Below are positions 1 through 64,000 of a stretch of 64,000 bases of DNA, piece after piece. The stretch lies in contig NZ_JRHO01000014.1 of the NCBI RefSeq assembly GCF_000765475.1, positions 637,687-701,686 of the forward strand. The letters are read 5' to 3'. The notes under the pieces are model-generated. The model saw only the letters and a program-made list of their open reading frames with translations. It was not told where the DNA came from and made no database searches. Each line of letters begins with the position of its first letter. Within the stretch, counting starts at the first letter, position 1. The translations under genes and the position numbers were made by a program. The stretch comes from Methanococcoides methylutens. GTDB taxonomy: Archaea; Halobacteriota; Methanosarcinia; Methanosarcinales; Methanosarcinaceae.

Positions 1-89
1 TTAGAGACCATTAATTAATACATATCCAAAAGGCATCCATAGATCATGATGCAAAAGGTTGTAAGACCTGACATAGAGAGGATTTTGAA

Positions 90-1301
90 ATGGCTAACAC
101 TGAAAGAAAAACAGACATGGACCAAAGTGAAGAAGACATTACAGTACTTTCACTCCCGGGCCTTACCATTGACCTGAAGCATCAGAACGGATTCCTACAA
201 CTGGAAGCAAAAGGCCATTTGCGTGGTGTTTGTTCCCCTTTCCTGAAAAAATTCAATTCTACCCTTGAAGCGGAAAAACCAGCCCTTGTTGAAAAAGACA
301 GGGTTATAGCATCAACATGGTTACCACCAATACCGGGCAAGGTCTTCAATAGGCTCCTCTATGCCGAAACACAGATAGCGCTTGGAAAGTATATTCCAGA
401 AACGGTGTCCTTTGAAATAACAAGACAGTGCAGATGTAAATGTGACCATTGTGTGATCAGCGGCGGTGAAGGCGACCTTGATGTCGATACTGTAAAACGG
501 ACAATCGATGAAGCCCTTGACATGGGAGCCGTTGTCATCACCTTTACCGAAGGAGACCCTCTTCTTCGAGAAGATATATTCGAACTTATTGATTACGTCG
601 ACAAGGACCGTGCCATTGTCAACATGTATACACCTGGCACAGATATGACACAGGAAGTTGCTGAGAGACTAAAGGAGGTCGGACTTCACAACCTTCTGGT
701 AAGCATATATTCCACTGTTCCCGAAGAACATGATGATGTGCGAAAGCTGGAAGGCGCTTTTGAAAAAGCGACCAATGCCATCAGATATGGACTTGACGCA
801 GGGCTTCTTGTTACAATGTGCACCCATGTTTCCCCGAAGAACATTGAAAAACTGACATCCATGTACCAGTTCGCAAAAGAACTCGGAGTGCATGAGTTCT
901 CATTATGGGAATCCGTACCAAAGAAACCTGAAGACCCCATCATAACAGACGAGGACCGGGAAGTCATAATGGAAATGTACCGCAGGATAAATGCTACCGA
1001 GGACGGACCCAGAATATTCGCAAACACATACTTTGAAGGCGAGATGTTGGGATGTATGGCCGGCCAGCGCTGGTTACATGTGTGCGTTGAAGGATCAGTA
1101 AAACCCTGCCCCTACATACCATTCAGTTTCGGGAATATCAAAACAGATAACCTCAGGACGATCTGGAGCAGGATACGCAAGGTCAGTGACTTTAAAGGAG
1201 AGCGACACTCCTGCCTGATGCAGGAGAAGGACTACCTGAAACTTGTATCGAAGATACCTGAAGATGCCGGAACACCATACGACTTCGATCTTATCAGGTA
1301 A
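90..1301 (+). CDS. radical SAM protein, substrate unknown
   Basis: A 403-residue radical SAM enzyme. The cluster motif CxxxCxxC is C114, C118 and C121, after an N-terminal stretch of about 100 residues with no domain I recognise. A TEGDP element near residue 153 matches the SAM-binding GGEP region of the family. The C-terminal part carries more cysteines (GCMAG, VC, PCP, SC, about residues 315-385) followed by a GNI segment, which is the layout of a SPASM/twitch auxiliary-cluster domain. The start is the ATG at 90, preceded by GAGG at a normal distance. It lies 68 nt before trpS in the same direction. The substrate cannot be read from sequence; peptide or cofactor maturation are typical roles for SPASM proteins. 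Confidence 0.85.
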   Translation: MANTERKTDMDQSEEDITVLSLPGLTIDLKHQNGFLQLEAKGHLRGVCSPFLKKFNSTLEAEKPALVEKDRVIASTWLPPIPGKVFNRLLYAETQIALGKYIPETVSFEITRQCRCKCDHCVISGGEGDLDVDTVKRTIDEALDMGAVVITFTEGDPLLREDIFELIDYVDKDRAIVNMYTPGTDMTQEVAERLKEVGLHNLLVSIYSTVPEEHDDVRKLEGAFEKATNAIRYGLDAGLLVTMCTHVSPKNIEKLTSMYQFAKELGVHEFSLWESVPKKPEDPIITDEDREVIMEMYRRINATEDGPRIFANTYFEGEMLGCMAGQRWLHVCVEGSVKPCPYIPFSFGNIKTDNLRTIWSRIRKVSDFKGERHSCLMQEKDYLKLVSKIPEDAGTPYDFDLIR

Positions 1302-1369
1302 CCGATATATACGTTCAGCTATTCAAGGATAATAACAAAATCTTAAGCGGAATTTGACAGAGGCAGCAC

Positions 1370-2668
1370 ATGAATATGAAACTTGATCCATGGGGTTCAG
1401 TCAATATTGACGATTACTCAAAATTGTTCGATGAATTCGGAATCCTTCCATTTGAGGACATTTGCTCTGAACTCCCTGACCCACACAGGTACATGCGCAG
1501 GAAGATAATCTTCGGCCACAGGAGCTATGACCTGATAACAGATGCAATGAAGAACAAGGACCCTTTTTCGGTCATGAGCGGTTTCATGCCCACCGGAGGC
1601 GGCCATCTCGGACACAAAATGGTCATGGAAGAGATCATCTGGCACCAGAAAATGGGAGGTGATGCTTTTGTAGGCATCGCAGACAGGGAAGCCTATTCAG
1701 TAAGAGGTGTTTCATGGGAAAAATGCCGTCAGATCGGAATTGAAGATTACATCGTAAGCCTGATAGCCCTTGGTTTTGAGCCAAACGGTCACATTTACTT
1801 CCAGTCAGAATCCGAAAATGTCAAGGAACTTACCTTCGAACTCGGTTCAAAAACGAACTTCTCCGAGCTAAGTGCCATCTATGGATTTAGCGGAGAGACA
1901 AGCGTGTCGCACATGACAAGCACCCTTTCCCAGAGTGCGGATATACTCCAGCCACAACTTTCAGAGTATGGCGGGCCAAAACCTACGGTAATCCCAGTAG
2001 GTGCTGACCAGGACCCACACATGCGCCTGACGCGTGGTATCGCACACAAGATGAACATGTTCAGGATCGAAGGACGCGAAGATAAGAACAATAACAAGTA
2101 CTTCAGTGTTCGTAGCAAGGCTGCCCCTGAAGGCGCACTTGCGGATGTCGCGGAAAGACTGCCATGGGATACAAAGCTTTTCGAAGGACATGTTGATGTC
2201 TTCGGAGCTGATGATTATAACAAACTCCTGAACACCGTAAGGGAAGTTGAGATCGAGTACGGAGGTTATGCTTTTGTACCGCCATCTTCCACCTACCACA
2301 GATTCATGTCAGGACTGCAGGGAGGTAAAATGTCCAGCAGTGTACCTGAGAGTATCATTTCACTAAAGGAAGATCCAAAGGCTGCTGCAAAGAAAGTAAA
2401 ACGTGCCAAGACCGGCGGCAGGATGACACTTGAGGAACAGAAAAAGCTTGGTGGGGATCCAAATAACTGTTCTGCCTTTGAACTCCTTATGTTCCACCTC
2501 GTAGAAGACGATAAAGAACTTGAAGAGATCTACGATGAATGTGTTTGCGGAAAACGTATGTGTGGCACCTGCAAATCCCTTGCCGCAGAACTGATGACCG
2601 AATTCCTGACAGAACACCAGGAAAAGCGTGAGCTGGCAAAGGACCGGCTGGATGATTACGGACTATAA
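1370..2668 (+). CDS. trpS: tryptophanyl-tRNA synthetase
   Basis: Class I aminoacyl-tRNA synthetase that charges tRNA-Trp in the cytoplasm. The HIGH motif is HLGH at residues 79-82 (context PTGGGHLGH) and the KMSKS loop is GGKMSSS near residue 320. The archaeal/eukaryotic type is indicated by the N-terminal DPWG segment and the long insertion between the motifs. A C-terminal cysteine group ([11 protein letters not shown], about 391-401) is typical of archaeal TrpRS and probably binds metal. Start at ATG 1370 with GAGG upstream; a second ATG lies two codons further on. pheS follows 23 nt downstream, so the two synthetase genes are probably cotranscribed. Confidence 0.95.
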
Positions 2669-2691
2669 ACCCAAAAAGGACCCTGACCGAC

Positions 2692-4173
2692 ATGAGCAAC
2701 TATAAACTTACTACAAATGAAAAAAATGTGCTGCTCGCACTGGATGAACTTGCATCCACAACCCCGGAAGATCTTGCAGAAAAAGCATCCATGAAAGTGG
2801 AAACTGCAATGCAATCCGCCTTTTTGCTCTCAGAGAACGGACTGGCAGAAGTGAATGATACAGTTACCGAACTGTACTCACTGACAGACGAAGGTCGCAC
2901 CTATGCAAAAGAGGGACTCCCTGAGAGACAGCTTATCAGTGCCCTGTCCGAGCCAACACCCATCGATGACCTAAAGGAAAAGCTTTCACCAAAGATGGTG
3001 GGAATTGCGACCGGATGGCTACGTAAGAAAGGCTGGGCCAGCATTGAGAACGGAATGATGGTCCCATCGGGCGATGCAGAGGAAACTGAGGACGAGAAGA
3101 TACTTGCCAGTTTCACAGAAAAAGCAAGCACTCTTGAAGAACTTGGAACAGATGGTAAGACCATAAAGGACCTGATCAAACGCAAGCTTGTTTCAAAGAC
3201 CGAGGAAAAGGACCGTACCATCTCCATAACAGATGCAGGAGTCGAACTTGTAAAAGCAGGCATCACTATTGAAGAGGAGATAAACCAGATCACATCCCAA
3301 TTATTGAAGAGCGGGGAATGGAAGAACAAGAACTTCAGGCCTTACAACATCCAGACCCCTCCAAGACCGGTTTATGGTGCAAAAGTACACCCATACCAGC
3401 GTCTTATCGACCAGATGCGTCAGATCTTCCTTGAGATGGGATTCACCGAGATCAAAGGAGATGTCGTACAAAGCTCATTCTGGAACTTCGATGCACTATT
3501 CCAGCCACAGGACCACCCTGCCAGAGAGATGCAGGACACGTTCCACCTTTCAAGCCGTTCAGAGCTTCCTGAAGACTACACTGAAGGCATAAAGGACATG
3601 CACGAGCATGGCGGTGACCTCCAGTCCACCGGATGGGGAGGAAAGTGGAGCGAGGATATTGCAAAACGCGATGTATTGAGAACCCACACCACTGCTGTTA
3701 CCATCAAGTACCTTGCAGACAACCCGAACCCGCCGTTAAAGGCATTTTGTATTGACAGGGCATACCGCCGTGAAACCATCGATCCAACACACACGCCAGA
3801 GTTCGAACAGCTTGAAGGCGTAATCATGGACGAGAACATGTCATTTGCGAACCTTCTTGGATGCCTTGAAGAGTTCTATCACAGGATGGGATTCGAGGAT
3901 GTAAGGTTCAGACCCGGATACTTCCCATACACAGAACCAAGTGTGGAACCTGAGGTATACATTGACGGACTCGGTTGGGTAGAGCTCGGCGGAGCCGGAG
4001 TGTTCCGTAAGGAAGTAACCGAACCCCTCGGGATCAAAACTCCCGTACTTGCATGGGGTCTTGGTGTTAGCCGTGTGGCAATGCTTAAGCTCGGACTCAA
4101 GGACCTGCGTGAACTTTACCAGTCAGACATCGAATGGTTACGCAAGAGCCAGGTGTGCCAGCTAAAAGATTGA
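2692..4173 (+). CDS. pheS: phenylalanyl-tRNA synthetase alpha subunit
   Basis: Catalytic alpha subunit of the heterotetrameric PheRS, 493 residues, archaeal size. The N-terminal half (about 1-190) is built of winged-helix-like segments; the catalytic class II core starts around residue 225 ([14 protein letters not shown]). Motif 2 is the RTHTTAVT region (about 327-335) and motif 3 is [10 protein letters not shown] near the C-terminus, preceded by the phenylalanine-pocket segment [12 protein letters not shown]. The beta subunit gene is not adjacent in this window. Transcription probably ends at the hairpin just downstream. Confidence 0.95.
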
Positions 4174-4194
4174 AGAAAAGAATAAATGTAACAT

Positions 4195-4225
4195 AAGCGG
4201 CTTTGTGCCGCTTAGATCTATTTTT
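4195..4225 (+). terminator. hairpin plus T-rich tract after pheS
   Basis: A perfect 7-bp stem, AAGCGGC / GCCGCTT with a TTTGT loop (4195-4213), is followed by a T-rich run on the plus strand. It sits between the convergent ends of pheS (4173) and the DUF362 gene (4271), and its AT-rich flank could serve both directions. Confidence 0.75.
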
Positions 4226-4270
4226 ATATTTATTTTAAACCGTATTAAAAGATCCTTGTCAGGATACCGG

Positions 4271-5413
4271 TCATCGACCCCGATTCCTTACCTTGAGCAA
4301 TACCCTGGCAAAAAATGAACGTTTCATTTTCACAGCATTTGAAGGGCAGAGCTCACGGCAACAATAGCATAGGATACATTTACTGTTGTTTATCTTCAGG
4401 CGACCGTCTTTCTGTTCAATAGCATGTGCCGAACAGTTCATAACACAGGCACCACACAGGGTGCATTGTGAAGTATTGATAAAAGGTTTGATGGTGAAAT
4501 ACTTCCCAAGTTTTCTGACAAGGAACAGCGGTGCACTTCCCACAAGGGTTGTGCCTGAAAGCCTGAACTTCATACTTACATCATCAATAGGAACTCCCAA
4601 TACTTCCGGATCCGTAGCACCATAACCACGCTCAATTGCGGCTTTGTTGGTTGGCACATCCATGGGATCAAGACCTATAACCTTTGATGATACAACATCA
4701 AGGGATACGCAGTCATAACTTGCCATCACTATGCCCACATCCACAGGCGTGCCTCTTGCAGGACCATTGCCTTCCATCCCCACAACACCATCCATTAACG
4801 CAAGATGAGGGACCCTTGCAGAATATATGTCTACTACTGCCTCTGAGAAAAGGTCCTTTTTAGCAAGCATATGGGCTTCTTTCCTGAGCTTTAAAGGAAT
4901 ACTACCGAACATGTTCTTGACAGAACCTGTAAAAAGGGTCAGTTCATGAGTCTTAAGTTTTGGAAGTGATATCACCACATCCGCATCCATTACAGGTTTT
5001 GCAATGTAGAGCTGAGAGAAATGTAACGGATCAGGAACATCAACGACAACATAGCCAGAGGTCTCAAAGCTCAGAACTTCTGCACCTGCCTTCTGGGCGG
5101 CGTCCCTTATGCCGGACATATCCAGGGCTTCCTCAGTAACTCCCGGATGAGTAATACCTGCACCATCGCCTACTATGGGAATGCCTCCTGCCTCCACAAC
5201 AAGCTCACACATTGCAGACACAATAGAAGGATGTGTGGTGACCGCTTTCTCAGGAAGTGCTGCAGCAAGCAGGTTCGGCTTTAGAAGTACCCGCGCGCCC
5301 GGGAAGATAATGGCTCCAAGACCGCCAACAAGGTCAATTGCCTCCCTGACAGCTTCTTTGGCGTACGAGTAATCTTCACAGCGCACTATGGATACCTGAG
5401 TTCCCGGATTCAT
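4271..5413 (-). CDS. DUF362 protein with C-terminal 2[4Fe-4S] ferredoxin domain
   Basis: About 380 residues from the preferred start. The N-terminal two thirds is a DUF362 domain (LLKPNLL, VVGDGAGITHPG-type and LPKLKTH motifs are visible). The C-terminus has two ferredoxin cluster motifs, CTLCGACVMNC and CILCYCCRELC. Function is unknown; the family is suspected of redox or Fe-S roles. The frame is open to an ATG at 5512, but that would overlap the DUF531 gene by 94 nt. The ATG at 5413 lies 5 nt past the DUF531 stop and begins right at the conserved domain (MNPGTQVSIV), so I prefer it. Last gene of a four-gene operon with larE, GNAT and DUF531. Confidence 0.85.
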   Translation of the reverse strand: MNPGTQVSIVRCEDYSYAKEAVREAIDLVGGLGAIIFPGARVLLKPNLLAAALPEKAVTTHPSIVSAMCELVVEAGGIPIVGDGAGITHPGVTEEALDMSGIRDAAQKAGAEVLSFETSGYVVVDVPDPLHFSQLYIAKPVMDADVVISLPKLKTHELTLFTGSVKNMFGSIPLKLRKEAHMLAKKDLFSEAVVDIYSARVPHLALMDGVVGMEGNGPARGTPVDVGIVMASYDCVSLDVVSSKVIGLDPMDVPTNKAAIERGYGATDPEVLGVPIDDVSMKFRLSGTTLVGSAPLFLVRKLGKYFTIKPFINTSQCTLCGACVMNCSAHAIEQKDGRLKINNSKCILCYCCRELCPSNAVKMKRSFFARVLLKVRNRGR

Positions 5414-5418
5414 ATCTT

Positions 5419-5979
5419 TTAGTAACCCCTTTCCCTGCAAGTATCTTTCAGCTTCTTCCTTGTATTGACTATCCCCATGATGTAGGAAGGGATCGTTCCG
5501 ATAGCAGTACATGTCTCAAGAGAGATCCCCCCACATGTAATGTCAAGATGGTGATCCGAAAAGGAGAACAGTTTTTTGGGCAGACCTTTCCTGCCAAGTC
5601 CTACAAGAAGAAGATAGGACTGATTGTGCTCCACCCCATCTGCGATCTCTTCAGGAGTTACAGCGTATTTTTCCTCAGGCTTTGAACTGGTTATCACAGC
5701 AGTTCCGAACTGGGACTGGAAGCCCTTCTTTGGAAGGTCGAAGACAAAAAGGCGGTTGCTTTCATGAAGCAATTTCAGATATTTACCTGACTCACCGATG
5801 GTCGTCTTATCCATTACATATTCCACAAGTTCTTCCGGGGTCATCTTGAAAGGAAAATCAAAAAGACAAAGGGTAAAACCATAGGCGTAACAAATTGGTG
5901 CAGCCCTTGCAATTGCACGGTAATGGGCATCCAGCACCTTAATTTTATCATAAGTATTCACAATACCAAGCGTTAACAC
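5419..5979 (-). CDS. DUF531 family protein, archaeal, unknown function
   Basis: A 186-residue protein that I recognise as DUF531, a family found mainly in methanogens and relatives. Visible features: N-terminal LTLGIVNTYDKIKVLDAHYRA-like segment, an internal LLVGLGRKGLPKK stretch and a C-terminal TCGGISLETCTAIGTIPSYI region whose glycine and cysteine pattern recalls knotted SPOUT-type methyltransferases. That resemblance is my inference only. It is packed between GNAT (3 nt upstream) and the DUF362 gene (5 nt downstream), so all are one transcript. Confidence 0.75.
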   Translation of the reverse strand: MLTLGIVNTYDKIKVLDAHYRAIARAAPICYAYGFTLCLFDFPFKMTPEELVEYVMDKTTIGESGKYLKLLHESNRLFVFDLPKKGFQSQFGTAVITSSKPEEKYAVTPEEIADGVEHNQSYLLLVGLGRKGLPKKLFSFSDHHLDITCGGISLETCTAIGTIPSYIMGIVNTRKKLKDTCRERGY

Positions 5980-5982
5980 AAT

Positions 5983-6417
5983 TCAGACCTCATCCGTTTG
6001 AATGCACATAACGTGCTGTTTACATCTATCAAATCTATCGCATTCCCTACAATCATCCCATAAATTAACTTTTTCAGACATCGGAAGTTCGATAAAACCT
6101 AATTTCCTGAAAAAGATAGGGGAAGTGGTCCTGACGTAGATCCTTTCTTTATTTACACTTTCAAAAATGGAGGAAACCATCTTTGAACCGATCCCGTTTC
6201 CACGATAATTGGGATGAACTGCTATAGAATGGATCTCACAGCAGCTCCGGTCCGCTAAGGCAGCAACACCCACGATCTTGCCATTGGCCTCTGCAACAAT
6301 GAAATCATCGATAGGGACTTCATCCATATCAAGGAAATATGTTGAAAGAAGACACTCCACCGACTCACCGTCCTTTTCGCCGGCCCCCCTGATAGCTACA
6401 TCAATATATTCAGACAT
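5983..6417 (-). CDS. GNAT acetyltransferase with cysteine-rich tail
   Basis: A 144-residue GCN5-related N-acetyltransferase. The acetyl-CoA binding motif A is seen as IHSIAVHPNYRGNGIGSKMV around residues 72-91, with the family RxxGxG spacing. After the fold there is a tail with four cysteines in a C-x2-C-x5-C-x5-C pattern (DCRECDRFDRCKQHVMC), which could bind Zn or an Fe-S cluster. The substrate is unknown. The ATG at 6417 lies 2 nt after the end of the larE-like gene, and the DUF531 gene follows 3 nt downstream. Confidence 0.8.
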   Translation of the reverse strand: MSEYIDVAIRGAGEKDGESVECLLSTYFLDMDEVPIDDFIVAEANGKIVGVAALADRSCCEIHSIAVHPNYRGNGIGSKMVSSIFESVNKERIYVRTTSPIFFRKLGFIELPMSEKVNLWDDCRECDRFDRCKQHVMCIQTDEV

Positions 6418-6419
6418 TC

Positions 6420-7241
6420 TTATAGTACCTCGTCCATGCTTCCACTTCTGAAACCTTCCATGTCAAGCGTGACATAGGAATAGCCCAGTTCTTTGAAACG
6501 AGATAACAATTCGTCCCTTTTTTCATGAACAACAGGGAAATCATCAGGTAATATCTCAATACGTGCAATGCCATCATGTTCGCGGACCCTGACATGCGTG
6601 ATCCCAAGGGACAGAAGGAAGTCTTCTGCACTTTCAATTCTCCTGAGAGATGCATTTGTTACTTCTGCACCATAAGGCAGTCTTGACAGCAGGCATGCAT
6701 TAGATACCTTATCAGCAACTTCAAGTCCCAGATGGCGTGCTATCTGACGCACTTCTTTTTTAGTAACATCAAACTCCGTATAAGGAGTTAAGACCAGGCC
6801 TTCTGCTTCATTTATTGCAGCCCAGCCCGGTCTGCGACCGGTGATCTCGGAGGCATTGGTCCCTTCGACCAGCACATTCAGACCTTCCCGGCCCATTACA
6901 TCTTTCAATGTTTTCATGACGAGCTTCTTACAATAATAACATCGATCCTGATCGTTCTGCCTGATCATTTCATCGGACAGCATGTCGTGTTCCAGTACAA
7001 TATGACGGATACCGATCTGTTTGGCAGTCCTTTTTGCATCCTCCAGCTCACTTTGGGGTATCGCACAGGAATCAAGGGTCACTGCAAGAACATTGTCCCC
7101 CAGAACTTCAAAAGCAAGGGCCGCCAGAGTTGTACTGTCCACACCTCCGGAGAATGCGACCAGTACTTTTTCTTTTTCAGCTATCGCCCCTTTGATCCTT
7201 TCGATCTTTTCGGAAAGGGATGATCTTTCAGGTATGCTCAT
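6420..7241 (-). CDS. larE: LarE-type ATP-dependent sulfur transferase (PP-loop)
   Basis: A 273-residue PP-loop ATP pyrophosphatase of the LarE family. The PP-loop is FSGGVDST at about residues 29-36, and the middle of the protein has DRCYYCKK and later SNACLLSRLPYG. In LarE the last cysteine is the sulfur donor of the sacrificial enzyme; homologues with the extra CxxC pair hold a [4Fe-4S] cluster and are thought to act catalytically. All three cysteines are present here. Known LarE makes the nickel-pincer nucleotide with LarB and LarC, neither of which is in this window. First gene of the larE-GNAT-DUF531-DUF362 operon. Confidence 0.85.
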   Translation of the reverse strand: MSIPERSSLSEKIERIKGAIAEKEKVLVAFSGGVDSTTLAALAFEVLGDNVLAVTLDSCAIPQSELEDAKRTAKQIGIRHIVLEHDMLSDEMIRQNDQDRCYYCKKLVMKTLKDVMGREGLNVLVEGTNASEITGRRPGWAAINEAEGLVLTPYTEFDVTKKEVRQIARHLGLEVADKVSNACLLSRLPYGAEVTNASLRRIESAEDFLLSLGITHVRVREHDGIARIEILPDDFPVVHEKRDELLSRFKELGYSYVTLDMEGFRSGSMDEVL

Positions 7242-7412
7242 GATAATTCCAAAGGTCCATATGGATAAATAAGTAGTGCAAGCTGCAAAATAGGGCAGTA
7301 TACAGATAAAGTTTTATTAATCCAACCATATAAATGAAGTGACTTACTTATTATTATAATGAGGGCTCTGGGGATGAGAGCTCATTTACAAACAAGAGAG
7401 AAAGGTGAAAAA

Positions 7413-7817
7413 GTGGAAAATGAATGGCAGATCGACTTGAAATTACCGGATATCGGAGCCATGGCCACACTTATGGCAACCTCCATATGCTCTGCAATAC
7501 TGGGTGCTGCAGAGATCGCATACACTATGATGTGGATAACCTCCGCCTATGAGCGCCACGGAAAGAGCTTCTTCATAGACCTGATAAACGCAAATGACCT
7601 TACATGGACCGCCGAATTCATAGTCGTAGCAGGATCATTAATGCTACTTTCATCAATGGTCTTCCTGACAACCATGTTCTATTCCCTGATAGAACTAAAT
7701 GCAGTGACCAAACCGGAAAAGACGGTCAGAATGAAGATCGTATTCATATTGTTCATCATTGGCATAGTACTGCTGTTCCTGGCACTTACTTCTGCCATGA
7801 TCCTGAGATACATGTGA
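7413..7817 (+). CDS. small membrane protein, unknown
   Basis: About 134 residues with three predicted membrane helices (about residues 18-40, 68-92 and 107-132, counted from the GTG). An in-frame ATG exists at 7359, but an AGGTGA Shine-Dalgarno at 7403-7408 sits 4 nt before the GTG at 7413, and the residues between the two starts are not membrane-like, so GTG is preferred. No family recognised. It lies 40 nt before the ChlI-like ATPase and may be part of that transcript, perhaps as its membrane partner. Confidence 0.65.
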
Positions 7818-7857
7818 TCAGAAGAACAAACATGCAAAAATACAGGATGGAAATATC

Positions 7858-8982
7858 ATGAACTTTACCAATATCACAGGCAGCATAAAGGAAGTCCCAA
7901 AACCTAAAGAAGAGAAGAGGACAAGGTTTGAGGACATACAGAAAACAGCGACCAAAACAAAGAGGGTGATGTATCCGATCTCTGCCATTGTCGGGCAGGA
8001 GATGATGCTTCGGGCACTCATTCTGAACGCCATTAACCCTTCAATTGGCGGAGTGCTGATAAGAGGACAGAAGGGAACCGCAAAATCGACCGCTGTAAGA
8101 GGATTGGCGGAGATCCTTCCGGAAATCGAGGTCATTGAAGGATGTAAGTACAACTGCGACCCCCTCGACCCTGAAAAGTTCTGCTGGGAATGCAACGATA
8201 AGCAGAAGAAAGGAATGATCAAGATCGAAAAATCACCCATGAAAGTGGTGGATCTGCCGGTAGGTGCCACAGAGGACAGGGTAGTAGGCAGTCTTGATAT
8301 CGAAAAGGCGGTCAAGGAAGGGGTGCAGGCCTTTGAACCAGGCATCCTGGCAAATGCCAACAGGAACCTCCTGTACGTGGATGAGATCAACCTGCTGGAT
8401 GACTTCGTGGTTGATGCTTTACTGGATGCAGCTGCAATGGGCGTGAACACCGTTGAGAGAGAAGGTGTAAGTGTCAGCCATCCTGCCAACTTCATCATCG
8501 TTGGAAGCATGAACCCTGAAGAAGGAGAACTTCGGCCACAGCTTCTGGACAGGATAGCCCTGCAGGTGGAAGTTGAAGGTATTGCTGATATCGAGCAGCG
8601 TATAGAGATCATTGAAAGAAGGAACCAGTTCAACAAAGACCAACATCAGTTCAGAAGGGATTTTGAGAACGAACAGGAAAAGCTGCGTACAAAAATAATC
8701 AAGGCAAAGCAGTTGCTCGGAAGGATCACTACCACACGTGAGAATCTCAGGACGATCGCACAGATATGCGTGGCATTCAATGTTGATGGTCACAGGGCCG
8801 ACATTATGATCGAGCGTACTGCACGCACAAATGCTGCTTACGAGAACCGTGAAAGAATCACAAATGAGGATATTATCGAAGCCGCTGAGATGGTTCTCCC
8901 CCACAGGATGCGAAAGAAACCTTTCGAAGAAGAGGAGTTCAGTGCAGAACAACTTCGTGCTGTGGTAAATGGAACTATCTGA
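7858..8982 (+). CDS. ChlI/BchI-like AAA+ ATPase (chelatase subunit I family)
   Basis: A 374-residue AAA+ ATPase of the magnesium-chelatase subunit I type. Walker A is GQKGTAKST (about 70-78), Walker B is [10 protein letters not shown] (about 167-176), and the sensor/arginine-finger region has [14 protein letters not shown] cysteine cluster lies between Walker A and B (GCKYNC... FCWEC, about 97-118), as in several BchI-like proteins. The next gene encodes the VWA partner. In methanogens such I/D pairs may power a metal chelatase or remodel other VWA clients; no class I large chelatase subunit is present here, so the client is unknown. Confidence 0.85.
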
Positions 8983-8995
8983 TAAGGGATAACGG

Positions 8996-10591
8996 ATGAA
9001 GGACAAATCTGCTGCTACCCGTATGCGAAGAGAACTTGACCGGGATTATGACATAAAGGTCTTCAATCCCGGAAGGCCTGTTCTCAGCATAAGGTTGCCA
9101 CTGGAGGAGCTCTCACAGATCAGCGGAGAGAATACATTAGCAGTGCATGATGAATTGCTTATCAGGACTGAAACACTTCATCCGGAAGATGTAGAAGACG
9201 TTTTTATTATTTCGGACAACGACCATGTTGTTGTAGACCCTATCTCTTTTTTCAGTTCAATTAATGAAGAGATCAGCGCTTCGAAAGCTCCTGCTGAAGA
9301 ACTAAAAGACGAAACTGATCCTCTACCCATTGCTGACCCGATCGAAATTATGAACATCGAGGTCACCGAAGAGATCGAAGAATGCAGTAATGAAGAAATC
9401 CAGGTTCATCTTGTTCCAACAGAATACGAACCATGTGTTGAGAGTGGACCGCGAAGGATAAGGAAAAAGGCTCCGGCACTTGTCAAAAAGACAAACAATA
9501 GTAGCAGCAGTAACGATGAAATAAAGACCGTGACCAGGCCTCGTGAGACCGCATTACAAACCGTTTCGAAAGACACTATGCTGACCGAGTACCAGCAGCC
9601 GGAAGAGAAACAAGAGGATGAGAAAGTACAGTCTGATCCGGATGCAGGCAGGTCAGAAGCAAAAATCCCTTCATTAAAAGAAAAAACTGCAAACGACGAG
9701 AAGAAAGATCCTTTAGAGGATGAGAAGGTCGTTAGCAAGATACTCACCGATTTTGCCAGGAACAAGCAAAAGAAGAAGGTCGTTTCAGGAAGGCTAAAGT
9801 CCGGCAGGCGTGCGGAAGTGCTCACCAAAAGCAAGCGTGGCAGATATGTAAGATACCGGATGCCGGGTGACAAGATCACGGACATTGCTATTGCTCCCAC
9901 CATCCGTGCAGCAGCACATCATGCTGTGGACGGGAAGATCGTCGTTAAAAAGAGCGACATACGGGAGAAAATAAGGCGGCGAAGGATTTCCACGCTCATT
10001 AACATCGTCTTTGATACGTCCGGCTCCATGGATGAGAGTGAGAAGATAAAGATCACAACAGATGTTGTCCTTGCATTGCTGAAAGATGCATACCAGAGAA
10101 GGGACCGTGTTTCACTTGTCACATACAGCGGAAGGTCAGCAGAACTTGTGCTGCCGTTCACATCATCGGTGGAAGCTGCAAAGAGGTATCTGGAAATGGT
10201 CCCGTTCGGAGGCACGACCCCAATGGCATCAGGAATGCTTACCGGGCTTGAGACACTGCTTCAGGAGGTTAAGCGTGAACCTGCTGCAGTCCCTATTATG
10301 ATACTTGTCACAGATGGTACGGCAAACGTTTCGATGCACCTTGGAGGCAACATCAAACGGGAACTTATGCAGGTGTGCAGGAGGGTCGCAGACCACAAGG
10401 TCAACATGCTGGTAGTTGATATCAGCAATAGTGGCAGTGTACTTGCCGAAGGTCTGGCGGAGGTTGCCGGTGGCAGGTATTACCATCCAGTACTTTTAAG
10501 TAAGGAAACACTTTATTCTGCAATAAAAGAGGAACGTGACGATCTGACAGATATTGCATCTTCTGCTTCGCCTGAAGTGACGAGAACATGA
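8996..10591 (+). CDS. ChlD-like protein with C-terminal VWA (MIDAS) domain
   Basis: A 531-residue partner of the upstream ChlI-like ATPase. The C-terminal third is a von Willebrand A domain with the metal-ion-dependent adhesion site DTSGSMDESEK (about 338-348) and later threonine and aspartate positions (GGTTPMASG, LVTDGTANV). The middle (about 85-270) is acidic and low-complexity, rich in E, K and S, and probably disordered; a basic stretch rich in KKK, RRR precedes the VWA fold. The AAA+ domain of full ChlD is not apparent, so this is a shorter variant. ATG 8996 lies 13 nt after the ATPase gene. Confidence 0.8.
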   Translation: MKDKSAATRMRRELDRDYDIKVFNPGRPVLSIRLPLEELSQISGENTLAVHDELLIRTETLHPEDVEDVFIISDNDHVVVDPISFFSSINEEISASKAPAEELKDETDPLPIADPIEIMNIEVTEEIEECSNEEIQVHLVPTEYEPCVESGPRRIRKKAPALVKKTNNSSSSNDEIKTVTRPRETALQTVSKDTMLTEYQQPEEKQEDEKVQSDPDAGRSEAKIPSLKEKTANDEKKDPLEDEKVVSKILTDFARNKQKKKVVSGRLKSGRRAEVLTKSKRGRYVRYRMPGDKITDIAIAPTIRAAAHHAVDGKIVVKKSDIREKIRRRRISTLINIVFDTSGSMDESEKIKITTDVVLALLKDAYQRRDRVSLVTYSGRSAELVLPFTSSVEAAKRYLEMVPFGGTTPMASGMLTGLETLLQEVKREPAAVPIMILVTDGTANVSMHLGGNIKRELMQVCRRVADHKVNMLVVDISNSGSVLAEGLAEVAGGRYYHPVLLSKETLYSAIKEERDDLTDIASSASPEVTRT

Positions 10592-10647
10592 TCGTAACGG
10601 ACCAGGGCTGTTAATTGGCCTGACCTAAATGTAAAGGGCACGATAAT

Positions 10648-11220
10648 ATGTTAGAAGTTCTTCAGGAATCACTCCGGAAAGCACCTATTGTGAACAGAGG
10701 CGAATACCCTTATTTTATTCACCCGATATCAGACGGCGTACCATCACTAGAGCCCGAACTGCTCGATGAGATCGCTGAACACATGATCAGCATCGCAGGT
10801 ACCGATTACGACAGGATAGTCTCTATCGAGGCAATGGGGATTCCCCTTGCAACTACCCTGTCCCTGAAGACAGGCATCCCATTCTCTATTGTAAGGAAGA
10901 GGCAATACGGCCTCGAAGGAGAGGTTATCCTTTCCCAGAGCACCGGCTACTCAAAGGGAGAGCTTTACATCAATGGCGTGAACAAGGGCGAAAAGGTGCT
11001 TGTGGTCGATGATGTGATCAGTACCGGAGGTACATTAAAAGCACTTCTGCCGGCCCTTGAGAAGATGGGAGCACAGATCACAAACGTGATCGTTGTTATC
11101 AGCAGGGGCGATGGTGCCATTAAAATGCGTGATATGGGCTATGAGATCAACACCCTGGTCAAGATAGATGTCGACCAGAACGGAGTCTCTATTCTGGAGG
11201 TGGCTGGTGAGCAGCAGTGA
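10648..11220 (+). CDS. hpt: hypoxanthine/guanine phosphoribosyltransferase
   Basis: A 190-residue purine phosphoribosyltransferase of the methanogen Hpt type, which converts hypoxanthine or guanine plus PRPP to IMP or GMP. The PRPP-binding motif is [13 protein letters not shown] (about 117-129). The sequence is closer to archaeal APRT-like Hpt than to bacterial HGPRT; the substrate assignment rests on that family knowledge. The 3' end overlaps the GTG start of dph2 by 14 nt. Confidence 0.85.
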
Positions 11221-12202
11221 GCCTTTCGACTTCCAGATCGAACATATTATTGAGATTATAAGGGATGTACAGCCTGCAATTATCGGATTGCAGTTCCCGG
11301 AAGGTTTTAAAAGGCGTGCACCTGCCATTGCATCACAGATAAGTGAAGCTACAGGTGTTGACATACTGATATCTGCAAACCCCTGTTATGGGGCATGCGA
11401 TCTTGATGTTGCTATCCTTGACAATGTTGACCTTTTGTTCCATTTCGGCCATGCTCAGCTTGATGATAACAAATACAGCGAGAAGGTCATTTTTATCGAA
11501 ACACGCTCTGATACAGACGTGACGGAAGTCGTCAGGAAAGCTGTTCCTGAGCTAACCGGAAAGCGTGTAGGAGTGCTTACCACAGTGCAGCATATACAGA
11601 AGCTTCCGGATGTTTGCGACATCCTTGAATCCGAAGGAAAGGAATGCCTGATAGGAAGAGGAGATAGTAAGATAGCCTATGCAGGGCAGGTCCTCGGATG
11701 TAATTTCTCAGTTGCTGACGGCCTTGACTGTGACGAGTTCCTTTACATCGGCACAGGACAGTTCCACCCCCTTGGCGTTTCACTCGCCACCGGCAGAAGG
11801 GTATTGATCGCGGACCCGTTCTCAAATGAGGTGCGTGAGGTAGATCCAAGAAAAATACTGAAGCAGCGCAGTGCAGTCATTGCCAATTCACTGGATGCGG
11901 AAACCTTCGGAATACTTGTATCAACAAAACCCGGGCAGGACAGAATGCCACTTGCCAGGGAATTGAAAGAGCTTGCTGAGAAGAAAGGCAAGACAGCTTA
12001 CATACTTACAATGGACCTGATAACACCTGACCAGATGCTGCAGTTCAAGGTGGATGCTTTTGTGAGCACCGCCTGTCCAAGACTTGCAGTTGACGAGGTT
12101 GGCAGGTTCTCTGCGCCTATGCTCACCCCGCAGGAGTTCGAGATCGTGATCGGAGAGCGCGAGTGGGAAAATATGACCTTTGATGAGATAAGGGGAGAGT
12201 AA
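11207..12202 (+). CDS. dph2: diphthamide biosynthesis protein Dph2
   Basis: Archaeal Dph2, a non-canonical radical SAM enzyme that transfers the 3-amino-3-carboxypropyl group of SAM to a histidine of elongation factor 2. The three widely spaced cluster cysteines are visible: in [17 protein letters not shown] and [10 protein letters not shown]. The best start is the GTG at 11207, 4-5 nt after a strong GGAGGTGG at 11197-11204; the upstream ATG at 11168 would run far into hpt. The GTG gives 331 residues, normal for the family. It is followed 4 nt later by the METTL5-like gene. Confidence 0.92.
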
Positions 12203-12206
12203 GGAA

Positions 12207-12815
12207 GTGATGAAACAACGCAAGCTGGAGATACTTCTTGAGAAGGTAAGAAGTTTTGACTCCCCGGATGTCACACTTGAACAATATTCAACTCCATCCG
12301 TACTTGCTGCGGAACTGCTCCATTTCGCATTCATGAAAGGCGACCTTGATGACACTGTCTACGACCTGGGCTGCGGCACAGGGATGCTGGCAATTGGTGC
12401 TAAGCTCCTGGGAGCCGAGAGGGTCGTCGGCTTTGATTCCGATCCTGCTGCCCTTGATATTGCGAGGGAGAACGCCGAAAAGCTCGGAGTCGAGGTGGAA
12501 TTTGAATGTCTTGATGTAAGACAGGTAAGGGGACATGCACATACCGTTGTGATGAACCCGCCATTCGGAGCACAGGTTAAGGGAAGCGACAGGCCGTTCC
12601 TTTCAACTGCCATGAAGGTTGGGGATGTTACGTATTCCATACATAATAGTGGAAGCCTGGCCTTTGTCAAAAAATTTATAGAACCTGCTATAATAACAGA
12701 ATGGTATAATACAGGGTTTCCAATAAAACGAACCTTTAAATTCCATAAAAAAGATGTAGAAAGAATTGAGGTAGAAATATACAGGATAACAAAGGTAAGT
12801 GACCAGGACAGTTGA
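12207..12815 (+). CDS. METTL5-like N6-adenine rRNA methyltransferase
   Basis: A 202-residue Rossmann-fold SAM methyltransferase. Motif I is VYDLGCGTGMLAIGA (about 50-64) and the catalytic tetrapeptide is NPPF (about 115-118), the (N/D)PPF/Y hallmark of amino-methylating enzymes. Length and the neighbours dph2, csl4 and rpoL match the archaeal homologue of human METTL5, which methylates an adenine of small-subunit rRNA. The target in this organism is inferred from the family. Two adjacent ATGs (12207, 12210) could start it. Confidence 0.85.
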   Translation: MMKQRKLEILLEKVRSFDSPDVTLEQYSTPSVLAAELLHFAFMKGDLDDTVYDLGCGTGMLAIGAKLLGAERVVGFDSDPAALDIARENAEKLGVEVEFECLDVRQVRGHAHTVVMNPPFGAQVKGSDRPFLSTAMKVGDVTYSIHNSGSLAFVKKFIEPAIITEWYNTGFPIKRTFKFHKKDVERIEVEIYRITKVSDQDS

Positions 12816-12844
12816 GCAAAATAACCTGGCATATCTAATCTACA

Positions 12845-12850
12845 AGAGGG
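12845..12850 (+). promoter_or_regulatory. Shine-Dalgarno pointing at an AUU codon
   Basis: AGAGGG at 12845-12850 lies 6 nt before an ATT at 12857 that is in the open csl4 frame. No ATG, GTG or TTG lies in this frame between the stop at 12836 and GTG 12965. This suggests the csl4 start may be AUU 12857 rather than GTG 12965. Confidence 0.4.
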
Positions 12851-12856
12851 ATTCCT

Positions 12857-13756
12857 ATTAGAATAAGAAACCGTAAGAAAACGACCAGAAGGAACATCAA
12901 ATCTTCAAACGAAGAGACAAAGGTCGAAGAAGAAACAGTAAAAGCTGCCAGCGAAAAGGTAGAAGTGGCAGAGAAAAAGACCGGGGAGAGGGAACAGAGC
13001 AGGGCTCCTAAGAGAGAAAGCGCGCCCCGTAAAGACAGCAGAGATTCCAGAAGGGATAACAGAGATTCCAAAAGGGAAAGCAGAGGACCCAGGAAGGATA
13101 ACAGAGACTCCAGGAAAGACAACAGGGGCAGATCCAGACCTAAACAGGAACCAGAGCCTGAACCTGAAGTTGAGGAGCTTGAACACATATCTGCTGAAGA
13201 GAAGACCTTTGTACTGCCAGGAGACCTTATCGGCACTACAGAAGAGTTCGAAGGCGGAGACAACACATTTACGGTCAGGGGAGATATCCACTCACTCGCT
13301 ACCGGACATGTAATGGTCAACAAGAAGCGCAGGAAGATCTCAGTCAAACCAACCACAAGCGTACCTCCTACCATTGAAAGAGGAGATGTTGTCGTTGGAA
13401 CGATCATGAACGTGCGCGATTCCATGGCACTTGTGCAGATCGGCGCTATCAAAGGAAACGATGACCGCGAGTTCATCAATCCGGGCATCGCTGCTATCCA
13501 TGTGTCCAATGTGAAGGAATCATACGTCAAGGAAATGTCACAGGAGTTCGCGGTTTCAGACGTTGTCAAGGCAAAGATCATCAACACTGACAACATGAGG
13601 ATGACAACTGCCGGTGATGAACTTGGAGTTATGACCGCAACATGTTCAAATTGTGGAACCACACTTAAGCTCGATGGCGATAAACTGAAGTGCCCTGAGT
13701 GCGGACATGTTGAATCACGCAAACTGTCATCAGGCTATGGCACAGGTATAATTTGA
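12857..13756 (+). CDS. csl4: exosome RNA-binding subunit Csl4, with a charged N-terminal extension
   Basis: Cap protein of the archaeal exosome. The conserved part (from about FVLPGDLIGTTEEF) has the N-terminal Csl4 segment, an S1 RNA-binding domain (ERGDVVVGTIMNVRDSMALVQI) and a C-terminal zinc ribbon with two CxxC pairs (CSNCG, CPECG). Before it lies a low-complexity tract of R, D, K, S and N (repeats like RDSRRDNRDSK and RKDNRDSRKDN) and an acidic EPEPEPEVEEL stretch. The first standard start is GTG 12965 with an AGGT before it. The frame, however, stays open to 12839 with coding-like K/E-rich sequence, and ATT 12857 has a better placed AGAGGG. I give the longer form; the domain call is secure, the start is not. 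Confidence 0.85.
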   Translation: MRIRNRKKTTRRNIKSSNEETKVEEETVKAASEKVEVAEKKTGEREQSRAPKRESAPRKDSRDSRRDNRDSKRESRGPRKDNRDSRKDNRGRSRPKQEPEPEPEVEELEHISAEEKTFVLPGDLIGTTEEFEGGDNTFTVRGDIHSLATGHVMVNKKRRKISVKPTTSVPPTIERGDVVVGTIMNVRDSMALVQIGAIKGNDDREFINPGIAAIHVSNVKESYVKEMSQEFAVSDVVKAKIINTDNMRMTTAGDELGVMTATCSNCGTTLKLDGDKLKCPECGHVESRKLSSGYGTGII

Positions 13757-13789
13757 GCATATCACATAATCATTGCAGGAGATCAATTA

Positions 13790-14065
13790 ATGGAACTTAA
13801 GATCTTAGAGAAGTCAGAAGATGAAATGAAACTTGAGATAGCAGGAGAGAGTCACACCCTCCTGAACATGCTCAAGATCATTCTTCTTGAGGACGAACGC
13901 GTCCATACGGCATCATATGACATGAAACACGTTACGATCAGTGACCCGGTCCTATTCGTCAAGACCGAGAACGCTGATCCTATAGATGTTGTCAAGGATG
14001 CTGTTGCAACACTTATCACAGAGTGCGACGAGTTCATCTCAGTCTTTAACAAGGCTGTTGCATGA
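13790..14065 (+). CDS. rpoL: DNA-directed RNA polymerase subunit L
   Basis: A 91-residue archaeal RNA polymerase subunit L (Rpb11/alpha N-terminal homologue), which pairs with subunit D in polymerase assembly. The dimerisation signature HTLLNMLKIILLEDERV lies at about residues 22-38. Start ATG 13790 is preceded by AGGAGATC. It is the last gene of the dph2-methyltransferase-csl4-rpoL group, a neighbourhood seen in other euryarchaea, and is followed by a T-rich tract. Confidence 0.93.
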   Translation: MELKILEKSEDEMKLEIAGESHTLLNMLKIILLEDERVHTASYDMKHVTISDPVLFVKTENADPIDVVKDAVATLITECDEFISVFNKAVA

Positions 14066-14068
14066 ACC

Positions 14069-14080
14069 TTTTTTCTTTTT
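14069..14080 (+). terminator. oligo-T terminator after rpoL
   Basis: The run TTTTTTCTTTTT on the plus strand begins 4 nt after the rpoL stop with no stem before it. This is the usual archaeal factor-independent type of terminator. Confidence 0.6.
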
Positions 14081-14121
14081 GCAACTTAAAGCAATAGTTG
14101 GAACTTTACAAAAAACACGGC

Positions 14122-14131
14122 TGCATTATAG
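14122..14131 (+). promoter_or_regulatory. TATA box of pscS (probably leaderless)
   Basis: GCATTATAGC at 14122-14131 lies about 25 nt before the pscS ATG at 14152. That spacing would put the transcription start at or next to the start codon. There is no Shine-Dalgarno in front of this ATG. Confidence 0.45.
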
Positions 14132-14142
14132 CCTGACCCTGA

Positions 14143-15306
<1,164 letters not shown>

Positions 15307-15429
15307 GGATGACCTCACTTTCTCTTTTTGTATTTTCACTTAACAGATAGTTGCAACACTGCCTGAACCGCTAACAGAAGACCAAAACAGCTATAATCTA
15401 AAAAGAATAATGGAAGAGAGTACAAGTGT

Positions 15430-15501
15430 GCGGCTGTGGTTTAGAGGCTATGACCTGAGCTTCCCAAGCTTGGAACCCGGGTTCGATTCCCGGCAGTCGC
15501 A
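15430..15501 (+). tRNA. tRNA-Gly (anticodon CCC)
   Basis: A 72-nt cloverleaf. The acceptor GCGGCTG pairs with CAGTCGC with one G-T pair; the T arm is CCGGG-TTCGATT-CCCGG; the anticodon loop TTCCCAA gives CCC, reading GGG. The discriminator is A and CCA is not encoded. A TATA-like TATAATC lies upstream around 15392. The AT-rich CBASS island starts within about 40 nt of its 3' end, so it may have been an integration target. Confidence 0.93.
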
Positions 15502-15540
15502 TGGGTTTCTGATGGTGATTTTTGCAGGGAATTGAGCTAT

Positions 15541-15720
15541 TCATTTATCACATTCCAACTTATTCAATACTTCATTCAAACCAATTTGTTCATAAAAACC
15601 ATTTACTTCTTCTGCATTCAGTTCATCTATATCAAAGTTACATGCCACTTTAGTTTCAAAAGAAGAAATTAAACCCAACCTATTTTTAAAAAGCTGTAAT
15701 GAAATGTATGCATCCTTCAT
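15541..15720 (-). CDS. small ORF beside the CBASS operon, unknown
   Basis: A 59-residue frame from ATG 15720 (open to an ATG at 15786, giving 81 residues, but the extra part is a TATA-rich translation). It has mixed charged and hydrophobic residues with no motif I recognise. It is divergent from the CBASS operon and shares its AT-rich composition. TATATATATAG around 15755 could be its promoter. It may be a regulator, a small accessory protein, or the remnant of a longer gene cut when the island formed; it may also not be a gene. Confidence 0.4.
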   Translation of the reverse strand: MKDAYISLQLFKNRLGLISSFETKVACNFDIDELNAEEVNGFYEQIGLNEVLNKLECDK

Positions 15721-15856
15721 ATTTTGATAAAAATCGTACTGAATTTTCAAATAAATTATATATATAGTATAAATGCAGTCAAACAAAATAGAAACTTATT
15801 AATATAGTGATTATTCTAAGTAATCTAAAAAATAATTTTAAACAGAAGCTGACCTA

Positions 15857-16432
15857 ATGAGTTTAAAAAAGAATGTAATGGTTCTCGCAAGTGGTGGGAT
15901 TGATTCTACAGCGTGTATTCATTATTATCTATCTCTTGGCTTTAATGTTAAATCTTTTTTTGTAAATTTTGGTCAGAAATCTTTTAAAAAGGAATATGAA
16001 AGTGTCCAAAAGGTTTCATCTTACTATGAAATCGAATTATCATCTATAAAATGCAATTTTTCAAATAATTTTTCAAATGGAGAAATCACTGGAAGAAATG
16101 GATTTTTGGTTCTTTCAGCAATTATGGCAAACCCTCATTTTAAAGGATTACTTTCTTTGGGAATACACTCTGGAGTGCCATATTATGATTGCACTCCTGC
16201 TTTTGTGCATGATATGAATAGAATTGTTGAATCCTATACAGACGGTCAAGTAAATCTGGATGCGCCTTTTCTGAATTGGGATAAGCTTATGGTATATGAT
16301 TACTGCAAAAATGAAGATGTGCCTGTTAATTTAACTTATAGTTGTGAAAATGGTAGATTTAAACCGTGTGGTCAATGTCTTTCATGTTTGGATCGGAGAA
16401 TCTTAGATGCTAGCCAGAAAATTAGAAATTAA
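15857..16432 (+). CDS. cap9: QueC-like PP-loop enzyme of type IV CBASS (Cap9-like)
   Basis: A 191-residue homologue of QueC (7-cyano-7-deazaguanine synthase). The ATP-binding PP-loop is SGGIDST at residues 12-18. The four-cysteine zinc site is complete: C163, C171, C174 and C177 in the C-x7-C-x2-C-x2-C spacing of QueC. It is shorter than housekeeping QueC (about 220 residues or more). As first gene of an operon with a TGT-like protein, a CD-NTase, an HhH glycosylase and a SLATT effector, it fits the QueC ancillary protein of type IV CBASS. I recall recent work in which this protein makes an amidated or nitrile deazaguanine for protein conjugation; that should be checked. Overlaps the next gene by 26 nt. 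Confidence 0.85.
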   Translation: MSLKKNVMVLASGGIDSTACIHYYLSLGFNVKSFFVNFGQKSFKKEYESVQKVSSYYEIELSSIKCNFSNNFSNGEITGRNGFLVLSAIMANPHFKGLLSLGIHSGVPYYDCTPAFVHDMNRIVESYTDGQVNLDAPFLNWDKLMVYDYCKNEDVPVNLTYSCENGRFKPCGQCLSCLDRRILDASQKIRN

Positions 16433-17387
16433 ATACAACGATATTGGTATAATAACTACTCCAATACTATTACCATCTTTATCAAGTAGACTCAATCTTG
16501 ATATATCCAATACAATTAGACTACTGAGTGAAGTTGTAACAGGACCATTTCTAATAAGTTCTTATGACACCCATTATTGTAAAAATTTCCCAAAGATTGA
16601 GTTTCCAAATCTGATATTCCTTGATAGTGGTGGATACGAATGCACAGTCGATAATGATGTTTCTGAAATGGGCCTATATAAGCCAGAAGCTTGTTCTTGG
16701 GATGAACAAACTCATCTTGAATCAATAACAAATTGGGAGTCGGAGATCCCTACCGTAATCATTAGTTATGATCATCCATCGAAACGGGAAAATTTGGAAA
16801 GTCAAATTGAAAATGCAAAGAAATTATTTCAACTGAAAGACCATTTTTTAAAAGAGCTATTAATTAAACCTGAATCTTCAAATGAAAATACCGTAAATAT
16901 CAATAATGTAATCGAGAAATTGGATTTGTTAAATGAATTTGACATTATTGGTTTTACCGAAAAAGAACTCGGAACATCTGTGCTCAAAAGAATGGAGAAT
17001 ATTGCAAATTTAAGAAAAAAAATGGATGAGAAAGATATTCAAATACCCATTCATATTTTTGGCAGTTTAGATCCTATTACTACTCCACTTTACTATTTTT
17101 CAGGTGCAGATATTTTTGATGGGCTTTCATGGTTGAGATTTACATATGAAGAACAATCTGGTAATGCAGTATATAGAAATTGTATTGGACCAAAGAAAAA
17201 TGGAATTCATGCAAACATGAACTTCATTTGGTTAAGTTCAATATATAGTAATTATAATTATCTCGGAAGACTTGAAATTAACTTAAAAAAATTCAACGAT
17301 TCCCATGACTTCAGTATTTTTGGAGAAAATAAAGAATTTTTTAAGAAGTCGTGTGATGACCTTTCTGAAGCAATTGGAGGGTTTTAA
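16407..17387 (+). CDS. cap10: TGT-like transglycosylase of type IV CBASS (Cap10-like)
   Basis: A 326-residue protein with tRNA-guanine transglycosylase signatures: FLDSGGYE (about 71-78) corresponds to the DSGGFQ substrate pocket, and GADIFDGLSW (about 231-240) corresponds to the region holding the catalytic aspartate (GxDMFDCV in TGT). The CxCxxC...H zinc site of ordinary TGT is not seen in the C-terminal part, so the tRNA-binding end is changed. That agrees with a non-tRNA substrate. The ATG at 16407 has GGAG at 16396 and overlaps the QueC-like gene by 26 nt; its TAA overlaps the ATG of the CD-NTase gene by 1 nt. Composition is AT-rich like the rest of the island. Confidence 0.8.
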   Translation: MLARKLEIKYNDIGIITTPILLPSLSSRLNLDISNTIRLLSEVVTGPFLISSYDTHYCKNFPKIEFPNLIFLDSGGYECTVDNDVSEMGLYKPEACSWDEQTHLESITNWESEIPTVIISYDHPSKRENLESQIENAKKLFQLKDHFLKELLIKPESSNENTVNINNVIEKLDLLNEFDIIGFTEKELGTSVLKRMENIANLRKKMDEKDIQIPIHIFGSLDPITTPLYYFSGADIFDGLSWLRFTYEEQSGNAVYRNCIGPKKNGIHANMNFIWLSSIYSNYNYLGRLEINLKKFNDSHDFSIFGENKEFFKKSCDDLSEAIGGF

Positions 17388-18325
17388 TGGGAGGATCAGG
17401 AGGAGGATATTACTATCCTTCGTCAAATAGGTATAAAGAAGACCTTGATAAAATTAGACAAGAAAGTTATGATGAGTCTTTTGAAACTTCTGTAAATGAA
17501 CTTATTGCAGAAAAATTAGGGGAAGCAAATTCAAGGGATTCTGTGAAAACAAGGGAGTATTTGGATCAGATTAAGGAAATTATTGAATCTGATATTGAAG
17601 GAACAGTAAATCTTCAATTTGGTGGTTCAGTCAGTAAATTCACTTATGTTGAAGGACTTAGTGATGTTGATGCATTGTTAAAAATAAATAATTCAGAATT
17701 ATCCGATAAAAGTCCGAATGAAGTATTAGAATATATCAGATCGAGGTTTGAATCTGAAATAACCAATGCTAACGAAATTAAAGTTGGGAAACTAGCAGTT
17801 ACTATAAAATATAACGACGGAACTGAAATACAAATACTTCCAGCTATTAAAAGAAGAGATGGCTTTAAAATTCCAGCTCGCAATGGAAAAGAATGGTCTA
17901 ATATTATTCGACCTGATAAATTCGCATCTCGATTAACTGAGGTGAACCAAAATTGTGGCGGAAAAGTTGTTCCAGTTATCAAAATGGTAAAACACATTAA
18001 TTCAAATCTTCCTCCTGAACAGCAATTATCAGGATATCATATTGAGTCATTGGCTATTGAAATCTTCAAATCATATCCAAAAGAATTGAATCGAACTAAT
18101 AAAACAATGACAAAATATTTTTATCAAGAAGCGAGTGAGAAAATAAAAAGTCCAATTAAAGATAGAACAAATCAGTCACTTCACGTTGATGATTATCTAT
18201 ACAGTGAAAATTCGCCTCAGAGAGTGCGTATGAGTTATATATTGAGTAATACCTACAAAAGAATGAAGGCTGCTGATGATATGAAGTCAGTAGAAGCATG
18301 GAAGTATATTCTTGGTGACGATTAA
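17387..18325 (+). CDS. CD-NTase (cGAS/DncV-like nucleotidyltransferase) of CBASS
   Basis: A 312-residue nucleotidyltransferase predicted to make a cyclic oligonucleotide when phage is sensed. The active site shows FGGS (78-81) and, after 11 residues, SDVDALL with D93 and D95, the GS...DxD core of CD-NTases. The place of the third carboxylate reads EIQILPA (147-153), with Q149 where many relatives have Asp; E147 is nearby. The N-terminus is MGGSGGGYYYPSS, a flexible Gly-rich tail that precedes the fold and may be the acceptor for modification by the two upstream enzymes. Translationally coupled on both sides by 1-nt overlaps. The signal produced cannot be read from sequence. Confidence 0.85.
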   Translation: MGGSGGGYYYPSSNRYKEDLDKIRQESYDESFETSVNELIAEKLGEANSRDSVKTREYLDQIKEIIESDIEGTVNLQFGGSVSKFTYVEGLSDVDALLKINNSELSDKSPNEVLEYIRSRFESEITNANEIKVGKLAVTIKYNDGTEIQILPAIKRRDGFKIPARNGKEWSNIIRPDKFASRLTEVNQNCGGKVVPVIKMVKHINSNLPPEQQLSGYHIESLAIEIFKSYPKELNRTNKTMTKYFYQEASEKIKSPIKDRTNQSLHVDDYLYSENSPQRVRMSYILSNTYKRMKAADDMKSVEAWKYILGDD

Positions 18326-18987
18326 TGAATTATGAGTTATTACAAAAGTACAATTTTGCAAAAACGATTGTCATTGATCAAGGATTCCATGATGAAATTA
18401 GCTGGCAAGCTAAAATATCTTTTGAAGATTTGGATGAGAGAACGTTCTTACGTGAATTTTCATGGGTAGTTCTTTCTTCTGGAATGAAAAATACAGTTAT
18501 TGAAAAGAAATTCGATCCAATCTCGAACTGCTTTTATGAATGGGAATCTGCATCATTGATTGCTAAAAATTGTACACAATGTTTAAAATCTGCAATCAAG
18601 ATATTTAACAATAAAGCAAAGATGAGTGCAATCATTGATGCTGCAAGTAGGATTAATAAAGAAGGATTTTCCAAAATAAAGAAACTAATAGAAAAAGATC
18701 CTATTAAGTTCCTACAGGAATTCAAATTCATTGGACCTATTACAGTTTATCATTTAGCAAAGAATATTGGACTGGACTTTGCAAAACCTGATCGCCACCT
18801 TCAGAGAATTGCATCTATGCACAACTATTCAGATGTTCAATCATTTTGTAGAGATATTTCAAAACATATTGGGGATAGTGTTCCCGTTGTAGATATTGTG
18901 TATTGGAGATTTGCTACAATTGAACCTGATTATCTCAATGTACTGTCCTCTCTAAATATAGATACTAACACATTATTGAAACATTAA
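18325..18987 (+). CDS. HhH-GPD DNA glycosylase-like protein of type IV CBASS (OGG-like)
   Basis: A 220-residue protein with one helix-hairpin-helix and the downstream aspartate of the HhH-GPD fold: FKFIGPITVYHLAKNIG at about 133-149, then KPDRHLQRIA with D156 at the catalytic Asp position. The lysine that bifunctional OGG/Nth enzymes have in the hairpin (GxK) is replaced: here the hairpin reads GPIT. No C-terminal 4-Cys Fe-S loop is present. This suggests a monofunctional or non-catalytic member. OGG-like proteins are the third ancillary component of type IV CBASS. Its ATG overlaps the CD-NTase stop by 1 nt. Confidence 0.75.
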   Translation: MNYELLQKYNFAKTIVIDQGFHDEISWQAKISFEDLDERTFLREFSWVVLSSGMKNTVIEKKFDPISNCFYEWESASLIAKNCTQCLKSAIKIFNNKAKMSAIIDAASRINKEGFSKIKKLIEKDPIKFLQEFKFIGPITVYHLAKNIGLDFAKPDRHLQRIASMHNYSDVQSFCRDISKHIGDSVPVVDIVYWRFATIEPDYLNVLSSLNIDTNTLLKH

Positions 18988-19039
18988 ATCAAATATTTTT
19001 TATAGTTGTGTTATTTAATAAATATCAGAGGCTATTCTA

Positions 19040-19657
19040 TTGATCGAATTTGATATCTATAAAAAGGAAATAAAACAACTTGAACATAAAGCAAATATGA
19101 TGAGGGATATGCATTCATATCAATTTCAAAAATACGAATGGCTTTCAAAATTTTTCTCTTTAATGATAATTGCATTGTCGGCAATAGTATCTGTATTAGC
19201 CATAGTAGATCCTAGTATATTTTCTATCGATAGAAATTATATTGATTCTTTTCGTAATTTAATTGCGATTTTAGCATTTATTATCTTCTTGATATCGCTT
19301 ATTGATAAAATATATGGAATTAATGAAAATGCAAGAAAACATGAACAAGCTGTTAAAGTTATGACTGATTTTATAGTGGAATGTAACAATTTCAGGAAAT
19401 TAGAAACTAACTCATGTGGTAAAGAAGAGATCAAGTTGAAAGTCGATTCGTTAGAAGCCCAATATTCACTAATTAATCAAATGAACCCTTTTCCAGTTAT
19501 TTCAGATGAAGATTTCATAAAAGCCAAAAAAAAACATTTGCTCAAGGTCGAAATTAGTAAAAAACTGAGCAAGAATCCTCATGAAGAAATAGACGATTAC
19601 GTTAATAAAAGATGGTTGATTAATGCACTTAAATGGATGAGAGGTCTATTGTTTTAA
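19040..19657 (+). CDS. SLATT-domain two-TM effector of CBASS
   Basis: A 205-residue membrane protein starting at TTG 19040, with GAGG at 19028-19031. Two hydrophobic helices lie at about 38-56 and 70-90, after an amphipathic N-terminus with EHKANMMRDMHSYQF and followed by charged helices (NENARKHEQAVKVMTDF). This is the layout of SLATT proteins, effectors that are thought to form pores or disrupt the membrane when a nucleotide signal binds. It is separated from the glycosylase gene by 52 nt but points the same way. It is the most likely killing component of the system. Confidence 0.8.
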   Translation: MIEFDIYKKEIKQLEHKANMMRDMHSYQFQKYEWLSKFFSLMIIALSAIVSVLAIVDPSIFSIDRNYIDSFRNLIAILAFIIFLISLIDKIYGINENARKHEQAVKVMTDFIVECNNFRKLETNSCGKEEIKLKVDSLEAQYSLINQMNPFPVISDEDFIKAKKKHLLKVEISKKLSKNPHEEIDDYVNKRWLINALKWMRGLLF

Positions 19658-19838
19658 CCTACCTTAAGCATTCCAATTCCCAACATACCACGCAATAAAC
19701 CAAAAGCGAACACATCTCCATCCACTCATCAATCTCCTCACCCCCTCTTCGCACTGGGAAGTGTCGTGCTAAAATTCAAAAATCTCCACAATGCCACCCC
19801 CCAAAGAATAATATAACAATTCAGATAAATTATAGTGC

Positions 19839-21101
19839 ATGGGGGAAATCACAACTAGCGAATTAGCTGAAAACTTGCATAATTATAAGGTAATCGACAT
19901 CCGACCTATCGATGCCTATAATGGCTGGAAGGAAGGCGGAGAGGCAAGAGGCGGGCACATTAAGGGTGCGAAGACGCTGCCTTACAAGTGGTTACACTAT
20001 ATTGACTGGATTGAGATCGTAATGAATAAAGGGATCCTGCCGGAAGATTCCCTGGTCATTTATGGGTATGACACACAGAAAACAGAAGAGGTTGCAAGGC
20101 AATTTGAAAAGGCCGGCTATCCTGATGTAACTGTTTACAACTCATTTCTTGAATGGGCGGAAAAGGATCTGCCCATGGAGCATCTTGCAAGATATAGACA
20201 GCTGGTCTCGGCGGACTGGCTCGATCAATTGATCACTACGGATGAAGCGCCGGAATATGACAATGATAAGTTCGTGTTATGTCATTCTCACTACAGGAAC
20301 CCTTCCGATTATGATGAAGGGCACATTCCAGGAGCAATATCCATTGACACCAACTCTCTTGAATCAGAGGTGACATGGAATCGGCGTTCTCCGGAAGAGA
20401 TAAAGGAAACCCTGGAAAACGCGGGGATCACTCATGATACAACGGTTATTCTCTATGGAAGGTTCTCTGCGCCAAGTTATGATGATCCGTTGCCGGGAAG
20501 CAGTGCAGGCCATCTGGGTGCAATGAGATGTGCATTCATCATGCTTTATGCCGGTGTGAAGGATGTTCGCATACTTAACGGTGGACTGCAGTCATGGGTT
20601 GATTCAGGTTATGAGATCACTAAGGAGCCTGCTAAAAATGAGAGGGTGTCTTTTGGAATTGAAATTCCTCACAAACAGGAGATTATGGTTGATCTTGAAG
20701 AAGCAAAAGAGATCCTTGCATCCCCGGACAAAAACCTGGTGTGCGTTAGAAGCTGGAGAGAATACATCGGGGAAGTGAGTGGGTACCATTACATTGAAAA
20801 GAAAGGCAGAATTCCGGGAGCAGTATTCGGGGATTGCGGAACAGATGCTTACCACATGGAAAACTACAGGAACCTTGATCACACCATGCGCGAAGCTCAG
20901 GAAGTTGCAGAGATCTGGGAGAAGATCGGGATAACTCCTGAAAAACGCAATGCATTCTACTGCGGAACTGGCTGGAGGGGCAGTGAAGCCTTCTTTAACG
21001 CGTGGCTCATGGGCTGGGATAAAGCAGCGGTCTATGATGGTGGATGGTTCGAGTGGAGCAATAACGATCTTCCTTTTGAAACAGGGGTACCGGAAGAATG
21101 A
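19839..21101 (+). CDS. eanB: triple-rhodanese sulfurtransferase, EanB-like
   Basis: A 420-residue protein with three rhodanese repeats (about 1-115, 125-270 and 280-415). The first begins with VIDIRPIDAYNGW, the second with LCHSHYRNPSDYDEGHIPGA and the third with VRSWREY. Only the last domain has an active-site loop of the sulfurtransferase type, FYCGTGWRGSEA, with the cysteine at residue 375. This matches EanB, which in Chlorobium limicola replaces a C-H of hercynine with sulfur to give ergothioneine without oxygen. Its stop overlaps the start of a histidine methyltransferase gene by 4 nt, which strongly supports the call. A TATA-like AATATAAC near 19810 suggests a leaderless mRNA. Confidence 0.75.
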   Translation: MGEITTSELAENLHNYKVIDIRPIDAYNGWKEGGEARGGHIKGAKTLPYKWLHYIDWIEIVMNKGILPEDSLVIYGYDTQKTEEVARQFEKAGYPDVTVYNSFLEWAEKDLPMEHLARYRQLVSADWLDQLITTDEAPEYDNDKFVLCHSHYRNPSDYDEGHIPGAISIDTNSLESEVTWNRRSPEEIKETLENAGITHDTTVILYGRFSAPSYDDPLPGSSAGHLGAMRCAFIMLYAGVKDVRILNGGLQSWVDSGYEITKEPAKNERVSFGIEIPHKQEIMVDLEEAKEILASPDKNLVCVRSWREYIGEVSGYHYIEKKGRIPGAVFGDCGTDAYHMENYRNLDHTMREAQEVAEIWEKIGITPEKRNAFYCGTGWRGSEAFFNAWLMGWDKAAVYDGGWFEWSNNDLPFETGVPEE

Positions 21102-22060
21102 TCATCGAAGATTTCATGCCACAGGTAGGGGATAGTGTAATTAGGGAAAAACTGGCAGCCTGCCTGAGGTCCGATCCCAAAACACTTCCTTCCATGTACT
21201 TCTACGACCATCGTGGATCAGAATTGTATGAGGAGATCACTAAGTTAGAAGAATACTATCCTCCAAAGATCGAGATCCCATTGCTCAGGTCAACTGCCCG
21301 GAAATTGAAGCAGGAGCTGAAAGACTGTGATCTTGTAGAGCTTGGAAGCGGGGACTGTTCGAAAATTTCCGTATTTCTCGATGAAATCCCGGAAGAGATT
21401 CGCCAGACCATCGTGTATTACCCTGTTGACGTCTGCAAAGATTCCATCGAGAAATCTGCCTGTAACCTTCAGAATAAATATCCCGAAATGGGAATCCATG
21501 GGATCACCGCTGACTTCCTTGAGCATATTGAAAAGATCCCGGGAAAAAGAAAACGGTTCTTCTGCTTCTTCGGAAGCACGATCGGCAATTTTACCGAGGC
21601 AAGAGCAATGGAATTCATGGCAGATCTCGGAAAGGCCATGAATGAGAACGACAGGCTTCTCCTTGGAGTGGATATGGTAAAAGATATTGACATCATCGAG
21701 AAAGCCTACAACGATCGCCAGGGGATAACCGCAGAATTCAATAAGAACATACTGAAAGTTACAAATGATCATCTTGGGACCGATTTCGATCCGGAGGAAT
21801 TTGAGCACGTTGCATTCTTCAACAGGGAACATTCCAGGATCGAGATGCACCTGAAAGCAAAGGATGATCTGGAAGTGGCAAGCCCAATTCTGGATGAGAA
21901 GATAATCTTCAAAAAAGGTGAGACGATCCACACCGAGAACTCTCACAAATACACTGTAGAGGGTATCAAAAGAATGGCAGGCGCTGCCGGGCTTTCCGTA
22001 GAGAACATCTTTAGCGATGATAAAAAATGGTTCTCCCTTGTAGAGATGGTGAAAAGATGA
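21098..22060 (+). CDS. eanA: L-histidine N-alpha-trimethyltransferase, EgtD/EanA-like
   Basis: A 320-residue SAM methyltransferase of the EgtD family, which makes hercynine from histidine. Family features: N-terminal KTLPSMYFYDHRGSELYEEIT (about 28-48), the SAM motif VELGSGDCSKI (about 75-85), the FFGSTIGNF segment (about 151-159) and the C-terminal SHKYTVEGIKRMA. The name EanA is used because the partner is EanB-like and no EgtB sulfoxide synthase gene is present. It overlaps both neighbours by 4 nt (ATGA junctions), so expression is coupled. Confidence 0.85.
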   Translation: MIIEDFMPQVGDSVIREKLAACLRSDPKTLPSMYFYDHRGSELYEEITKLEEYYPPKIEIPLLRSTARKLKQELKDCDLVELGSGDCSKISVFLDEIPEEIRQTIVYYPVDVCKDSIEKSACNLQNKYPEMGIHGITADFLEHIEKIPGKRKRFFCFFGSTIGNFTEARAMEFMADLGKAMNENDRLLLGVDMVKDIDIIEKAYNDRQGITAEFNKNILKVTNDHLGTDFDPEEFEHVAFFNREHSRIEMHLKAKDDLEVASPILDEKIIFKKGETIHTENSHKYTVEGIKRMAGAAGLSVENIFSDDKKWFSLVEMVKR

Positions 22061-23238
22061 CAGATTTTGCAAAGGATTTCCCGATACTTTCACAAAAGGT
22101 GTACGGGAAAAGACTGGTCTATCTTGATAACGCGGCAACGACCCAGAAACCGGACTCTGTGATCGACACGATGTCCGACTTCTACAGGACAGAATACAGT
22201 AACATCCACAGGGGTGTGCATTACCTGAGCGAGGTCTCAAGTGAGAAGTATGAGGAAGCACGCAAAAAGGTCAGTGACTTCATAGGTGCTCGCAACCCGA
22301 GTGAAGTGACATTTACTTCCGGAACAACCGGTTCCATTAATCAGGTCGCACGCTCACTTGAACCTTCCTTAAGGGGAAATGAAGTCCTTGTGACCGGTGT
22401 GGAACACCACTCGAATATCGTACCATGGCAGCTTGCAGGTGCAAAGGTAAAGGCAATTCCCATGGATGAGGATTGCAAATCGCTGGTTGACTCAATGGAG
22501 ATCACAAGTCGAACAAAATTGATAGCAATCGCGCATGTCTCAAATGTTCTTGGTTCTGTAAATGAGATCAGGGAGATCACTGAGATTGCAAAGGATCACG
22601 ACATCCCGGTACTGGTGGATGCAGCCCAGTCAATACAGCATCTGCCTATTGATGTGAAAGAGATCGGTTGCGACTTCCTGGCATTCTCAGGCCATAAGAT
22701 GTATGCATCCACCGGAGTTGGAGTGCTTTATACAAGCGATCGCTTCAGCGATATCATGCCGGCAATAGGCGGAGGGGGCATGATCGATAAGGTAACCTTT
22801 GAAGAAACAACATACCTGGAACCTCCCCTGAGGTTCGAAGCCGGCACACCGGACATCGCGGGAGCAATAAGTATCGGTGCAGCAATCGATCACATGCAGA
22901 AAATAGGCATGGACAAGATACAAAGCCATGAGCATGAGGTCTATTCCTACGCAAGGGACAAACTGCTGGAAATGGATAATGTGACAGTTTATGGAAATAC
23001 CAAACAGATGTGCGGAGCTGTCTCATTCAATCTGGACAATATTCACCATTATGACACAGGATTGATACTGGACAAAATGGGGGTTGCCGTCAGAACCGGG
23101 CATCATTGCGCTCAGCCATTGATGAGATCACTAGGTATCGAAGGCACGGTCAGAGCAAGTTTTGCATTGTACAACACAAAAGAAGATGTTGACATGCTGA
23201 TCGAAGGGATAAACAAAGTAGAGATGATGTACAAGTGA
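22057..23238 (+). CDS. sufS: cysteine desulfurase, SufS type
   Basis: PLP enzyme that takes sulfur from cysteine to form a persulfide. The PLP lysine is in SGHKMYASTGVGVLY (about 217-231), and the active-site cysteine is in RTGHHCAQPLM (about residue 351), the group II (SufS/CsdA) pattern. The start ATG 22057 overlaps the methyltransferase stop; an upstream in-frame ATG at 22027 lies inside that gene and is less likely. The location between the EanA-like gene and a SufE gene suggests it supplies sulfur to the EanB-like protein, although a general Fe-S role is possible. Confidence 0.9.
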   Translation: MTDFAKDFPILSQKVYGKRLVYLDNAATTQKPDSVIDTMSDFYRTEYSNIHRGVHYLSEVSSEKYEEARKKVSDFIGARNPSEVTFTSGTTGSINQVARSLEPSLRGNEVLVTGVEHHSNIVPWQLAGAKVKAIPMDEDCKSLVDSMEITSRTKLIAIAHVSNVLGSVNEIREITEIAKDHDIPVLVDAAQSIQHLPIDVKEIGCDFLAFSGHKMYASTGVGVLYTSDRFSDIMPAIGGGGMIDKVTFEETTYLEPPLRFEAGTPDIAGAISIGAAIDHMQKIGMDKIQSHEHEVYSYARDKLLEMDNVTVYGNTKQMCGAVSFNLDNIHHYDTGLILDKMGVAVRTGHHCAQPLMRSLGIEGTVRASFALYNTKEDVDMLIEGINKVEMMYK

Positions 23239-23651
23239 ACGATGCTATCCAGGATGAGATCATCAAGCAATTTGAAGGCCTTGAATGGTTTGACAAATAT
23301 GGTCTCCTTATCTCTTTTGCCAAAGAGCTCGAACCCATGAGCGATGAGTTCAAAACCGAAGACAATGCGATCAGCGGATGCCAGTCCAAGGTCTGGATCA
23401 GAAGCCATACTGAAGATGGAAAATTGATCTTTGATCTCGATAGCGATGCGATGATAACGAAAGGGATCATTTCCCTTGTAGCTAAGGTGGTGAACAATCG
23501 CCCCCCTCAGGAGATATTGAATGCTGACCTGTATTTCATTGATAAGATCGGATTAAAATCAAACCTCTCACCTGCGAGATCAAATGGGCTGAAGTCGATC
23601 ATCACCAGAATAAAAGAGGTAGCTAAAGAAGAGGCTGATTCGAACAGCTAA
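23235..23651 (+). CDS. sufE: SufE-family sulfur acceptor
   Basis: A 138-residue SufE/CsdE-like protein, starting at GTG 23235 inside the sufS stop (GTGA). The sulfur-accepting cysteine is in SGCQSKVWI (about residue 55). SufE takes the persulfide from SufS and boosts its activity. As last gene of the operon it could pass sulfur to the rhodanese cysteine of the EanB-like protein; that step is inference. Confidence 0.88.
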   Translation: MNDAIQDEIIKQFEGLEWFDKYGLLISFAKELEPMSDEFKTEDNAISGCQSKVWIRSHTEDGKLIFDLDSDAMITKGIISLVAKVVNNRPPQEILNADLYFIDKIGLKSNLSPARSNGLKSIITRIKEVAKEEADSNS

Positions 23652-24273
23652 AAAAGAGTGGAATGATGCCAGAACATATGGATCTGTAGATATCCTTATT
23701 TTCCCAAAAATAACAAACCAATTTGGTGAGATCTTCACAGCGAGGTTTTACCCGAAACCGCTGTATTTGAGCTCAATTCAATCCCTCATTTTCTTAATTG
23801 TTACTGAAAATGTACTTTTTAAAAGACGCTATTGCTGATTGATTATCGCATACCAACCCGACCCTGATGTTCGCACTTTAAGAGTTTAATAAAAGAAATG
23901 AACGGAAATAAAGTTCTCAAAAACAGAGGTATGGGGGAAGACATTTACAGCCCTCCCGATTAGTTTTGAGGGGATGGAGAGAGACTAAAAGTGCCTTCCT
24001 TGATATAATAATAGAGCTACCACCACCACCACGACTTTTGTTCTAAAATTGTACCCCCGTACCCCAAAGTCATGAATTGCAAATAGCTCTTAATATATAA
24101 TACTAAATTAATAGCATATGAACTTTGTGAATGATTTTCGTATGTGCTTATACTCATTATAATGACACTGTGAACGTTATTCGGACTTTTTTGAAATGTG
24201 CCCCTAATAATTATTTTTAGGACAAACAGGCATCTCAGATAAATTTATACTCTCAGAAATTCTACCTATTATT
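23652..24273. other. intergenic stretch of about 620 nt, no gene seen
   Basis: No frame of credible length or composition. It holds a C-rich patch (CCCCCGTACCCC near 24055), a run of CCA triplets near 24020 and several A/T-rich segments. The TATA-like ATAAATTTATAC at about 24238-24249 probably drives the YdjM-like gene. I see no hairpin or repeat that would name the rest. Confidence 0.6.
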
Positions 24274-24858
24274 ATGCCATATCCAGTTGCGCATGTTATG
24301 TTCTTCGTATTCTGCATCTGTGCAATAGCGGTCTATACTACCTCTGTGGCACTCCTTCGCAGAGATATCTCATACCGGGAGATCGGTCATATATTGTTAC
24401 TGCTACTGACCGGAGGATTCTTTGCACTGTACCCGGACATAATGGCTGTATACAATCTCATTGTAAATGGTACTCTGGCACACTGCTATATTGGGGCGAT
24501 ACCAACTCACTCCCTACTGTTCAGCTCGTCTGCAATCCTTATTGGAGCAATTATTGGATATGTGCTATATCGGGAACCGGGCAAGGCATTGTATACGGGA
24601 CTTTTTGCCTTTTCTGCATCCCTATCACACCTGTTGCTGGATGATCTTGAAGGAACTGGCATACATTATTTGTATCCAATATCCAGTCGGGAGATCAATC
24701 TATTCTCATATATTGGAGCAGGATTCACAAGGGACGATCTCGTTCATTCCCTGCTTGCAGCCCATACACCGATCATTTTTCTCGTTGTTGTCATGATGCT
24801 GGCATTGTTTGCCTTAAGTCATCTTGGCTTTGAGTTCGGCTATCGGTCTGAGAAGTGA
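24274..24858 (+). CDS. YdjM/DUF457-like membrane-bound hydrolase family protein
   Basis: A 194-residue integral membrane protein with about four or five helices. It has the pattern of the LexA-regulated YdjM/DUF457 family: PYPVAH at the N-terminus, ALYPDI (about 50-55), THSLLFS (about 76-82) and HLLLDDL (about 126-132). These conserved His and Asp residues form a putative metal site at the membrane face. Enzyme activity has not been shown for the family, so the substrate is unknown. Single gene, with a TATA box about 30 nt upstream of ATG 24274. Confidence 0.7.
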   Translation: MPYPVAHVMFFVFCICAIAVYTTSVALLRRDISYREIGHILLLLLTGGFFALYPDIMAVYNLIVNGTLAHCYIGAIPTHSLLFSSSAILIGAIIGYVLYREPGKALYTGLFAFSASLSHLLLDDLEGTGIHYLYPISSREINLFSYIGAGFTRDDLVHSLLAAHTPIIFLVVVMMLALFALSHLGFEFGYRSEK

Positions 24859-24935
24859 CCTTGTGCTGACTCCTGGAACCCACTTTTTTATCAAACGATG
24901 ACAAAATATTTCAATGATTGACACATTGTAAATTT

Positions 24936-26198
24936 ATGACATCCAAACAAACTATTCTGGCAATCCTGCTTCTAACACTCTCACTAACCTGCATCGGTTG
25001 TGTCGAGAATACACAGGCAGATCCCGACACCACCATAAACGCACAATCTGTTGAGGAATATGACCTTGCTGCTGCGAACAATGACTTTGCCTTTGACCTG
25101 TACTCAGAATTACAGGACGGAGGCGATGAGAACCTGCTCATATCCCCTTACAGCATCTTCACTGCAATGGCGATCTGTTATGACGGATCGGCAGGGAACA
25201 CGCAGGAAGAGATGGCGAATGTCTTCTACTATCCAATGGACAGGTCAGTTTTGCGATTGAGCGCTAAAGACTACATCCACACGATAAACAATGACCCGGA
25301 TGAATATGAATTAACAACTGCCAACGCACTGTGGCTGAGGAAAGGAGTTCAGCTTAAGCCGGAGTACGAAAGTGCTGTTGAGAATTACTATTCTGGAAAG
25401 ATAGAGGAACTTGATTTTGCCAATGACCCAAAAGGTTCCATTGACACCATCAACAAATGGATCGAGGAGAAGACCAACAACAAAATAAAAGACGTGTTGA
25501 ATAGCGATGCTATTGACGGCAGCAAAGCAATGGTAATCACAAATGCCATCTATTTCAACGGGAAATGGATAAATGAATTCCCGGAAGAAAACACAAAGAA
25601 AGAATACTTTCACCCTTCCGAAGGACAACAAAGCAGTGTCGACATGATGAGCACTTCCGGATTTTACAACTATGGGGAGAGCTCCAAAGCACATATCATC
25701 GAACTGCCATACAAAGGCGATGATCTTTCCATGTACGTCGTCCTCCCGGAAAATGCGGACATTGGCAGCTTTGAGAGTTCATTCACACTGAATGAATATA
25801 ACAGCCTTAAAATGAACATGAACACAGACCACGAAGTGAATCTCTGGTTGCCAAAATTCAAGTTTGAGAGCACAACACAGCTATCGGACACCCTTGCCGG
25901 GATGGGGATGACGGATGCATTCTCAAATGCTAATTTCTCAGGGATCAATGAAGAAGCCGACCTGACGATATCAAGAGTTATCCACAAAGCAGTGATTGAC
26001 GTACAGGAAAAAGGAACAGAAGCCGCTACAGCCACAGCGGTTGTAGCTGAAGACGGCCTTTCGTACAACCAGCCGGTCATAAAAGAGTTCAGGGCAGACC
26101 ACCCGTTCATGTTCTTTATCGAAGACAAAAGGACCGGATGCATCCTCTTCATGGGAAAGGTCGAACATCCTGAGTACGATGAGGTCACACCAGAATGA
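24936..26198 (+). CDS. secreted lipoprotein serpin
   Basis: A 420-residue serine protease inhibitor of the serpin fold. The N-terminus is a signal peptide ending in LTCIGC, a lipobox-like site, so the protein is probably anchored outside the cell. Serpin landmarks: NDFAFDLYSEL and NLLISPYSIFTAMAI at the start, TNAIYFNGKW in the shutter region and DHPFMFFI near the end. The reactive-loop hinge EKGTEAATATAVV keeps the small residues needed for loop insertion, so it is probably inhibitory; by hinge counting P1 falls near E-D-G-L-S. ATG 24936 is preferred to TTG 24918. Archaeal serpins are uncommon. Confidence 0.9.
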   Translation: MTSKQTILAILLLTLSLTCIGCVENTQADPDTTINAQSVEEYDLAAANNDFAFDLYSELQDGGDENLLISPYSIFTAMAICYDGSAGNTQEEMANVFYYPMDRSVLRLSAKDYIHTINNDPDEYELTTANALWLRKGVQLKPEYESAVENYYSGKIEELDFANDPKGSIDTINKWIEEKTNNKIKDVLNSDAIDGSKAMVITNAIYFNGKWINEFPEENTKKEYFHPSEGQQSSVDMMSTSGFYNYGESSKAHIIELPYKGDDLSMYVVLPENADIGSFESSFTLNEYNSLKMNMNTDHEVNLWLPKFKFESTTQLSDTLAGMGMTDAFSNANFSGINEEADLTISRVIHKAVIDVQEKGTEAATATAVVAEDGLSYNQPVIKEFRADHPFMFFIEDKRTGCILFMGKVEHPEYDEVTPE

Positions 26199-26250
26199 GA
26201 TCCAAGTGATCTTTAAAAGCAAGTGGAAGGATGAACAGTCCACATGACTG

Positions 26251-26745
26251 TTATCCCACTTCACTTTCCGGTTCTTTTTTCTTACCATTCATAAATTCCG
26301 GCACAATATCATGCATCTCCTCAGGAGAATACTTGATGGCAAGCACACGCACGATTCCCAGCACCAGCATCAGAGCCGCAAGGGCAAAGATGAATCCGGC
26401 TTCGAACTCCTTTGCATACATGCCCACTGCGATCTCGCGCATCACGATCAGGATGGTGGCATCAGTAACGTATGTAAGCTTGATGCGCTCATGCTCGTGG
26501 TAATCCACGAAAATGTTGAACAGATCGATCAGTATGAAGATCGTGAGCACGCTGGAGACCATGTGATTGAAACCAACATCCAGGGATGTGAAGACGGTGA
26601 ATCTCAGGTCCAGAAGTGTTTTAGCCATCCCCACGACCAGTGTCAGGAGAAGGAGGTACAGGACTATCGTCGTTATTGAATCGATGATTTTTCTGAATAT
26701 TTTTGTATTGTCGATCATAATATTGCCTGAAGGAGGGGGAGTCAT
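26251..26745 (-). CDS. PsiE family membrane protein
   Basis: A 164-residue protein with four predicted helices in the PsiE (phosphate-starvation-inducible E) arrangement, with ends facing the cytoplasm. Recognisable parts are FRKIIDSITTIVLYLLLL, the DLFNIFVDYHEHERIKLTYVTDATILIVMREI core (about 99-131) and a charged KKKEPESE tail. The role is unknown even in E. coli. Start is ATG 26745 or ATG 26718 (MIDNTKIF); the latter removes a proline-rich leader. Confidence 0.75.
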   Translation of the reverse strand: MTPPPSGNIMIDNTKIFRKIIDSITTIVLYLLLLTLVVGMAKTLLDLRFTVFTSLDVGFNHMVSSVLTIFILIDLFNIFVDYHEHERIKLTYVTDATILIVMREIAVGMYAKEFEAGFIFALAALMLVLGIVRVLAIKYSPEEMHDIVPEFMNGKKKEPESEVG

Positions 26746-26897
26746 TGGACATGACCCTCAGGCGTTGAATAGACAGAAGTATATATAGAATTTTTCTGGA
26801 TAGAATATATATCGGAACGTAAAATAAATAGAATAAATAGAAATAAGGAGGAAACAATTGATGATCGAATTTCGAAAAGCTCCCGGGTAAAACAGTT

Positions 26898-27413
26898 TCA
26901 GACCTCACTGAACTCCTCAGGATATTCCACAATACCTCTGACATTATCCAGTGCACCATCAACAAGCTCCATTGCCATGAATGCCTCATCCGGCACGTCC
27001 TCAAAAGGAACCCTGATATCCCACTGTGATGCGGGTCTGAAACCAAAGCGTGGGTAATATTCAGCATGGCCCAGAACGATCACGGACTCATATCCAAGGT
27101 TCTCCGCCACGGTAAGCCCTTCCTTTACAAGAGCACTGCCAATACCCTGCTTCTGGAACTTCGGGAGAACAGACATTGGTGCCAGTGAAAGGGAGTCAAA
27201 TTCCTTGCCATCGTCAACGACCTTGATCGGGAAGAACAGGATATGTCCTACAACCTTGCCATCTACCTCGGCAACCAGTGAAAGCTCAGGAACAAAATCG
27301 GAGTGCATCCTTAAATTCACAACAAGCTGCCCCTCGTTCTCCTGGCCAAAAGCGTGATCATTCACCTCTGTGATCGCGATGTAATCGGTATCTTCTTCTT
27401 TTCTTATCTGCAT
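26898..27413 (-). CDS. GNAT N-acetyltransferase, YhbS type
   Basis: About 171 residues from ATG 27413, where the conserved fold begins (MQIRKEEDTDYIAI). An upstream in-frame ATG at 27482 would overlap the IMPACT gene. Acetyl-CoA motif A: LAPMSVLPKFQKQGIGSALV, followed by VIVLGHAEYYPRFGF, the YhbS pattern. The substrate is unknown. It lies 61 nt downstream of the IMPACT gene in the same direction. Confidence 0.8.
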   Translation of the reverse strand: MQIRKEEDTDYIAITEVNDHAFGQENEGQLVVNLRMHSDFVPELSLVAEVDGKVVGHILFFPIKVVDDGKEFDSLSLAPMSVLPKFQKQGIGSALVKEGLTVAENLGYESVIVLGHAEYYPRFGFRPASQWDIRVPFEDVPDEAFMAMELVDGALDNVRGIVEYPEEFSEV

Positions 27414-27474
27414 ACAGGATCCCCAAAAAAAAGATGGATCACCTGAAATAAATAGTTTACTTGTAAGAGGGAGA

Positions 27475-28077
27475 TCAACCATTAATATATGCCACAGTAG
27501 CCCTGTTCCTGGTCAGGTCTGTGACCTTTGAGATAAGATCATCCTCAGTGCCTTTTCTAACTTCAACAGACAGTTCCACGATGTCGGTGTAATTCTCATC
27601 CAGCAGGTGGCCATATTCTTCGACCAGCTTCTTCACCGGCTGGATGTCGGAATAGGTGACATTCAATTTCAGGGCCGTCATTTCATGCACTTCAATTATC
27701 CCGGCTTCCTCGATAGCTGCAACCGCTGCTTCCCTGTAGGCCCTGGAAAGACCTCCAAATCCCAGTTTTACACCACCGAAATAACGGGTTACCACCACTG
27801 CAACATTGCTCAGCTCCTTAAGCTCCAGCACCTTGAAGACAGGCTTCCCGGAACTTCCTGCTGGCTCACCGTCATCATCATACTTTGCCACAAGGGTGCT
27901 ACAGTTCTTGATAAGATAAGCAGAGACATTGTGATTGGCATCACTGTATCGCTCCTTAACGCCAAGCACAAAGGCTTTCGCATCTGCTTCGTTTTTTATG
28001 GGAGCAGCATGGCCTATGAAGACCGAATTCTTGAACTCCTTCTGGGCAACACCATCAGACCTGACCGTTCGATACAA
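27475..28077 (-). CDS. IMPACT/YigZ family protein (UPF0029)
   Basis: A 200-residue YigZ/IMPACT homologue. The N-terminal domain has the family signature DDGEPAGSSGKPVFKVL and VVVTRYFGGVKLGFGGLSRAY (about 65-115); the C-terminal ferredoxin-like UPF0029 domain follows. The frame is open far upstream, but that part is not conserved; the TTG at 28077 with GGTGAT just before it gives the normal length and begins right at the domain (LYRTVRSDG). In eukaryotes IMPACT modulates translation control; the prokaryotic role is not established. Confidence 0.82.
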   Translation of the reverse strand: MYRTVRSDGVAQKEFKNSVFIGHAAPIKNEADAKAFVLGVKERYSDANHNVSAYLIKNCSTLVAKYDDDGEPAGSSGKPVFKVLELKELSNVAVVVTRYFGGVKLGFGGLSRAYREAAVAAIEEAGIIEVHEMTALKLNVTYSDIQPVKKLVEEYGHLLDENYTDIVELSVEVRKGTEDDLISKVTDLTRNRATVAYING

Positions 28078-28205
28078 AGGATCACCAGCACAACGATTGA
28101 ATATTAATAACGGTAAACATCTATCATTAGATCTGTAGAAGAAAATCGATGCAATACCGTGCAAGCTCAAGAGATAACTGATGATACATAAAATAGAGGG
28201 ATGAG

Positions 28206-29339
28206 ATGTTATACCGTAAATTTGGAAGAACAGGAGAGAACGTTTCAGTACTTGGTTTCGGGTGCATGAGATTCCCTGTGATCGATGGAAAAGATGACCA
28301 GATCGATGAAGAGCAGGCAACCCGGATGATCGAATACGCCATCGATCAGGGTGTGAACTATTTTGACACAGCTTATCCATACCACGAAGGAAAAAGCGAA
28401 CCATTTGTGGGAAAAGTGCTGAGCAAGGGCTATCGTGAAAAGGTCTATCTTGCAACAAAATTGCCCTTATGGCTGGTGGAAACAAGAGATGATATGGACC
28501 GCTACCTTGATGATCAGCTCCGCAGGCTTCAGACAGAATACATCGATTTCTACCTCATGCACGGCTTCACAAAAGGTCACTGGGAAAAGATGAAAGAACT
28601 GGGAATGTTCGATTTTATTGAAAGTGCAATATCAGCCGGCAAGATCAAATATATAGGATTCTCCTTCCATGATGACCTTGGGGTATTCAAAGAGATCGTG
28701 GATGGCTATGACTGGGATTTCTGTATGATACAGTACAACTTCATGGATGAGAACTACCAGGCAGGAAAGGAAGGTCTGCACTACGCTGCTGATAAAGGTC
28801 TTGGTGTTGCCATCATGGAGCCACTGCGCGGCGGAAGCCTTGTACAGATACCGGATGAAGCGCAGCAGATATGGGACAGTGCCGATGTTAAACGCACACC
28901 TGCCAACTGGTGTCTGCAATATCTCTGGGACCAGCCGCAGATCAGTATAGTCCTGAGCGGCATGAGTAATTTCGATCAATTGGAAGAAAATATCACCTAT
29001 GCAGAAGAAGGAGTTGCAGGATCACTTTCTGAGAATGAGCATGAGCTCATCGGGAAAGTTAAGGACGTATATCTTGAAAAGATCGAAGTGAATTGCACCG
29101 ACTGCAAATACTGCCTGCCGTGTCCCTCCGGAGTTAACATACCTGCTGCATTTACCTACCTAAACAGTGCTTCCATGTACGGGAATCTTGAAAAGGCACG
29201 TCTTCACTACGACCTGTTCGTGCCAGCTGAGGAAAGGGCATCCAGATGTGTTGAATGTGGACTTTGTGAACAGAAATGCCCACAGCATATTTCAATCCAA
29301 AAAATGTTAAAGTGTGTGTCAAATGTCTTGGAGTATTGA
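28206..29339 (+). CDS. aldo/keto reductase with C-terminal ferredoxin domain
   Basis: A 377-residue protein. Residues 1-280 form an aldo/keto reductase barrel: FGRTGENVSVLGFGCMRFP, the catalytic Asp/Tyr in NYFDTAYPYH (about 51-60), Lys in LATKLP and His in FYLMHGF. The C-terminal part has CTDCKYCLPCPSGVNIP and CVECGLCEQKCPQHI, two Fe-S cluster motifs. Such fusions are common in anaerobes and may couple to ferredoxin instead of, or along with, NAD(P)H. Substrate unknown. It is divergent from the IMPACT gene. Confidence 0.88.
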   Translation: MLYRKFGRTGENVSVLGFGCMRFPVIDGKDDQIDEEQATRMIEYAIDQGVNYFDTAYPYHEGKSEPFVGKVLSKGYREKVYLATKLPLWLVETRDDMDRYLDDQLRRLQTEYIDFYLMHGFTKGHWEKMKELGMFDFIESAISAGKIKYIGFSFHDDLGVFKEIVDGYDWDFCMIQYNFMDENYQAGKEGLHYAADKGLGVAIMEPLRGGSLVQIPDEAQQIWDSADVKRTPANWCLQYLWDQPQISIVLSGMSNFDQLEENITYAEEGVAGSLSENEHELIGKVKDVYLEKIEVNCTDCKYCLPCPSGVNIPAAFTYLNSASMYGNLEKARLHYDLFVPAEERASRCVECGLCEQKCPQHISIQKMLKCVSNVLEY

Positions 29340-29390
29340 GGAAATACATATATACATAAAATGATCATATAAATTAAAGTACTCATCGTT

Positions 29391-31424
29391 ATGAGTATAA
29401 TGTATTCCATTGGGAGGCACTCCCTAATGACAGCTCATATAGAAAGCGGCATAATGCATAATGCATTGAATGTAGAAGAGAACAGATGCAGCCTCCTCAT
29501 CGAGAACATAACTGACATATTCTACATATTAGATCCTGAAGGAATTATAGACTATATCAGCCCTCAGATAAGGAAATTTGGACTGGACTCTCATAAGATG
29601 CATAGCACTTCTTTTTTGAAATACATCAATTCATCAGACCGTGAAGATCTGGAATTCGGATTCCGGAAGATGCTGACTGACAGTACTCCTTTTGACACCT
29701 TGCTCAGGGTTCTCGACCAGGATGGCAAAGAGCACTGGCTTGAGAACCATGCCGAATTCCAAAGAGGAAGAAATGGGGAGCCATCCAGGATCATCGGCAT
29801 CATGAAAGATGTCACAAAACACATCGCAATGCAAAAAGAGCTGCAGAGATATCGCGATAAATTTGATGAAAACCTGCAAATTCAAAATACTGAACTGGCA
29901 AGTTCCAATGAAGAACTTAAACAGGAAATAAAGGACCTGAAAGAAACAGAAGAAAGGATCAGCAGCCTGAGCCTGTTCCAGCAAACCGTTATTGAGAACG
30001 CAGACATCTGGCTTGATGTGCTTAACAGGGACGTTGAAGTCGTAATATGGAACAATGCTGCAGAAAGGATAAGCGGTTATACAAGGGATGAAGTTGTCGG
30101 CAGCACGAAGATATGGGACCAACTATACCCGGAAAAAGAGTATCGCGATGAGATATTCTCAACAATTACCAGGATCATAGAAGAAGGGACGAAAGTATCA
30201 GATCTGGAAACCATCATCACAAGAAAGGATGGGGAAAAACGTGTCATTTTATGGAACTACAAGAAACTCCTTAACTCAAAAGGAGAGAACATCGGAACGA
30301 TAGGCATCGGTAATGATATTACCAAAAGAAAAGAAGCAGAAGAAATACAGATAAAGCATGTTCATTTCATGCAGGAACTTATTGATGCCATACCTGCGCC
30401 TATATGTTACAAAGATAAAGAAGGAGTATATCTTGGATGCAACAAGGCATTTGAAGACTTTTCCGGTATCAAAAAAGAAGAGATAATTAGAAAAAATATC
30501 TCTGAACTACAGATTGATATCCAGATCGCTGAATCATATTGCACGGACACGGAACTGATCAAGACAGGAGGATCAAGGACCTATGAAAAAGAAGTTATCT
30601 ACGCCAGCGATCAGAAAAAACACAATATTATGATCAATAAGTCTGTTTTTACTGACATAACAGGGGATGTCCTCGGAGTGATAGGTGTAATTATTGATAT
30701 CACGGACCGTGTCAGGTCTGAGATGATCCTGAAAGAGTATGCCGAACAACTTGAGCGTTCCAATGAACTTAAAGATATCTTCACAGACATCATGCGCCAT
30801 GATCTTCTCAATCATGCAAATGTGGTCAATGGATTTGCATACATGCTCCTGCAAATGGAAAAGGATGAGAAAAAGATAAAGAACCTTGAGAATATCGAGG
30901 TCAGTAACCGTAAGCTTATGGAGCTTATCGAATCAGCGGCATCTTTTGCAAAGTTCGAAACTATCGATGACATCAATTTCGAGACAATAGAACTTGCAGG
31001 AATGTTAAAAGATATCATAAAACAGTTCCAATATCATTCCAAACAAAAGAACGTCGTCATCGAACTTCCGGTACACCAGGAATACAATGCGTTGGCCAAT
31101 CCTATGATAGAAGAAGTATTTGCAAATCTGATATCAAATGCTATCAAGTATGGCCCTGATAACTCAAAGGTTATTGTAAATATCATCGATAAAGATACAG
31201 ATTGGAAGGTCACAGTCACCGATTTCGGAGATGGAATTCCGGATAATGAAAAGTCACTGATATTCGATCGTTTCAAACGTGTTGACAAGAAAGGAGTGAA
31301 AGGTACCGGGTTAGGGCTTGCTATTGTTAAAAGAATAGTTGATCTCCATGGTGGAGACCTAAGTGTGGAAGACAATCCTGAAAGTAGTGGAACCGTTTTT
31401 GGAGTAACTTTTACGAAGGTATGA
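29391..31424 (+). CDS. multi-PAS histidine kinase
   Basis: A 677-residue cytoplasmic sensor kinase without membrane helices. Order: PAS (about 25-145), coiled coil (about 145-185), PAS (about 190-310), PAS (about 320-435), then a histidine kinase core. The H box is DIMRHDLLNHANVV (phospho-acceptor His in RHD), the N box EVFANLISNAIKYG, the G1 box DFGDGIPDNE and the G2 box GTGLGLAIVKR. Three in-frame ATGs lie near the start (29391, 29403, 29427); GGGAGG upstream of 29427 favours that one. No response regulator is adjacent. A close paralogue follows directly. Confidence 0.88.
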   Translation: MSIMYSIGRHSLMTAHIESGIMHNALNVEENRCSLLIENITDIFYILDPEGIIDYISPQIRKFGLDSHKMHSTSFLKYINSSDREDLEFGFRKMLTDSTPFDTLLRVLDQDGKEHWLENHAEFQRGRNGEPSRIIGIMKDVTKHIAMQKELQRYRDKFDENLQIQNTELASSNEELKQEIKDLKETEERISSLSLFQQTVIENADIWLDVLNRDVEVVIWNNAAERISGYTRDEVVGSTKIWDQLYPEKEYRDEIFSTITRIIEEGTKVSDLETIITRKDGEKRVILWNYKKLLNSKGENIGTIGIGNDITKRKEAEEIQIKHVHFMQELIDAIPAPICYKDKEGVYLGCNKAFEDFSGIKKEEIIRKNISELQIDIQIAESYCTDTELIKTGGSRTYEKEVIYASDQKKHNIMINKSVFTDITGDVLGVIGVIIDITDRVRSEMILKEYAEQLERSNELKDIFTDIMRHDLLNHANVVNGFAYMLLQMEKDEKKIKNLENIEVSNRKLMELIESAASFAKFETIDDINFETIELAGMLKDIIKQFQYHSKQKNVVIELPVHQEYNALANPMIEEVFANLISNAIKYGPDNSKVIVNIIDKDTDWKVTVTDFGDGIPDNEKSLIFDRFKRVDKKGVKGTGLGLAIVKRIVDLHGGDLSVEDNPESSGTVFGVTFTKV

Positions 31425-31593
31425 AATATCTTTAATGATCAAATTGATCAAAAATAGCTGTACGGTTACAGATCAGACACTAATAATTTTACAGTTTTGA
31501 TCCTCAACTTTGCAGTTCACAGATTATACATTAGCAGAAACACTTTGCAAACATTATTGTGCCGATGAACATCGCTTTTTTAGACCAGACAAG

Positions 31594-31605
31594 TATATTT
31601 ATATA
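31594..31605 (+). promoter_or_regulatory. TATA box of the second histidine kinase gene
   Basis: The palindrome TATATTTATATA fits an archaeal TATA element. It would place the transcript start near 31625, about 40 nt before the proposed AUA start codon at 31666 and its GGGAGGGGG. Confidence 0.45.
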
Positions 31606-31650
31606 CTCCATCAGAACATAATAATATTCTGTTTTGTTTTTTCATTACTC

Positions 31651-31659
31651 GGGAGGGGG
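31651..31659 (+). promoter_or_regulatory. strong Shine-Dalgarno before a non-AUG start
   Basis: GGGAGGGGG at 31651-31659 is followed after 6 nt by ATA at 31666. The kinase frame opens just after a TAG at 31660-31662, and there is no ATG, GTG or TTG in frame until 31840, which is inside the first PAS domain. Confidence 0.5.
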
Positions 31660-31665
31660 TAGAGT

Positions 31666-34416
31666 ATAAAGACAGATACCATCGACTATGTTTCCATAAA
31701 GGATCTATTAAACAAAGGGGAGGTAAAATATCGATACCTGATCGAGAATACTAAGGATATAATCTACATCACAAATGAGAGAGGTATCATTCTTTACATA
31801 AGTCCCCAGATCAAAACATATGGATTTGATCCTGAAAGTATGGAAAACACCTCTTTTGAAGATTACATTCATCCGGAAGACTGTGAAAAACTAGTCGCAG
31901 GTTTCCGAAAAGCAATGATGGAAAAAAATGCACCCAAAAGTGAGTTCAGATTATTAGACAGTGAAGGAAATATTCACTGGATCGAGAACTACCCTCACTT
32001 CCAGAGCGATCAAGATGGTAACTCCCGAGGATTGATCGGTGTGCTTCGGGATGTAACCGAGCACAAGGATGTAGAAGATGAACTCAAAAAGTATCGTAAC
32101 CATCTCGAAGAACTCGTAGAGATAAGAACATCTGAACTTAAAAGGGCCAATGAACAGCTCAAAGAGGAAATACTCGAGAGAAAGCGTGCTGAAGAGACAC
32201 TAAGGCAAAAAGAACAGCAGATCAACGCCCTTTTTGATGTTGCCCCCATAGGGATAGGACTTACACGTGACAGGAAAATTATAGAGGCGAATGAAAAAGC
32301 TTACAAATTGCTCGGGTACTCAAAGGAAAAGATCGTGGGAAAGACCACCCGTCTGTTCTACCCATCTGATGAACATTACAGCCTCATCGGGGATGAGGTA
32401 GAGAAGGTCATAAATGAAAAATGTACGAGAACTACAGAAACTCAATTCGTGCACAAAGATGGAAGGATCATTGATATTTCCATGAAACTTGCACTTCTGG
32501 ATCCTGAAGATCCTTCCAGAGGGATCATATACACATTGCAGGACATTACAGGGATAAAAGATTACGAGAGAGCTATCAGGGAAAAGGAAGCAAAGATCAG
32601 AAGTGTATTCCGTGCAACACCGATAGGAATCGGAGTGGTCTGGGAAAGGGAGTTTAGAGATGTTAATGATAATATGTGCGAGCTGGTAGGATATTCAAGA
32701 GCGGAAATTGTGGGAGCTAATACAAGATTCCTTTATCCGGATGAAGAAGAGTACTACAGGATCGGAAATATATTGAAAGGTTTTGAAGAGGAAAAAGGTC
32801 CGATCCAGGCACAGGCTAAATGGATACGCAAGGATGGAAAGGAAATTGACATTGCCTTCACTTTTGCCCTTATAGATCCAAATACCCCACCATCAGGAAT
32901 TACTTTTACAGTAGAGGACATAACTGAAAAATTACTGGCTGATGAAAAGATATGCAACCTGACACAGTTCCAGCAGACGGTTATTGAAAATGCAGATATA
33001 TGGCTTAACGTTCTCAACAAAGATGCAGAGGTTATTATATGGAACAATGCTGCAGAAAAAATAAGTGGATATGCCCGAGAGGAGATCATAGGCAGTACTA
33101 AGGTGTGGGATCTGCTATATCCGGATGAAAAATATCGTAATGAGGTATTTGCAGAAGCTAAAGCCATTTTAGAACAAGGGAAGCGAGTAGCCGGATTTGA
33201 GACCACCATCACAAGAAAAGATGGTGAAGAGCGTATAATATCATGGAACTCTAGAAACCTTGTCAATGAAAATAGAGAAGTCATCGGGTCGATAGCTATT
33301 GGAAATGATATTACGCAACTCAAAGAGGTAGAAAAGGTCCAGAGAACATATTTCCATTTCCTGCAAGAACTCATAGATGCTATCCCATTACCTGTGTTCT
33401 ACAAAAATAAAGATGGAATATATCTTGGATGCAACAAGGCATTTGAGGATTTTATAGGAATAAAAAGAGAAGAACTGGTTGGAAGAACTGTTTTTGAGAT
33501 CTCTCCTGAGGACCTTGCAATAAGTTATTATGAAAAAGATAACGAACTTTTCGAAAAAGGTGGAATACAGGCATATGAATCACAATGCGAATCATTAGAT
33601 GGTTCAAGACGGAAAGTTGTATTCAATAAATCATTGTTCACAGACCTGAACGGAGATAAAGCCGGACTTGTCGGAGCAATTTTTGATGTGACCGAGATAA
33701 AGGAAACTGAGGAAATGCTCAGGAAATACGCAAAGCAACTTGAGAACTCAAATGAACTAAAAGGTATTTTTACAGATGTTCTTAGTCATGATCTCCTCAA
33801 CCATGCAACTGTAATAGATGGATATACTCATCTTTTGCTTATCGAAGAAGATGATGAAAATAAGTTAAAGAAACTTGACAAAATTGATAACACAAATCAA
33901 AAGCTCATCGAAATTATCGAATCTGTGGCAGCTTTTGCCAAATTGGAATCGACGGAGGAGATCGATTTTGAACCTATGGACATTACAAAGATCCTGAATT
34001 ACTGCATATCTCATTTTGAATACCAGGCAGCTCAGAAGGAGATAAAGATCATGCTTGAAACAAAAAGTAGGCACGATGCACTTGTAAACCCAATGATCGA
34101 GGAAGTATTTGCAAATCTGATCTCAAATGCTGTAAAATACGGTCCTGAAAATGAAAATGTCAAAATTGATGTTAAAGAACAGGATGAATACTGGAAGATC
34201 ACAGTAACTGATTCAGGAAAAGGTATTGCAGATAAGGACAAAGAACTGATATTCGATCGTTTCAAACGAGCAACGGGAAATTGCAAAATAAAAGGAAGTG
34301 GGATCGGCCTTGCAATTGTCAAGAGGATCGTTGAACTCCATGGAGGAAAAGTTGGAGTAGAAAATAATCCGGATGGACCAGGCAGCGAATTCTGGGTAAC
34401 TTTAAAGAAAGCGTAA
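31666..34416 (+). CDS. multi-PAS histidine kinase, paralogue of the upstream gene
   Basis: About 916 residues from AUA 31666. The first ATG (31840) lies inside the N-terminal PAS domain. The segment before it (KYRYLIENTKDIIYI, then LYISPQIKTYGF) aligns with the start of the upstream kinase (SLLIENITDIFYI, YISPQIRKFGL), so translation must begin earlier. Domains: PAS, coiled coil, four further PAS domains, kinase core with H box DVLSHDLLNHATVI, N box EVFANLISNAVKYG, G1 DSGKGIADKDK and G2 GSGIGLAIVKR. It has two more PAS domains than its neighbour, so the pair looks like a tandem duplication with later domain gain. No membrane segment. Confidence 0.85.
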   Translation: MKTDTIDYVSIKDLLNKGEVKYRYLIENTKDIIYITNERGIILYISPQIKTYGFDPESMENTSFEDYIHPEDCEKLVAGFRKAMMEKNAPKSEFRLLDSEGNIHWIENYPHFQSDQDGNSRGLIGVLRDVTEHKDVEDELKKYRNHLEELVEIRTSELKRANEQLKEEILERKRAEETLRQKEQQINALFDVAPIGIGLTRDRKIIEANEKAYKLLGYSKEKIVGKTTRLFYPSDEHYSLIGDEVEKVINEKCTRTTETQFVHKDGRIIDISMKLALLDPEDPSRGIIYTLQDITGIKDYERAIREKEAKIRSVFRATPIGIGVVWEREFRDVNDNMCELVGYSRAEIVGANTRFLYPDEEEYYRIGNILKGFEEEKGPIQAQAKWIRKDGKEIDIAFTFALIDPNTPPSGITFTVEDITEKLLADEKICNLTQFQQTVIENADIWLNVLNKDAEVIIWNNAAEKISGYAREEIIGSTKVWDLLYPDEKYRNEVFAEAKAILEQGKRVAGFETTITRKDGEERIISWNSRNLVNENREVIGSIAIGNDITQLKEVEKVQRTYFHFLQELIDAIPLPVFYKNKDGIYLGCNKAFEDFIGIKREELVGRTVFEISPEDLAISYYEKDNELFEKGGIQAYESQCESLDGSRRKVVFNKSLFTDLNGDKAGLVGAIFDVTEIKETEEMLRKYAKQLENSNELKGIFTDVLSHDLLNHATVIDGYTHLLLIEEDDENKLKKLDKIDNTNQKLIEIIESVAAFAKLESTEEIDFEPMDITKILNYCISHFEYQAAQKEIKIMLETKSRHDALVNPMIEEVFANLISNAVKYGPENENVKIDVKEQDEYWKITVTDSGKGIADKDKELIFDRFKRATGNCKIKGSGIGLAIVKRIVELHGGKVGVENNPDGPGSEFWVTLKKA

Positions 34417-34462
34417 ATCATTATTAACACAAGGATAATGTATTGATACGGAGGTTATTAAA

Positions 34463-34696
34463 GTGGAAGAATTTACAAAAGAAGAACTTTCAAAGTACAC
34501 TGGTAAGGACGGTTCTAAATGCTACATAGCATATAAGGGAAAGGTCTACGACGTAACTGACAGCATGCTATGGGATGATGGAGATCATCAGGGAATGCAT
34601 GAAGGCGGCATGGACCTTACTGAAGAGATGGATGACTCCCCCCATGATGATGACGTCATGGAAGAGCTTCCTGTTATTGGAACATTGATAAATTGA
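34463..34696 (+). CDS. small cytochrome b5-like heme-binding protein
   Basis: A 77-residue protein of the small cytochrome-b5-like (predicted heme/steroid binding) family. It begins FTKEELSKYTGKDGSKCYIAYKGKVYDVT and carries GMHEGGMDLTEEM and a second His in SPHDDDVMEELP, the two candidate axial heme ligands. Start is GTG 34463 with GGAGGT upstream. The partner is unknown; being next to PAS kinases may be chance. A hairpin terminator lies downstream. Confidence 0.8.
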   Translation: MEEFTKEELSKYTGKDGSKCYIAYKGKVYDVTDSMLWDDGDHQGMHEGGMDLTEEMDDSPHDDDVMEELPVIGTLIN

Positions 34697-34821
34697 AAGA
34701 TCTTTTTGGGATAAATTATCCAATTTTGGGGCATTGCTGAAAATGCCCATAAATATTTATTTTACACTTTTTGCAGAGAGATTTCCCCAAAGTCCACACT
34801 ACATACCATAAAAACCCAAAT

Positions 34822-34840
34822 AGGCAATTTTTGCCTTTTT
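34822..34840 (+). terminator. short hairpin and T run
   Basis: AGGCAA / TTGCCT with a 3-nt loop, running into a T5 tract. It lies after the b5-like gene and just before the TATA box of the cysteate synthase gene. Confidence 0.5.
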
Positions 34841-34850
34841 AATGGAAAAA

Positions 34851-34858
34851 TATATAAG
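34851..34858 (+). promoter_or_regulatory. TATA box of the cysteate synthase operon
   Basis: TATATAAG at 34851-34858 is a near-consensus archaeal TATA box about 25 nt before the ATG at 34880. The mRNA is probably leaderless or nearly so; there is no Shine-Dalgarno before that ATG. Confidence 0.6.
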
Positions 34859-34879
34859 TAGATTCTCCGACTTGACCCC

Positions 34880-36124
34880 ATGAACAAGTATGTCGTGAAA
34901 TGTCCGGAGTGCGGACAAGTCAGTGATCCATATGCGTTACATTGCCCTAATGATGATGCATTGCTGCGTACAGAGTATTCTAAGAAACAGATAGAACCGA
35001 CAGACATGTCGGGCATCTGGAGATATTACGACTGGCTCCCGGTAAACGGTATCATAGAGGAAGGTTCCGGCAGACCTGTGACATACAAAAGTGAGGAGTT
35101 TGCAAAAGAGCTCGGACTTAACGACCTGAATATCACTTTCAATGGCTATTGGCCTGAAAAAGAAGCTTTCATAAGAACATGCAGTTTCAAGGACCTTGAG
35201 TCATTCCCCACAATGCAGCGACTGATAGAGAATAATGAAGAGCGTATAATGGTGGTCGCATCTGCCGGCAATACTGCCAGGGCCTTTGCACACGTGGCAT
35301 CCATAACAGGACAGAAATTGCTGCTTATCGTACCAAAGAACAGCGCCCATCGGCTCTGGACAGCAGATGAGAACTCCTCCTCCATCTGCACGGTGACCGT
35401 GGACGGGGACTACTACCAGGCCATTGCACTGGCAGAAAAGATAGCATCAAGGGATAATTTTGTAAGCGAGGGTGGTGCCCGCAACGTTGCCAGAAGGGAT
35501 GGCATGGGAACCGTAATGCTGGATGCTGTACTTACCACCAAAAGCCTACCACAACATTATTTCCAGGCAGTTGGCAGTGGAACGGGTGGAATTTCAGCAT
35601 GGGAAGCATCCATGAGGCTTCTTGAGGACGGTCGTTTCGGCAACAACATGCCACGACTTCATCTTGCACAGAACCTGCCATGCGCACCCCTCTACTCATT
35701 ATGGACAGGCATTGAGCTCACAGGCCGCTGTCCTGAAGAAATGCACGATGATGTACTCTACAACAGGAAGCCGCCATACTCAGCGATAGGCGGTGTGAAA
35801 GATGCACTGGATGATACGAACGGGGCCATCTACGGGATCACTAACAAGGAAGCTGAATCTGCACAGAAGCTCTTCGAAGATAGCGAAGGCATCGACATAT
35901 TGCCAGCCCCTGCTGTTGCCTGTGCTGCACTGATAAAGGCAGTGGATGCAGGCGAGGTCAAACCTGATGAGCAGATCGTCCTGAACATAACCGGCGGAGG
36001 ACAAAAACGATTGGAAGAAGCATTTTCGACACAACTACTGGAGATCGGACTTGCCGTATCCCCAACAGACCCGGATGCGGAGAAAAAGATACTGGAAAAG
36101 GTATCCGAGCTTTTCGGGAAATGA
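34880..36124 (+). CDS. cysteate synthase (coenzyme M biosynthesis)
   Basis: A 414-residue PLP enzyme of the threonine-synthase fold that makes L-cysteate from phosphoserine and sulfite, the first step of the Methanosarcinales route to coenzyme M. The N-terminus has a zinc-ribbon-like pair (CPECGQVSDPYALHCP). The central PLP region includes SAGNTARAF (about 127-135) and VGSGTGGISAW (about 231-241). The linked comD and comE genes separate it from true threonine synthase. It begins the operon; the next gene starts at its stop codon. Confidence 0.9.
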   Translation: MNKYVVKCPECGQVSDPYALHCPNDDALLRTEYSKKQIEPTDMSGIWRYYDWLPVNGIIEEGSGRPVTYKSEEFAKELGLNDLNITFNGYWPEKEAFIRTCSFKDLESFPTMQRLIENNEERIMVVASAGNTARAFAHVASITGQKLLLIVPKNSAHRLWTADENSSSICTVTVDGDYYQAIALAEKIASRDNFVSEGGARNVARRDGMGTVMLDAVLTTKSLPQHYFQAVGSGTGGISAWEASMRLLEDGRFGNNMPRLHLAQNLPCAPLYSLWTGIELTGRCPEEMHDDVLYNRKPPYSAIGGVKDALDDTNGAIYGITNKEAESAQKLFEDSEGIDILPAPAVACAALIKAVDAGEVKPDEQIVLNITGGGQKRLEEAFSTQLLEIGLAVSPTDPDAEKKILEKVSELFGK

Positions 36125-36135
36125 GGTTGTTTAAA

Positions 36136-36900
36136 ATGAGCAATGCTATCAAGCTGACGATCATCGGAGGCGTTAACAAGGATGGTACAAAGGAACTGGT
36201 GGATAGGGTTGAGATAAATCCGGGAGATATCCTCGGAATAGTCGGCCCCACAGGTTCCGGAAAAAGTACACTCATTGATGATATCGAGCAACTGGCGCAG
36301 GGAGACACGCCAACCGGACGCAGGATACTTATCAACGACGAGGAACCTGACACAAAAATGAGAGTTGATCCCCGCCTGAAACTTATAGCACAGCTTTCAC
36401 AGAACATGCATTTCCTTGCTGACATGAGCGTTTCCGAATTCCTTCAGATGCATGCCAGAAGCCGTGGAAAGGATCCGCAGCTTATGCACAAGGTCATCGA
36501 GCTGGCAAACATCCTAACAGGAGAACCTATCCATGAAGATGACCACCTTACCGTGCTGAGTGGTGGACAATCACGCTCCCTTATGACCGCAGATATCGCA
36601 GTTATCAGTGATTCACCCATCGTACTTATCGATGAGATAGAGAATGCAGGTATCAAAAAACAGGAAGCTTTGAACCTTCTTGCAGGTGAAGGGAAGATCG
36701 TTGTGGTAGTCACACACGACCCTGTACTGGCACTTATGGCATCCCGCAGGATAGTCATAAAGAACGGTGGCATGAACGATATTATCACAACAAGCACTGA
36801 AGAAAAGAATGTCGGGGATCGTGTCTCAGAAGTTGATAACTGGATGATGGACCTTCGCGAGATCATTCGCAGAGGAGAGATCGTGGAAGGTGTCGTATGA
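36136..36900 (+). CDS. stand-alone ABC-type ATPase in the coenzyme M cluster
   Basis: About 254 residues, soluble. Walker [10 protein letters not shown] (about 36-44), ABC signature LSGGQS (about 139-144), Walker [12 protein letters not shown] (about 159-169) and the switch His in VVVTHDP. No membrane partner is encoded nearby, so it is not an ordinary transporter component; like SufC it may power a protein or cofactor assembly step. An ATG at 36121 overlaps the cysteate synthase stop (ATGA), but GAGGTTG upstream of 36136 favours the latter. Overlaps the GTPase gene by 4 nt. Confidence 0.8.
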
Positions 36901-37595
36901 AACTGGTAGTTGTTGCTGGAACCCCTGGGTCCGGAAAAACGTCCGTATTACTGCATACCATACAGGCTTTGAAAAGGCGTGACAACAAACCCGCAGTAGT
37001 CAAGGTCGACTGTCTCTGGACAGATGATGACAAGAGGTTTGGAAGGCTTGACGTCCCGATTCGTGTCGGTCTTGCAAGGGATATGTGCCCTGACCATTTT
37101 ACAATCTATAATACAGAACCCATGCTGCAATGGGCAGAAGAGGAAGGCGCCAACGTCCTGCTCAATGAGACCGCAGGACTGTGCTTAAGATGTGCACCAT
37201 ACCCGGATTCATGTTTAGCGGTCTGTGTCATCGATGTTACCACCGGTCCGAACACACCTTTGAAAGTAGGCCCACTGCTCACAACGGCAGATATCGTGGT
37301 CATGACAAAAGGGGACATCGTCTCACAGGCAGAACGTGAGGTATTCAGGGAAAGAGTACTGGAAGTCAATCCTGACTGCATGGTGGTAGAGGCTAACGGC
37401 CTTAGCGGAAAAGGTGCCATCGAACTTGCAGAGTTGATAGAGGATTCAGTTGAAGCAGGAAAAGATATGGAGCTCAGGTACAATCCGCCACTTGCGATCT
37501 GCACCCTTTGCAGCGGTGAGAAGCGCGTTGAACGCAAGTACCACATGGGAGTTCTCCGCCACCTTGACGGATTCATGGAATATAAGGGGGAATAA
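36897..37595 (+). CDS. HypB/CobW-like P-loop GTPase in the coenzyme M cluster
   Basis: A 232-residue SIMIBI-class NTPase. Walker A is [10 protein letters not shown] (about 7-16); [16 protein letters not shown] (about 85-100) resembles the switch/metal region of HypB-type metallochaperones; VMTKGDIV (about 137-144) stands where NKxD specificity lies. A cysteine set at the end (CTLCSGEKR) could bind a metal or cluster. It starts within the ABC gene's stop (ATGA). It probably acts with the adjacent ABC ATPase and Fe-S protein in maturing or reducing an Fe-S enzyme; that is inference. Confidence 0.75.
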
Positions 37596-37598
37596 ACA

Positions 37599-38225
37599 GT
37601 GGAAGGTATACTCGAGCTGCTCCCCGGATATAATTGCGGCAAATGCGGATACAAGCAATGCCGTGACCTTGCAGAGAATATGAGAAAAGCAGAGGACATA
37701 GGTCTCTGCCCTTTCATGGGAAAACAACAGTTCTCTGAGAAAAGGAAGAAGCTGAAAGAGCTGTTAAAGGACAGATCTGACAACACGAATATCATCGGCA
37801 TTATCGATGGGCTTGAAGCAGACTTCACTCTTGCACCACTGGCAGGGGAGCCATCATGCAGAGAGGACATCCATCCCATCGACGGCACCGAGCTTGAGAC
37901 AGGCGACCTCGTAAGGTACAGACCACTTGGCTGCCCGATAACTCATTTCGCAAAGGTCATTGAAGCGTCCCGTGGAATGAACACCATCCACATGGTGGGT
38001 CCGCTTCAGCGCCTTGGAAACGAGGATGTTCAATTCATCGATGCGGGAATATGCCTGATATTCGCTTTTGACGGAAAAGTCGAAAAAGGACGGATCCCGC
38101 GAGTGGGAGAGACCGTGAAGTTCATACCCACGCATTGCATGATGCAGAAAGTGCATTCAGGTATCGTAGTGGGAGTAGAGGAAAGGAACGTCAGGATCGA
38201 AGCTATCGACCTGAAAGTGTGGTGA
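37599..38225 (+). CDS. [4Fe-4S]-domain protein in the coenzyme M cluster
   Basis: A 208-residue protein starting at GTG 37599, 3 nt after the GTPase gene. The N-terminus has the Fe-S (Fes) motif NCGKCGYKQCRD followed by a fourth cysteine in LCPFM, as in corrinoid Fe-S protein subunits. The remainder (about 75-208) is a beta-rich domain with no family I can name; it has further Cys (LGCPITHF, AGICLIF, THCMM). It may be an electron carrier or cluster donor for a partner of ComDE or of marker 16. Confidence 0.75.
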   Translation: MEGILELLPGYNCGKCGYKQCRDLAENMRKAEDIGLCPFMGKQQFSEKRKKLKELLKDRSDNTNIIGIIDGLEADFTLAPLAGEPSCREDIHPIDGTELETGDLVRYRPLGCPITHFAKVIEASRGMNTIHMVGPLQRLGNEDVQFIDAGICLIFAFDGKVEKGRIPRVGETVKFIPTHCMMQKVHSGIVVGVEERNVRIEAIDLKVW

Positions 38226-38230
38226 GAAAA

Positions 38231-38728
38231 ATGGACCCAAGCACATCAGTGTTCAATGGCATGAGAATGACAGGCATCGACCTTGTTGTCAGTGTACCCT
38301 GTATCAACCTGAAGGACATACTTCCGATGATAGATGATGACCCTTCCATGATCCATGTGCCTGTAACCCGTGAAGAAGAAGGCGTGGGCATCTGTGCCGG
38401 TGCTTACATGGGAGGAAAGATACCTGCAATGCTCATGCAGAATTCAGGACTCGGAAATTCCATCAACGCACTTGCATCCCTTAACAAGCTGTTCCACATC
38501 CCCCTGCTACTGATCATGAGCCACAGGGGTGTGGAAGGTGAAACTATCTGTGCCCAGGTACCCATGGGTCAGCTTACAACATCTTTGCTTGATACACTTG
38601 ACATACCATATGTCGTGCCTACCAGAGACAATGTAGAAGAAACGATACTTCATGCATGGGCGATCGCATCGGAGAAAGGGCGACCTGTTGCAGTCCTTCT
38701 TGAGATCGGTTTCTGGGAGGCAGAATGA
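38231..38728 (+). CDS. comD: sulfopyruvate decarboxylase, alpha subunit
   Basis: About 165 residues from ATG 38231, with GGTGAG 4 nt before it; the frame extends upstream to 38135 inside the Fe-S gene but that part is not conserved. This is the TPP pyrimidine-binding half of ComDE, with MIHVPVTREEEGVGICAGAYMGGK (catalytic Glu in REEE). ComDE decarboxylates sulfopyruvate to sulfoacetaldehyde. Its stop overlaps the comE ATG by 4 nt. Confidence 0.92.
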   Translation: MDPSTSVFNGMRMTGIDLVVSVPCINLKDILPMIDDDPSMIHVPVTREEEGVGICAGAYMGGKIPAMLMQNSGLGNSINALASLNKLFHIPLLLIMSHRGVEGETICAQVPMGQLTTSLLDTLDIPYVVPTRDNVEETILHAWAIASEKGRPVAVLLEIGFWEAE

Positions 38729-39288
38729 AACGCATAGATGCGATCACAATGATAGCCAGAAAGGCAGAAGAGAAGAACTCCCTCATCGTGTGCAACATTG
38801 GATTGCCCTCAAAGGAACTGCATCACGTAAAGGACAGAAACGGGAACTTTTACATGCTTGGATCCATGGGACTTTCATCTTCCATTGGCCTGGGGCTTTC
38901 CCTCTCCGTTCCAAAACGGCATGTTATCGCAATTGACGGCGATGGTTCTGTTCTCATGAACATGGGCAGTCTGGCAACTATTGCACATCAGAGACCCGAG
39001 AACTACCTTCTTGTTGTGATAGACAACGGCACATACGGATCAACCGGGGACCAGCCTACAGCAACGTCCCTTGGAACTGACCTTGGTGCTGTTGCAAAAG
39101 GAGCAGGGATACAGGACGTTTACACGACAAATAATGAAAAGGAACTTGAGCAGACACTTAAAAATGTTGACAGGGGAGTTGTGATCGCACGCGTGGGTGC
39201 AGGAAATGCATCCGTACCTATCATTGGCCTGTCCCCTGAAGAGATAATCGAACGGTTCATGACTGAATGTGCTCGACCATCTGAGTAA
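38725..39288 (+). CDS. comE: sulfopyruvate decarboxylase, beta subunit
   Basis: A 187-residue pyrophosphate-binding half of ComDE. The TPP/Mg motif runs from IDGDGSVLMNMG to VVIDNGTYGSTG (about 71-108), the GDG-X(n)-N pattern. As in Methanocaldococcus the two halves are separate genes. The 3' end overlaps the convergent marker-16 gene by 32 nt. Confidence 0.93.
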   Translation: MKRIDAITMIARKAEEKNSLIVCNIGLPSKELHHVKDRNGNFYMLGSMGLSSSIGLGLSLSVPKRHVIAIDGDGSVLMNMGSLATIAHQRPENYLLVVIDNGTYGSTGDQPTATSLGTDLGAVAKGAGIQDVYTTNNEKELEQTLKNVDRGVVIARVGAGNASVPIIGLSPEEIIERFMTECARPSE

Positions 39289-40534
39289 GTTTGAAAGAAC
39301 CTTCGAGGATCTTCTCTTTTAATTTTTCTGAAAGCTCCAGAGCTCTTTTCTTGTCAGACTGTCGCAGGACGATCGGAACGTTCGCCGAATGGTCACCGAG
39401 CTCGAAATTGATGGAACCCATGTTTCCGGTGAACACATCCCCCACACACAGAGTTGTGCACAGGCCACAGTTAAAGCATGCATACCTGTCAAGTTTCACT
39501 TTGTCCCCATCAAAGCTTATAGCAGCCATGGGACAGTTCTCCTGAGGCTCGCATAAGGCACAATTGATACAATCTTCCGGATCGAACGTTACTTCCAGGT
39601 CCACGTCTTCCCATACGTCACCATAAGTGGAATAGCCCACACAAGCCCTTTTATCCACAGCCATTACTGACATCTTGATCTGCCTGTCACGCTCTGCTAT
39701 CGCATCCACTACCGAAGGGTCGGTCACAGCTATGGGCACTGCCCATGAAACGATACATTCCGGACCTGCTGATGTGAAAAAGCCACCCATGTATTCAGGG
39801 TCCATACCGTGCATATCTGCAAAGGCCGTAAGGTTTGGTTTTTCCTTGGCGCTACGGGTACCGGAACCAAGTATGAAACCTTCTGAGCCGTTCATGAGGA
39901 TGCGTGTTCCAATACCGATGGACTTCAGCAAAGGGTCGTTCTTTACAGGATTGATCTGACCGCACCCGGAGATCGTGGCCTCTGTTAGCCTTGGTCCGAA
40001 GTCGATGGCATGGAATATGGAAGATACGGTGTCATCAGAGGTGTTAACAAAAGCTGAATAGTTCTTGAAAGCGTGACGTGTACCATACATCATGGCATAC
40101 GGCATATCGTCAAGTGTAACTTGTGTCGTGAAGGTAACATCATTATCAGTTACCACCCTGACATCCACCGGGTTCCCTGCTGCAAGGTCACGGAAGAGAT
40201 GACCGGCACCATAGTGGTGGTCATCAAGGCTGTGATCTGTGCCAAAAAGCATCAGATCAAGGATACCCAACCTTTCGTTGGGACAGGGACCCACATGAGC
40301 AGGAACCCCGTTCATGTAGACTTCCTTAGCACGCAGGAAACTGCAGGGTGCGTCCACAGGGAAAGAGAGGATCGCATAGGTCCCGCTCATGATAGCACGT
40401 GTTGCTGCTGTCACGACATCCACTTTTTCGACATCTTCACCACGGTCTGCAAGTTCACAGACCTCCTGTGCAGTAAGCACAACAGCTTCTCCTTTACCAA
40501 TGCTTTCGTTTATACTTTCAATGCTACGTTCCAT
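39257..40534 (-). CDS. methanogenesis marker 16 metalloprotein (COG1900/DUF39 with ferredoxin domain)
   Basis: A 425-residue protein. The N-terminal part is a DUF39/COG1900 domain (DVVTAATRAIMSGTYA, GPCPNERLG, ISGCGQINPV, ILMNGSEGFILGSGTR). The C-terminal part has a 2[4Fe-4S] ferredoxin domain (CINCALCEPQENCP, CFNCGLCTTLC). This is the marker-16 architecture. A COG1900 relative acts in sulfide incorporation into homocysteine, and by analogy this one may install the thiol in the last step of coenzyme M synthesis; its tail-to-tail position with comE supports that. Start ATG 40534 has GGAGGGG upstream. It lies 17 nt downstream of the antiporter gene. Confidence 0.85.
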   Translation of the reverse strand: MERSIESINESIGKGEAVVLTAQEVCELADRGEDVEKVDVVTAATRAIMSGTYAILSFPVDAPCSFLRAKEVYMNGVPAHVGPCPNERLGILDLMLFGTDHSLDDHHYGAGHLFRDLAAGNPVDVRVVTDNDVTFTTQVTLDDMPYAMMYGTRHAFKNYSAFVNTSDDTVSSIFHAIDFGPRLTEATISGCGQINPVKNDPLLKSIGIGTRILMNGSEGFILGSGTRSAKEKPNLTAFADMHGMDPEYMGGFFTSAGPECIVSWAVPIAVTDPSVVDAIAERDRQIKMSVMAVDKRACVGYSTYGDVWEDVDLEVTFDPEDCINCALCEPQENCPMAAISFDGDKVKLDRYACFNCGLCTTLCVGDVFTGNMGSINFELGDHSANVPIVLRQSDKKRALELSEKLKEKILEGSFKLTQMVEHIQS

Positions 40535-40551
40535 ATAACCCCTCCATTTCC

Positions 40552-42555
40552 TTAATCGATATTCCCGCCTGCAAATAGCGGATCTACTTTTGAGATCATT
40601 TCCGGCGTGCCCATCAGTACGACCACGTCACCCGAGATCAGCGAGAGATCAGCATCCGGACTTGCAAGAATTTCAGAGTCCCTGCGAATCGCAAGTATTG
40701 TGACACCATATTTTTTCCTCAGGCCAAGCTGAGTAAGTGTTTTCCCAACTACATAGGAAGATGACCTAACCCTTACATTCGTAATGTTCATTTCCGGAAT
40801 ATCAACTTCCATGTCATAGATGTTCATTGTACCGGACAACGTTCTGAACATCTCATAACCATCCGAACGTATCTCTGAGACCAATTTATCGATCTCATCC
40901 TTTGGAATAAGATATCTCTTCATCAGCCTTACGAATATCTCGATGGATGTCTCGAACTCCTCAGGAATTACCTCATTTGCACCCAGTGCATACAGAGGTT
41001 CCATTTCCTGGAGATATTGTGTACGTGTAATAATGTGTAGATTCGGATTTAATTTACGTGAAAGTGAAACAGTTCTACGCGTTCCCGCCGGATCAGATAT
41101 GCAGACCACCAGCACCCTTGCGTCCTTGATGTCCGCATGTTCGAGCACGCCTTTCTGGGAAGAATCGCCATAATAGACCAGTTCGCCTTTTAACTGTTCT
41201 TTCCTAACGGTTTCCGGGTTGGTATCGAGTATGAGATAGGGAATTCCTGCCACCGTTGCTGCCTTTGCAACGGTATGACCATTGAAACCGAAACCTGCGA
41301 TGACAAGATGGTCCTTAAGATGTGTCTTTTTGTCAAGAATATCCTCCATAGCCCCTGGATGAAAACCACATTTGAACTTTGATGGCAGAGGCAGGTTCAC
41401 GACCCGGTCCGCGACCCTGGGTGAAATTGACATTACAGATGAAGTTACTGCCATTGTAATGATGGAGACCACAAGGAACAGCTGGTACACGTTCTGATCA
41501 AGGATACCAAATTCCAGCCCGAACCTGGAAAGAACGAATGAGAACTCACCAACCTGTGCAAGTGCAAGTCCCCCCAGGATCACCGTACGCAGGGGGAAGC
41601 CAAGCAGGAATGAGGCCAAGCCGGCTAGTACTGATTTTAACAGAAGTACCCCGGCAGCCACAAGTATGAACAGCACAGGGTTCTCAAAGAAGTGTCCGAT
41701 ATCAAGCAGCATCCCTATGGAAATAAAGAAGAAACTCATGAAAATATCACGGAAAGGAATGAGGTTACTAAGTGCCTGATGGCTGTATTCGGATTCCGAG
41801 ATGATCAGACCTGCGAGAAAAGCACCCAATGCAAGAGATAGTCCCATGCTGGATGTAAGCCAGGCGACCGAAAGGCAGACAACAATGATGCTCAGGAAGA
41901 AGAGCTCGGAATCCCGGGTCTTCGTTATCTGATAGAGAACGTTCGGGACGATCCACTTAGCACTGGCCATGACCAGAACGATAAGGCCGATGCCTTTTGC
42001 AATTATGGGAAGCAGTGCTGCATCTCCGGTGGAACCCACACCTGCCAAAAATGGTGTCACCAGTATCATGGGAACTACAATGACATCCTGGTAAAGTAGA
42101 ATTGCAAGGGACAGACGTCCATGCGGAGCATGCAGTTCACCCCTCTTCTGCAAAAGCTTGAGCACGATAGCCGTACTACTCAGAGAGAATAAAAAACCAA
42201 TAAAAACGGATTCTGCAAAACCGTATCCGACCCAGGAAGATATGAAATAGACAACTGCTATTGTAAACAGTACCTGTATGGAACCGCCAATAAGGACAGC
42301 CCGTTTCATGCTCCAGAGATCCTTTAAAGATAACTCAACACCGATCGTGAAAAGCAGCAGAACGATGCCTATCTCAGCAAGCACTTCTACTTCTTCAATG
42401 GCATCTATCAGACCATAACCATGAGGTCCCAATAACATACCCGTAAAAAGAAATCCGACAATTATGGGTATATGAAGACGGTGGCAGAAATAAAGAATGG
42501 CGATGGACAAACCGAAAATTATGGTAAGATTATTTATTATGAAAGATTCCATCAA
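40552..42555 (-). CDS. CPA2-family cation/H+ antiporter with TrkA-N and TrkA-C domains (Kef-like)
   Basis: A 667-residue protein with about 12 membrane helices in residues 1-385 (antiporter fold, with LLLFTIGVEL and ALGAFLAGL), then a RCK/TrkA-N domain (VIAGFGFNGHTVAKAA, the nucleotide-binding GxGxxG, about 415-430) and a TrkA-C domain at the end (about 585-660). It exchanges K+ or Na+ for protons under nucleotide control. The cation cannot be told from sequence. It is the first gene of a probable operon with marker 16. Confidence 0.88.
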   Translation of the reverse strand: MMESFIINNLTIIFGLSIAILYFCHRLHIPIIVGFLFTGMLLGPHGYGLIDAIEEVEVLAEIGIVLLLFTIGVELSLKDLWSMKRAVLIGGSIQVLFTIAVVYFISSWVGYGFAESVFIGFLFSLSSTAIVLKLLQKRGELHAPHGRLSLAILLYQDVIVVPMILVTPFLAGVGSTGDAALLPIIAKGIGLIVLVMASAKWIVPNVLYQITKTRDSELFFLSIIVVCLSVAWLTSSMGLSLALGAFLAGLIISESEYSHQALSNLIPFRDIFMSFFFISIGMLLDIGHFFENPVLFILVAAGVLLLKSVLAGLASFLLGFPLRTVILGGLALAQVGEFSFVLSRFGLEFGILDQNVYQLFLVVSIITMAVTSSVMSISPRVADRVVNLPLPSKFKCGFHPGAMEDILDKKTHLKDHLVIAGFGFNGHTVAKAATVAGIPYLILDTNPETVRKEQLKGELVYYGDSSQKGVLEHADIKDARVLVVCISDPAGTRRTVSLSRKLNPNLHIITRTQYLQEMEPLYALGANEVIPEEFETSIEIFVRLMKRYLIPKDEIDKLVSEIRSDGYEMFRTLSGTMNIYDMEVDIPEMNITNVRVRSSSYVVGKTLTQLGLRKKYGVTILAIRRDSEILASPDADLSLISGDVVVLMGTPEMISKVDPLFAGGNID

Positions 42556-42688
42556 GCCTTCCCCCGAATAAATACCAGAAATATACTAATGTTAATCTCT
42601 GTTTCAGGTAATATATAAGATAATAAGATAATGCGATCGATAAAAAGATAGGCCATATTAAAAATATGACCATCCGGGTATTAAAAGA

Positions 42689-43837
42689 TCAGGAGTTCTC
42701 CACACCAAGAAGACTTGCGAGTTCCAGGCCTTCACTACCAAACTCAGAAAGCTGGTCGAACAATTCGGCCTTGCTGACATATTTCTCGGTACGTGTTCCA
42801 TCAGTCTGCTCGATCTTTATAGTGATCTCGCCATCAGAATAACCTCTGTCAATGCATTCGTTGATAATATCCGTGAACTGCTCAGCGATCAGTTTCAGGC
42901 AATCGAATGTCTGGTTGTTACGAATAGCATCTTCACCATCGAGCATAAGCTTGACAAGGGTCTTCCTCTTAACATGGGAACGGATATAGTCCCTAAGGGC
43001 ATCAAGCATTGATCTTACATTCTCTTCTTTGACAGAGTTCATGAGTGCAGGATCTGCTGTGGTCTCATTGCCATCATAATATATCACAAGGGAATCTCCA
43101 CTCATATCGACCTTTAAGCGCTTGGTAGCTTTCTTGTTAACGAACATTGCACTAATTTGATGATCATCAAAATCCAGGGTTGAAAGACGGAAATCGGACA
43201 CATCTTCCAGTTTAACTTTATCTTCCTTGTATATGATACCGGACCTTGTCCAGGTCGGTAAAAAGAGAGTGCCGAAGAATCCCCTTATTGTTGTAGAACT
43301 ATCGGTAAAGGTAAGTTCGGATTCATATTCCATTCCGGAAACCGTTGAAGTAAGCTTACCCCGCAGAACATTCCGGTCCATGGAAGCAAAATACTTTTCT
43401 GTTGTGCCATAAACACCACCTTCAAAGAAGGGATCGAGTATTGAAAGGATCTGCCTTTCCACATCATCCAGGCTTTTGTCTATATTCTTGTTAATGCTCT
43501 CGATCTCAGAAAACATGGCATCTGAACTCTTGTTGAAAGAAGACTCGCATGCGTCAAGAATAGAATTTCTGTAATCAAGGAGATCTTTTAATTCAAACTC
43601 CCCAGTAATGTTGTCAATGAAATTCAGGATCTTACTATTACTGGACTCCAGTTCATCAGACCCATTTTCCAGAGATGTTCGCCTGCCTATCAGATCATCA
43701 TTATTCTCAATGGAAGCATTCTCAATAGGAAGAACTTTGCTCGAAATGTAAACAAAATCCTGAAGATCCTGTATAACATCCCTCTGAATAGATAATTCAT
43801 TAGAATCTTGAAATGTATATTTCATGCGGTTCCCCAA
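42689..43837 (-). CDS. unknown protein with N-terminal coiled coil
   Basis: A 382-residue protein that I do not recognise. Residues about 40-150 are helical and acidic with a heptad-like pattern (IESINKNIDKSLDDVERQIL); residues about 155-270 look beta-rich; the C-terminal part (about 280-382) is again helical. No membrane segment or signal peptide. Start is ATG 43837 or 43825 (MKYTFQD). Monocistronic, between the antiporter and tyrS. Confidence 0.7.
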   Translation of the reverse strand: MGNRMKYTFQDSNELSIQRDVIQDLQDFVYISSKVLPIENASIENNDDLIGRRTSLENGSDELESSNSKILNFIDNITGEFELKDLLDYRNSILDACESSFNKSSDAMFSEIESINKNIDKSLDDVERQILSILDPFFEGGVYGTTEKYFASMDRNVLRGKLTSTVSGMEYESELTFTDSSTTIRGFFGTLFLPTWTRSGIIYKEDKVKLEDVSDFRLSTLDFDDHQISAMFVNKKATKRLKVDMSGDSLVIYYDGNETTADPALMNSVKEENVRSMLDALRDYIRSHVKRKTLVKLMLDGEDAIRNNQTFDCLKLIAEQFTDIINECIDRGYSDGEITIKIEQTDGTRTEKYVSKAELFDQLSEFGSEGLELASLLGVENS

Positions 43838-43924
43838 TTCGACTAATTCTTATTGAGTTAATTCTTATAGTGCAAACGTTAAATAGATTACGTAGGCAGC
43901 AGGGATTCTGCTGCCTCTATCAGA

Positions 43925-44878
43925 TTATCCAAGAACTGACCTTACAGGGTCAAGTATCTCATTGATGTACTTGCCGGCACCGTTCTTCAGGTCCATTGGA
44001 TGAAGACTTCCGTCTGCAAATACTGTCTCAAGTTCTGCATAGCTCTTGCATACAAGGTCGCCGCCAAACTTCTCCGGCCTTTCGAAGACGATCTCATCGT
44101 AGCGAGGCATTATGTGATACTTGAATAGCTCAAGCATCGGATTATCTTCAATAACACCTGCAGGACAGAATGCTTTCTTAAGCTTTTTATTAATGGATGC
44201 TGCATCATCGTCCACTGAAATATAGTTCTCGTTGGATGATGACATCTTGGTACCGTCCAGTCCGAGAAGTATAGGAGTGTGGATGCAGAGCGGAGCTTTG
44301 AAGCCAAGGCCTGGAAGCCCTTCCCTTGCAAGCATGTGGATCTTCCTCTGGTCGATACCACCTACCGCGACATCCACTCCGAGAAGTGCGATATCGATAG
44401 CCTGCATGATAGGGTAGACCATCTGGGAAACCTTAGGATCTTCCATCTTTCTTCCAACCTCGTCCATGCTTCTCTTTGCCCGGTTCAGTGAAGTTGACTG
44501 GGTGAGCTTGAGCACATTAAGCATGTATTCAGGAGAGAGCTGGAAATCAGAGCCATATACAAAATTAGTCTTTTCCGGATCAAGTCCGAGTGCAAGGAAA
44601 CATTCCTTGTTGTAGTCCGCGGTCTTGCGTACTTCTTCCATCGTACCTTTCTGGTTCAGGTATGCATGGACATCCGCAAGAAGGACAGTGATCTCAAATC
44701 CTGCTTTCTGAAGGTCCATTAACTTGTTCACAGTAAGAACGTGGCCCATGTGGATCTTCCCACTAGGTTCGTAGCCGGTATATGCTGAAGGGTTTTCCTT
44801 GGTCTCCAGCAATGTTGTAAGCTCCGCTTCTGTGACAATCTCCTGCACGTTTCTTTTTATAAGATCGATCTTTTCCAT
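43925..44878 (-). CDS. tyrS: tyrosyl-tRNA synthetase
   Basis: A 317-residue archaeal TyrRS. The HIGH motif is GKIHMGHVL (about 40-48), the tyrosine pocket has YTGYEPS, and the KMSKS loop is GTKMSSSNENY (about 212-222). The short form without an S4 domain is usual in archaea. Single gene; Thg1 lies 119 nt upstream on the same strand. Confidence 0.95.
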   Translation of the reverse strand: MEKIDLIKRNVQEIVTEAELTTLLETKENPSAYTGYEPSGKIHMGHVLTVNKLMDLQKAGFEITVLLADVHAYLNQKGTMEEVRKTADYNKECFLALGLDPEKTNFVYGSDFQLSPEYMLNVLKLTQSTSLNRAKRSMDEVGRKMEDPKVSQMVYPIMQAIDIALLGVDVAVGGIDQRKIHMLAREGLPGLGFKAPLCIHTPILLGLDGTKMSSSNENYISVDDDAASINKKLKKAFCPAGVIEDNPMLELFKYHIMPRYDEIVFERPEKFGGDLVCKSYAELETVFADGSLHPMDLKNGAGKYINEILDPVRSVLG

Positions 44879-44997
44879 GAATTCACCTTCAATATCATAG
44901 TAGAATTAAACTGATCACTATGAATGATGGGACTTTAAAGTCAAGTCATCACCATATAGATTACGGTACATTAGTAACCAATATAGAGTACTGTACA

Positions 44998-45729
44998 TCA
45001 GTTACCCATAATATATTTTTTCAAAAAATCGGTCCCATCATCGGATGAGAACATGGGAATATCCCAATCCTGGACCACTTTAGACCTTTTGCTCCGGGTC
45101 CTTTCATTTTTCACGGGGTCAAAGCCGGTCTTATGATACTCGGTCTTGTGTATTACAACACCCCTTTTTTGCCATGATGGAACCTTATCAAGGTTTATTC
45201 CACGCTGGAACAACATCTCATGTATATCCTGAGCCTTCTTACCCTTGATAGCAGCTGCAGCTTCCTTTTCGCTCAGGCCCTCCGAACGCAGCGTGTAATA
45301 TCCATATGAACTTACACAGTTCCTCCAGGCCTCGTTCTGGCGCCAGACCAGATACTCAGGGACCTGACCTTTCTCGATGGGAACGATTCGGGAATCAAAT
45401 GACACAGGCTCATCGAGACCCATCTTAATAGTAAAAGCACTGCTAAGGTAGCTGGCGACCACAGAATCAAGTTTCTCGACCCGGCCATCAAAGGGCAGGT
45501 CAAAGAAAAGAATGCTCGCCTCGTCAGAAAAAGTATATGCTAACGCTGCACTCATTCCGCTTTTTTTGAAGAAAAGTTCCAGAGAATCCGCCATGGCAGA
45601 TGCAAACCTTTCATCATACGGCTTTTCGCAACCAAGCCGTGAAAGCGTATGTTTGAACGTCCTGCCATCAACGCGTATGATCACAGGAGCAATGCAGCGC
45701 AGATCTGAATAGATCTCCCGCTGTTTCAT
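44998..45729 (-). CDS. thg1: tRNA-His guanylyltransferase (Thg1 family)
   Basis: A 243-residue Thg1/Thg1-like 3'-5' nucleotidyltransferase. The palm motif is IIRVDGRTFK (about 17-26) with the metal aspartates in RVDGR and in FSDEASILF (about 67-75); RQNEAWRNCVSSYGYY (about 130-145) is the family WR..N region. In archaea it adds G-1 to tRNA-His or repairs 5' ends. The frame has no internal TAG; the Methanosarcina acetivorans gene is known for an in-frame pyrrolysine codon. The PRC-barrel gene ends 8 nt upstream. Confidence 0.92.
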   Translation of the reverse strand: MKQREIYSDLRCIAPVIIRVDGRTFKHTLSRLGCEKPYDERFASAMADSLELFFKKSGMSAALAYTFSDEASILFFDLPFDGRVEKLDSVVASYLSSAFTIKMGLDEPVSFDSRIVPIEKGQVPEYLVWRQNEAWRNCVSSYGYYTLRSEGLSEKEAAAAIKGKKAQDIHEMLFQRGINLDKVPSWQKRGVVIHKTEYHKTGFDPVKNERTRSKRSKVVQDWDIPMFSSDDGTDFLKKYIMGN

Positions 45730-45737
45730 GAGAAGGA

Positions 45738-46010
45738 TCAGTCTTCTTTTTCTTCCTCTTTTGCAGGTTTCTTGAACCTTTTAACGATATCGCGTATGAG
45801 GACAATGTCCCCGGTAGTTACAACCCACCTGTATGGAAGGATGACCCCCCTGGTCGCAACATCAAAGATATCACGGTTGATGTCTGAAAGAGCAAGGCCT
45901 GAAACAACCCTCTCATCCACATCAAAAACGAGATCGTTCACTTTTCCCACATACGTACCCTGATTCGTATACACATTTAATCCAAACAGTGATGTTATAT
46001 CTGCGCGCAT
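45738..46010 (-). CDS. PRC-barrel domain protein
   Basis: A 90-residue PRC barrel: ITSLFGLNVYTNQGTYVGKVNDLVFD at the start and ILPYRWVVTTGDIVLIRD in the second half, then a lysine/glutamate tail. Archaeal stand-alone PRC-barrel proteins may take part in RNA processing or cell-division complexes (CdpB-type); no specific role can be given. It probably shares a transcript with thg1. Confidence 0.8.
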   Translation of the reverse strand: MRADITSLFGLNVYTNQGTYVGKVNDLVFDVDERVVSGLALSDINRDIFDVATRGVILPYRWVVTTGDIVLIRDIVKRFKKPAKEEEKED

Positions 46011-46263
46011 GATAGCCCCTGTTGTCTTGATCTATTAAAATTATAAATATGATTTACATGTTGATAATATATATAAAATGCGTATTGATGTGCCTTAAAG
46101 GCTTCTGAACATAATCAATAAATTGTCCCATAGCGCAGCGTACTAATGAATAACAAAATTGGAATGCTTTCAGTGAATCTAGTTTAATATAAATTAAATT
46201 GAATACTGAAAATATATAATAATTTCCGCTATTTATATATACAGTTGGAGTCTGTTCCAATAT

Positions 46264-46689
46264 ATGGTTAATGGGCTTGCAGATATTTGGATTTCCATAA
46301 TCAAAAATAATTTCCAGATGCTTGGATTGAATGACTCAAAACCCAGAGGAATAATAATTCTTGGAATCTTTGTTGGTTTGAGCGCAGTACTCCAGTTATT
46401 TTGTGGCTTTGCCGGATATCCGTTATACATTCAGGGATATGCCTTGCAGTCGGGATTTGTATTCTATGTTTATTTCCTATATGCATTGATTTCTGTGAGT
46501 CTGGCATATGGTTTCCTTAAATTGAAAAAAGTCGTATTTTATCCTGCAATCTTTTGGTTTTTATGGGGTACAGCCAACGGAATATCCAATTACCTGGCCC
46601 TTGCAGATATTGAAATTATTGTAGATAGCGCCCTCAGCTTTGCATTTTTATCTTATGTTTATTCAAAAAAGAAGTATTTCGTGAATTAA
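46264..46689 (+). CDS. small membrane protein, unknown
   Basis: A 141-residue protein with four predicted helices (about 28-50, 58-80, 86-104 and 110-135) and a basic tail (YSKKKYFVN). No family recognised. It stands alone in AT-rich DNA unlike its neighbours, with TATTTATATATA at about 46230 as a likely promoter. It could be a recent acquisition. Confidence 0.6.
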   Translation: MVNGLADIWISIIKNNFQMLGLNDSKPRGIIILGIFVGLSAVLQLFCGFAGYPLYIQGYALQSGFVFYVYFLYALISVSLAYGFLKLKKVVFYPAIFWFLWGTANGISNYLALADIEIIVDSALSFAFLSYVYSKKKYFVN

Positions 46690-46888
46690 TTTTCAAAATT
46701 TATTTTCTATAACCATATAATTCAAAAAAGAAGAAATTACTATTCACAAGATATCGTCAATTGTTGCATTTACCCACAACTATTGATACCTTAACACCAA
46801 ACACTTATGGGAAAACGAAAGTTCTACTCTTGGAAATGCACCATCATTAAATAGAAGTATAGCTGAAAAGTCCAGAGGGCAAAAGAAC

Positions 46889-47650
46889 ATGCTTACAAGC
46901 ACCTACATACATATTCCCGGCATAGGGAAAACAATTGAAAAACGGATATGGGAGAGCGGGCACTGCCAGTGGGACGAATACCTGGAACACCAGGACTGCA
47001 TTTCAATACCTGCAACGAGGAAAGAAAGGATCGAAAAAGGGATCATCGAATCCAAAGATCACCTTGCAATGAGAGATTTCGAATACTTCGCCAACTGCCT
47101 CCCGGGTGCAGAACACTGGAGAGCTTTTGAGCATTTCTCGGATTCTGTCGCTTATGTCGATATTGAGACCACAGGCCTCTCTGCTAATAGTTCCTGCATT
47201 ACTGTTGTAGGGATCTACGACGGGAAAGATGCAAAAACGTATGTCAAAGGAATTGACCTTGATGACATCGTAGAAGAGCTGGAAAAATACGAGCTTCTGG
47301 TATCCTTCAACGGGGCACGCTTCGACCTGCCGTTCATCAAGCACGAATTCCCGGAAATTAATTTCAACCAGCTCCATGTGGACCTTATGTACCCTCTGCG
47401 TCGCATTGGGCTCACGGGAGGGCTTAAGGCCATCGAGAAAAAGCTGGGGATACAGCGAACTGATGATACGGTCGACATTACCGGGTTCGATGCAGTCCGG
47501 CTCTGGCACGAGTACGAGCGCGGAAATGAAGAATCGCTGGACCTTCTTCTTGAATACAACCGGGAAGATATCGTCAACCTGGAAACGATCATCAATAAAA
47601 CATACACGCAGTTCAGCGAAAGGACATTCGAGAAGACCCTCGGAAAATGA
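46889..47650 (+). CDS. DEDD-type 3'-5' exonuclease, YprB-like RNase H fold
   Basis: A 253-residue protein. The N-terminus holds a helix-hairpin-like start (YIHIPGIGKTIEKRIWESG). The exonuclease motifs are AYVDIETTG (Exo I, about 88-96), LLVSFNGARFDLPFI (Exo II, about 135-149) and LLLEYNREDIVNL (Exo III, YxxxD, about 221-233). This is the YprB/ribonuclease-H-like family of probable DNA repair exonucleases. It sits 49 nt before uvrC in the same direction, consistent with a repair role. Confidence 0.82.
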   Translation: MLTSTYIHIPGIGKTIEKRIWESGHCQWDEYLEHQDCISIPATRKERIEKGIIESKDHLAMRDFEYFANCLPGAEHWRAFEHFSDSVAYVDIETTGLSANSSCITVVGIYDGKDAKTYVKGIDLDDIVEELEKYELLVSFNGARFDLPFIKHEFPEINFNQLHVDLMYPLRRIGLTGGLKAIEKKLGIQRTDDTVDITGFDAVRLWHEYERGNEESLDLLLEYNREDIVNLETIINKTYTQFSERTFEKTLGK

Positions 47651-47699
47651 GACAAAGCGTCGTTCTTTTCCTTCAATATACAGAGGATGACAGAATATA

Positions 47700-49505
47700 A
47701 TGAAGCCGGATATATCCAATATCCCTGACCTGCCGGGCGTCTACCTGATGAAGGATAGCTCCGACAACATTATTTACATAGGAAAGGCAAAATCCCTGAA
47801 GAAGAGGGTCAGCCAATACTTCCAGTCCGGAAAGAACCATTCTTCAAAGACCAGGGCAATGGTCAGGAAGATCGAGGATATCGACTACATCGTAACGGAT
47901 TCTGAGGTCGGGGCACTGATACTTGAGGCAAATCTTGTAAAGAAGAACAGGCCCCATTACAACATAGACCTGAAGGATGACAAACGATATCCTTACGTTA
48001 AGGTCACGGTCAACAAGAAGTTCCCGAGGATATTCATAACACGCAAGAGGCTCATGGACGGAGCCCTTTATTTCGGACCCTATACCAACGTCAAGCCTGT
48101 ACGCCGTACACTTGACATGATATCGCAGGTATTCAGGATCAAAAGTTGCAACCGGAAGGTCGACGGGAAGAGAACACGGCCATGCCTTAACTATCACATT
48201 GATCGCTGCTATGCGCCATGCAACGGTTCCATTTCCGAAGAGGAATATCGTAAGAACGTCATGGAAGCTGTGAAGTTCTTCAAAGGTGACACCGCAGGAA
48301 TCCTAAGTTCACTTAATGAAAAGATGCAGGAGCATGCAAAAGAACAGGAATTCGAAGCTGCTGCTGTGATACGTGACCAGATAGCAGCACTCAAAAGCCT
48401 GTCCGAACAGCAGACCGCCACAGCAGGGAACAATGACAGTGACCTCATAGCCACGGCAGCCGATGAGGAAACAATTTTCGTGCAGATCTTCTATATCCGT
48501 GACGGGAACATGGTAGGAAAGGCTGATTTTTCACTTTCATGGGGAGATGCAGCAGGAGATATCACCAAAATTGTCGCGGAGTTCATCAAGCAATATTACC
48601 AGGATGCACCGGTTCCTCCGGAGATCCTTGTGCAGCACCAGATACCTGAAAAAGAACTTATCACAAAATGGCTGTCTGAAAAAGCATCCAGAAGTGTCAG
48701 CATACAGGTGCCTGCAAGAGGAGATAAGAAAAAGTTGCTTGACATGGCTGCAAGGAATGCAATCATGACAATGGAACAATCGCATATAAAGAAAAGTGAT
48801 AAGGAGACTGCACTACAGGCACTGGTACAGCTTCGTGATGAACTCTCACTCCCTACCCTGCCGGTACAAATAGAAGGCTTTGACATCTCCAACATATCAG
48901 GGACTGATGCCGTAGGATCACTCGTGGTTTTCAACAACGGAATGCCTGCAAAGGACAAGTACAGGCATTTCAATATCAAGACCGTAAAAGGCATCGATGA
49001 CTTTGCCATGATGGCAGAAGTGGTCAAGCGCCGGTACAAAAAACAGAAAACTGAGGATAACAAAATGCCTGACCTGATACTCATCGACGGTGGCCCGGGA
49101 CAGGTCGGCGCTGCAATGGGATCACTTAAGGAACTGGGACTTGACATTCCCCTGGTCGGTCTGGCAAAACGGTTCGAGCATATAATCGTCCCGAAGGAAG
49201 GACAGGACGAGGTTGTCATACTTCCACATACATCCGATGCGCTCAGGATGCTCATGCAGGTGAGGGATGAATCACATCGTTTTGCAGTCTCTTCACATCG
49301 AAGAAGACGTACTGCAAGGTTGTCCCATTCTGAACTGGATTCAATACCAGGAATTGGCTCATCCAGGAAGAAAGCCCTGCTGAACCATTTCGGGTCAATC
49401 GATAAGATAAGGCGCGCTTCTATAGAGGACCTTGCGGAAGTGGAAGGTATCAGCAAAGGGCTTGCTGGGAAGATCGCAGATCATTTCAAGAGCAATCAGG
49501 ATTGA
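47700..49505 (+). CDS. uvrC: excinuclease ABC subunit C
   Basis: The 601-residue dual-incision nuclease of nucleotide excision repair. Domains in order: GIY-YIG (GVYLMKDSSDNIIYIGKAKSL, about 13-33), a cysteine cluster (KSCNRK, RPCLNYHIDRCYAPC, about 148-181), UVR motif (about 200-235), EndoV/RNase-H-like domain with IEGFDISNISG and LILIDGGPGQV, and a helix-hairpin-helix pair at the end (IPGIGSSRKKALL, VEGISKGLAGKI). UvrA and UvrB are not in the window. The UvrABC set in methanogens is considered bacterial in origin. Confidence 0.95.
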   Translation: MKPDISNIPDLPGVYLMKDSSDNIIYIGKAKSLKKRVSQYFQSGKNHSSKTRAMVRKIEDIDYIVTDSEVGALILEANLVKKNRPHYNIDLKDDKRYPYVKVTVNKKFPRIFITRKRLMDGALYFGPYTNVKPVRRTLDMISQVFRIKSCNRKVDGKRTRPCLNYHIDRCYAPCNGSISEEEYRKNVMEAVKFFKGDTAGILSSLNEKMQEHAKEQEFEAAAVIRDQIAALKSLSEQQTATAGNNDSDLIATAADEETIFVQIFYIRDGNMVGKADFSLSWGDAAGDITKIVAEFIKQYYQDAPVPPEILVQHQIPEKELITKWLSEKASRSVSIQVPARGDKKKLLDMAARNAIMTMEQSHIKKSDKETALQALVQLRDELSLPTLPVQIEGFDISNISGTDAVGSLVVFNNGMPAKDKYRHFNIKTVKGIDDFAMMAEVVKRRYKKQKTEDNKMPDLILIDGGPGQVGAAMGSLKELGLDIPLVGLAKRFEHIIVPKEGQDEVVILPHTSDALRMLMQVRDESHRFAVSSHRRRRTARLSHSELDSIPGIGSSRKKALLNHFGSIDKIRRASIEDLAEVEGISKGLAGKIADHFKSNQD

Positions 49506-49696
49506 ACATGGCCAGTCACCAAACCCGGGACCAATATAGCCTCAGACTGATTCCCGGATAGATAAAAAGAAGGACGGATGAAAAAGAGATAAACTGAAGT
49601 CAGGCTTTGAAGTTGAGATAGTATTTTATTGGCAAAGTATCTTAATATCGGGTATCTTAATGTTGAAACAGGATATCGCATAAAGAACGACAAAAG

Positions 49697-50401
49697 GTGA
49701 TGGAAGTTAATTCTATAGACGAACAGATCGAGGATACAAAGAAGGAACTTGAGGAAATGCTTGCATATCCTGATGAGAAGCTGATCGACATCATCAAGGA
49801 AGTGGGATTTGAATGCGACATGTGTGCCAGGTGCTGTACCAAAGAGTTCAACGACCATGTGTTCCTGCTCGACAAGGATACAGAGTTCATTAAAAGCATT
49901 GATCCAAACCTTATCAAACCTGCACCTTATTATGAGTTCTGCGACCAGAACGGGCGATTCTATGTTTCAGGTTATGCACTAAGAACAAAGGAGGATGGAA
50001 GTTGTGTCATGCTTGAGAACAAAAGATGTACCATGTATGACAGAAGGCTCACCATCTGTCGGCTTTACCCTTACATGCTCCACAGGGAAACGGATGATGA
50101 AGGAAAGCTTGACTGGAGACAGATATCCGGACTTAACGAGCATGGGTGCTACCACTCAGAAATATCGGGCAGTGAAGCTGAAAAAATAGCTGCAGACACA
50201 AAGGCTTATGAGGAAGCATACCTTCGCCAGCAGATAAGGTTCCTCGGGAAGGTCAGGGATCACTTCAAAAAGAACGGGCTTCGCCACGTAAAATCGATCT
50301 ATGACAGAAAGATGCGTTCTTTTGGCAAAGGCGAAGAGATCGAAGTTTACGTATATTACAAGGACGAACTCGAACTTTCACGAGTATCCGTTGATGACTG
50401 A
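49697..50401 (+). CDS. YkgJ-type cysteine cluster protein
   Basis: A 234-residue protein of the YkgJ/Fe-S-cluster family. The signature is FECDMCARCCTK (about 35-46), then CVMLENKRCTMYDRRLTICRLYPYM (about 103-127), the usual second cluster region. These proteins probably bind zinc or an Fe-S cluster; the role is unknown. Starts at GTG 49697 or the next ATG 49700. Convergent with the radical SAM gene downstream. Confidence 0.8.
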   Translation: MMEVNSIDEQIEDTKKELEEMLAYPDEKLIDIIKEVGFECDMCARCCTKEFNDHVFLLDKDTEFIKSIDPNLIKPAPYYEFCDQNGRFYVSGYALRTKEDGSCVMLENKRCTMYDRRLTICRLYPYMLHRETDDEGKLDWRQISGLNEHGCYHSEISGSEAEKIAADTKAYEEAYLRQQIRFLGKVRDHFKKNGLRHVKSIYDRKMRSFGKGEEIEVYVYYKDELELSRVSVDD

Positions 50402-50407
50402 ATAATT

Positions 50408-51523
50408 TCATTTATCCCAGTTGCCATTGAGCTTGCCGTCCCTTGCCATTCTTCCCAGTACCTTATGAACCGGGTCACTGATAGGCGACGGAACTATGTT
50501 CTCATAAGGAGTGGATGGCAGCGGGGTCAGGTAATGTGCCCTTACTTTTCCACCTTTGCGGCATATCCATTTGATCTGTTCAAGTGTTCTTTGCTGGTCC
50601 TCTTCACACTCATCCGGAAAACCAAAGATGAAATCCACGATCGGGGTTATTTCATGCTCAAAGCACCGTTCAATTGCAATCGTAACATCATCGGAAGTAT
50701 GACCGCGGAGCATTTCTTTCAATATCCTGTCACTACCGGATTGTGCACCCATGCTGATCGTTCTGTTGGTGCAGTACCGGTCAATAAGGTCCAGACCTTC
50801 GTGAGTTGTGAATTCCGGTCGGATCTCTGAGGGAAAGGTACCGAAATATATATTTTTGTCTTCCATTGAATGTAGCTGCGACAAAAGTTTCTCAACCTTA
50901 TCAAAACGTGGATGTACCCCATCGCCCCCATAAGCAAAAGCATTCGATGAAGTAAAACGCAGGTCACTGTAGTGTTTAGCGAACTTCAATATGGAATCAA
51001 TGCTCCTGTGCCTCATCCGGTTGCCAAATAAACGGGGCGTCTGGCAGTATTTACATTTCCAGGGGCATCCCCTGCTGATCTCGAGAGGAGCACGTATGCC
51101 TTCCGGATCAAAGCATGGGTAGGCATCAAGATCCACAGGTCCACGTTTTTCAGTATACACCACATTACCGTTCTTTCGATATGCAATCCCCTTTACATCA
51201 GAAGGATTGTTTCCGCTGAGAAGTGCATTTACAAGTTCCGGAAGAGCTTCCTCCCCTTCCCCGACAACGACATAGTCGAAATGTTCAAGAGTATCCTCCA
51301 CAGAACCGGATGGATGAGGACCTCCTGCAATGTAAATGGAATCGGTGGAAGAATCGTCGACCTCTGTGAAGATATCTTCTTTCTGTTTTGTGGCAAAGCT
51401 GTATATCATGATGCCATCATGAGGTTGTTTCACAACCATGTTCCCGGGAACAAGAGGCATAAGTGAAGCAAGGCTGTAAGTGTTCTTCTGCATCCACCTA
51501 AAACAAATATCCATACATCTCAC
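50408..51523 (-). CDS. B12-binding-domain radical SAM protein
   Basis: A 371-residue protein. The N-terminal part has a partial B12-binding-like Rossmann segment (IYIAGGPHPSGSVEDTLEHFDYVVVGEGE, about 45-73); the radical SAM motif is CPWKCKYCQTP (about 154-164), followed by SSNAFAYGG and an FGFPDE element. The pattern agrees with a methanogen-type family of B12/radical SAM proteins of unknown substrate. It lies 1 nt downstream of the site-2 protease gene. Confidence 0.82.
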   Translation of the reverse strand: MRCMDICFRWMQKNTYSLASLMPLVPGNMVVKQPHDGIMIYSFATKQKEDIFTEVDDSSTDSIYIAGGPHPSGSVEDTLEHFDYVVVGEGEEALPELVNALLSGNNPSDVKGIAYRKNGNVVYTEKRGPVDLDAYPCFDPEGIRAPLEISRGCPWKCKYCQTPRLFGNRMRHRSIDSILKFAKHYSDLRFTSSNAFAYGGDGVHPRFDKVEKLLSQLHSMEDKNIYFGTFPSEIRPEFTTHEGLDLIDRYCTNRTISMGAQSGSDRILKEMLRGHTSDDVTIAIERCFEHEITPIVDFIFGFPDECEEDQQRTLEQIKWICRKGGKVRAHYLTPLPSTPYENIVPSPISDPVHKVLGRMARDGKLNGNWDK

Positions 51524-51524
51524 C

Positions 51525-52643
51525 TCAATTCATGACCAGAGTTAACGGTACCAATGTGAAACACAGGATCCCCAGTATAAAAGTGAGAATTCCAAGTGCC
51601 AACCTTTTGTTGTCAAGTATTATTTCATCATTTAAGGGTTTTGGATGACCGGCCAGAGCAAAGAGTAAAAGGAAGAATGACCAGAACAACCAGATACCTC
51701 CATTTTGCTCAAGAACAAAGATCACATACAATGCAAGAGCGCCCAATAACATCGGCATCATGAGGGATACTTTCCGGGCACGCTCACCCAACATGGCTCG
51801 CATGATATGACCACCATCAAGCTGGCCGGATGGCAGGAGGTTAAGAACGGTCACCAGCATGCCCACCCATCCCGCAAATGCAACCGGATGCATCATTTCG
51901 GAAGTACTGCCCATGATCCGGGTGATGCCATCGAACAGCAGCGGTGTCTGGATATCGATCATGATGGCCCCGGGATCAGCAGGAAGCTCCACCGGTGGCA
52001 GTGAAAGGCCTATGAAGGTCACGATCACAGATGCTACAATGCCTACAAGCGGACCTGCAACTGCTACATCGAACAATGCCCTGCGATTAGGGATGATACC
52101 TCTGTGCTTTATAACGGCACCCATGGTTCCGATAAAAGTGGGAAAAGGAATAAAATAAGGAAGTGAGGTCCGCATACCATGCATCTTTGCAGCCATGTAG
52201 TGCCCCATCTCATGGGATCCCAATACGAACATTATTGCGAGGGTAAAAGGCAGGCCTTTTATGAAACCTGAAGGCTCATTGAATATATCCACACCGAACA
52301 TCGCTGCACCGGCAAACATGGTTGTGAATACAGTAGCTATTGCCAGCACCACATTGATCCAGATGCGTTCGGGAACTTCATGAATAGGAGATGCGATCAG
52401 CACATCCTCACCAAGCTCGGACACCAGAGCAAAGCGATATCCTTTTGCTCCAAACTTGCCCCATAAGCTATTGGTAATGGTTTGCTTATCCGTGGTTGGA
52501 ACGCCATAGAAGTATATGTCCCCATCAACATATCCAACTTCATATACCTTAAAAAAAGGATGGACATCACCATAGAGGTTCATGACCAAAGCTTCTATTT
52601 GCTGATCGTCCAGATGTCCGGAATTAGAGTCGTTCTTTGCCAT
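51525..52643 (-). CDS. site-2 protease family (M50) membrane metalloprotease
   Basis: A 372-residue membrane protein with about seven helices. The zinc motif HEMGH is in VLGSHEMGHYMAAKMHGM (about 143-160), and the second metal region is LLPSGQLDGGHI (about 267-278, with NLLPSGQLDGG as LDG motif). An N-terminal soluble segment of about 100 residues comes first. Intramembrane cleavage of membrane-bound regulators is the family role; the substrate is unknown. It is 18 nt after the phosphomevalonate dehydratase small-subunit gene. Confidence 0.88.
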   Translation of the reverse strand: MAKNDSNSGHLDDQQIEALVMNLYGDVHPFFKVYEVGYVDGDIYFYGVPTTDKQTITNSLWGKFGAKGYRFALVSELGEDVLIASPIHEVPERIWINVVLAIATVFTTMFAGAAMFGVDIFNEPSGFIKGLPFTLAIMFVLGSHEMGHYMAAKMHGMRTSLPYFIPFPTFIGTMGAVIKHRGIIPNRRALFDVAVAGPLVGIVASVIVTFIGLSLPPVELPADPGAIMIDIQTPLLFDGITRIMGSTSEMMHPVAFAGWVGMLVTVLNLLPSGQLDGGHIMRAMLGERARKVSLMMPMLLGALALYVIFVLEQNGGIWLFWSFFLLLFALAGHPKPLNDEIILDNKRLALGILTFILGILCFTLVPLTLVMN

Positions 52644-52661
52644 TATGTCACACTAATGATC

Positions 52662-53075
52662 TCATTTTTCAGGGATCTCGATATATCCGTTGCTGCTGTC
52701 GACCTTTACATGATCCCCATCAGAAAGAACCTCGTAAGGGTCCTCTTCAAGTCTGTCAACCAGAGGGATGTCCGAAATAATGGCACCAACTGCCACTATG
52801 GGCTCGGAATCGATGTTGATCATGCCTGCCGGAGCAACATTGTTCTTTTTCAGCTGGTAGATAACATAGGAACCGACAGTAGAACCTTTTCCATGAGGGA
52901 ACACCAGGATCTTATCCTTGATGCACTGCCCGTAAATGGCATGAGAAGGGTCAACAACCACGCCGTTCTTTGGATCCACATTGCCTAAAAATGAGAGTGC
53001 ATCGGTTGATAGGAGGACTTCACCTTCTGCAACACCCCTTGCGATAGTACGACATTTGATCTTAATTGTCACCAC
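52662..53075 (-). CDS. phosphomevalonate dehydratase, small subunit (DUF126)
   Basis: A 137-residue swivel-domain protein of the aconitase-X small type (former DUF126). Features: LLSTDALSFLGNVDPKNGVVVD (about 21-42) and PHGKGSTVGSYVIYQL (about 62-77), with the active-site Ser region GKGSTVGS. With the large subunit it dehydrates 5-phosphomevalonate to trans-anhydromevalonate 5-phosphate in the archaeal mevalonate pathway. Its start overlaps the large-subunit gene by 14 nt. Confidence 0.9.
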   Translation of the reverse strand: MVTIKIKCRTIARGVAEGEVLLSTDALSFLGNVDPKNGVVVDPSHAIYGQCIKDKILVFPHGKGSTVGSYVIYQLKKNNVAPAGMINIDSEPIVAVGAIISDIPLVDRLEEDPYEVLSDGDHVKVDSSNGYIEIPEK

Positions 53076-54249
53076 CTACCTTTTTGATACATTCTTCAAG
53101 ACTGCCGATCTTTGCGGCAACCTTGCACATTCCAGGAACATATGCAAGCGCTTTTCCTGAGTTTACCATCATACAGTTATGACCTTCCGTAGCAGGAGAC
53201 ACGACCATACATGTGTCACAGAGCACTTTTGCCCCACTCTGCTCGATCTGCTTAACAAGTTCAGCGTTCTTCTCGGCAACTTCCCTTGAAGTACATACCC
53301 ACAGTTCCTTTTCAATTCCTTTTCCTTCCAGAAGCCGGGCAATATTCTCCAGCTCATCTGCTGAACAATGCGGACAGCCAACTGCCGCAATATCGCACTC
53401 CAGATCATCAGTACCTCCGATGACTTCTTCGTAGACCTCATCTATCTGGCTGCGTTCGATAACGATCCTATCTTCGGGGTTTGCAAAACTTACCTTTTGT
53501 GCTTCAGGAGTTATGTCCTCAACGTGATACAATGCGACTGCTCCGGATGCTGCCATTGCTGCACCCAGTGCTTTGAGGTTGTCAGATGACGGAGTAGAGG
53601 CCATGTAGAAAATAGGGACCCTGTTACCTACATCCTTTCCTGCAAGATAGCCCAGTGCACCGTAATCAGATCCCAATAGTTCACATTCCACGGTCACGGA
53701 AACTGTAGGAACACGATTCTCATCAAGATGATAGCCATAGTTCGCAGTCTTGCCCACAAGTGCCGCTGAAAGTGCGGAAGGACCGCCTTCACGGTTTGTG
53801 CGTGCTCCTATCACTGAATTTGCATAGGAAACAGCAGATGATTCACTCCATGCCAGATGATCACCATAAGTAGCTGAAAAACCCTCAAGATAATATGGGG
53901 TGCATGTGCACATAGAACGGATACCAAGGCTCTCGTATGCCTTGATGACCTCTACCTGCTTCTCGGCAAAATCCGGTTCAATGCCCATATCCTTCCAGCG
54001 CTGCATGTCCATGCCCGCCGGATTCAGGATGGAAGGAACTTTCACTTTGCCATTTAGGTCAGAGATCCATTCAAGTCCTGCATCCCCTATGGTCTTATAG
54101 GAAACTCCTGCTATCTGTGCGCTCTTGACAGGGATCAAACTGTCCGCACCATAGATATCACCAAGTGCGACGAGGATCTCCATTGCTTTCTGCAGGGTTT
54201 CCCCATCCTCACCGTTAAGGGTTCTCTCTTCTTCTTTTGTAAGATGCAT
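53062..54249 (-). CDS. phosphomevalonate dehydratase, large subunit (aconitase X)
   Basis: A 395-residue catalytic subunit (former DUF521/aconitase X). Fe-S and substrate residues lie in SMCTCTPYYLEG (about 114-125), SVIGARTNREGGPSAL (about 147-162), AVGCPHCSADEL and LCDTCMVVSP. Together with the adjacent small subunit and the UbiD-like gene it gives the archaeal branch from phosphomevalonate. Start ATG 54249; the decarboxylase gene ends 24 nt upstream. Confidence 0.92.
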   Translation of the reverse strand: MHLTKEEERTLNGEDGETLQKAMEILVALGDIYGADSLIPVKSAQIAGVSYKTIGDAGLEWISDLNGKVKVPSILNPAGMDMQRWKDMGIEPDFAEKQVEVIKAYESLGIRSMCTCTPYYLEGFSATYGDHLAWSESSAVSYANSVIGARTNREGGPSALSAALVGKTANYGYHLDENRVPTVSVTVECELLGSDYGALGYLAGKDVGNRVPIFYMASTPSSDNLKALGAAMAASGAVALYHVEDITPEAQKVSFANPEDRIVIERSQIDEVYEEVIGGTDDLECDIAAVGCPHCSADELENIARLLEGKGIEKELWVCTSREVAEKNAELVKQIEQSGAKVLCDTCMVVSPATEGHNCMMVNSGKALAYVPGMCKVAAKIGSLEECIKKVGGDN

Positions 54250-54273
54250 GTTATTTTCCGCTTAGTTTAAGAT

Positions 54274-55539
54274 TTATTCCGGCATCTTGGCACGTTCAAA
54301 GTTCTCTTTTTCTGCAAGCACTTTAGTGGCATCGATACCGACCTTGGTGGTCGTACCGTCAGGTGCACCTCTCGGATCAAGTGAACTGCCGCGAACGTTC
54401 GGGATGATCATCATATCAGTATCCCCTTTCACGCGTGTCGCAATGGCAAATTCCACATCCTGCATATCGAAGATGTCAATGTCCTCGTCCACAATTACAA
54501 CATGCTTGAGACTTGTGTGCGCTGCAAATGCCGCCATAATAGCATTTTTGGCATCACCTTCGGTCTGCTTCTCGATCTGCACAACAGCATGCAGGTAACA
54601 GCAGCCACCTTCGGTGAGCACGACGTTCTTTACAGTAGTTACTTCTGAAACAGCATTGTAGATCTTTGGCTCGTAAGGCACGCCCATCATGAGAAGGTGT
54701 TCCGGGCCTGCAGGCAGGATGCCGTGATAGATAGGGTCACGCCTGTGCATGATCTTTGTTATGTGGATCACCGGTTCCTTGCGCACAAGGTCGTATGTTC
54801 CTGTAATGTCCACGAAAGGACCTTCATCCACCCTTTCCACAGGGTCGACGTAGCCTTCGAGTATTATCTCTGCATGTGGCACTTTAACGCCGTTCTCACA
54901 TTCGAACAGTTCCACAGGAGCACCGCGAAGAGCTGCTGCATATTCGAATTCCTTTCCGGCAGGCACACGGGTGGTGGATGCAAAAGTGATGACAGGATCT
55001 GCACCAAGTACTATTGCCACTGGCAGCGGTTCGTTGTTCTCGCATGCCTTCTTATGCAGGACAAAGCTATGACGCGGTGGAACAAGGCGTGCAGCCAGTT
55101 TGTCCTTTCCGACGACCATAAGCCTGTGGATAGATGCATTCATCATCCCGTCGTACTCAGAAACAACAACACCTGCAGTGATGTAAGGTCCGCCGTCCTT
55201 TTCAAAATGTGTCATAAGAGGCAGTTTTGTAAGGTCAACCTCATCAGTTATGACCTCCTGCGTCGGGGATGAGTCGACGATCTTAACTTCCCCATCCGGA
55301 CGAACTTCAGAAAGCCTCTGGATGATACCATCCTTTGGCACACCGAACATGTCAGCAAGCTCGTCCCTTGAACCAAGAAGGTTCATGATCGATTTCTGCC
55401 CGTCAATGTCATGAAAAAGTATCGGCCCATTGCTCTTCTTTGCAAGTCTTGGTGCTTCGAAGACCTTCGAAACAGGATCTGTGACCTCAACAAGCCTGTC
55501 GCTTGCCCTTAGATGATCGATAAAATCTCTGAAACTCAT
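54274..55539 (-). CDS. anhydromevalonate phosphate decarboxylase (UbiD family)
   Basis: About 421 residues from ATG 55539, at the conserved MSFRDFIDHL; an ATG at 55578 adds 13 residues and would lie at or before the predicted transcript start. UbiD fold with prenyl-FMN: GPYITAGVVVSEY, a Glu-Arg-Glu region in the core (VERVDEGPFVDITGTYD) and C-terminal IIPNVRGSSLDPRGAP. It decarboxylates anhydromevalonate phosphate to isopentenyl phosphate. The linked dehydratase genes make this assignment much firmer than homology to UbiD alone. The cofactor-making UbiX is not in the window. Confidence 0.9.
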   Translation of the reverse strand: MSFRDFIDHLRASDRLVEVTDPVSKVFEAPRLAKKSNGPILFHDIDGQKSIMNLLGSRDELADMFGVPKDGIIQRLSEVRPDGEVKIVDSSPTQEVITDEVDLTKLPLMTHFEKDGGPYITAGVVVSEYDGMMNASIHRLMVVGKDKLAARLVPPRHSFVLHKKACENNEPLPVAIVLGADPVITFASTTRVPAGKEFEYAAALRGAPVELFECENGVKVPHAEIILEGYVDPVERVDEGPFVDITGTYDLVRKEPVIHITKIMHRRDPIYHGILPAGPEHLLMMGVPYEPKIYNAVSEVTTVKNVVLTEGGCCYLHAVVQIEKQTEGDAKNAIMAAFAAHTSLKHVVIVDEDIDIFDMQDVEFAIATRVKGDTDMMIIPNVRGSSLDPRGAPDGTTTKVGIDATKVLAEKENFERAKMPE

Positions 55540-55599
55540 TGTATCGATATAGTAAAAAGGGTCTCTCGATAAATACATTGTCGTCTTTTTACGCCCAGG

Positions 55600-55610
55600 T
55601 CTTTATAAGT
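55600..55610 (-). promoter_or_regulatory. shared TATA element between the mevalonate operon and the first hairpin element
   Basis: CTTATAAAG read on the minus strand (TTTATAAG at 55602-55609 on plus) is nearly palindromic. On the minus strand it would start transcription near 55575, giving a leader of about 35 nt before ATG 55539. On the plus strand it would start just before the hairpin at 55646. Confidence 0.45.
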
Positions 55611-55645
55611 GCATAAAAAAGGAAATTGCCTTCAAAAAAGGAGTT

Positions 55646-55705
55646 GCTCCCATCGGTGATGAAAATGGTTTTGGAAATCAGAACTAAAGGAAGTCTGATG
55701 GGAGC
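55646..55705 (+). ncRNA. structured element, copy 1 (possible small RNA)
   Basis: A 60-nt unit closed by GCTCCCATC / GATGGGAGC (9 bp), with an inner hairpin TGGTTT / AAATCA. GTGATGA follows the left arm and CTGA overlaps the right arm, which recalls the C and D boxes of archaeal sRNAs, but clear C' and D' boxes are missing. A related unit lies 269 nt downstream. A TATA box lies 40 nt upstream. The strand is not certain because the stem is near-symmetric. Confidence 0.5.
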
Positions 55706-55914
55706 AGTTGGAAGACAACACATAGAACTACACATAGAAATGCATTATAGTATAAATAGTAATGTTTTTGACTAACTTATGTTAGTTAAATAGATAATTT
55801 ATTATTCGTAGAGTTATAGACCTTCGAACAGAATCACCATTTTCAACCTATTAATTAGTGACAGATATTTTTTGATTTGAAAAATATGTAAAACTTATAA
55901 TTTGAAAAGGAAGT

Positions 55915-55969
55915 GCTCCCATCGATGAGGAATTGATCAGAAATCAATGAAACTAAGTCTGATGGGAGC
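55915..55969 (+). ncRNA. structured element, copy 2 (possible small RNA)
   Basis: A 55-nt unit with the same outer 9-bp stem GCTCCCATC / GATGGGAGC and an inner hairpin ATTGAT / ATCAAT whose sequence differs from copy 1 but still pairs. After the right arm both copies continue with GGTTG or AGTTG, then AACATAGA and a TATAAATA- or CATAAATA-like block followed by TAATG. The conservation of pairing with changed bases points to RNA structure. Confidence 0.5.
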
Positions 55970-56078
55970 GGTTGTAACGAAGAACATAGAGAGATTCATA
56001 GCATAAATACTAATGGGTTTAAATAAGAGCTATTATTTAAAGGGATAAACCAATCTGCAAAGAATAAAGGACATTCCA

Positions 56079-56543
56079 TCAATCCAGGTCAAGAGATTCA
56101 TTGATCCTATGTAACGCTTCTGCCACCAGCATTTGCACATCGGTCATATGCTCGTCGGACACTTCCCCATTCTCGGTCTCGATCAGTTTTTGGAGATCTG
56201 CCACGATCTTATGGATGGTCAGGATCATTTCCTCTTTGCTGATAAGTCCGGCATAATAGGCATAGAAGAAAGTTGTTCCACTACGCTGGACCTTATGCTT
56301 GAAAGCAGCATGGGCATTAGAGACTTCCTGTCTAGTGTACGGTTCATCTACGAACGGAACCAGATCCGGCAGGTTCTGACCGATCCAGGTCATTTCGGAA
56401 CGGTTTGAGAGATTCTTGAAGTCTGCGCATAAACGGGCAATAATCCATTCACGTGCAGTAAGATGAGTTGTCTGTTTCAGGAAGCGTGTCACGTCCGAGT
56501 AACTCTTGTTTTCCAGTTTTGTGAATTTCTCATATTTGTTCAT
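56079..56543 (-). CDS. DUF5806 family protein
   Basis: A 154-residue soluble, mainly helical protein. The pattern KYEKFTKLENKSYSDVTRFLK, then TAREWIIARLCADF (about 30-43), ENLP-like NLPDLVPFVDEPYT and FYAYYAGLISKEEM matches DUF5806, a family shared by methanosarcinas and haloarchaea. Function is unknown. A single gene; the twin hairpin units lie directly downstream of its stop. Confidence 0.75.
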   Translation of the reverse strand: MNKYEKFTKLENKSYSDVTRFLKQTTHLTAREWIIARLCADFKNLSNRSEMTWIGQNLPDLVPFVDEPYTRQEVSNAHAAFKHKVQRSGTTFFYAYYAGLISKEEMILTIHKIVADLQKLIETENGEVSDEHMTDVQMLVAEALHRINESLDLD

Positions 56544-56799
56544 TTCATTCCCTCAAGGACCAATGACATAAATGTATTGCAACCAGATAAATACTTTCTT
56601 ATGGTGGTTTATCTTTACCACAAAATAGAGGATAAATGACTGCTTATAGAATCATTTGCAAATATTTGCAGTGATCTATTTGAATACAATTACTTAAGAC
56701 CGAATACCAGTACTCTTAAAAAAGCAAGCCTGCTTTTTGCTAGAGGCCATATTTGCCCGATAAAATGCATTGATGTAGCTTTTGTTCACTTACGCCTTT

Positions 56800-57969
56800 A
56801 TGCGCTTATATTCTGTAGTCCTGAAAGATATTTTCAGACGGAAGAACAAACTTGCAATAGCCATACTGGGTGTAATCGTTGCCACATCTGCTATTGTAGC
56901 TGTTGTTACGACATTTTCCGCCGCAACTGACAGCCTTTATGAGGAATCAGCCAACTTTGGTGCAAATATCATAGTAAGACCTCAAACCGAATCAATCCCC
57001 CTGATAGCCGGATCAACATCCATGGGATCGATATCAACTGGTGAGAACTATATTGAACAATCCGAGATTTCCAGAATATACGATATCGAGAACAATGCCA
57101 ATCTTGCCGTGGTGGCACCGCGACTTTATGGCGTTGCGGAATCAGGAGAAGGAAACATCATTGTGATGGGAGTGGATCTGGAGCAAGAGAAGATACTCAA
57201 ATCATGGTGGAACATAAACGGAGAATGGCTTTCTGACCCCGAAGGTATGCAAGTTCTACTGGGAAAGGATATCGCAACTCCGCTTGGACTTACTACCGGA
57301 TCGACACTCGCGCTTGAAAAAAATGGCATTGTCATGGACCTTGAAGTAAAAGGCATTATTGAGAGCACAGGCGGGGAAGAAGATGGCTACATTGTGATGC
57401 CATTTTTGCTTTCGCAAAAACTTTTTGACAAGGAGGGCAAAGTCAGCAGTATCGAGATCCGTGCCCTATGCAATGATTGTCCTGTTTCGGAAATGAGCCG
57501 GCAGATAGAAGAAATAATGCCGGGAGTGGAGGCAAGGGCGATGAGCCAGATCGTACAAAGCGAGATGGCTATGATCGAACATACCCGGACTTCCGCAATG
57601 GCTGTTTCATTTATAACGCTGCTTGTAAGCACACTTACTGTCGCTTCGACCATGCTTGCATCCGTAAACGAGAAGATCAGGGAGATAGGGATCATGCGTG
57701 CCATTGGGGCAAGTGACCGCCAGGTCATAACAATGCTTTTCATTGAAGGAGCAGTGATCGGGATGATCGGGGGCGGTATTGGTTTTATTTCCGGAACTCT
57801 GCTATCCTACTCAATTGCCCCGTTATTGAGTTTTGCGGAACCATCCCCTATGTGGGAGCTGCTTCCCCTGGTTACAGGAATATCTGTAGCTGTAGGACTT
57901 GTTGCATCCATCCTACCTGCAAAACGTGCACTGAAAATAGATCCTGCAGAGGTGTTGAGAAGTGTCTGA
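56800..57969 (+). CDS. MacB/LolC-type ABC transporter permease
   Basis: About 389 residues from ATG 56800; TTG 56782 is a weaker alternative. One N-terminal helix (about 20-40), a large extracytoplasmic domain (about 45-260), then three helices, the MacB-like FtsX topology. Just before the first of these is HTRTSAMAVSF, and the last cytoplasmic segment ends in [17 protein letters not shown], typical of the family. It overlaps the ATPase gene by 8 nt. With a DUF2318 protein next, it resembles the ABC part of FTR1/P19-type iron systems. Confidence 0.85.
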   Translation: MRLYSVVLKDIFRRKNKLAIAILGVIVATSAIVAVVTTFSAATDSLYEESANFGANIIVRPQTESIPLIAGSTSMGSISTGENYIEQSEISRIYDIENNANLAVVAPRLYGVAESGEGNIIVMGVDLEQEKILKSWWNINGEWLSDPEGMQVLLGKDIATPLGLTTGSTLALEKNGIVMDLEVKGIIESTGGEEDGYIVMPFLLSQKLFDKEGKVSSIEIRALCNDCPVSEMSRQIEEIMPGVEARAMSQIVQSEMAMIEHTRTSAMAVSFITLLVSTLTVASTMLASVNEKIREIGIMRAIGASDRQVITMLFIEGAVIGMIGGGIGFISGTLLSYSIAPLLSFAEPSPMWELLPLVTGISVAVGLVASILPAKRALKIDPAEVLRSV

Positions 57970-58624
57970 CGGAAGTATTCAGGTAAAGGGGCTCAAAAAG
58001 AGCTATAGGATCGGTTCCAGTGATGTCGAAGTATTGCACAATATTGACATGGAAATCAAGAGTGGAGAATTTGTGTCTGTAATGGGACAATCCGGATCAG
58101 GAAAAACCACACTTATGAACCTTATAGGCATGCTTGACAGGCCTACCGGTGGCAGCATACTGATCGATGGAGTGGATGTTACCGGCAAATCTCAGAAAGA
58201 ACTGGTAGATCACAGACGAAAGACGGTTGGTTTTGTTTTTCAGCAATTCCACCTGATCCAGTCCCTTACAGCATACGAGAACGTTGCATTGCCCCTTGTT
58301 TTTGCAGGAGAGAAGGAACAAAGCAGGATCAAAGAAGCTCTTGAGAGAGTGAACCTTTCTCACAGGCATGACCATAAGCCATCCGAGCTTAGCGGCGGAG
58401 AACAACAAAGAGTTGCAATAGCCAGGGCACTGGTAATGGGACCGAAGATACTCCTTGCTGACGAACCTACGGGGGCACTGGATAAAGAAACAGGAGAGAT
58501 GATCATTTCGCTTCTAAGATCCCTGAGAAGTGAAATGACAGTCGTTATGATAACACATAATCATGATCTTGCTGCAATGTCAGGCAGGATCATCAACTTA
58601 CAGGACGGAAAAATAAAGGAGTGA
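57962..58624 (+). CDS. LolD/MacB-type ABC transporter ATPase
   Basis: A 220-residue nucleotide-binding protein. Walker [10 protein letters not shown] (about 42-50), Q loop FVFQQFHLI, signature [15 protein letters not shown] (about 142-156), Walker [13 protein letters not shown] (about 164-175) and switch MITHNHD. The start is GTG 57962, inside the permease gene. It belongs with that permease and the DUF2318 protein. Confidence 0.92.
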
Positions 58625-58629
58625 TGTGA

Positions 58630-59121
58630 ATGAATTCTAAATTAGCAGGATTTATAATATTAGTTACAGTTGCATTTGTATTTGGCGCCGGGTGTCTTGA
58701 TAATGATGCACAGACAACAGCATCGGCCATTCCCGTTACTGCGACATGGATAGAACCACAGGTGATCGATAATACGGTTACGATCCCTGTTCAGACCATC
58801 GACGAGAACATAAATACGCACTTCAAAGTGACAACAACAGCCGGAGAGATAGCGGTAATGACATACATGCTTGGAGACGACATCATTGTCCGATCTAATG
58901 TTTGCCCTCCCTGCGGATCAATTGGTTTTAGCCTTGACAGGGACATTCTTGTTTGTTATGCCTGCCGGACGACCTTTGATGCGGAAACAGGGCAAGGGAT
59001 ACAGGGAGCTTGTGTTGATTATCCAAAAGAGAGCATACCTTACACAGTTTCAGATGGAAATGTCGTTATGGAAATGGACGATATTGTAATCGCTCACACA
59101 AATACGGTACAGAGAGGATGA
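58630..59121 (+). CDS. DUF2318 lipoprotein-like protein
   Basis: A 163-residue protein. The N-terminus is a signal with a lipobox-like FGAGC (about residue 22). The rest is a DUF2318 domain with CPPCGSIGFSLDRDILVCYACRTTFD (about 95-120), two CxxC pairs that probably hold an Fe-S cluster or metal, and a later Cys (GACVDYP). Such proteins accompany ABC permeases in iron uptake operons with FTR1 and P19; FTR1 is absent here, so the substrate is open. Confidence 0.8.
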   Translation: MNSKLAGFIILVTVAFVFGAGCLDNDAQTTASAIPVTATWIEPQVIDNTVTIPVQTIDENINTHFKVTTTAGEIAVMTYMLGDDIIVRSNVCPPCGSIGFSLDRDILVCYACRTTFDAETGQGIQGACVDYPKESIPYTVSDGNVVMEMDDIVIAHTNTVQRG

Positions 59122-59261
59122 AACATTCATTCTCTTTACACTTTTTTGATTGATTATGATGCGGATCCCGATAGAATTGCCCTTTAACGGAACCCCGGGA
59201 ACAAAATAGCATGGAACAAAATCCAATAACTTAAATACGTTTAATGCTAACCCAAAATTGT

Positions 59262-59672
59262 ATGAAACTATTACTACCCACGGACGGTTCCACATACTCA
59301 AGGAACGCAGCAAAAGTTGCGGGCAGGATCGCAACGAAACATAATGCAGAGATAGTAATAGTCCATGTGGTAGAAGATAAAGGGCTTGGAAGGAAGACCT
59401 GGCGTGAAACCGGTGCAGAACAAGTGATCAGTTCCATAAAAGAGGAGCTGGTCTCGATGGGATGTGAAGCATCAAAGCTCCATGCAGAGATCGTGGATGG
59501 GAATGCACCGGAAAAGATAGTGAAAACTGCACGTCTGCATAGCGTTGACAGGATAATCATCGGGACACGGGGGCAGACCGGCATCAAGAAGATAATGGGA
59601 TCTGTCACACAGAAAGTCCTTCAGATGTCCGATATCCTTGTTCTTGTAGTACCACCTGATTACAAGATGTAA
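59262..59672 (+). CDS. universal stress protein, UspA family
   Basis: About 136 residues from ATG 59262; the frame reaches ATG 59244 but the fold starts at MKLLLPTDGS. ATP-binding type: GTRGQTGIKKIMGSVTQKVL (about 105-124) gives the GxxG...GS(V/T) motif. Role in stress response is inferred from the family. A TATA-like CTTAAATAC near 59231 suggests a very short leader. Confidence 0.88.
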   Translation: MKLLLPTDGSTYSRNAAKVAGRIATKHNAEIVIVHVVEDKGLGRKTWRETGAEQVISSIKEELVSMGCEASKLHAEIVDGNAPEKIVKTARLHSVDRIIIGTRGQTGIKKIMGSVTQKVLQMSDILVLVVPPDYKM

Positions 59673-59761
59673 AGTTCTAAAACAGGAGTAATTGTGAAAT
59701 AACCCTAATTTAAAACAATTATTTAAAGCAGTTCTTTAAAGATCAGAACTTTAACTGATTT

Positions 59762-60571
59762 TCATGGCATCACGTACTTACCTATCACTTTTTTACCGGC
59801 AAGAACATCATCCAGAGAGAATACTTCCAGATTGAATATTCCATTATAATTTTTGAGCCCTTCGAGGACAGAATAATCAATATTTCCACATCCAGGTGCC
59901 ATGTGCTCATCGCCATCGTAATTGGAAGTCCAGAAGCCGTAGTTGTCATGCAGGTGAACATGCACCACGTGTTCCGAGATGGTCCTCACAAAATCAGCCA
60001 GTTTTTCAGGATCACCGCCGCAGGTCAGATTTGCGTGCCCTACGTCAAATGTCACACCAAGGTTTGGAGAATCCACAGCATCTACCACCTTTAACAGTTC
60101 TTCTGCCTCACAGCAAAGATTTCCAGGATCGGTCGCTTCCTTGTTCTCAAGTCCGAGCATTACGTTGTTCTCTGATGCAAATGCGGCAAGCTGCCTGAGA
60201 TTGGAGATCATCCTGCCCAGTGATCTATCCCTGTCATCACCGACCCTTCCGGGATGAAGTACCACAGCTTTTGTGCCAAGCCTTCCTGCAAGTCCTATAC
60301 ATTCCTCCATCAAAGAGAAGTGTGCTTTTTCCATTGAAGCAGTATCCACAACGAGTTCCTTAGGATAAGTGGGGACATCCGCAAAGTAGTGCGCATGCAT
60401 GGATGTCTGCAGGTCGCATGTTGAAAGCTCATCCAGGACCTTGTCCAGTCTGTCCTTTTGGAGTGCAGAGCCTTCATAGACACCAAGTTTTGGCATATAA
60501 AGCTCAACTGACTGCACATGATCATCCAGTTCCCTTAGCTCACCTGCAAAAGAAGACGCACCTATCATCAT
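59762..60571 (-). CDS. sugar-phosphate isomerase/endonuclease-IV-like TIM barrel protein
   Basis: A 269-residue protein of the AP endonuclease family 2 fold. Metal-binding positions of the barrel are visible: TSMHAHYF, AVVLHPGRVG, GLENKEATD, FDVGHANLTCGG, VHVHLHDNYG and NLEVFS. No specific enzyme can be named. Start is ATG 60571 or the next ATG. It is divergent from the U32 gene, with a shared 94-nt promoter region. Confidence 0.8.
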   Translation of the reverse strand: MMIGASSFAGELRELDDHVQSVELYMPKLGVYEGSALQKDRLDKVLDELSTCDLQTSMHAHYFADVPTYPKELVVDTASMEKAHFSLMEECIGLAGRLGTKAVVLHPGRVGDDRDRSLGRMISNLRQLAAFASENNVMLGLENKEATDPGNLCCEAEELLKVVDAVDSPNLGVTFDVGHANLTCGGDPEKLADFVRTISEHVVHVHLHDNYGFWTSNYDGDEHMAPGCGNIDYSVLEGLKNYNGIFNLEVFSLDDVLAGKKVIGKYVMP

Positions 60572-60665
60572 ATTAACTAGGACTAAAATAGATTTTAATA
60601 ACCATTTTGGTCCGGGACGAACAAACCAAAATCCTTATCTAAAGTCACCCGATAAGAAAGTTCCA

Positions 60666-61700
60666 ATGAAGCTGTATGTACCACACATCGGTCATTTTGA
60701 AGGACTTGAGGAGCTTTTAGCGGGTTCTGATAACATATACGCAGTATACATGGCGGGATCCCCCGAATATGTCGGGACCGGCAGGACGAACCTTAGTACC
60801 CCAAAACTCGACGAGATAGCACAGCAGACCGAGTACGCACATTCAAAAGGCGTCAAAATGGAGATAGTGCTGAACAGTTCCTGTATGGGCGGACAGCACC
60901 TTACCCCTGAAGGTTACCGCGCCATAGACTGGTATTTCGACAAACTGAACAGCATCGGGATAGATTCCATAACAGTTGCCGACCCATACCTTGTGGAAAT
61001 GCTGGCAAAGGATTATGACATGGATGTAGTGGTCTCAGTACTTTCATTCGTGGACACGCCACAAAAGGCAGAGTTCTATGAGCAGTTAGGAGCCACGACC
61101 ATTGTAGTGGACCCTGCGGTGAACAGGCATTTCGACAAGCTGGAAGCTATAAAGGATACAGTCTCATGCAAGCTTAAGCTGCTCGTCAACGAAGCATGCC
61201 TTTACCAGTGCCCTTTCAGGTACGCTCACTTCAATTTCTTTTCACATGCCAACGGACCGGGGCCTAAGCCGAACGTCCTTGACGATTATTATTACTACAA
61301 GTGCCTTTCCCTGAGGATAAAGGACCCACAGCAGATCATCAAGTCACCATGGATCAGGCCTGAGGACCTGAAAGAATACAAACATATCACTGATACCTTC
61401 AAGATCGGAGGGCGCACTCATTTCGTTAACTGGATCCTCAATAATGTGGAAGCCTACGCAAATGAAAGATATGATGGTAACCTAATGGACCTGCTGGACA
61501 GCATAAAGGATCTCAAAGACACATTTTATATACCAAACAGGGAACTGGATGGTGCCATCGAGCAATGGAAAAAATGTGATAAGGTATGCCACAAATGCGG
61601 CTATTGCAAGCGACTTGCTGAAAAGGTCATACACACATATTCCGGAAGTGGAGAAGATATCCGGAAAATTCCACTGGGATCAATAGGAGATAGAATATGA
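60666..61700 (+). CDS. peptidase U32 family protein
   Basis: A 344-residue U32-family protein. Characteristic cysteines are in LLVNEACLYQCPFR (about 174-187) and in the C-terminal CDKVCHKCGYCKR (about 301-313), likely ligands of an Fe-S cluster as in UbiU/UbiV and TrhP. Members with known function modify RNA or cofactors in an O2-independent way rather than cleave peptides; the substrate here is not known. The stop overlaps the start of the next small gene by 4 nt, which suggests they act together. Confidence 0.85.
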   Translation: MKLYVPHIGHFEGLEELLAGSDNIYAVYMAGSPEYVGTGRTNLSTPKLDEIAQQTEYAHSKGVKMEIVLNSSCMGGQHLTPEGYRAIDWYFDKLNSIGIDSITVADPYLVEMLAKDYDMDVVVSVLSFVDTPQKAEFYEQLGATTIVVDPAVNRHFDKLEAIKDTVSCKLKLLVNEACLYQCPFRYAHFNFFSHANGPGPKPNVLDDYYYYKCLSLRIKDPQQIIKSPWIRPEDLKEYKHITDTFKIGGRTHFVNWILNNVEAYANERYDGNLMDLLDSIKDLKDTFYIPNRELDGAIEQWKKCDKVCHKCGYCKRLAEKVIHTYSGSGEDIRKIPLGSIGDRI

Positions 61701-62083
61701 GCATGACACAAGAATTGCTGAAAGCGCGCACATCTCTGGAAAACAACCTGCGGGAACTTTTAGGGGTTCCGGTGTTCCTGATAGAGATGGATGCTTTCGC
61801 ACTCCCCTGCGGATGCGGAGGGGTCACGATCAACACAAGGGGACTTCAACTGGATGACCTGGAAGTTTTCGAGGAGCACATACTTAAGTACCTTACGGAT
61901 ACGGCAACCTCACTCGATATTGAACCGTCTTTTCTTTTTGCACGCCTGATACCAGGTACAGCAGAGATCGCTTCGATCAATGCACGTGTACTTTGCAACA
62001 GCTGCTACATGGACTTTGGAAGAGGAAGTGGGAAGCAGCCAAGACCAGATATTTACATAATGAGATTTGACAGAAGGAAATAA
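61697..62083 (+). CDS. small cysteine-containing protein coupled to the U32 gene
   Basis: A 128-residue soluble protein I do not recognise. Visible: N-terminal helix (about 5-22), ALPCGCGGVTINTRG (about 35-49), a middle helix, and VLCNSCYMDFGRGSG (about 98-112). Four cysteines in two pairs (CGC, CNSC) could bind metal or a cluster with the U32 protein. Starts at ATG 61697 in the U32 stop. Next downstream is the mtr operon. Confidence 0.7.
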   Translation: MSMTQELLKARTSLENNLRELLGVPVFLIEMDAFALPCGCGGVTINTRGLQLDDLEVFEEHILKYLTDTATSLDIEPSFLFARLIPGTAEIASINARVLCNSCYMDFGRGSGKQPRPDIYIMRFDRRK

Positions 62084-62270
62084 GACAATCCTTCCTGTCA
62101 GCAACGCCTTTTTTCAGGAAAGTTCCGAAAGGTTTATGAAGGATTTCAGATAATCCCCACCATCTTACGTTAGTCTATGCCATAATTATAGACATGGCTG
62201 AATTATCGAAGGACGTGCAGTATTTCGCACTTATACATATCGATTTAGAACTAGGAAGGAGGATAAATAA
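62084..62270 (+). promoter_or_regulatory. mtr operon promoter and leader
   Basis: The 187-nt gap ends with AAGGAGG at 62256-62262, a near-perfect Shine-Dalgarno 8 nt before the mtrE ATG. TATA-like ATAATTATAG around 62181-62190 lies in an inverted repeat GTCTAT / ATAGAC (about 62173-62193), which could also be a regulator site. A T-rich patch near 62109 may end the upstream genes. Confidence 0.5.
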
Positions 62271-63176
62271 ATGGAACCACTCATGGGCATGGGTGTTTTA
62301 GCACTTATGGGTGCTGCCGCAACTATTGCTGGCACAACTGAGGATCTTGAATCTGATGTCGGATCTCAGAGTAACCCAAACTCACAAGTGCAATTAGCAC
62401 CCCAGATGATGTACCCACACAGGATCTATAATAAGGCAATTTCCGGTGAACCACCATCGAATGCATTGATCTGCGCTATTGGCGGAACCGTGGCATCTGT
62501 ATTGATGACCGCTGGTCTGTCCGTGGTCTTTGCTATCGCTGTTGGTGCGCTTATTGCCACAGCAGTACATGGAACATATTCTATTACGTCTTACATGGGA
62601 CGTACTGCAAGTCAGAAGCGTTTCAGACAACCAATATATCTTGATATTATCCGATCACACACGCCGGTGATCATGGGATATGCATTCATTACAACATTCT
62701 GTATCCTTGTTGTATCATACATTATGGTAGCTGTTCTCGGACACCCATTCCCACTTGCACTCATTGCATTCATTTGGGGAATCACCGTCGGAGCTATCGG
62801 ATCATCAACTGGTGATGTTCACTATGGTGCAGAACGTGAATTCCAGAACGTCGAGTTCGGATCAGGTCTTAATGCTGCAAACTCCGGTAACATTGTAAGG
62901 AAAGGAGAAGCAGGACTTCGTAACGGTATCGACAATTCATGGTTCTGTGCAAAGTTCGGAGGACCAGTCACTGGTCTCGCATTCGGTATGACCGTTTTCT
63001 TAAGCGGTTGGATCACAGTTGTTTTTGACCCTGCAATGAGCCTCACAATGGGATGGCTTTCAGTTGTAGCAGGAGCAGTTCTTGTATTACTTATGATCAT
63101 CTGGAACAGAAGGATCGAAGTAGCAGCACGTGAGGCATACGGACCTTACAAGGAAGACGAGGAGGTCGCTGCATGA
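62271..63176 (+). CDS. mtrE: tetrahydromethanopterin S-methyltransferase subunit E
   Basis: A 301-residue integral membrane subunit of the Na+-pumping methyltransferase Mtr, which moves the methyl group between tetrahydrosarcinapterin and coenzyme M. Six or seven helices are predicted. The sequence begins [21 protein letters not shown] and contains the conserved [17 protein letters not shown] stretch. It is the first gene of mtrEDCBAFGH. Its stop overlaps the mtrD ATG by 4 nt. Confidence 0.95.
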
Positions 63177-63892
63177 TAGATATAGCAGGAATTCTCGCAG
63201 AGAATATAGCATACATAGTAATGGTCACCCTTGGTGGCATGTTAATTTCATGGAGTGTTCACTTCGTACCTGTAGGTGGAGCACCTGCAGCTATGGCACA
63301 GGCAACTGGTATTGGTACCGGTACTGTCCAGCTGGCAGCAGGAGCAGGTCTTACCGGACTTGTCACCGCAGGAGCAGTTATGAACGTCAGTGACAGTGTT
63401 GCACTGGTAGTCGCATCAGGAGCAGTCGGTGCAATGATCATGATCGCTGTAACAATGATCGTCGGTACATGGGTATACGTTTATGGAGTTGGTGTACCAC
63501 CAGCATCCGCAAAGGTAGACTACGACCCGATCACAAAGGACAGGCAGGACCTCTATGTATCCCAGGGTACAGAGGGACACGGACTTCCAACCGTTTCATA
63601 CGTAAGTGGTGTTATCGGTGGAGCTCTTGGTGGTATTGGCGGAGCTATGATCTACTACGCACTTATGAGCACAAGCACAACCCTGAGCCAGAGTGACCTT
63701 GTAGCACTCGCAAGTATATTCGCAGTGGGTATCTTCTTCGTTAATGCGGTTATCCCTTCATACAACATTGGAGGAACCATCGAAGGATTCCACGACCCTA
63801 AGTTCAAGAAATGGCCAAAGGCAGTAGTCGCATCCTTTGTAGCAACATTGATGTGCGCATTTGTCGGTGTAATGGCAATCGGAGGTCTCTAA
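63173..63892 (+). CDS. mtrD: tetrahydromethanopterin S-methyltransferase subunit D
   Basis: A 239-residue integral membrane subunit of Mtr with about six helices. Glycine and alanine are abundant in the helices ([19 protein letters not shown]), and a cytoplasmic loop has [23 protein letters not shown]. Coupled to mtrE by a 4-nt overlap and followed after 1 nt by mtrC. Confidence 0.95.
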
Positions 63893-63893
63893 G

Positions 63894-64000
63894 ATGTCAG
63901 CAGGAGGAGCTGGTGGAGAAGCCACCGGAGGCATTCCACAGAACACATTGATCGCTGTTGGAGCACTTGGCGGACTCATTGCCGCATACGCAGGACACTT
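63894..64000 (+). CDS. mtrC: tetrahydromethanopterin S-methyltransferase subunit C, 5' part
   Basis: ATG 63894 follows the mtrD TAA by 1 nt and has GGAGGT at 63881-63886. The first 35 residues (MSAGGAGGEATGGIPQN, then a hydrophobic helix) fit the start of MtrC. The gene runs off the end of the window. Confidence 0.88.
   Translation, partial: MSAGGAGGEATGGIPQNTLIAVGALGGLIAAYAGH

Follow-up and report, generated by a model that had tools for sequence, protein, structure and literature searches.

In the salt-water methanogen Methanococcoides we identified a compact operon that probably specifies an oxygen-independent route for ergothioneine synthesis, equipped with its own sulfur supply. It comprises four same-strand ORFs, eanB-eanA-sufS-sufE, at positions 19839-23651 (+) of the window, i.e. 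the whole 64,000-nucleotide stretch of Methanococcoides methylutens DNA that was analysed (Table 1). EanA and EanB were already known from Methanosarcinaceae; the part for which we found no earlier report is the SufS and SufE of the operon, which make it a variant of a known pathway.

Table 1. Coordinates of the ean operon and of neighboring features in the window
Feature	Position	Strand	Basis
SepSecS/SepCysS-family gene	14152-15306		
tRNA-Gly(CCC)	15429-15502		
Type IV CBASS-like defence set	15857-19657		
eanB, triple-rhodanese ergothioneine synthase, 420 aa	19839..21101	+	phmmer E 1.3e-169 to C. limicola EanB 6ktv; 59% identity; residue mapping
eanA, EgtD-like L-histidine N-alpha-methyltransferase, 320 aa	21098..22060	+	TIGR03438; EgtD substrate residues
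sufS, type II cysteine desulfurase of the ean-linked clade, 393 aa	22057..23238	+	TIGR01979; conserved residues; own clade
sufE, transpersulfurase, 138 aa, GTG start	23235..23651	+	PF02657; C49
Serpin protease inhibitor gene	24918-26198		

Organization and identity of the four genes

The preliminary description had reported 4-nt overlaps at every junction, and all three are indeed present when the SufS start is taken as 22057, which is the start conserved in relatives, rather than the 22027 of the mechanical ORF list. Of the 12 other four-gene loci from Methanosarcinaceae, 11 show all three of these overlaps, a recurrence which argues that the arrangement is not due to chance and is under selection. 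Only four genes make up the operon, and neither SufB nor SufC is co-encoded as in a SUF Fe-S assembly operon. Conserved neighbor genes were rejected as a clue to function, the flanks of the operon varying between genera.

The product of the first gene contains three rhodanese stretches recognized by Pfam, and its best solved relatives are the EanB structures of C. limicola. Its identity to this characterised enzyme is 59%, as against 40% to E. coli YnjE, a triple-rhodanese sulfurtransferase of the same fold, the homology to EanB extending over the full length; the closest named EanBs are those of M. vulcani (90%) and of other Methanococcoides (87-88%). Residues Y316, C333, C375, T377 and R380 of the window protein correspond respectively to Y353, C370, C412, T414 and R417 of C. 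limicola EanB, and the equivalents of all five are invariant in 82 of 82 aligned EanBs. Hence, the single CGTGWR loop with C375, described earlier for this protein, harbors the equivalent of the catalytic Cys412. We nevertheless rejected the catalytic residues as proof of EanB identity, because the Y353/C412/T414/R417 set and the CGTGWR loop are common to YnjE. What YnjE lacks is the equivalent of C370 along with 33 further near-invariant EanB positions (34 EanB-specific positions in all). Given that YnjE shares the catalytic set, EanB membership rests on overall similarity, on these 34 positions and on gene context. The phylogeny that had been proposed as a check on this assignment agrees with it, the window protein falling among EanBs in a rooted tree.

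The second gene product scores 352 bits against the curated equivalog model TIGR03438 (egtD; cut-off 290.9), and the EgtD substrate residues Y54, N164, Y204, E280 and S282, which serve in histidine binding, are kept in 58 of 58 aligned sequences. The third scores 509.6 bits against TIGR01979 (sufS; cut-off 475.1), with both the persulfide cysteine (C351) and the PLP lysine (K214) conserved, and the fourth 142 bits against PF02657 (SufE; cut-off 27). C49 of the latter, the predicted persulfide carrier, is a cysteine in all 25 ean SufEs accompanied by SufS and in all 7 without it. The initial naming of the genes as EanB, EanA, SufS and SufE is thus upheld by the identity to EanB and by scores above the respective cut-offs. 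As a separate observation, Methanosarcina-like genomes without EanB (G074-G104, G004-G009) encode a distant EgtD-family methyltransferase, always without SufE; these proteins mostly reach 60-97 bits against PF10017, as compared to about 340-360 for EanA.

Phyletic association of SufE and SufS with EanB

Among 112 Methanosarcinaceae genomes EanB was detected in 29 and SufE, above the Pfam cut-off, in 30; among 393 genomes from across the phylum the corresponding counts are 23 and 24. The sole mismatch in both samples is G051, in which an EanA-SufS-SufE locus is cut by the end of the contig, and apart from it no SufE without EanB was found in the 393-genome sample. In 27 of the 29 genomes the two genes share contig and strand, with SufE following the start of EanB at a distance of ~3.4 kb, and in the other two they are split across contigs. 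The window genome has a single SufE, that of the operon. This tracking of EanB by SufE across the 393 genomes indicates that SufE in Halobacteriota genomes is a gene of the ean operon rather than an Fe-S factor. An earlier survey noted SufE in no more than 10 of 132 genomes of Methanosarcinales and treated it as an Fe-S factor (Johnson 2021, PMC8351635); the ean operon offers an explanation for this sporadic distribution.

SufS matches are present in 111 of the 112 Methanosarcinaceae genomes, but in those lacking the ean copy the match is a homolog that is 38-46% identical. The window genome has one such separate SufS besides that of the operon, as do nearly all its relatives with or without ean genes, which implies that the ean SufS is an additional copy. 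In a tree of 56 SufS proteins, from which a duplicate of the window operon (L088) was left out, the 20 ean-linked SufSs group together in a single clade (SH-aLRT 98) that excludes the remaining 36, among which are the second SufS copies encoded by these genomes and the suf-operon SufS of Bacteroides, Priestia and Ligilactobacillus; an earlier careful tree recovered the ean-linked clade with support of 94/97. The members of this clade come from Methanosarcinaceae, Thermoplasmatota, Omnitrophota, Elusimicrobia, Fibrobacterota, Ignavibacteria, Planctomycetota and Aminicenantes. In the SufE tree, which is short and weakly resolved, the suf-operon SufEs of Bacteroidota form their own clade apart from the ean SufEs (100). 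Thus, while the window operon shares with the SUF system the same two enzymes and their conserved cysteines, it differs in having no SufBCD nearby, in the distinct SufS clade and in the separation of its SufE from the housekeeping SufEs of Bacteroidota.

Two branches of EanB

We compared 80 EanB loci from public genomes, chosen as the closest to the window protein, in which the linkage labels depend on contig extent, with 15 of 74 left unassigned. EanB has both SufS and SufE as neighbors in Methanosarcinaceae, Thermoplasmata, Aminicenantes, Omnitrophota, Elusimicrobia, Fibrobacterota, Ignavibacteria and Phycisphaerae, and SufE alone in Caldithrix, Gemmatimonadetes and some Ignavibacteriales. 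No such neighbor was seen for the Bacteroidota/Chlorobiota EanBs examined, except in L047, a locus labelled Bacteroidetes which has SufE beside EanB and groups with Ignavibacteriales. In the EanB tree, whose bootstrap is not fully settled and whose YnjE root is a long branch, all 24 SufE-linked EanBs, with or without SufS, form one clade (98/93; in 98% of bootstrap trees). The biochemically studied EanB of C. limicola falls in the unlinked part. The YnjE-rooted topology suggests that SufE was recruited once. On balance we favor a division of EanB into two branches, one of which, comprising Methanosarcinaceae, Thermoplasmatota and many anaerobic bacteria, would be cysteine-fed: either a dedicated SufS-SufE pair, or SufE together with a general SufS, would load EanB by protein-to-protein persulfide transfer, and the methanogen SufE would be an ergothioneine factor instead of a part of Fe-S assembly. 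The split partly follows taxonomy among the nearest 80 loci. Bacteroidota genomes with unlinked EanB carry SufS and SufE elsewhere; hence, the missing linkage does not show that their donor or chemistry is different.

The nearest relatives of the methanogen EanBs among these 80 loci are bacterial, which, together with the bacterial type of SufS, suggests that the ean genes of methanogens were acquired by transfer from bacteria. All complete archaeal loci have EanA adjoining EanB, and an EanA-like gene is present somewhere in 20 of 24 bacterial genomes, many of them drafts and most without EanA seen beside EanB. This distribution is consistent with hercynine being the substrate throughout the carriers of EanB.

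Two candidates for a cysteine unique to SufE-linked EanBs were rejected: C231 is enriched only (25/28 linked versus 16/46 unlinked), and C302 is not enriched (10/28 versus 32/46). The sole positions fixed in 28 of 28 SufE-linked EanBs are N371 (20949-20951) and S222 (20502-20504), which in unlinked EanBs are usually L and A, respectively. N371 is situated four residues before the catalytic cysteine, just ahead of the active loop.

Loss of the operon and its genomic surroundings

Three ean-negative Methanococcoides relatives were compared at the locus delimited by tRNA-Gly(CCC) and a YdjM-like gene. In G018 the last 31 codons of SufE are the sole remnant, in G019 the upstream region of the operon persists with only the first ~45 codons of EanB, and in G016 no trace of the operon was detected at this locus. 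The scars in the first two imply that the operon was ancestral to at least part of the genus and has been lost at least twice, all four functions going together as a unit.

Directly upstream of the window operon, between the tRNA gene and eanB, lies a complete type IV CBASS-like defence set encoding QueC, TGT, an oligonucleotide cyclase, OGG and a two-transmembrane effector. In a comparison of L134 (1-5300), L121 and L119, the DNA beside tRNA-Gly(CCC) was found to vary, being this CBASS-like set in the window, an integrase-like gene with a large ATPase in G019 and short non-coding DNA in G018; judged by gene content, this flank looks like an integration hotspot. A SepSecS/SepCysS-family gene, possibly coding for a Sep-tRNA:Cys-tRNA synthase of cysteine formation, precedes the ean operon in Methanococcoides, and in Methanohalophilus it is located directly upstream (L014, 4520-5740). 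The serpin gene on the other side of the operon is conserved at the locus in a relative.

The predicted pathway and alternative interpretations

We infer that the product is ergothioneine, that SufE passes sulfur on to EanB, and that cysteine is the main cellular donor. In this scheme EanA would trimethylate histidine to hercynine, while SufS would convert cysteine to alanine, retain the sulfane sulfur as a persulfide at C351 and hand it to C49 of SufE. The latter would load C375 of EanB, possibly via the EanB-specific C333, and EanB would then attach the sulfur to the imidazole ring of hercynine at C2 to yield ergothioneine. The feasibility of such a cysteine-to-EanB route is supported by the use of E. 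coli IscS with cysteine to supply purified EanB (as described in PMC11767532), and by the unrelated ergothioneine synthase MES, in which a fused cysteine desulfurase is the obligatory sulfur source (PMC9516567). While MES resembles the window system in its product and in drawing sulfur from a cysteine desulfurase, it is a molybdopterin enzyme with a fused NifS/IscS-type desulfurase, whereas the window encodes a rhodanese with separate SufS and SufE, and none of its four proteins contains a molybdopterin domain.

In vitro, polysulfide can serve directly as the sulfur donor of C. limicola EanB, as summarized in a review (PMC10903977), and it is a possible parallel donor in the window system. Thus, of the two parts of the earlier proposal on sulfur supply, a SufS/SufE persulfide relay is strongly supported by the exclusive co-occurrence, the single clades of EanB and SufS and the loss of the whole operon, whereas the choice of cysteine rather than polysulfide is tentative, and both donors may be used. 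The same in vitro activity, along with the placing of methanogen SufE in an Fe-S frame (Johnson 2021, PMC8351635), would fit a different reading, in which EanA and EanB use sulfane sulfur derived from polysulfide or sulfide, with SufS and SufE merely co-transcribed to serve Fe-S clusters or tRNA thiolation. This we regard as unlikely: SufE does not occur independently of EanB in the phylum sample, ean-negative relatives keep another SufS yet do without SufE, the ean SufS is a pathway-linked clade that spans two domains, and sufB and sufC are absent from the operon.

It is still less probable that the product is something other than ergothioneine, with hercynine serving as a betaine osmolyte or EanB thiolating another heteroaromatic compound. 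Hercynine is a betaine, the genera that carry the operon are halophilic and marine methylotrophs, and Leisinger and colleagues reportedly suggested in 2019 that EanB homologs act on other substrates; however, hercynine alone would need no sulfur genes, the pairing of EanA with EanB described above holds in archaeal loci and most bacterial genomes, and EanB retains 59% identity to a characterised synthase. A selenoneine pathway with SufS as selenocysteine lyase is highly improbable, for although SufS-type enzymes can act on selenocysteine, the operon has no selenium genes and its SufS attains only 176 bits against the Sec-lyase model NF040779 (cut-off 525).

Relationship to known systems and implications

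The preliminary description, which offered oxygen tolerance and sulfur storage as candidate roles, regarded ergothioneine synthesis as unexpected in a strict anaerobe. This view is out of date, as it was an anaerobe that first revealed the pathway and methanogen EanA/EanB have already been published (PMC11993508, PMC7278568). Homologs were reported in Methanohalophilus mahii (Burn 2017, cited in PMC11993508) and Methanococcoides vulcani (Rawat and Maupin-Furlow 2020, PMC7278568), with ergothioneine stated in the latter account to be undetected in archaea as of 2020. Both species have the same operon as the window, the EanB of the M. vulcani locus (L021) being the 90% identical one, but the relevant passages of the published accounts leave the SufS and SufE genes unmentioned. 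The C. limicola EanA/EanB (Burn 2017, Leisinger 2019, Cheng 2020) are likewise a homologous methyltransferase and rhodanese-type synthase with the same catalytic residues; they differ in that the C. limicola EanB belongs to the unlinked group, whereas the clade of the window EanB has SufE, mostly with SufS, alongside. In the open-access literature we found nothing linking SufE or SufS to EanB, though the original EanB papers might mention both, and among publications containing both "ergothioneine" and "SufE" no title or abstract concerns the ean operon.

With the SufS-SufE pair, the anaerobic ergothioneine pathway gains a plausible in-cell source of sulfur, a matter that feeding of polysulfide in the test tube leaves unsettled. 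Since the operon is found in culturable methanogens that have ean-negative sister species, the role of ergothioneine under anoxic conditions becomes directly testable.

Follow-up and report, generated by a model that had tools for sequence, protein, structure and literature searches.

Two tandem predicted small RNA genes upstream of ubiD in Methanococcoides methylutens and their relatives in a second genus

Locus and features

The intergenic region between a DUF5806 gene and a UbiD-family gene (ubiD) of Methanococcoides methylutens was analyzed in a window of 64,000 nucleotides, which is the whole stretch of DNA considered here. Two hairpins lie in this region, at 55646-55705 (copy 1) and 55915-55969 (copy 2), and the features assigned to them are collected in Table 1. 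On the plus strand GCTCCCATC is found at 55646-55654 and 55915-55923, with a spacing of 269 nt, and GATGGGAGC at 55697-55705 and 55961-55969, exactly where an earlier note on this DNA had placed two units with a common 9-bp stem. The same note had claimed that the 470 nt hold no gene, and indeed no ORF of at least 60 aa is present in 55579-56078.

The UbiD-family gene is followed by the AcnX and AcnX_swivel genes, a trio reminiscent of the modified mevalonate pathway of archaea (cf. PMC10040528). The mechanical ORF start of ubiD is at 55578, and a TATA-like box lies 28 nt upstream of 55539; because of this box the gene probably starts at 55539 and is nearly leaderless, the ORF start at 55578 being too early.

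Table 1. Coordinates of the predicted small RNA genes, their parts and the neighboring genes in the window
Feature	Position	Strand	Remarks
UbiD-family gene	54274..55539	minus	context; TATA-like box of its own at 55575-55568
Predicted small RNA gene, copy 1	55615..55726	minus	conserved in 6 congeners; R2 and R3 matches
Outer stem P1 3′ arm, copy 1, GAAGGCAA	55626..55633	minus	by eye from folds
CTCCTTTTTT stretch 3′ of P2, copy 1	55634..55643	minus	anti-Shine-Dalgarno-like
Main stem P2 3′ arm, copy 1, GATGGGAGC on minus	55646..55654	minus	
Apical loop, copy 1	55655..55696	minus	67% pyrimidine
Main stem P2 5′ arm, copy 1, GCTCCCATC on minus	55697..55705	minus	
Outer stem P1 5′ arm, copy 1, TTGTCTTC	55711..55718	minus	by eye from folds
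TATA-like box of copy 1, TATTTATA on minus	55751..55758	minus	
Predicted small RNA gene, copy 2	55905..55977	minus	R2 and R3 matches
Main stem P2 3′ arm, copy 2	55915..55923	minus	
Main stem P2 5′ arm, copy 2	55961..55969	minus	
TATA-like box of copy 2, TATTTATG on minus	56002..56009	minus	
DUF5806 gene	56079..56543	minus	context

Distribution of the family

The covariance-model search suggested in the earlier note, together with an inspection of the regions upstream of ubiD, gave homologues in two genera with the stem pairing kept, in total 25 copies (23 distinct) in 19 genomes. They occupy a single locus, between the DUF5806 gene and ubiD, in all 19 carriers. The element is present in 11 of 11 genomes of the genus of the window (g1, which we take to be Methanococcoides), six of them having two copies and five having one copy of type d, and in all eight genomes of g8, a genus matching Methanohalophilus, where it is single-copy (six genomes have type b and the other two type c).

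Three models were used. The first (R1) was built from 12 copies of one genus on the plus strand and matched both copies at the same position in six congeneric genomes; its matches outside were weak, but through one of them, located immediately 5′ of ubiD in G071, the second genus was found. Of the 109 family genomes with ubiD, 90 supplied the region upstream of this gene (one region of 81 bases, one of 653), and for inspection all those of g1, g8 and g13 were used along with at most three per other genus. The second model (R2) was built on the ubiD strand from 17 of the 18 copies of types a and b, and the omitted one (copy 2 of G001) was then recovered by it. R2 also recovered the untrained types c and d, at E 2.1e-5 in G009, 8.0e-5 in G071, 9.4e-4 in G006 and about 0.003 in G002, G003 and G008, while the copy of G068 was missed in the larger R2 search and found in the smaller one (19.4 bits).

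The third model (R3) was built from all 25 copies and run against 111 family and 185 order genomes, searches in which the filters may lose weak matches; it gave nothing convincing outside the two genera. The absence elsewhere rests on the model searches because the upstream regions covered only part of the genomes. At E 0.001 or better R3 matched 20 of the 185 order genomes, which are the 19 known carriers and one weak match in G028. One weak match (G110, E 0.003) was obtained in the 30 genomes of g7, presumably Methanosarcina, among the 111 family genomes; in the genomes of g4, presumably Methanolobus, none reached E 0.01. Of the listed weak matches elsewhere, twelve of R2 and five of R3 were inspected; apart from one in G020 (below) they resemble chance or coding sequence.

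Two further sites were recorded. In G020 (L280), at another locus, R2 weakly matched (E 0.001) a fair hairpin GTGCTCCCGTC/GACGGGAGCGC with a pyrimidine tail behind it, which is possibly a distant relative. In G022 (g13, L184) a polypyrimidine tract CCCCTTTCCTCCCCCCTCCCTTCC lies between the DUF5806-like gene and ubiD, at the site expected for the small RNA gene, and no stem was seen in it.

Structure and covariation

On the plus strand copy 1 folds with -28.6 kcal/mol (z -5.3) and copy 2 with -26.4 kcal/mol (z -5.2), and on the minus strand the z values are -4.2 and -4.4, respectively; for each copy and strand none of 200 shuffles folded equally well. The arms of the 9-bp main stem (P2) are identical between the two copies of the window. 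The earlier note had named this the outer stem and had seen compensatory change in an inner hairpin, whose letters (TGGTTT/AAATCA and ATTGAT/ATCAAT) are present on the plus strand of this genome. No common inner hairpin appears in the folds of 12 copies from six congeners, so it was rejected as a conserved element, and the compensatory change belongs instead to P2, which varies only among more distant relatives.

The covariation of P2 was read from a model-fitted alignment of the 25 copies (23 distinct), which leans to structure. In it 96.6% of 204 cells are paired and changes on both sides occur in seven of the nine pairs (20 cells), counts which are not independent because the copies are related; none of 500 shuffles matched any of these values, and pairing drops to 38-53% when the partner is shifted by 1-3 columns. 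The types of arms can also be read directly, as GCTCCCATC/GATGGGAGC, GCTCCTGTC/GATGGGAGC and AGTCCCTCA/TGAGGGACT.

An outer stem (P1) appears in the folds of longer stretches. Defined by eye, it is found in 18 of the 25 copies and is missing in seven, and it is undefined in copy 2 of the window. Copy 1 has the arms TTGTCTTC/GAAGGCAA, type b has ATTGCC/GGCAAT, type d has GAAGATGTTGTC/GACAACATTTTC and G071 has AAAGG/CCTTT. Over the 18 copies P1 has 136 Watson-Crick pairs, 12 wobble pairs and a single mismatch. With this covariation and no common ORF the element is non-coding with a conserved secondary structure, and judged on the sequences it is very probably a structured small RNA gene. To our knowledge few archaeal sRNA families have a covariation-supported structure across genera.

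Promoter, strand and the possibility of a cis-acting element

A TATA-like box in minus orientation stands upstream of 23 of the 25 copies, where 2.6 would be expected from shuffled stretches, and the reversed box is found at 0 of 25. This box is a predicted independent intergenic promoter, as is expected of an archaeal trans-acting sRNA. In one species (G007, L015) a 12-nt unit ACATAGAACTAC is tandemly expanded by about 60 nt between the stem of copy 1 and its TATA box.

The hairpins could also be a leader, an attenuator or a terminator which acts in cis on the transcription of ubiD or ends the DUF5806 transcript. Their position is always just upstream of ubiD, and TTTT follows the hairpin within 45 nt in 23 of the 25 copies, both of which speak for such a role. 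The TTTT count also speaks for a separate small RNA gene, against which stands that T-runs lie within 20 nt in just 14 of the 25. However, a TATA-like box belonging to ubiD itself lies 22-37 nt ahead of the start of this gene in 19 of 19 genomes, which makes a cis role for this gene less likely, and the conserved loop together with the upstream TATA-like box would be unexpected for a plain terminator. A cis-acting element is hence considered rather improbable as compared with a separate small RNA gene.

Such a gene is likely to lie on the minus strand, as far as promoter and stem sequence can indicate. P2 has 21 pairs that are wobble when read on the ubiD (minus) strand and 4 that would be wobble only on the other, and in P1 the numbers are 12 and 0, so that both stems together favor minus by 33 to 4. 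The earlier note had assumed the plus strand, and an RNA from that strand, a purine-rich and GGA-rich hairpin that might bind some protein or the 16S tail, would agree with the energy of the whole element: 17 of the 23 distinct copies and 19 of 25 longer stretches have the lower value on plus. The promoter and stem evidence was weighted above the energy because G-U pairing favors a purine-rich strand, although the relatedness of the copies makes these counts, too, non-independent; with the wobble pairs and the orientation of the boxes in the same stretch both against it, a functional plus-strand RNA is unlikely. The motif TATTTAT is sparse in the intergenic regions of the window and its orientation is uninformative on strand.

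Rejected identities and novelty

A small protein gene was rejected on either strand and is very unlikely, since the open frames of 48-49 aa that cross copy 1 on both strands of this genome are disrupted in G005 and G007 by indels of one base within copy 1 and no frame is common to the types. Still less credible is a C/D-box guide RNA or other L7Ae-bound kink-turn RNA, in which box C (RUGAUGA) and box D (CUGA) lie beside the closing stem (PMC5539422). The C/D-like letters pointed out in the earlier note do exist in copy 1 on plus, with GTGATGA adjoining the stem and CTGA ahead of the 3′ arm, but they are not family-wide: on plus, 5 of 25 copies have both boxes in place, and on minus 0 of 25 do, counts by which this reading was rejected, and 0 of 6 copy-2 elements have both; the CTGA overlaps the stem arm, and Rfam snoRNA matches are sub-threshold only.

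At the gathering threshold of Rfam 15 only a tRNA (15430-15501) was matched in the window, the hairpins having no match, and five homologous loci gave no family at threshold; the sub-threshold matches look like chance. A literature search, restricted to one library, listed no description of this RNA. Within that coverage, and without an Rfam match, the family appears to be new, and the proposal of a new small RNA family in the earlier note is borne out by the number of copies and the strong covariation of the stem. Since the family is defined, sits at one locus and occurs in genera that include cultured species, its expression, strand and target pairing can be tested directly.

Proposed function and relation to known small RNAs

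The unpaired loop of P2 is about 30-42 nt long, conserved and 63-78% pyrimidine. The 16S rRNA of this genome terminates in GGATCACCTCCT, and the longest run like the 16S tail has a mean of 6.9 nt in the loops (4.8 nt when shuffled) and of 6.4 nt in the tails (3.8 nt when shuffled), with a maximum of 9 nt (ACCTCCTTT, types b and c). For the six copy-1 loops alone the anti-Shine-Dalgarno match is not exceptional for their composition (P of about 0.2). The earlier note had remarked on anti-Shine-Dalgarno mimicry in the arms; such stretches do exist, but it is the loop and the 3′ tail, and not the arms, that hold the conserved unpaired ones.

We propose that two small non-coding RNA genes stand in tandem on the minus strand, that a separate TATA box precedes each of them and that each gives an RNA of about 75-110 nt, whose transcription and ends are predicted: the 5′ end of copy 1 near 55726 and its 3′ end near the T-run 55620-55615 are deduced from the TATA box and this T-run, and copy 2 would begin near 55977 with an uncertain 3′ end. 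The RNA would be composed of P2 with its pyrimidine-rich loop followed by a CUCCUUU-like unpaired stretch, with P1 added in copy 1 and most relatives. Given the likeness of these unpaired pyrimidine-rich segments to the anti-Shine-Dalgarno tail of 16S rRNA, we infer a trans-acting sRNA which masks ribosome-binding sites: the C/U-rich loop and the 3′ segment may pair in trans with purine-rich Shine-Dalgarno regions of mRNAs, by which translation would be repressed or otherwise tuned. Our confidence in the proposal as a whole, from tandem genes to action in trans, is evenly divided, and the Shine-Dalgarno pairing mechanism on its own stands at roughly an even chance.

The family would be filed with the intergenic sRNAs of methanogens. 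In the related methanogen M. mazei, sRNA154 is likewise a structured intergenic sRNA, at a different locus, and PMC5867862 gives an anti-RBS sequence in its loop 2. The covering of Shine-Dalgarno sites reviewed there for sRNA154 loop 2 and sRNA41 agrees with the mode of action proposed here. Masking of ribosome-binding sites is reported for sRNA41 and sRNA162 of M. mazei (PMC5867862 and PMC3510493); sRNA162 has 191 nt and three stem-loops and pairs via a linker, whereas the RNA proposed here is one tiered hairpin. Homology to sRNA154, sRNA41 or sRNA162 was not detectable, which is judged indirectly because R3 gave only the one weak match in the 30 g7 genomes. In Methanolobus psychrophilus, of the same archaeal family, the sRNAs are also intergenic, some of them several per region, and include nine conserved cold-induced ones (PMC5378194); they are set apart from the present family by the R3 search in g4 genomes and not by their own sequences. 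If the Shine-Dalgarno reading is true, a further methanogen lineage would join the RBS-masking sRNAs of M. mazei.

A quite unlikely variant is that the RNA is a mimic of the 3′ end of 16S rRNA, in which two ACCUCCUU-like stretches, one in the loop and one in the 3′ segment, would compete with the ribosome for the Shine-Dalgarno sites of many mRNAs. It would then be a dose-dependent global tuner of translation initiation, and the duplication would raise the dose in one subclade.

Regarding the pairing in trans proposed above, a target trial on 58 genes of the window, with guessed starts, was done with four segments, and shuffled RNAs were as good in 9, 10, 1 and 31 of 60. In three genomes (G004, G001 and G000; L164, L165 and L166, near 1501) a separate hairpin with arms ACCACCGTGAAAC/GTTTCACGGTGG was noticed whose loop holds TTGGAAATCAG, the complement of CTGATTTCCAA in the loop of the small RNA; it could be a partner or a chance match.
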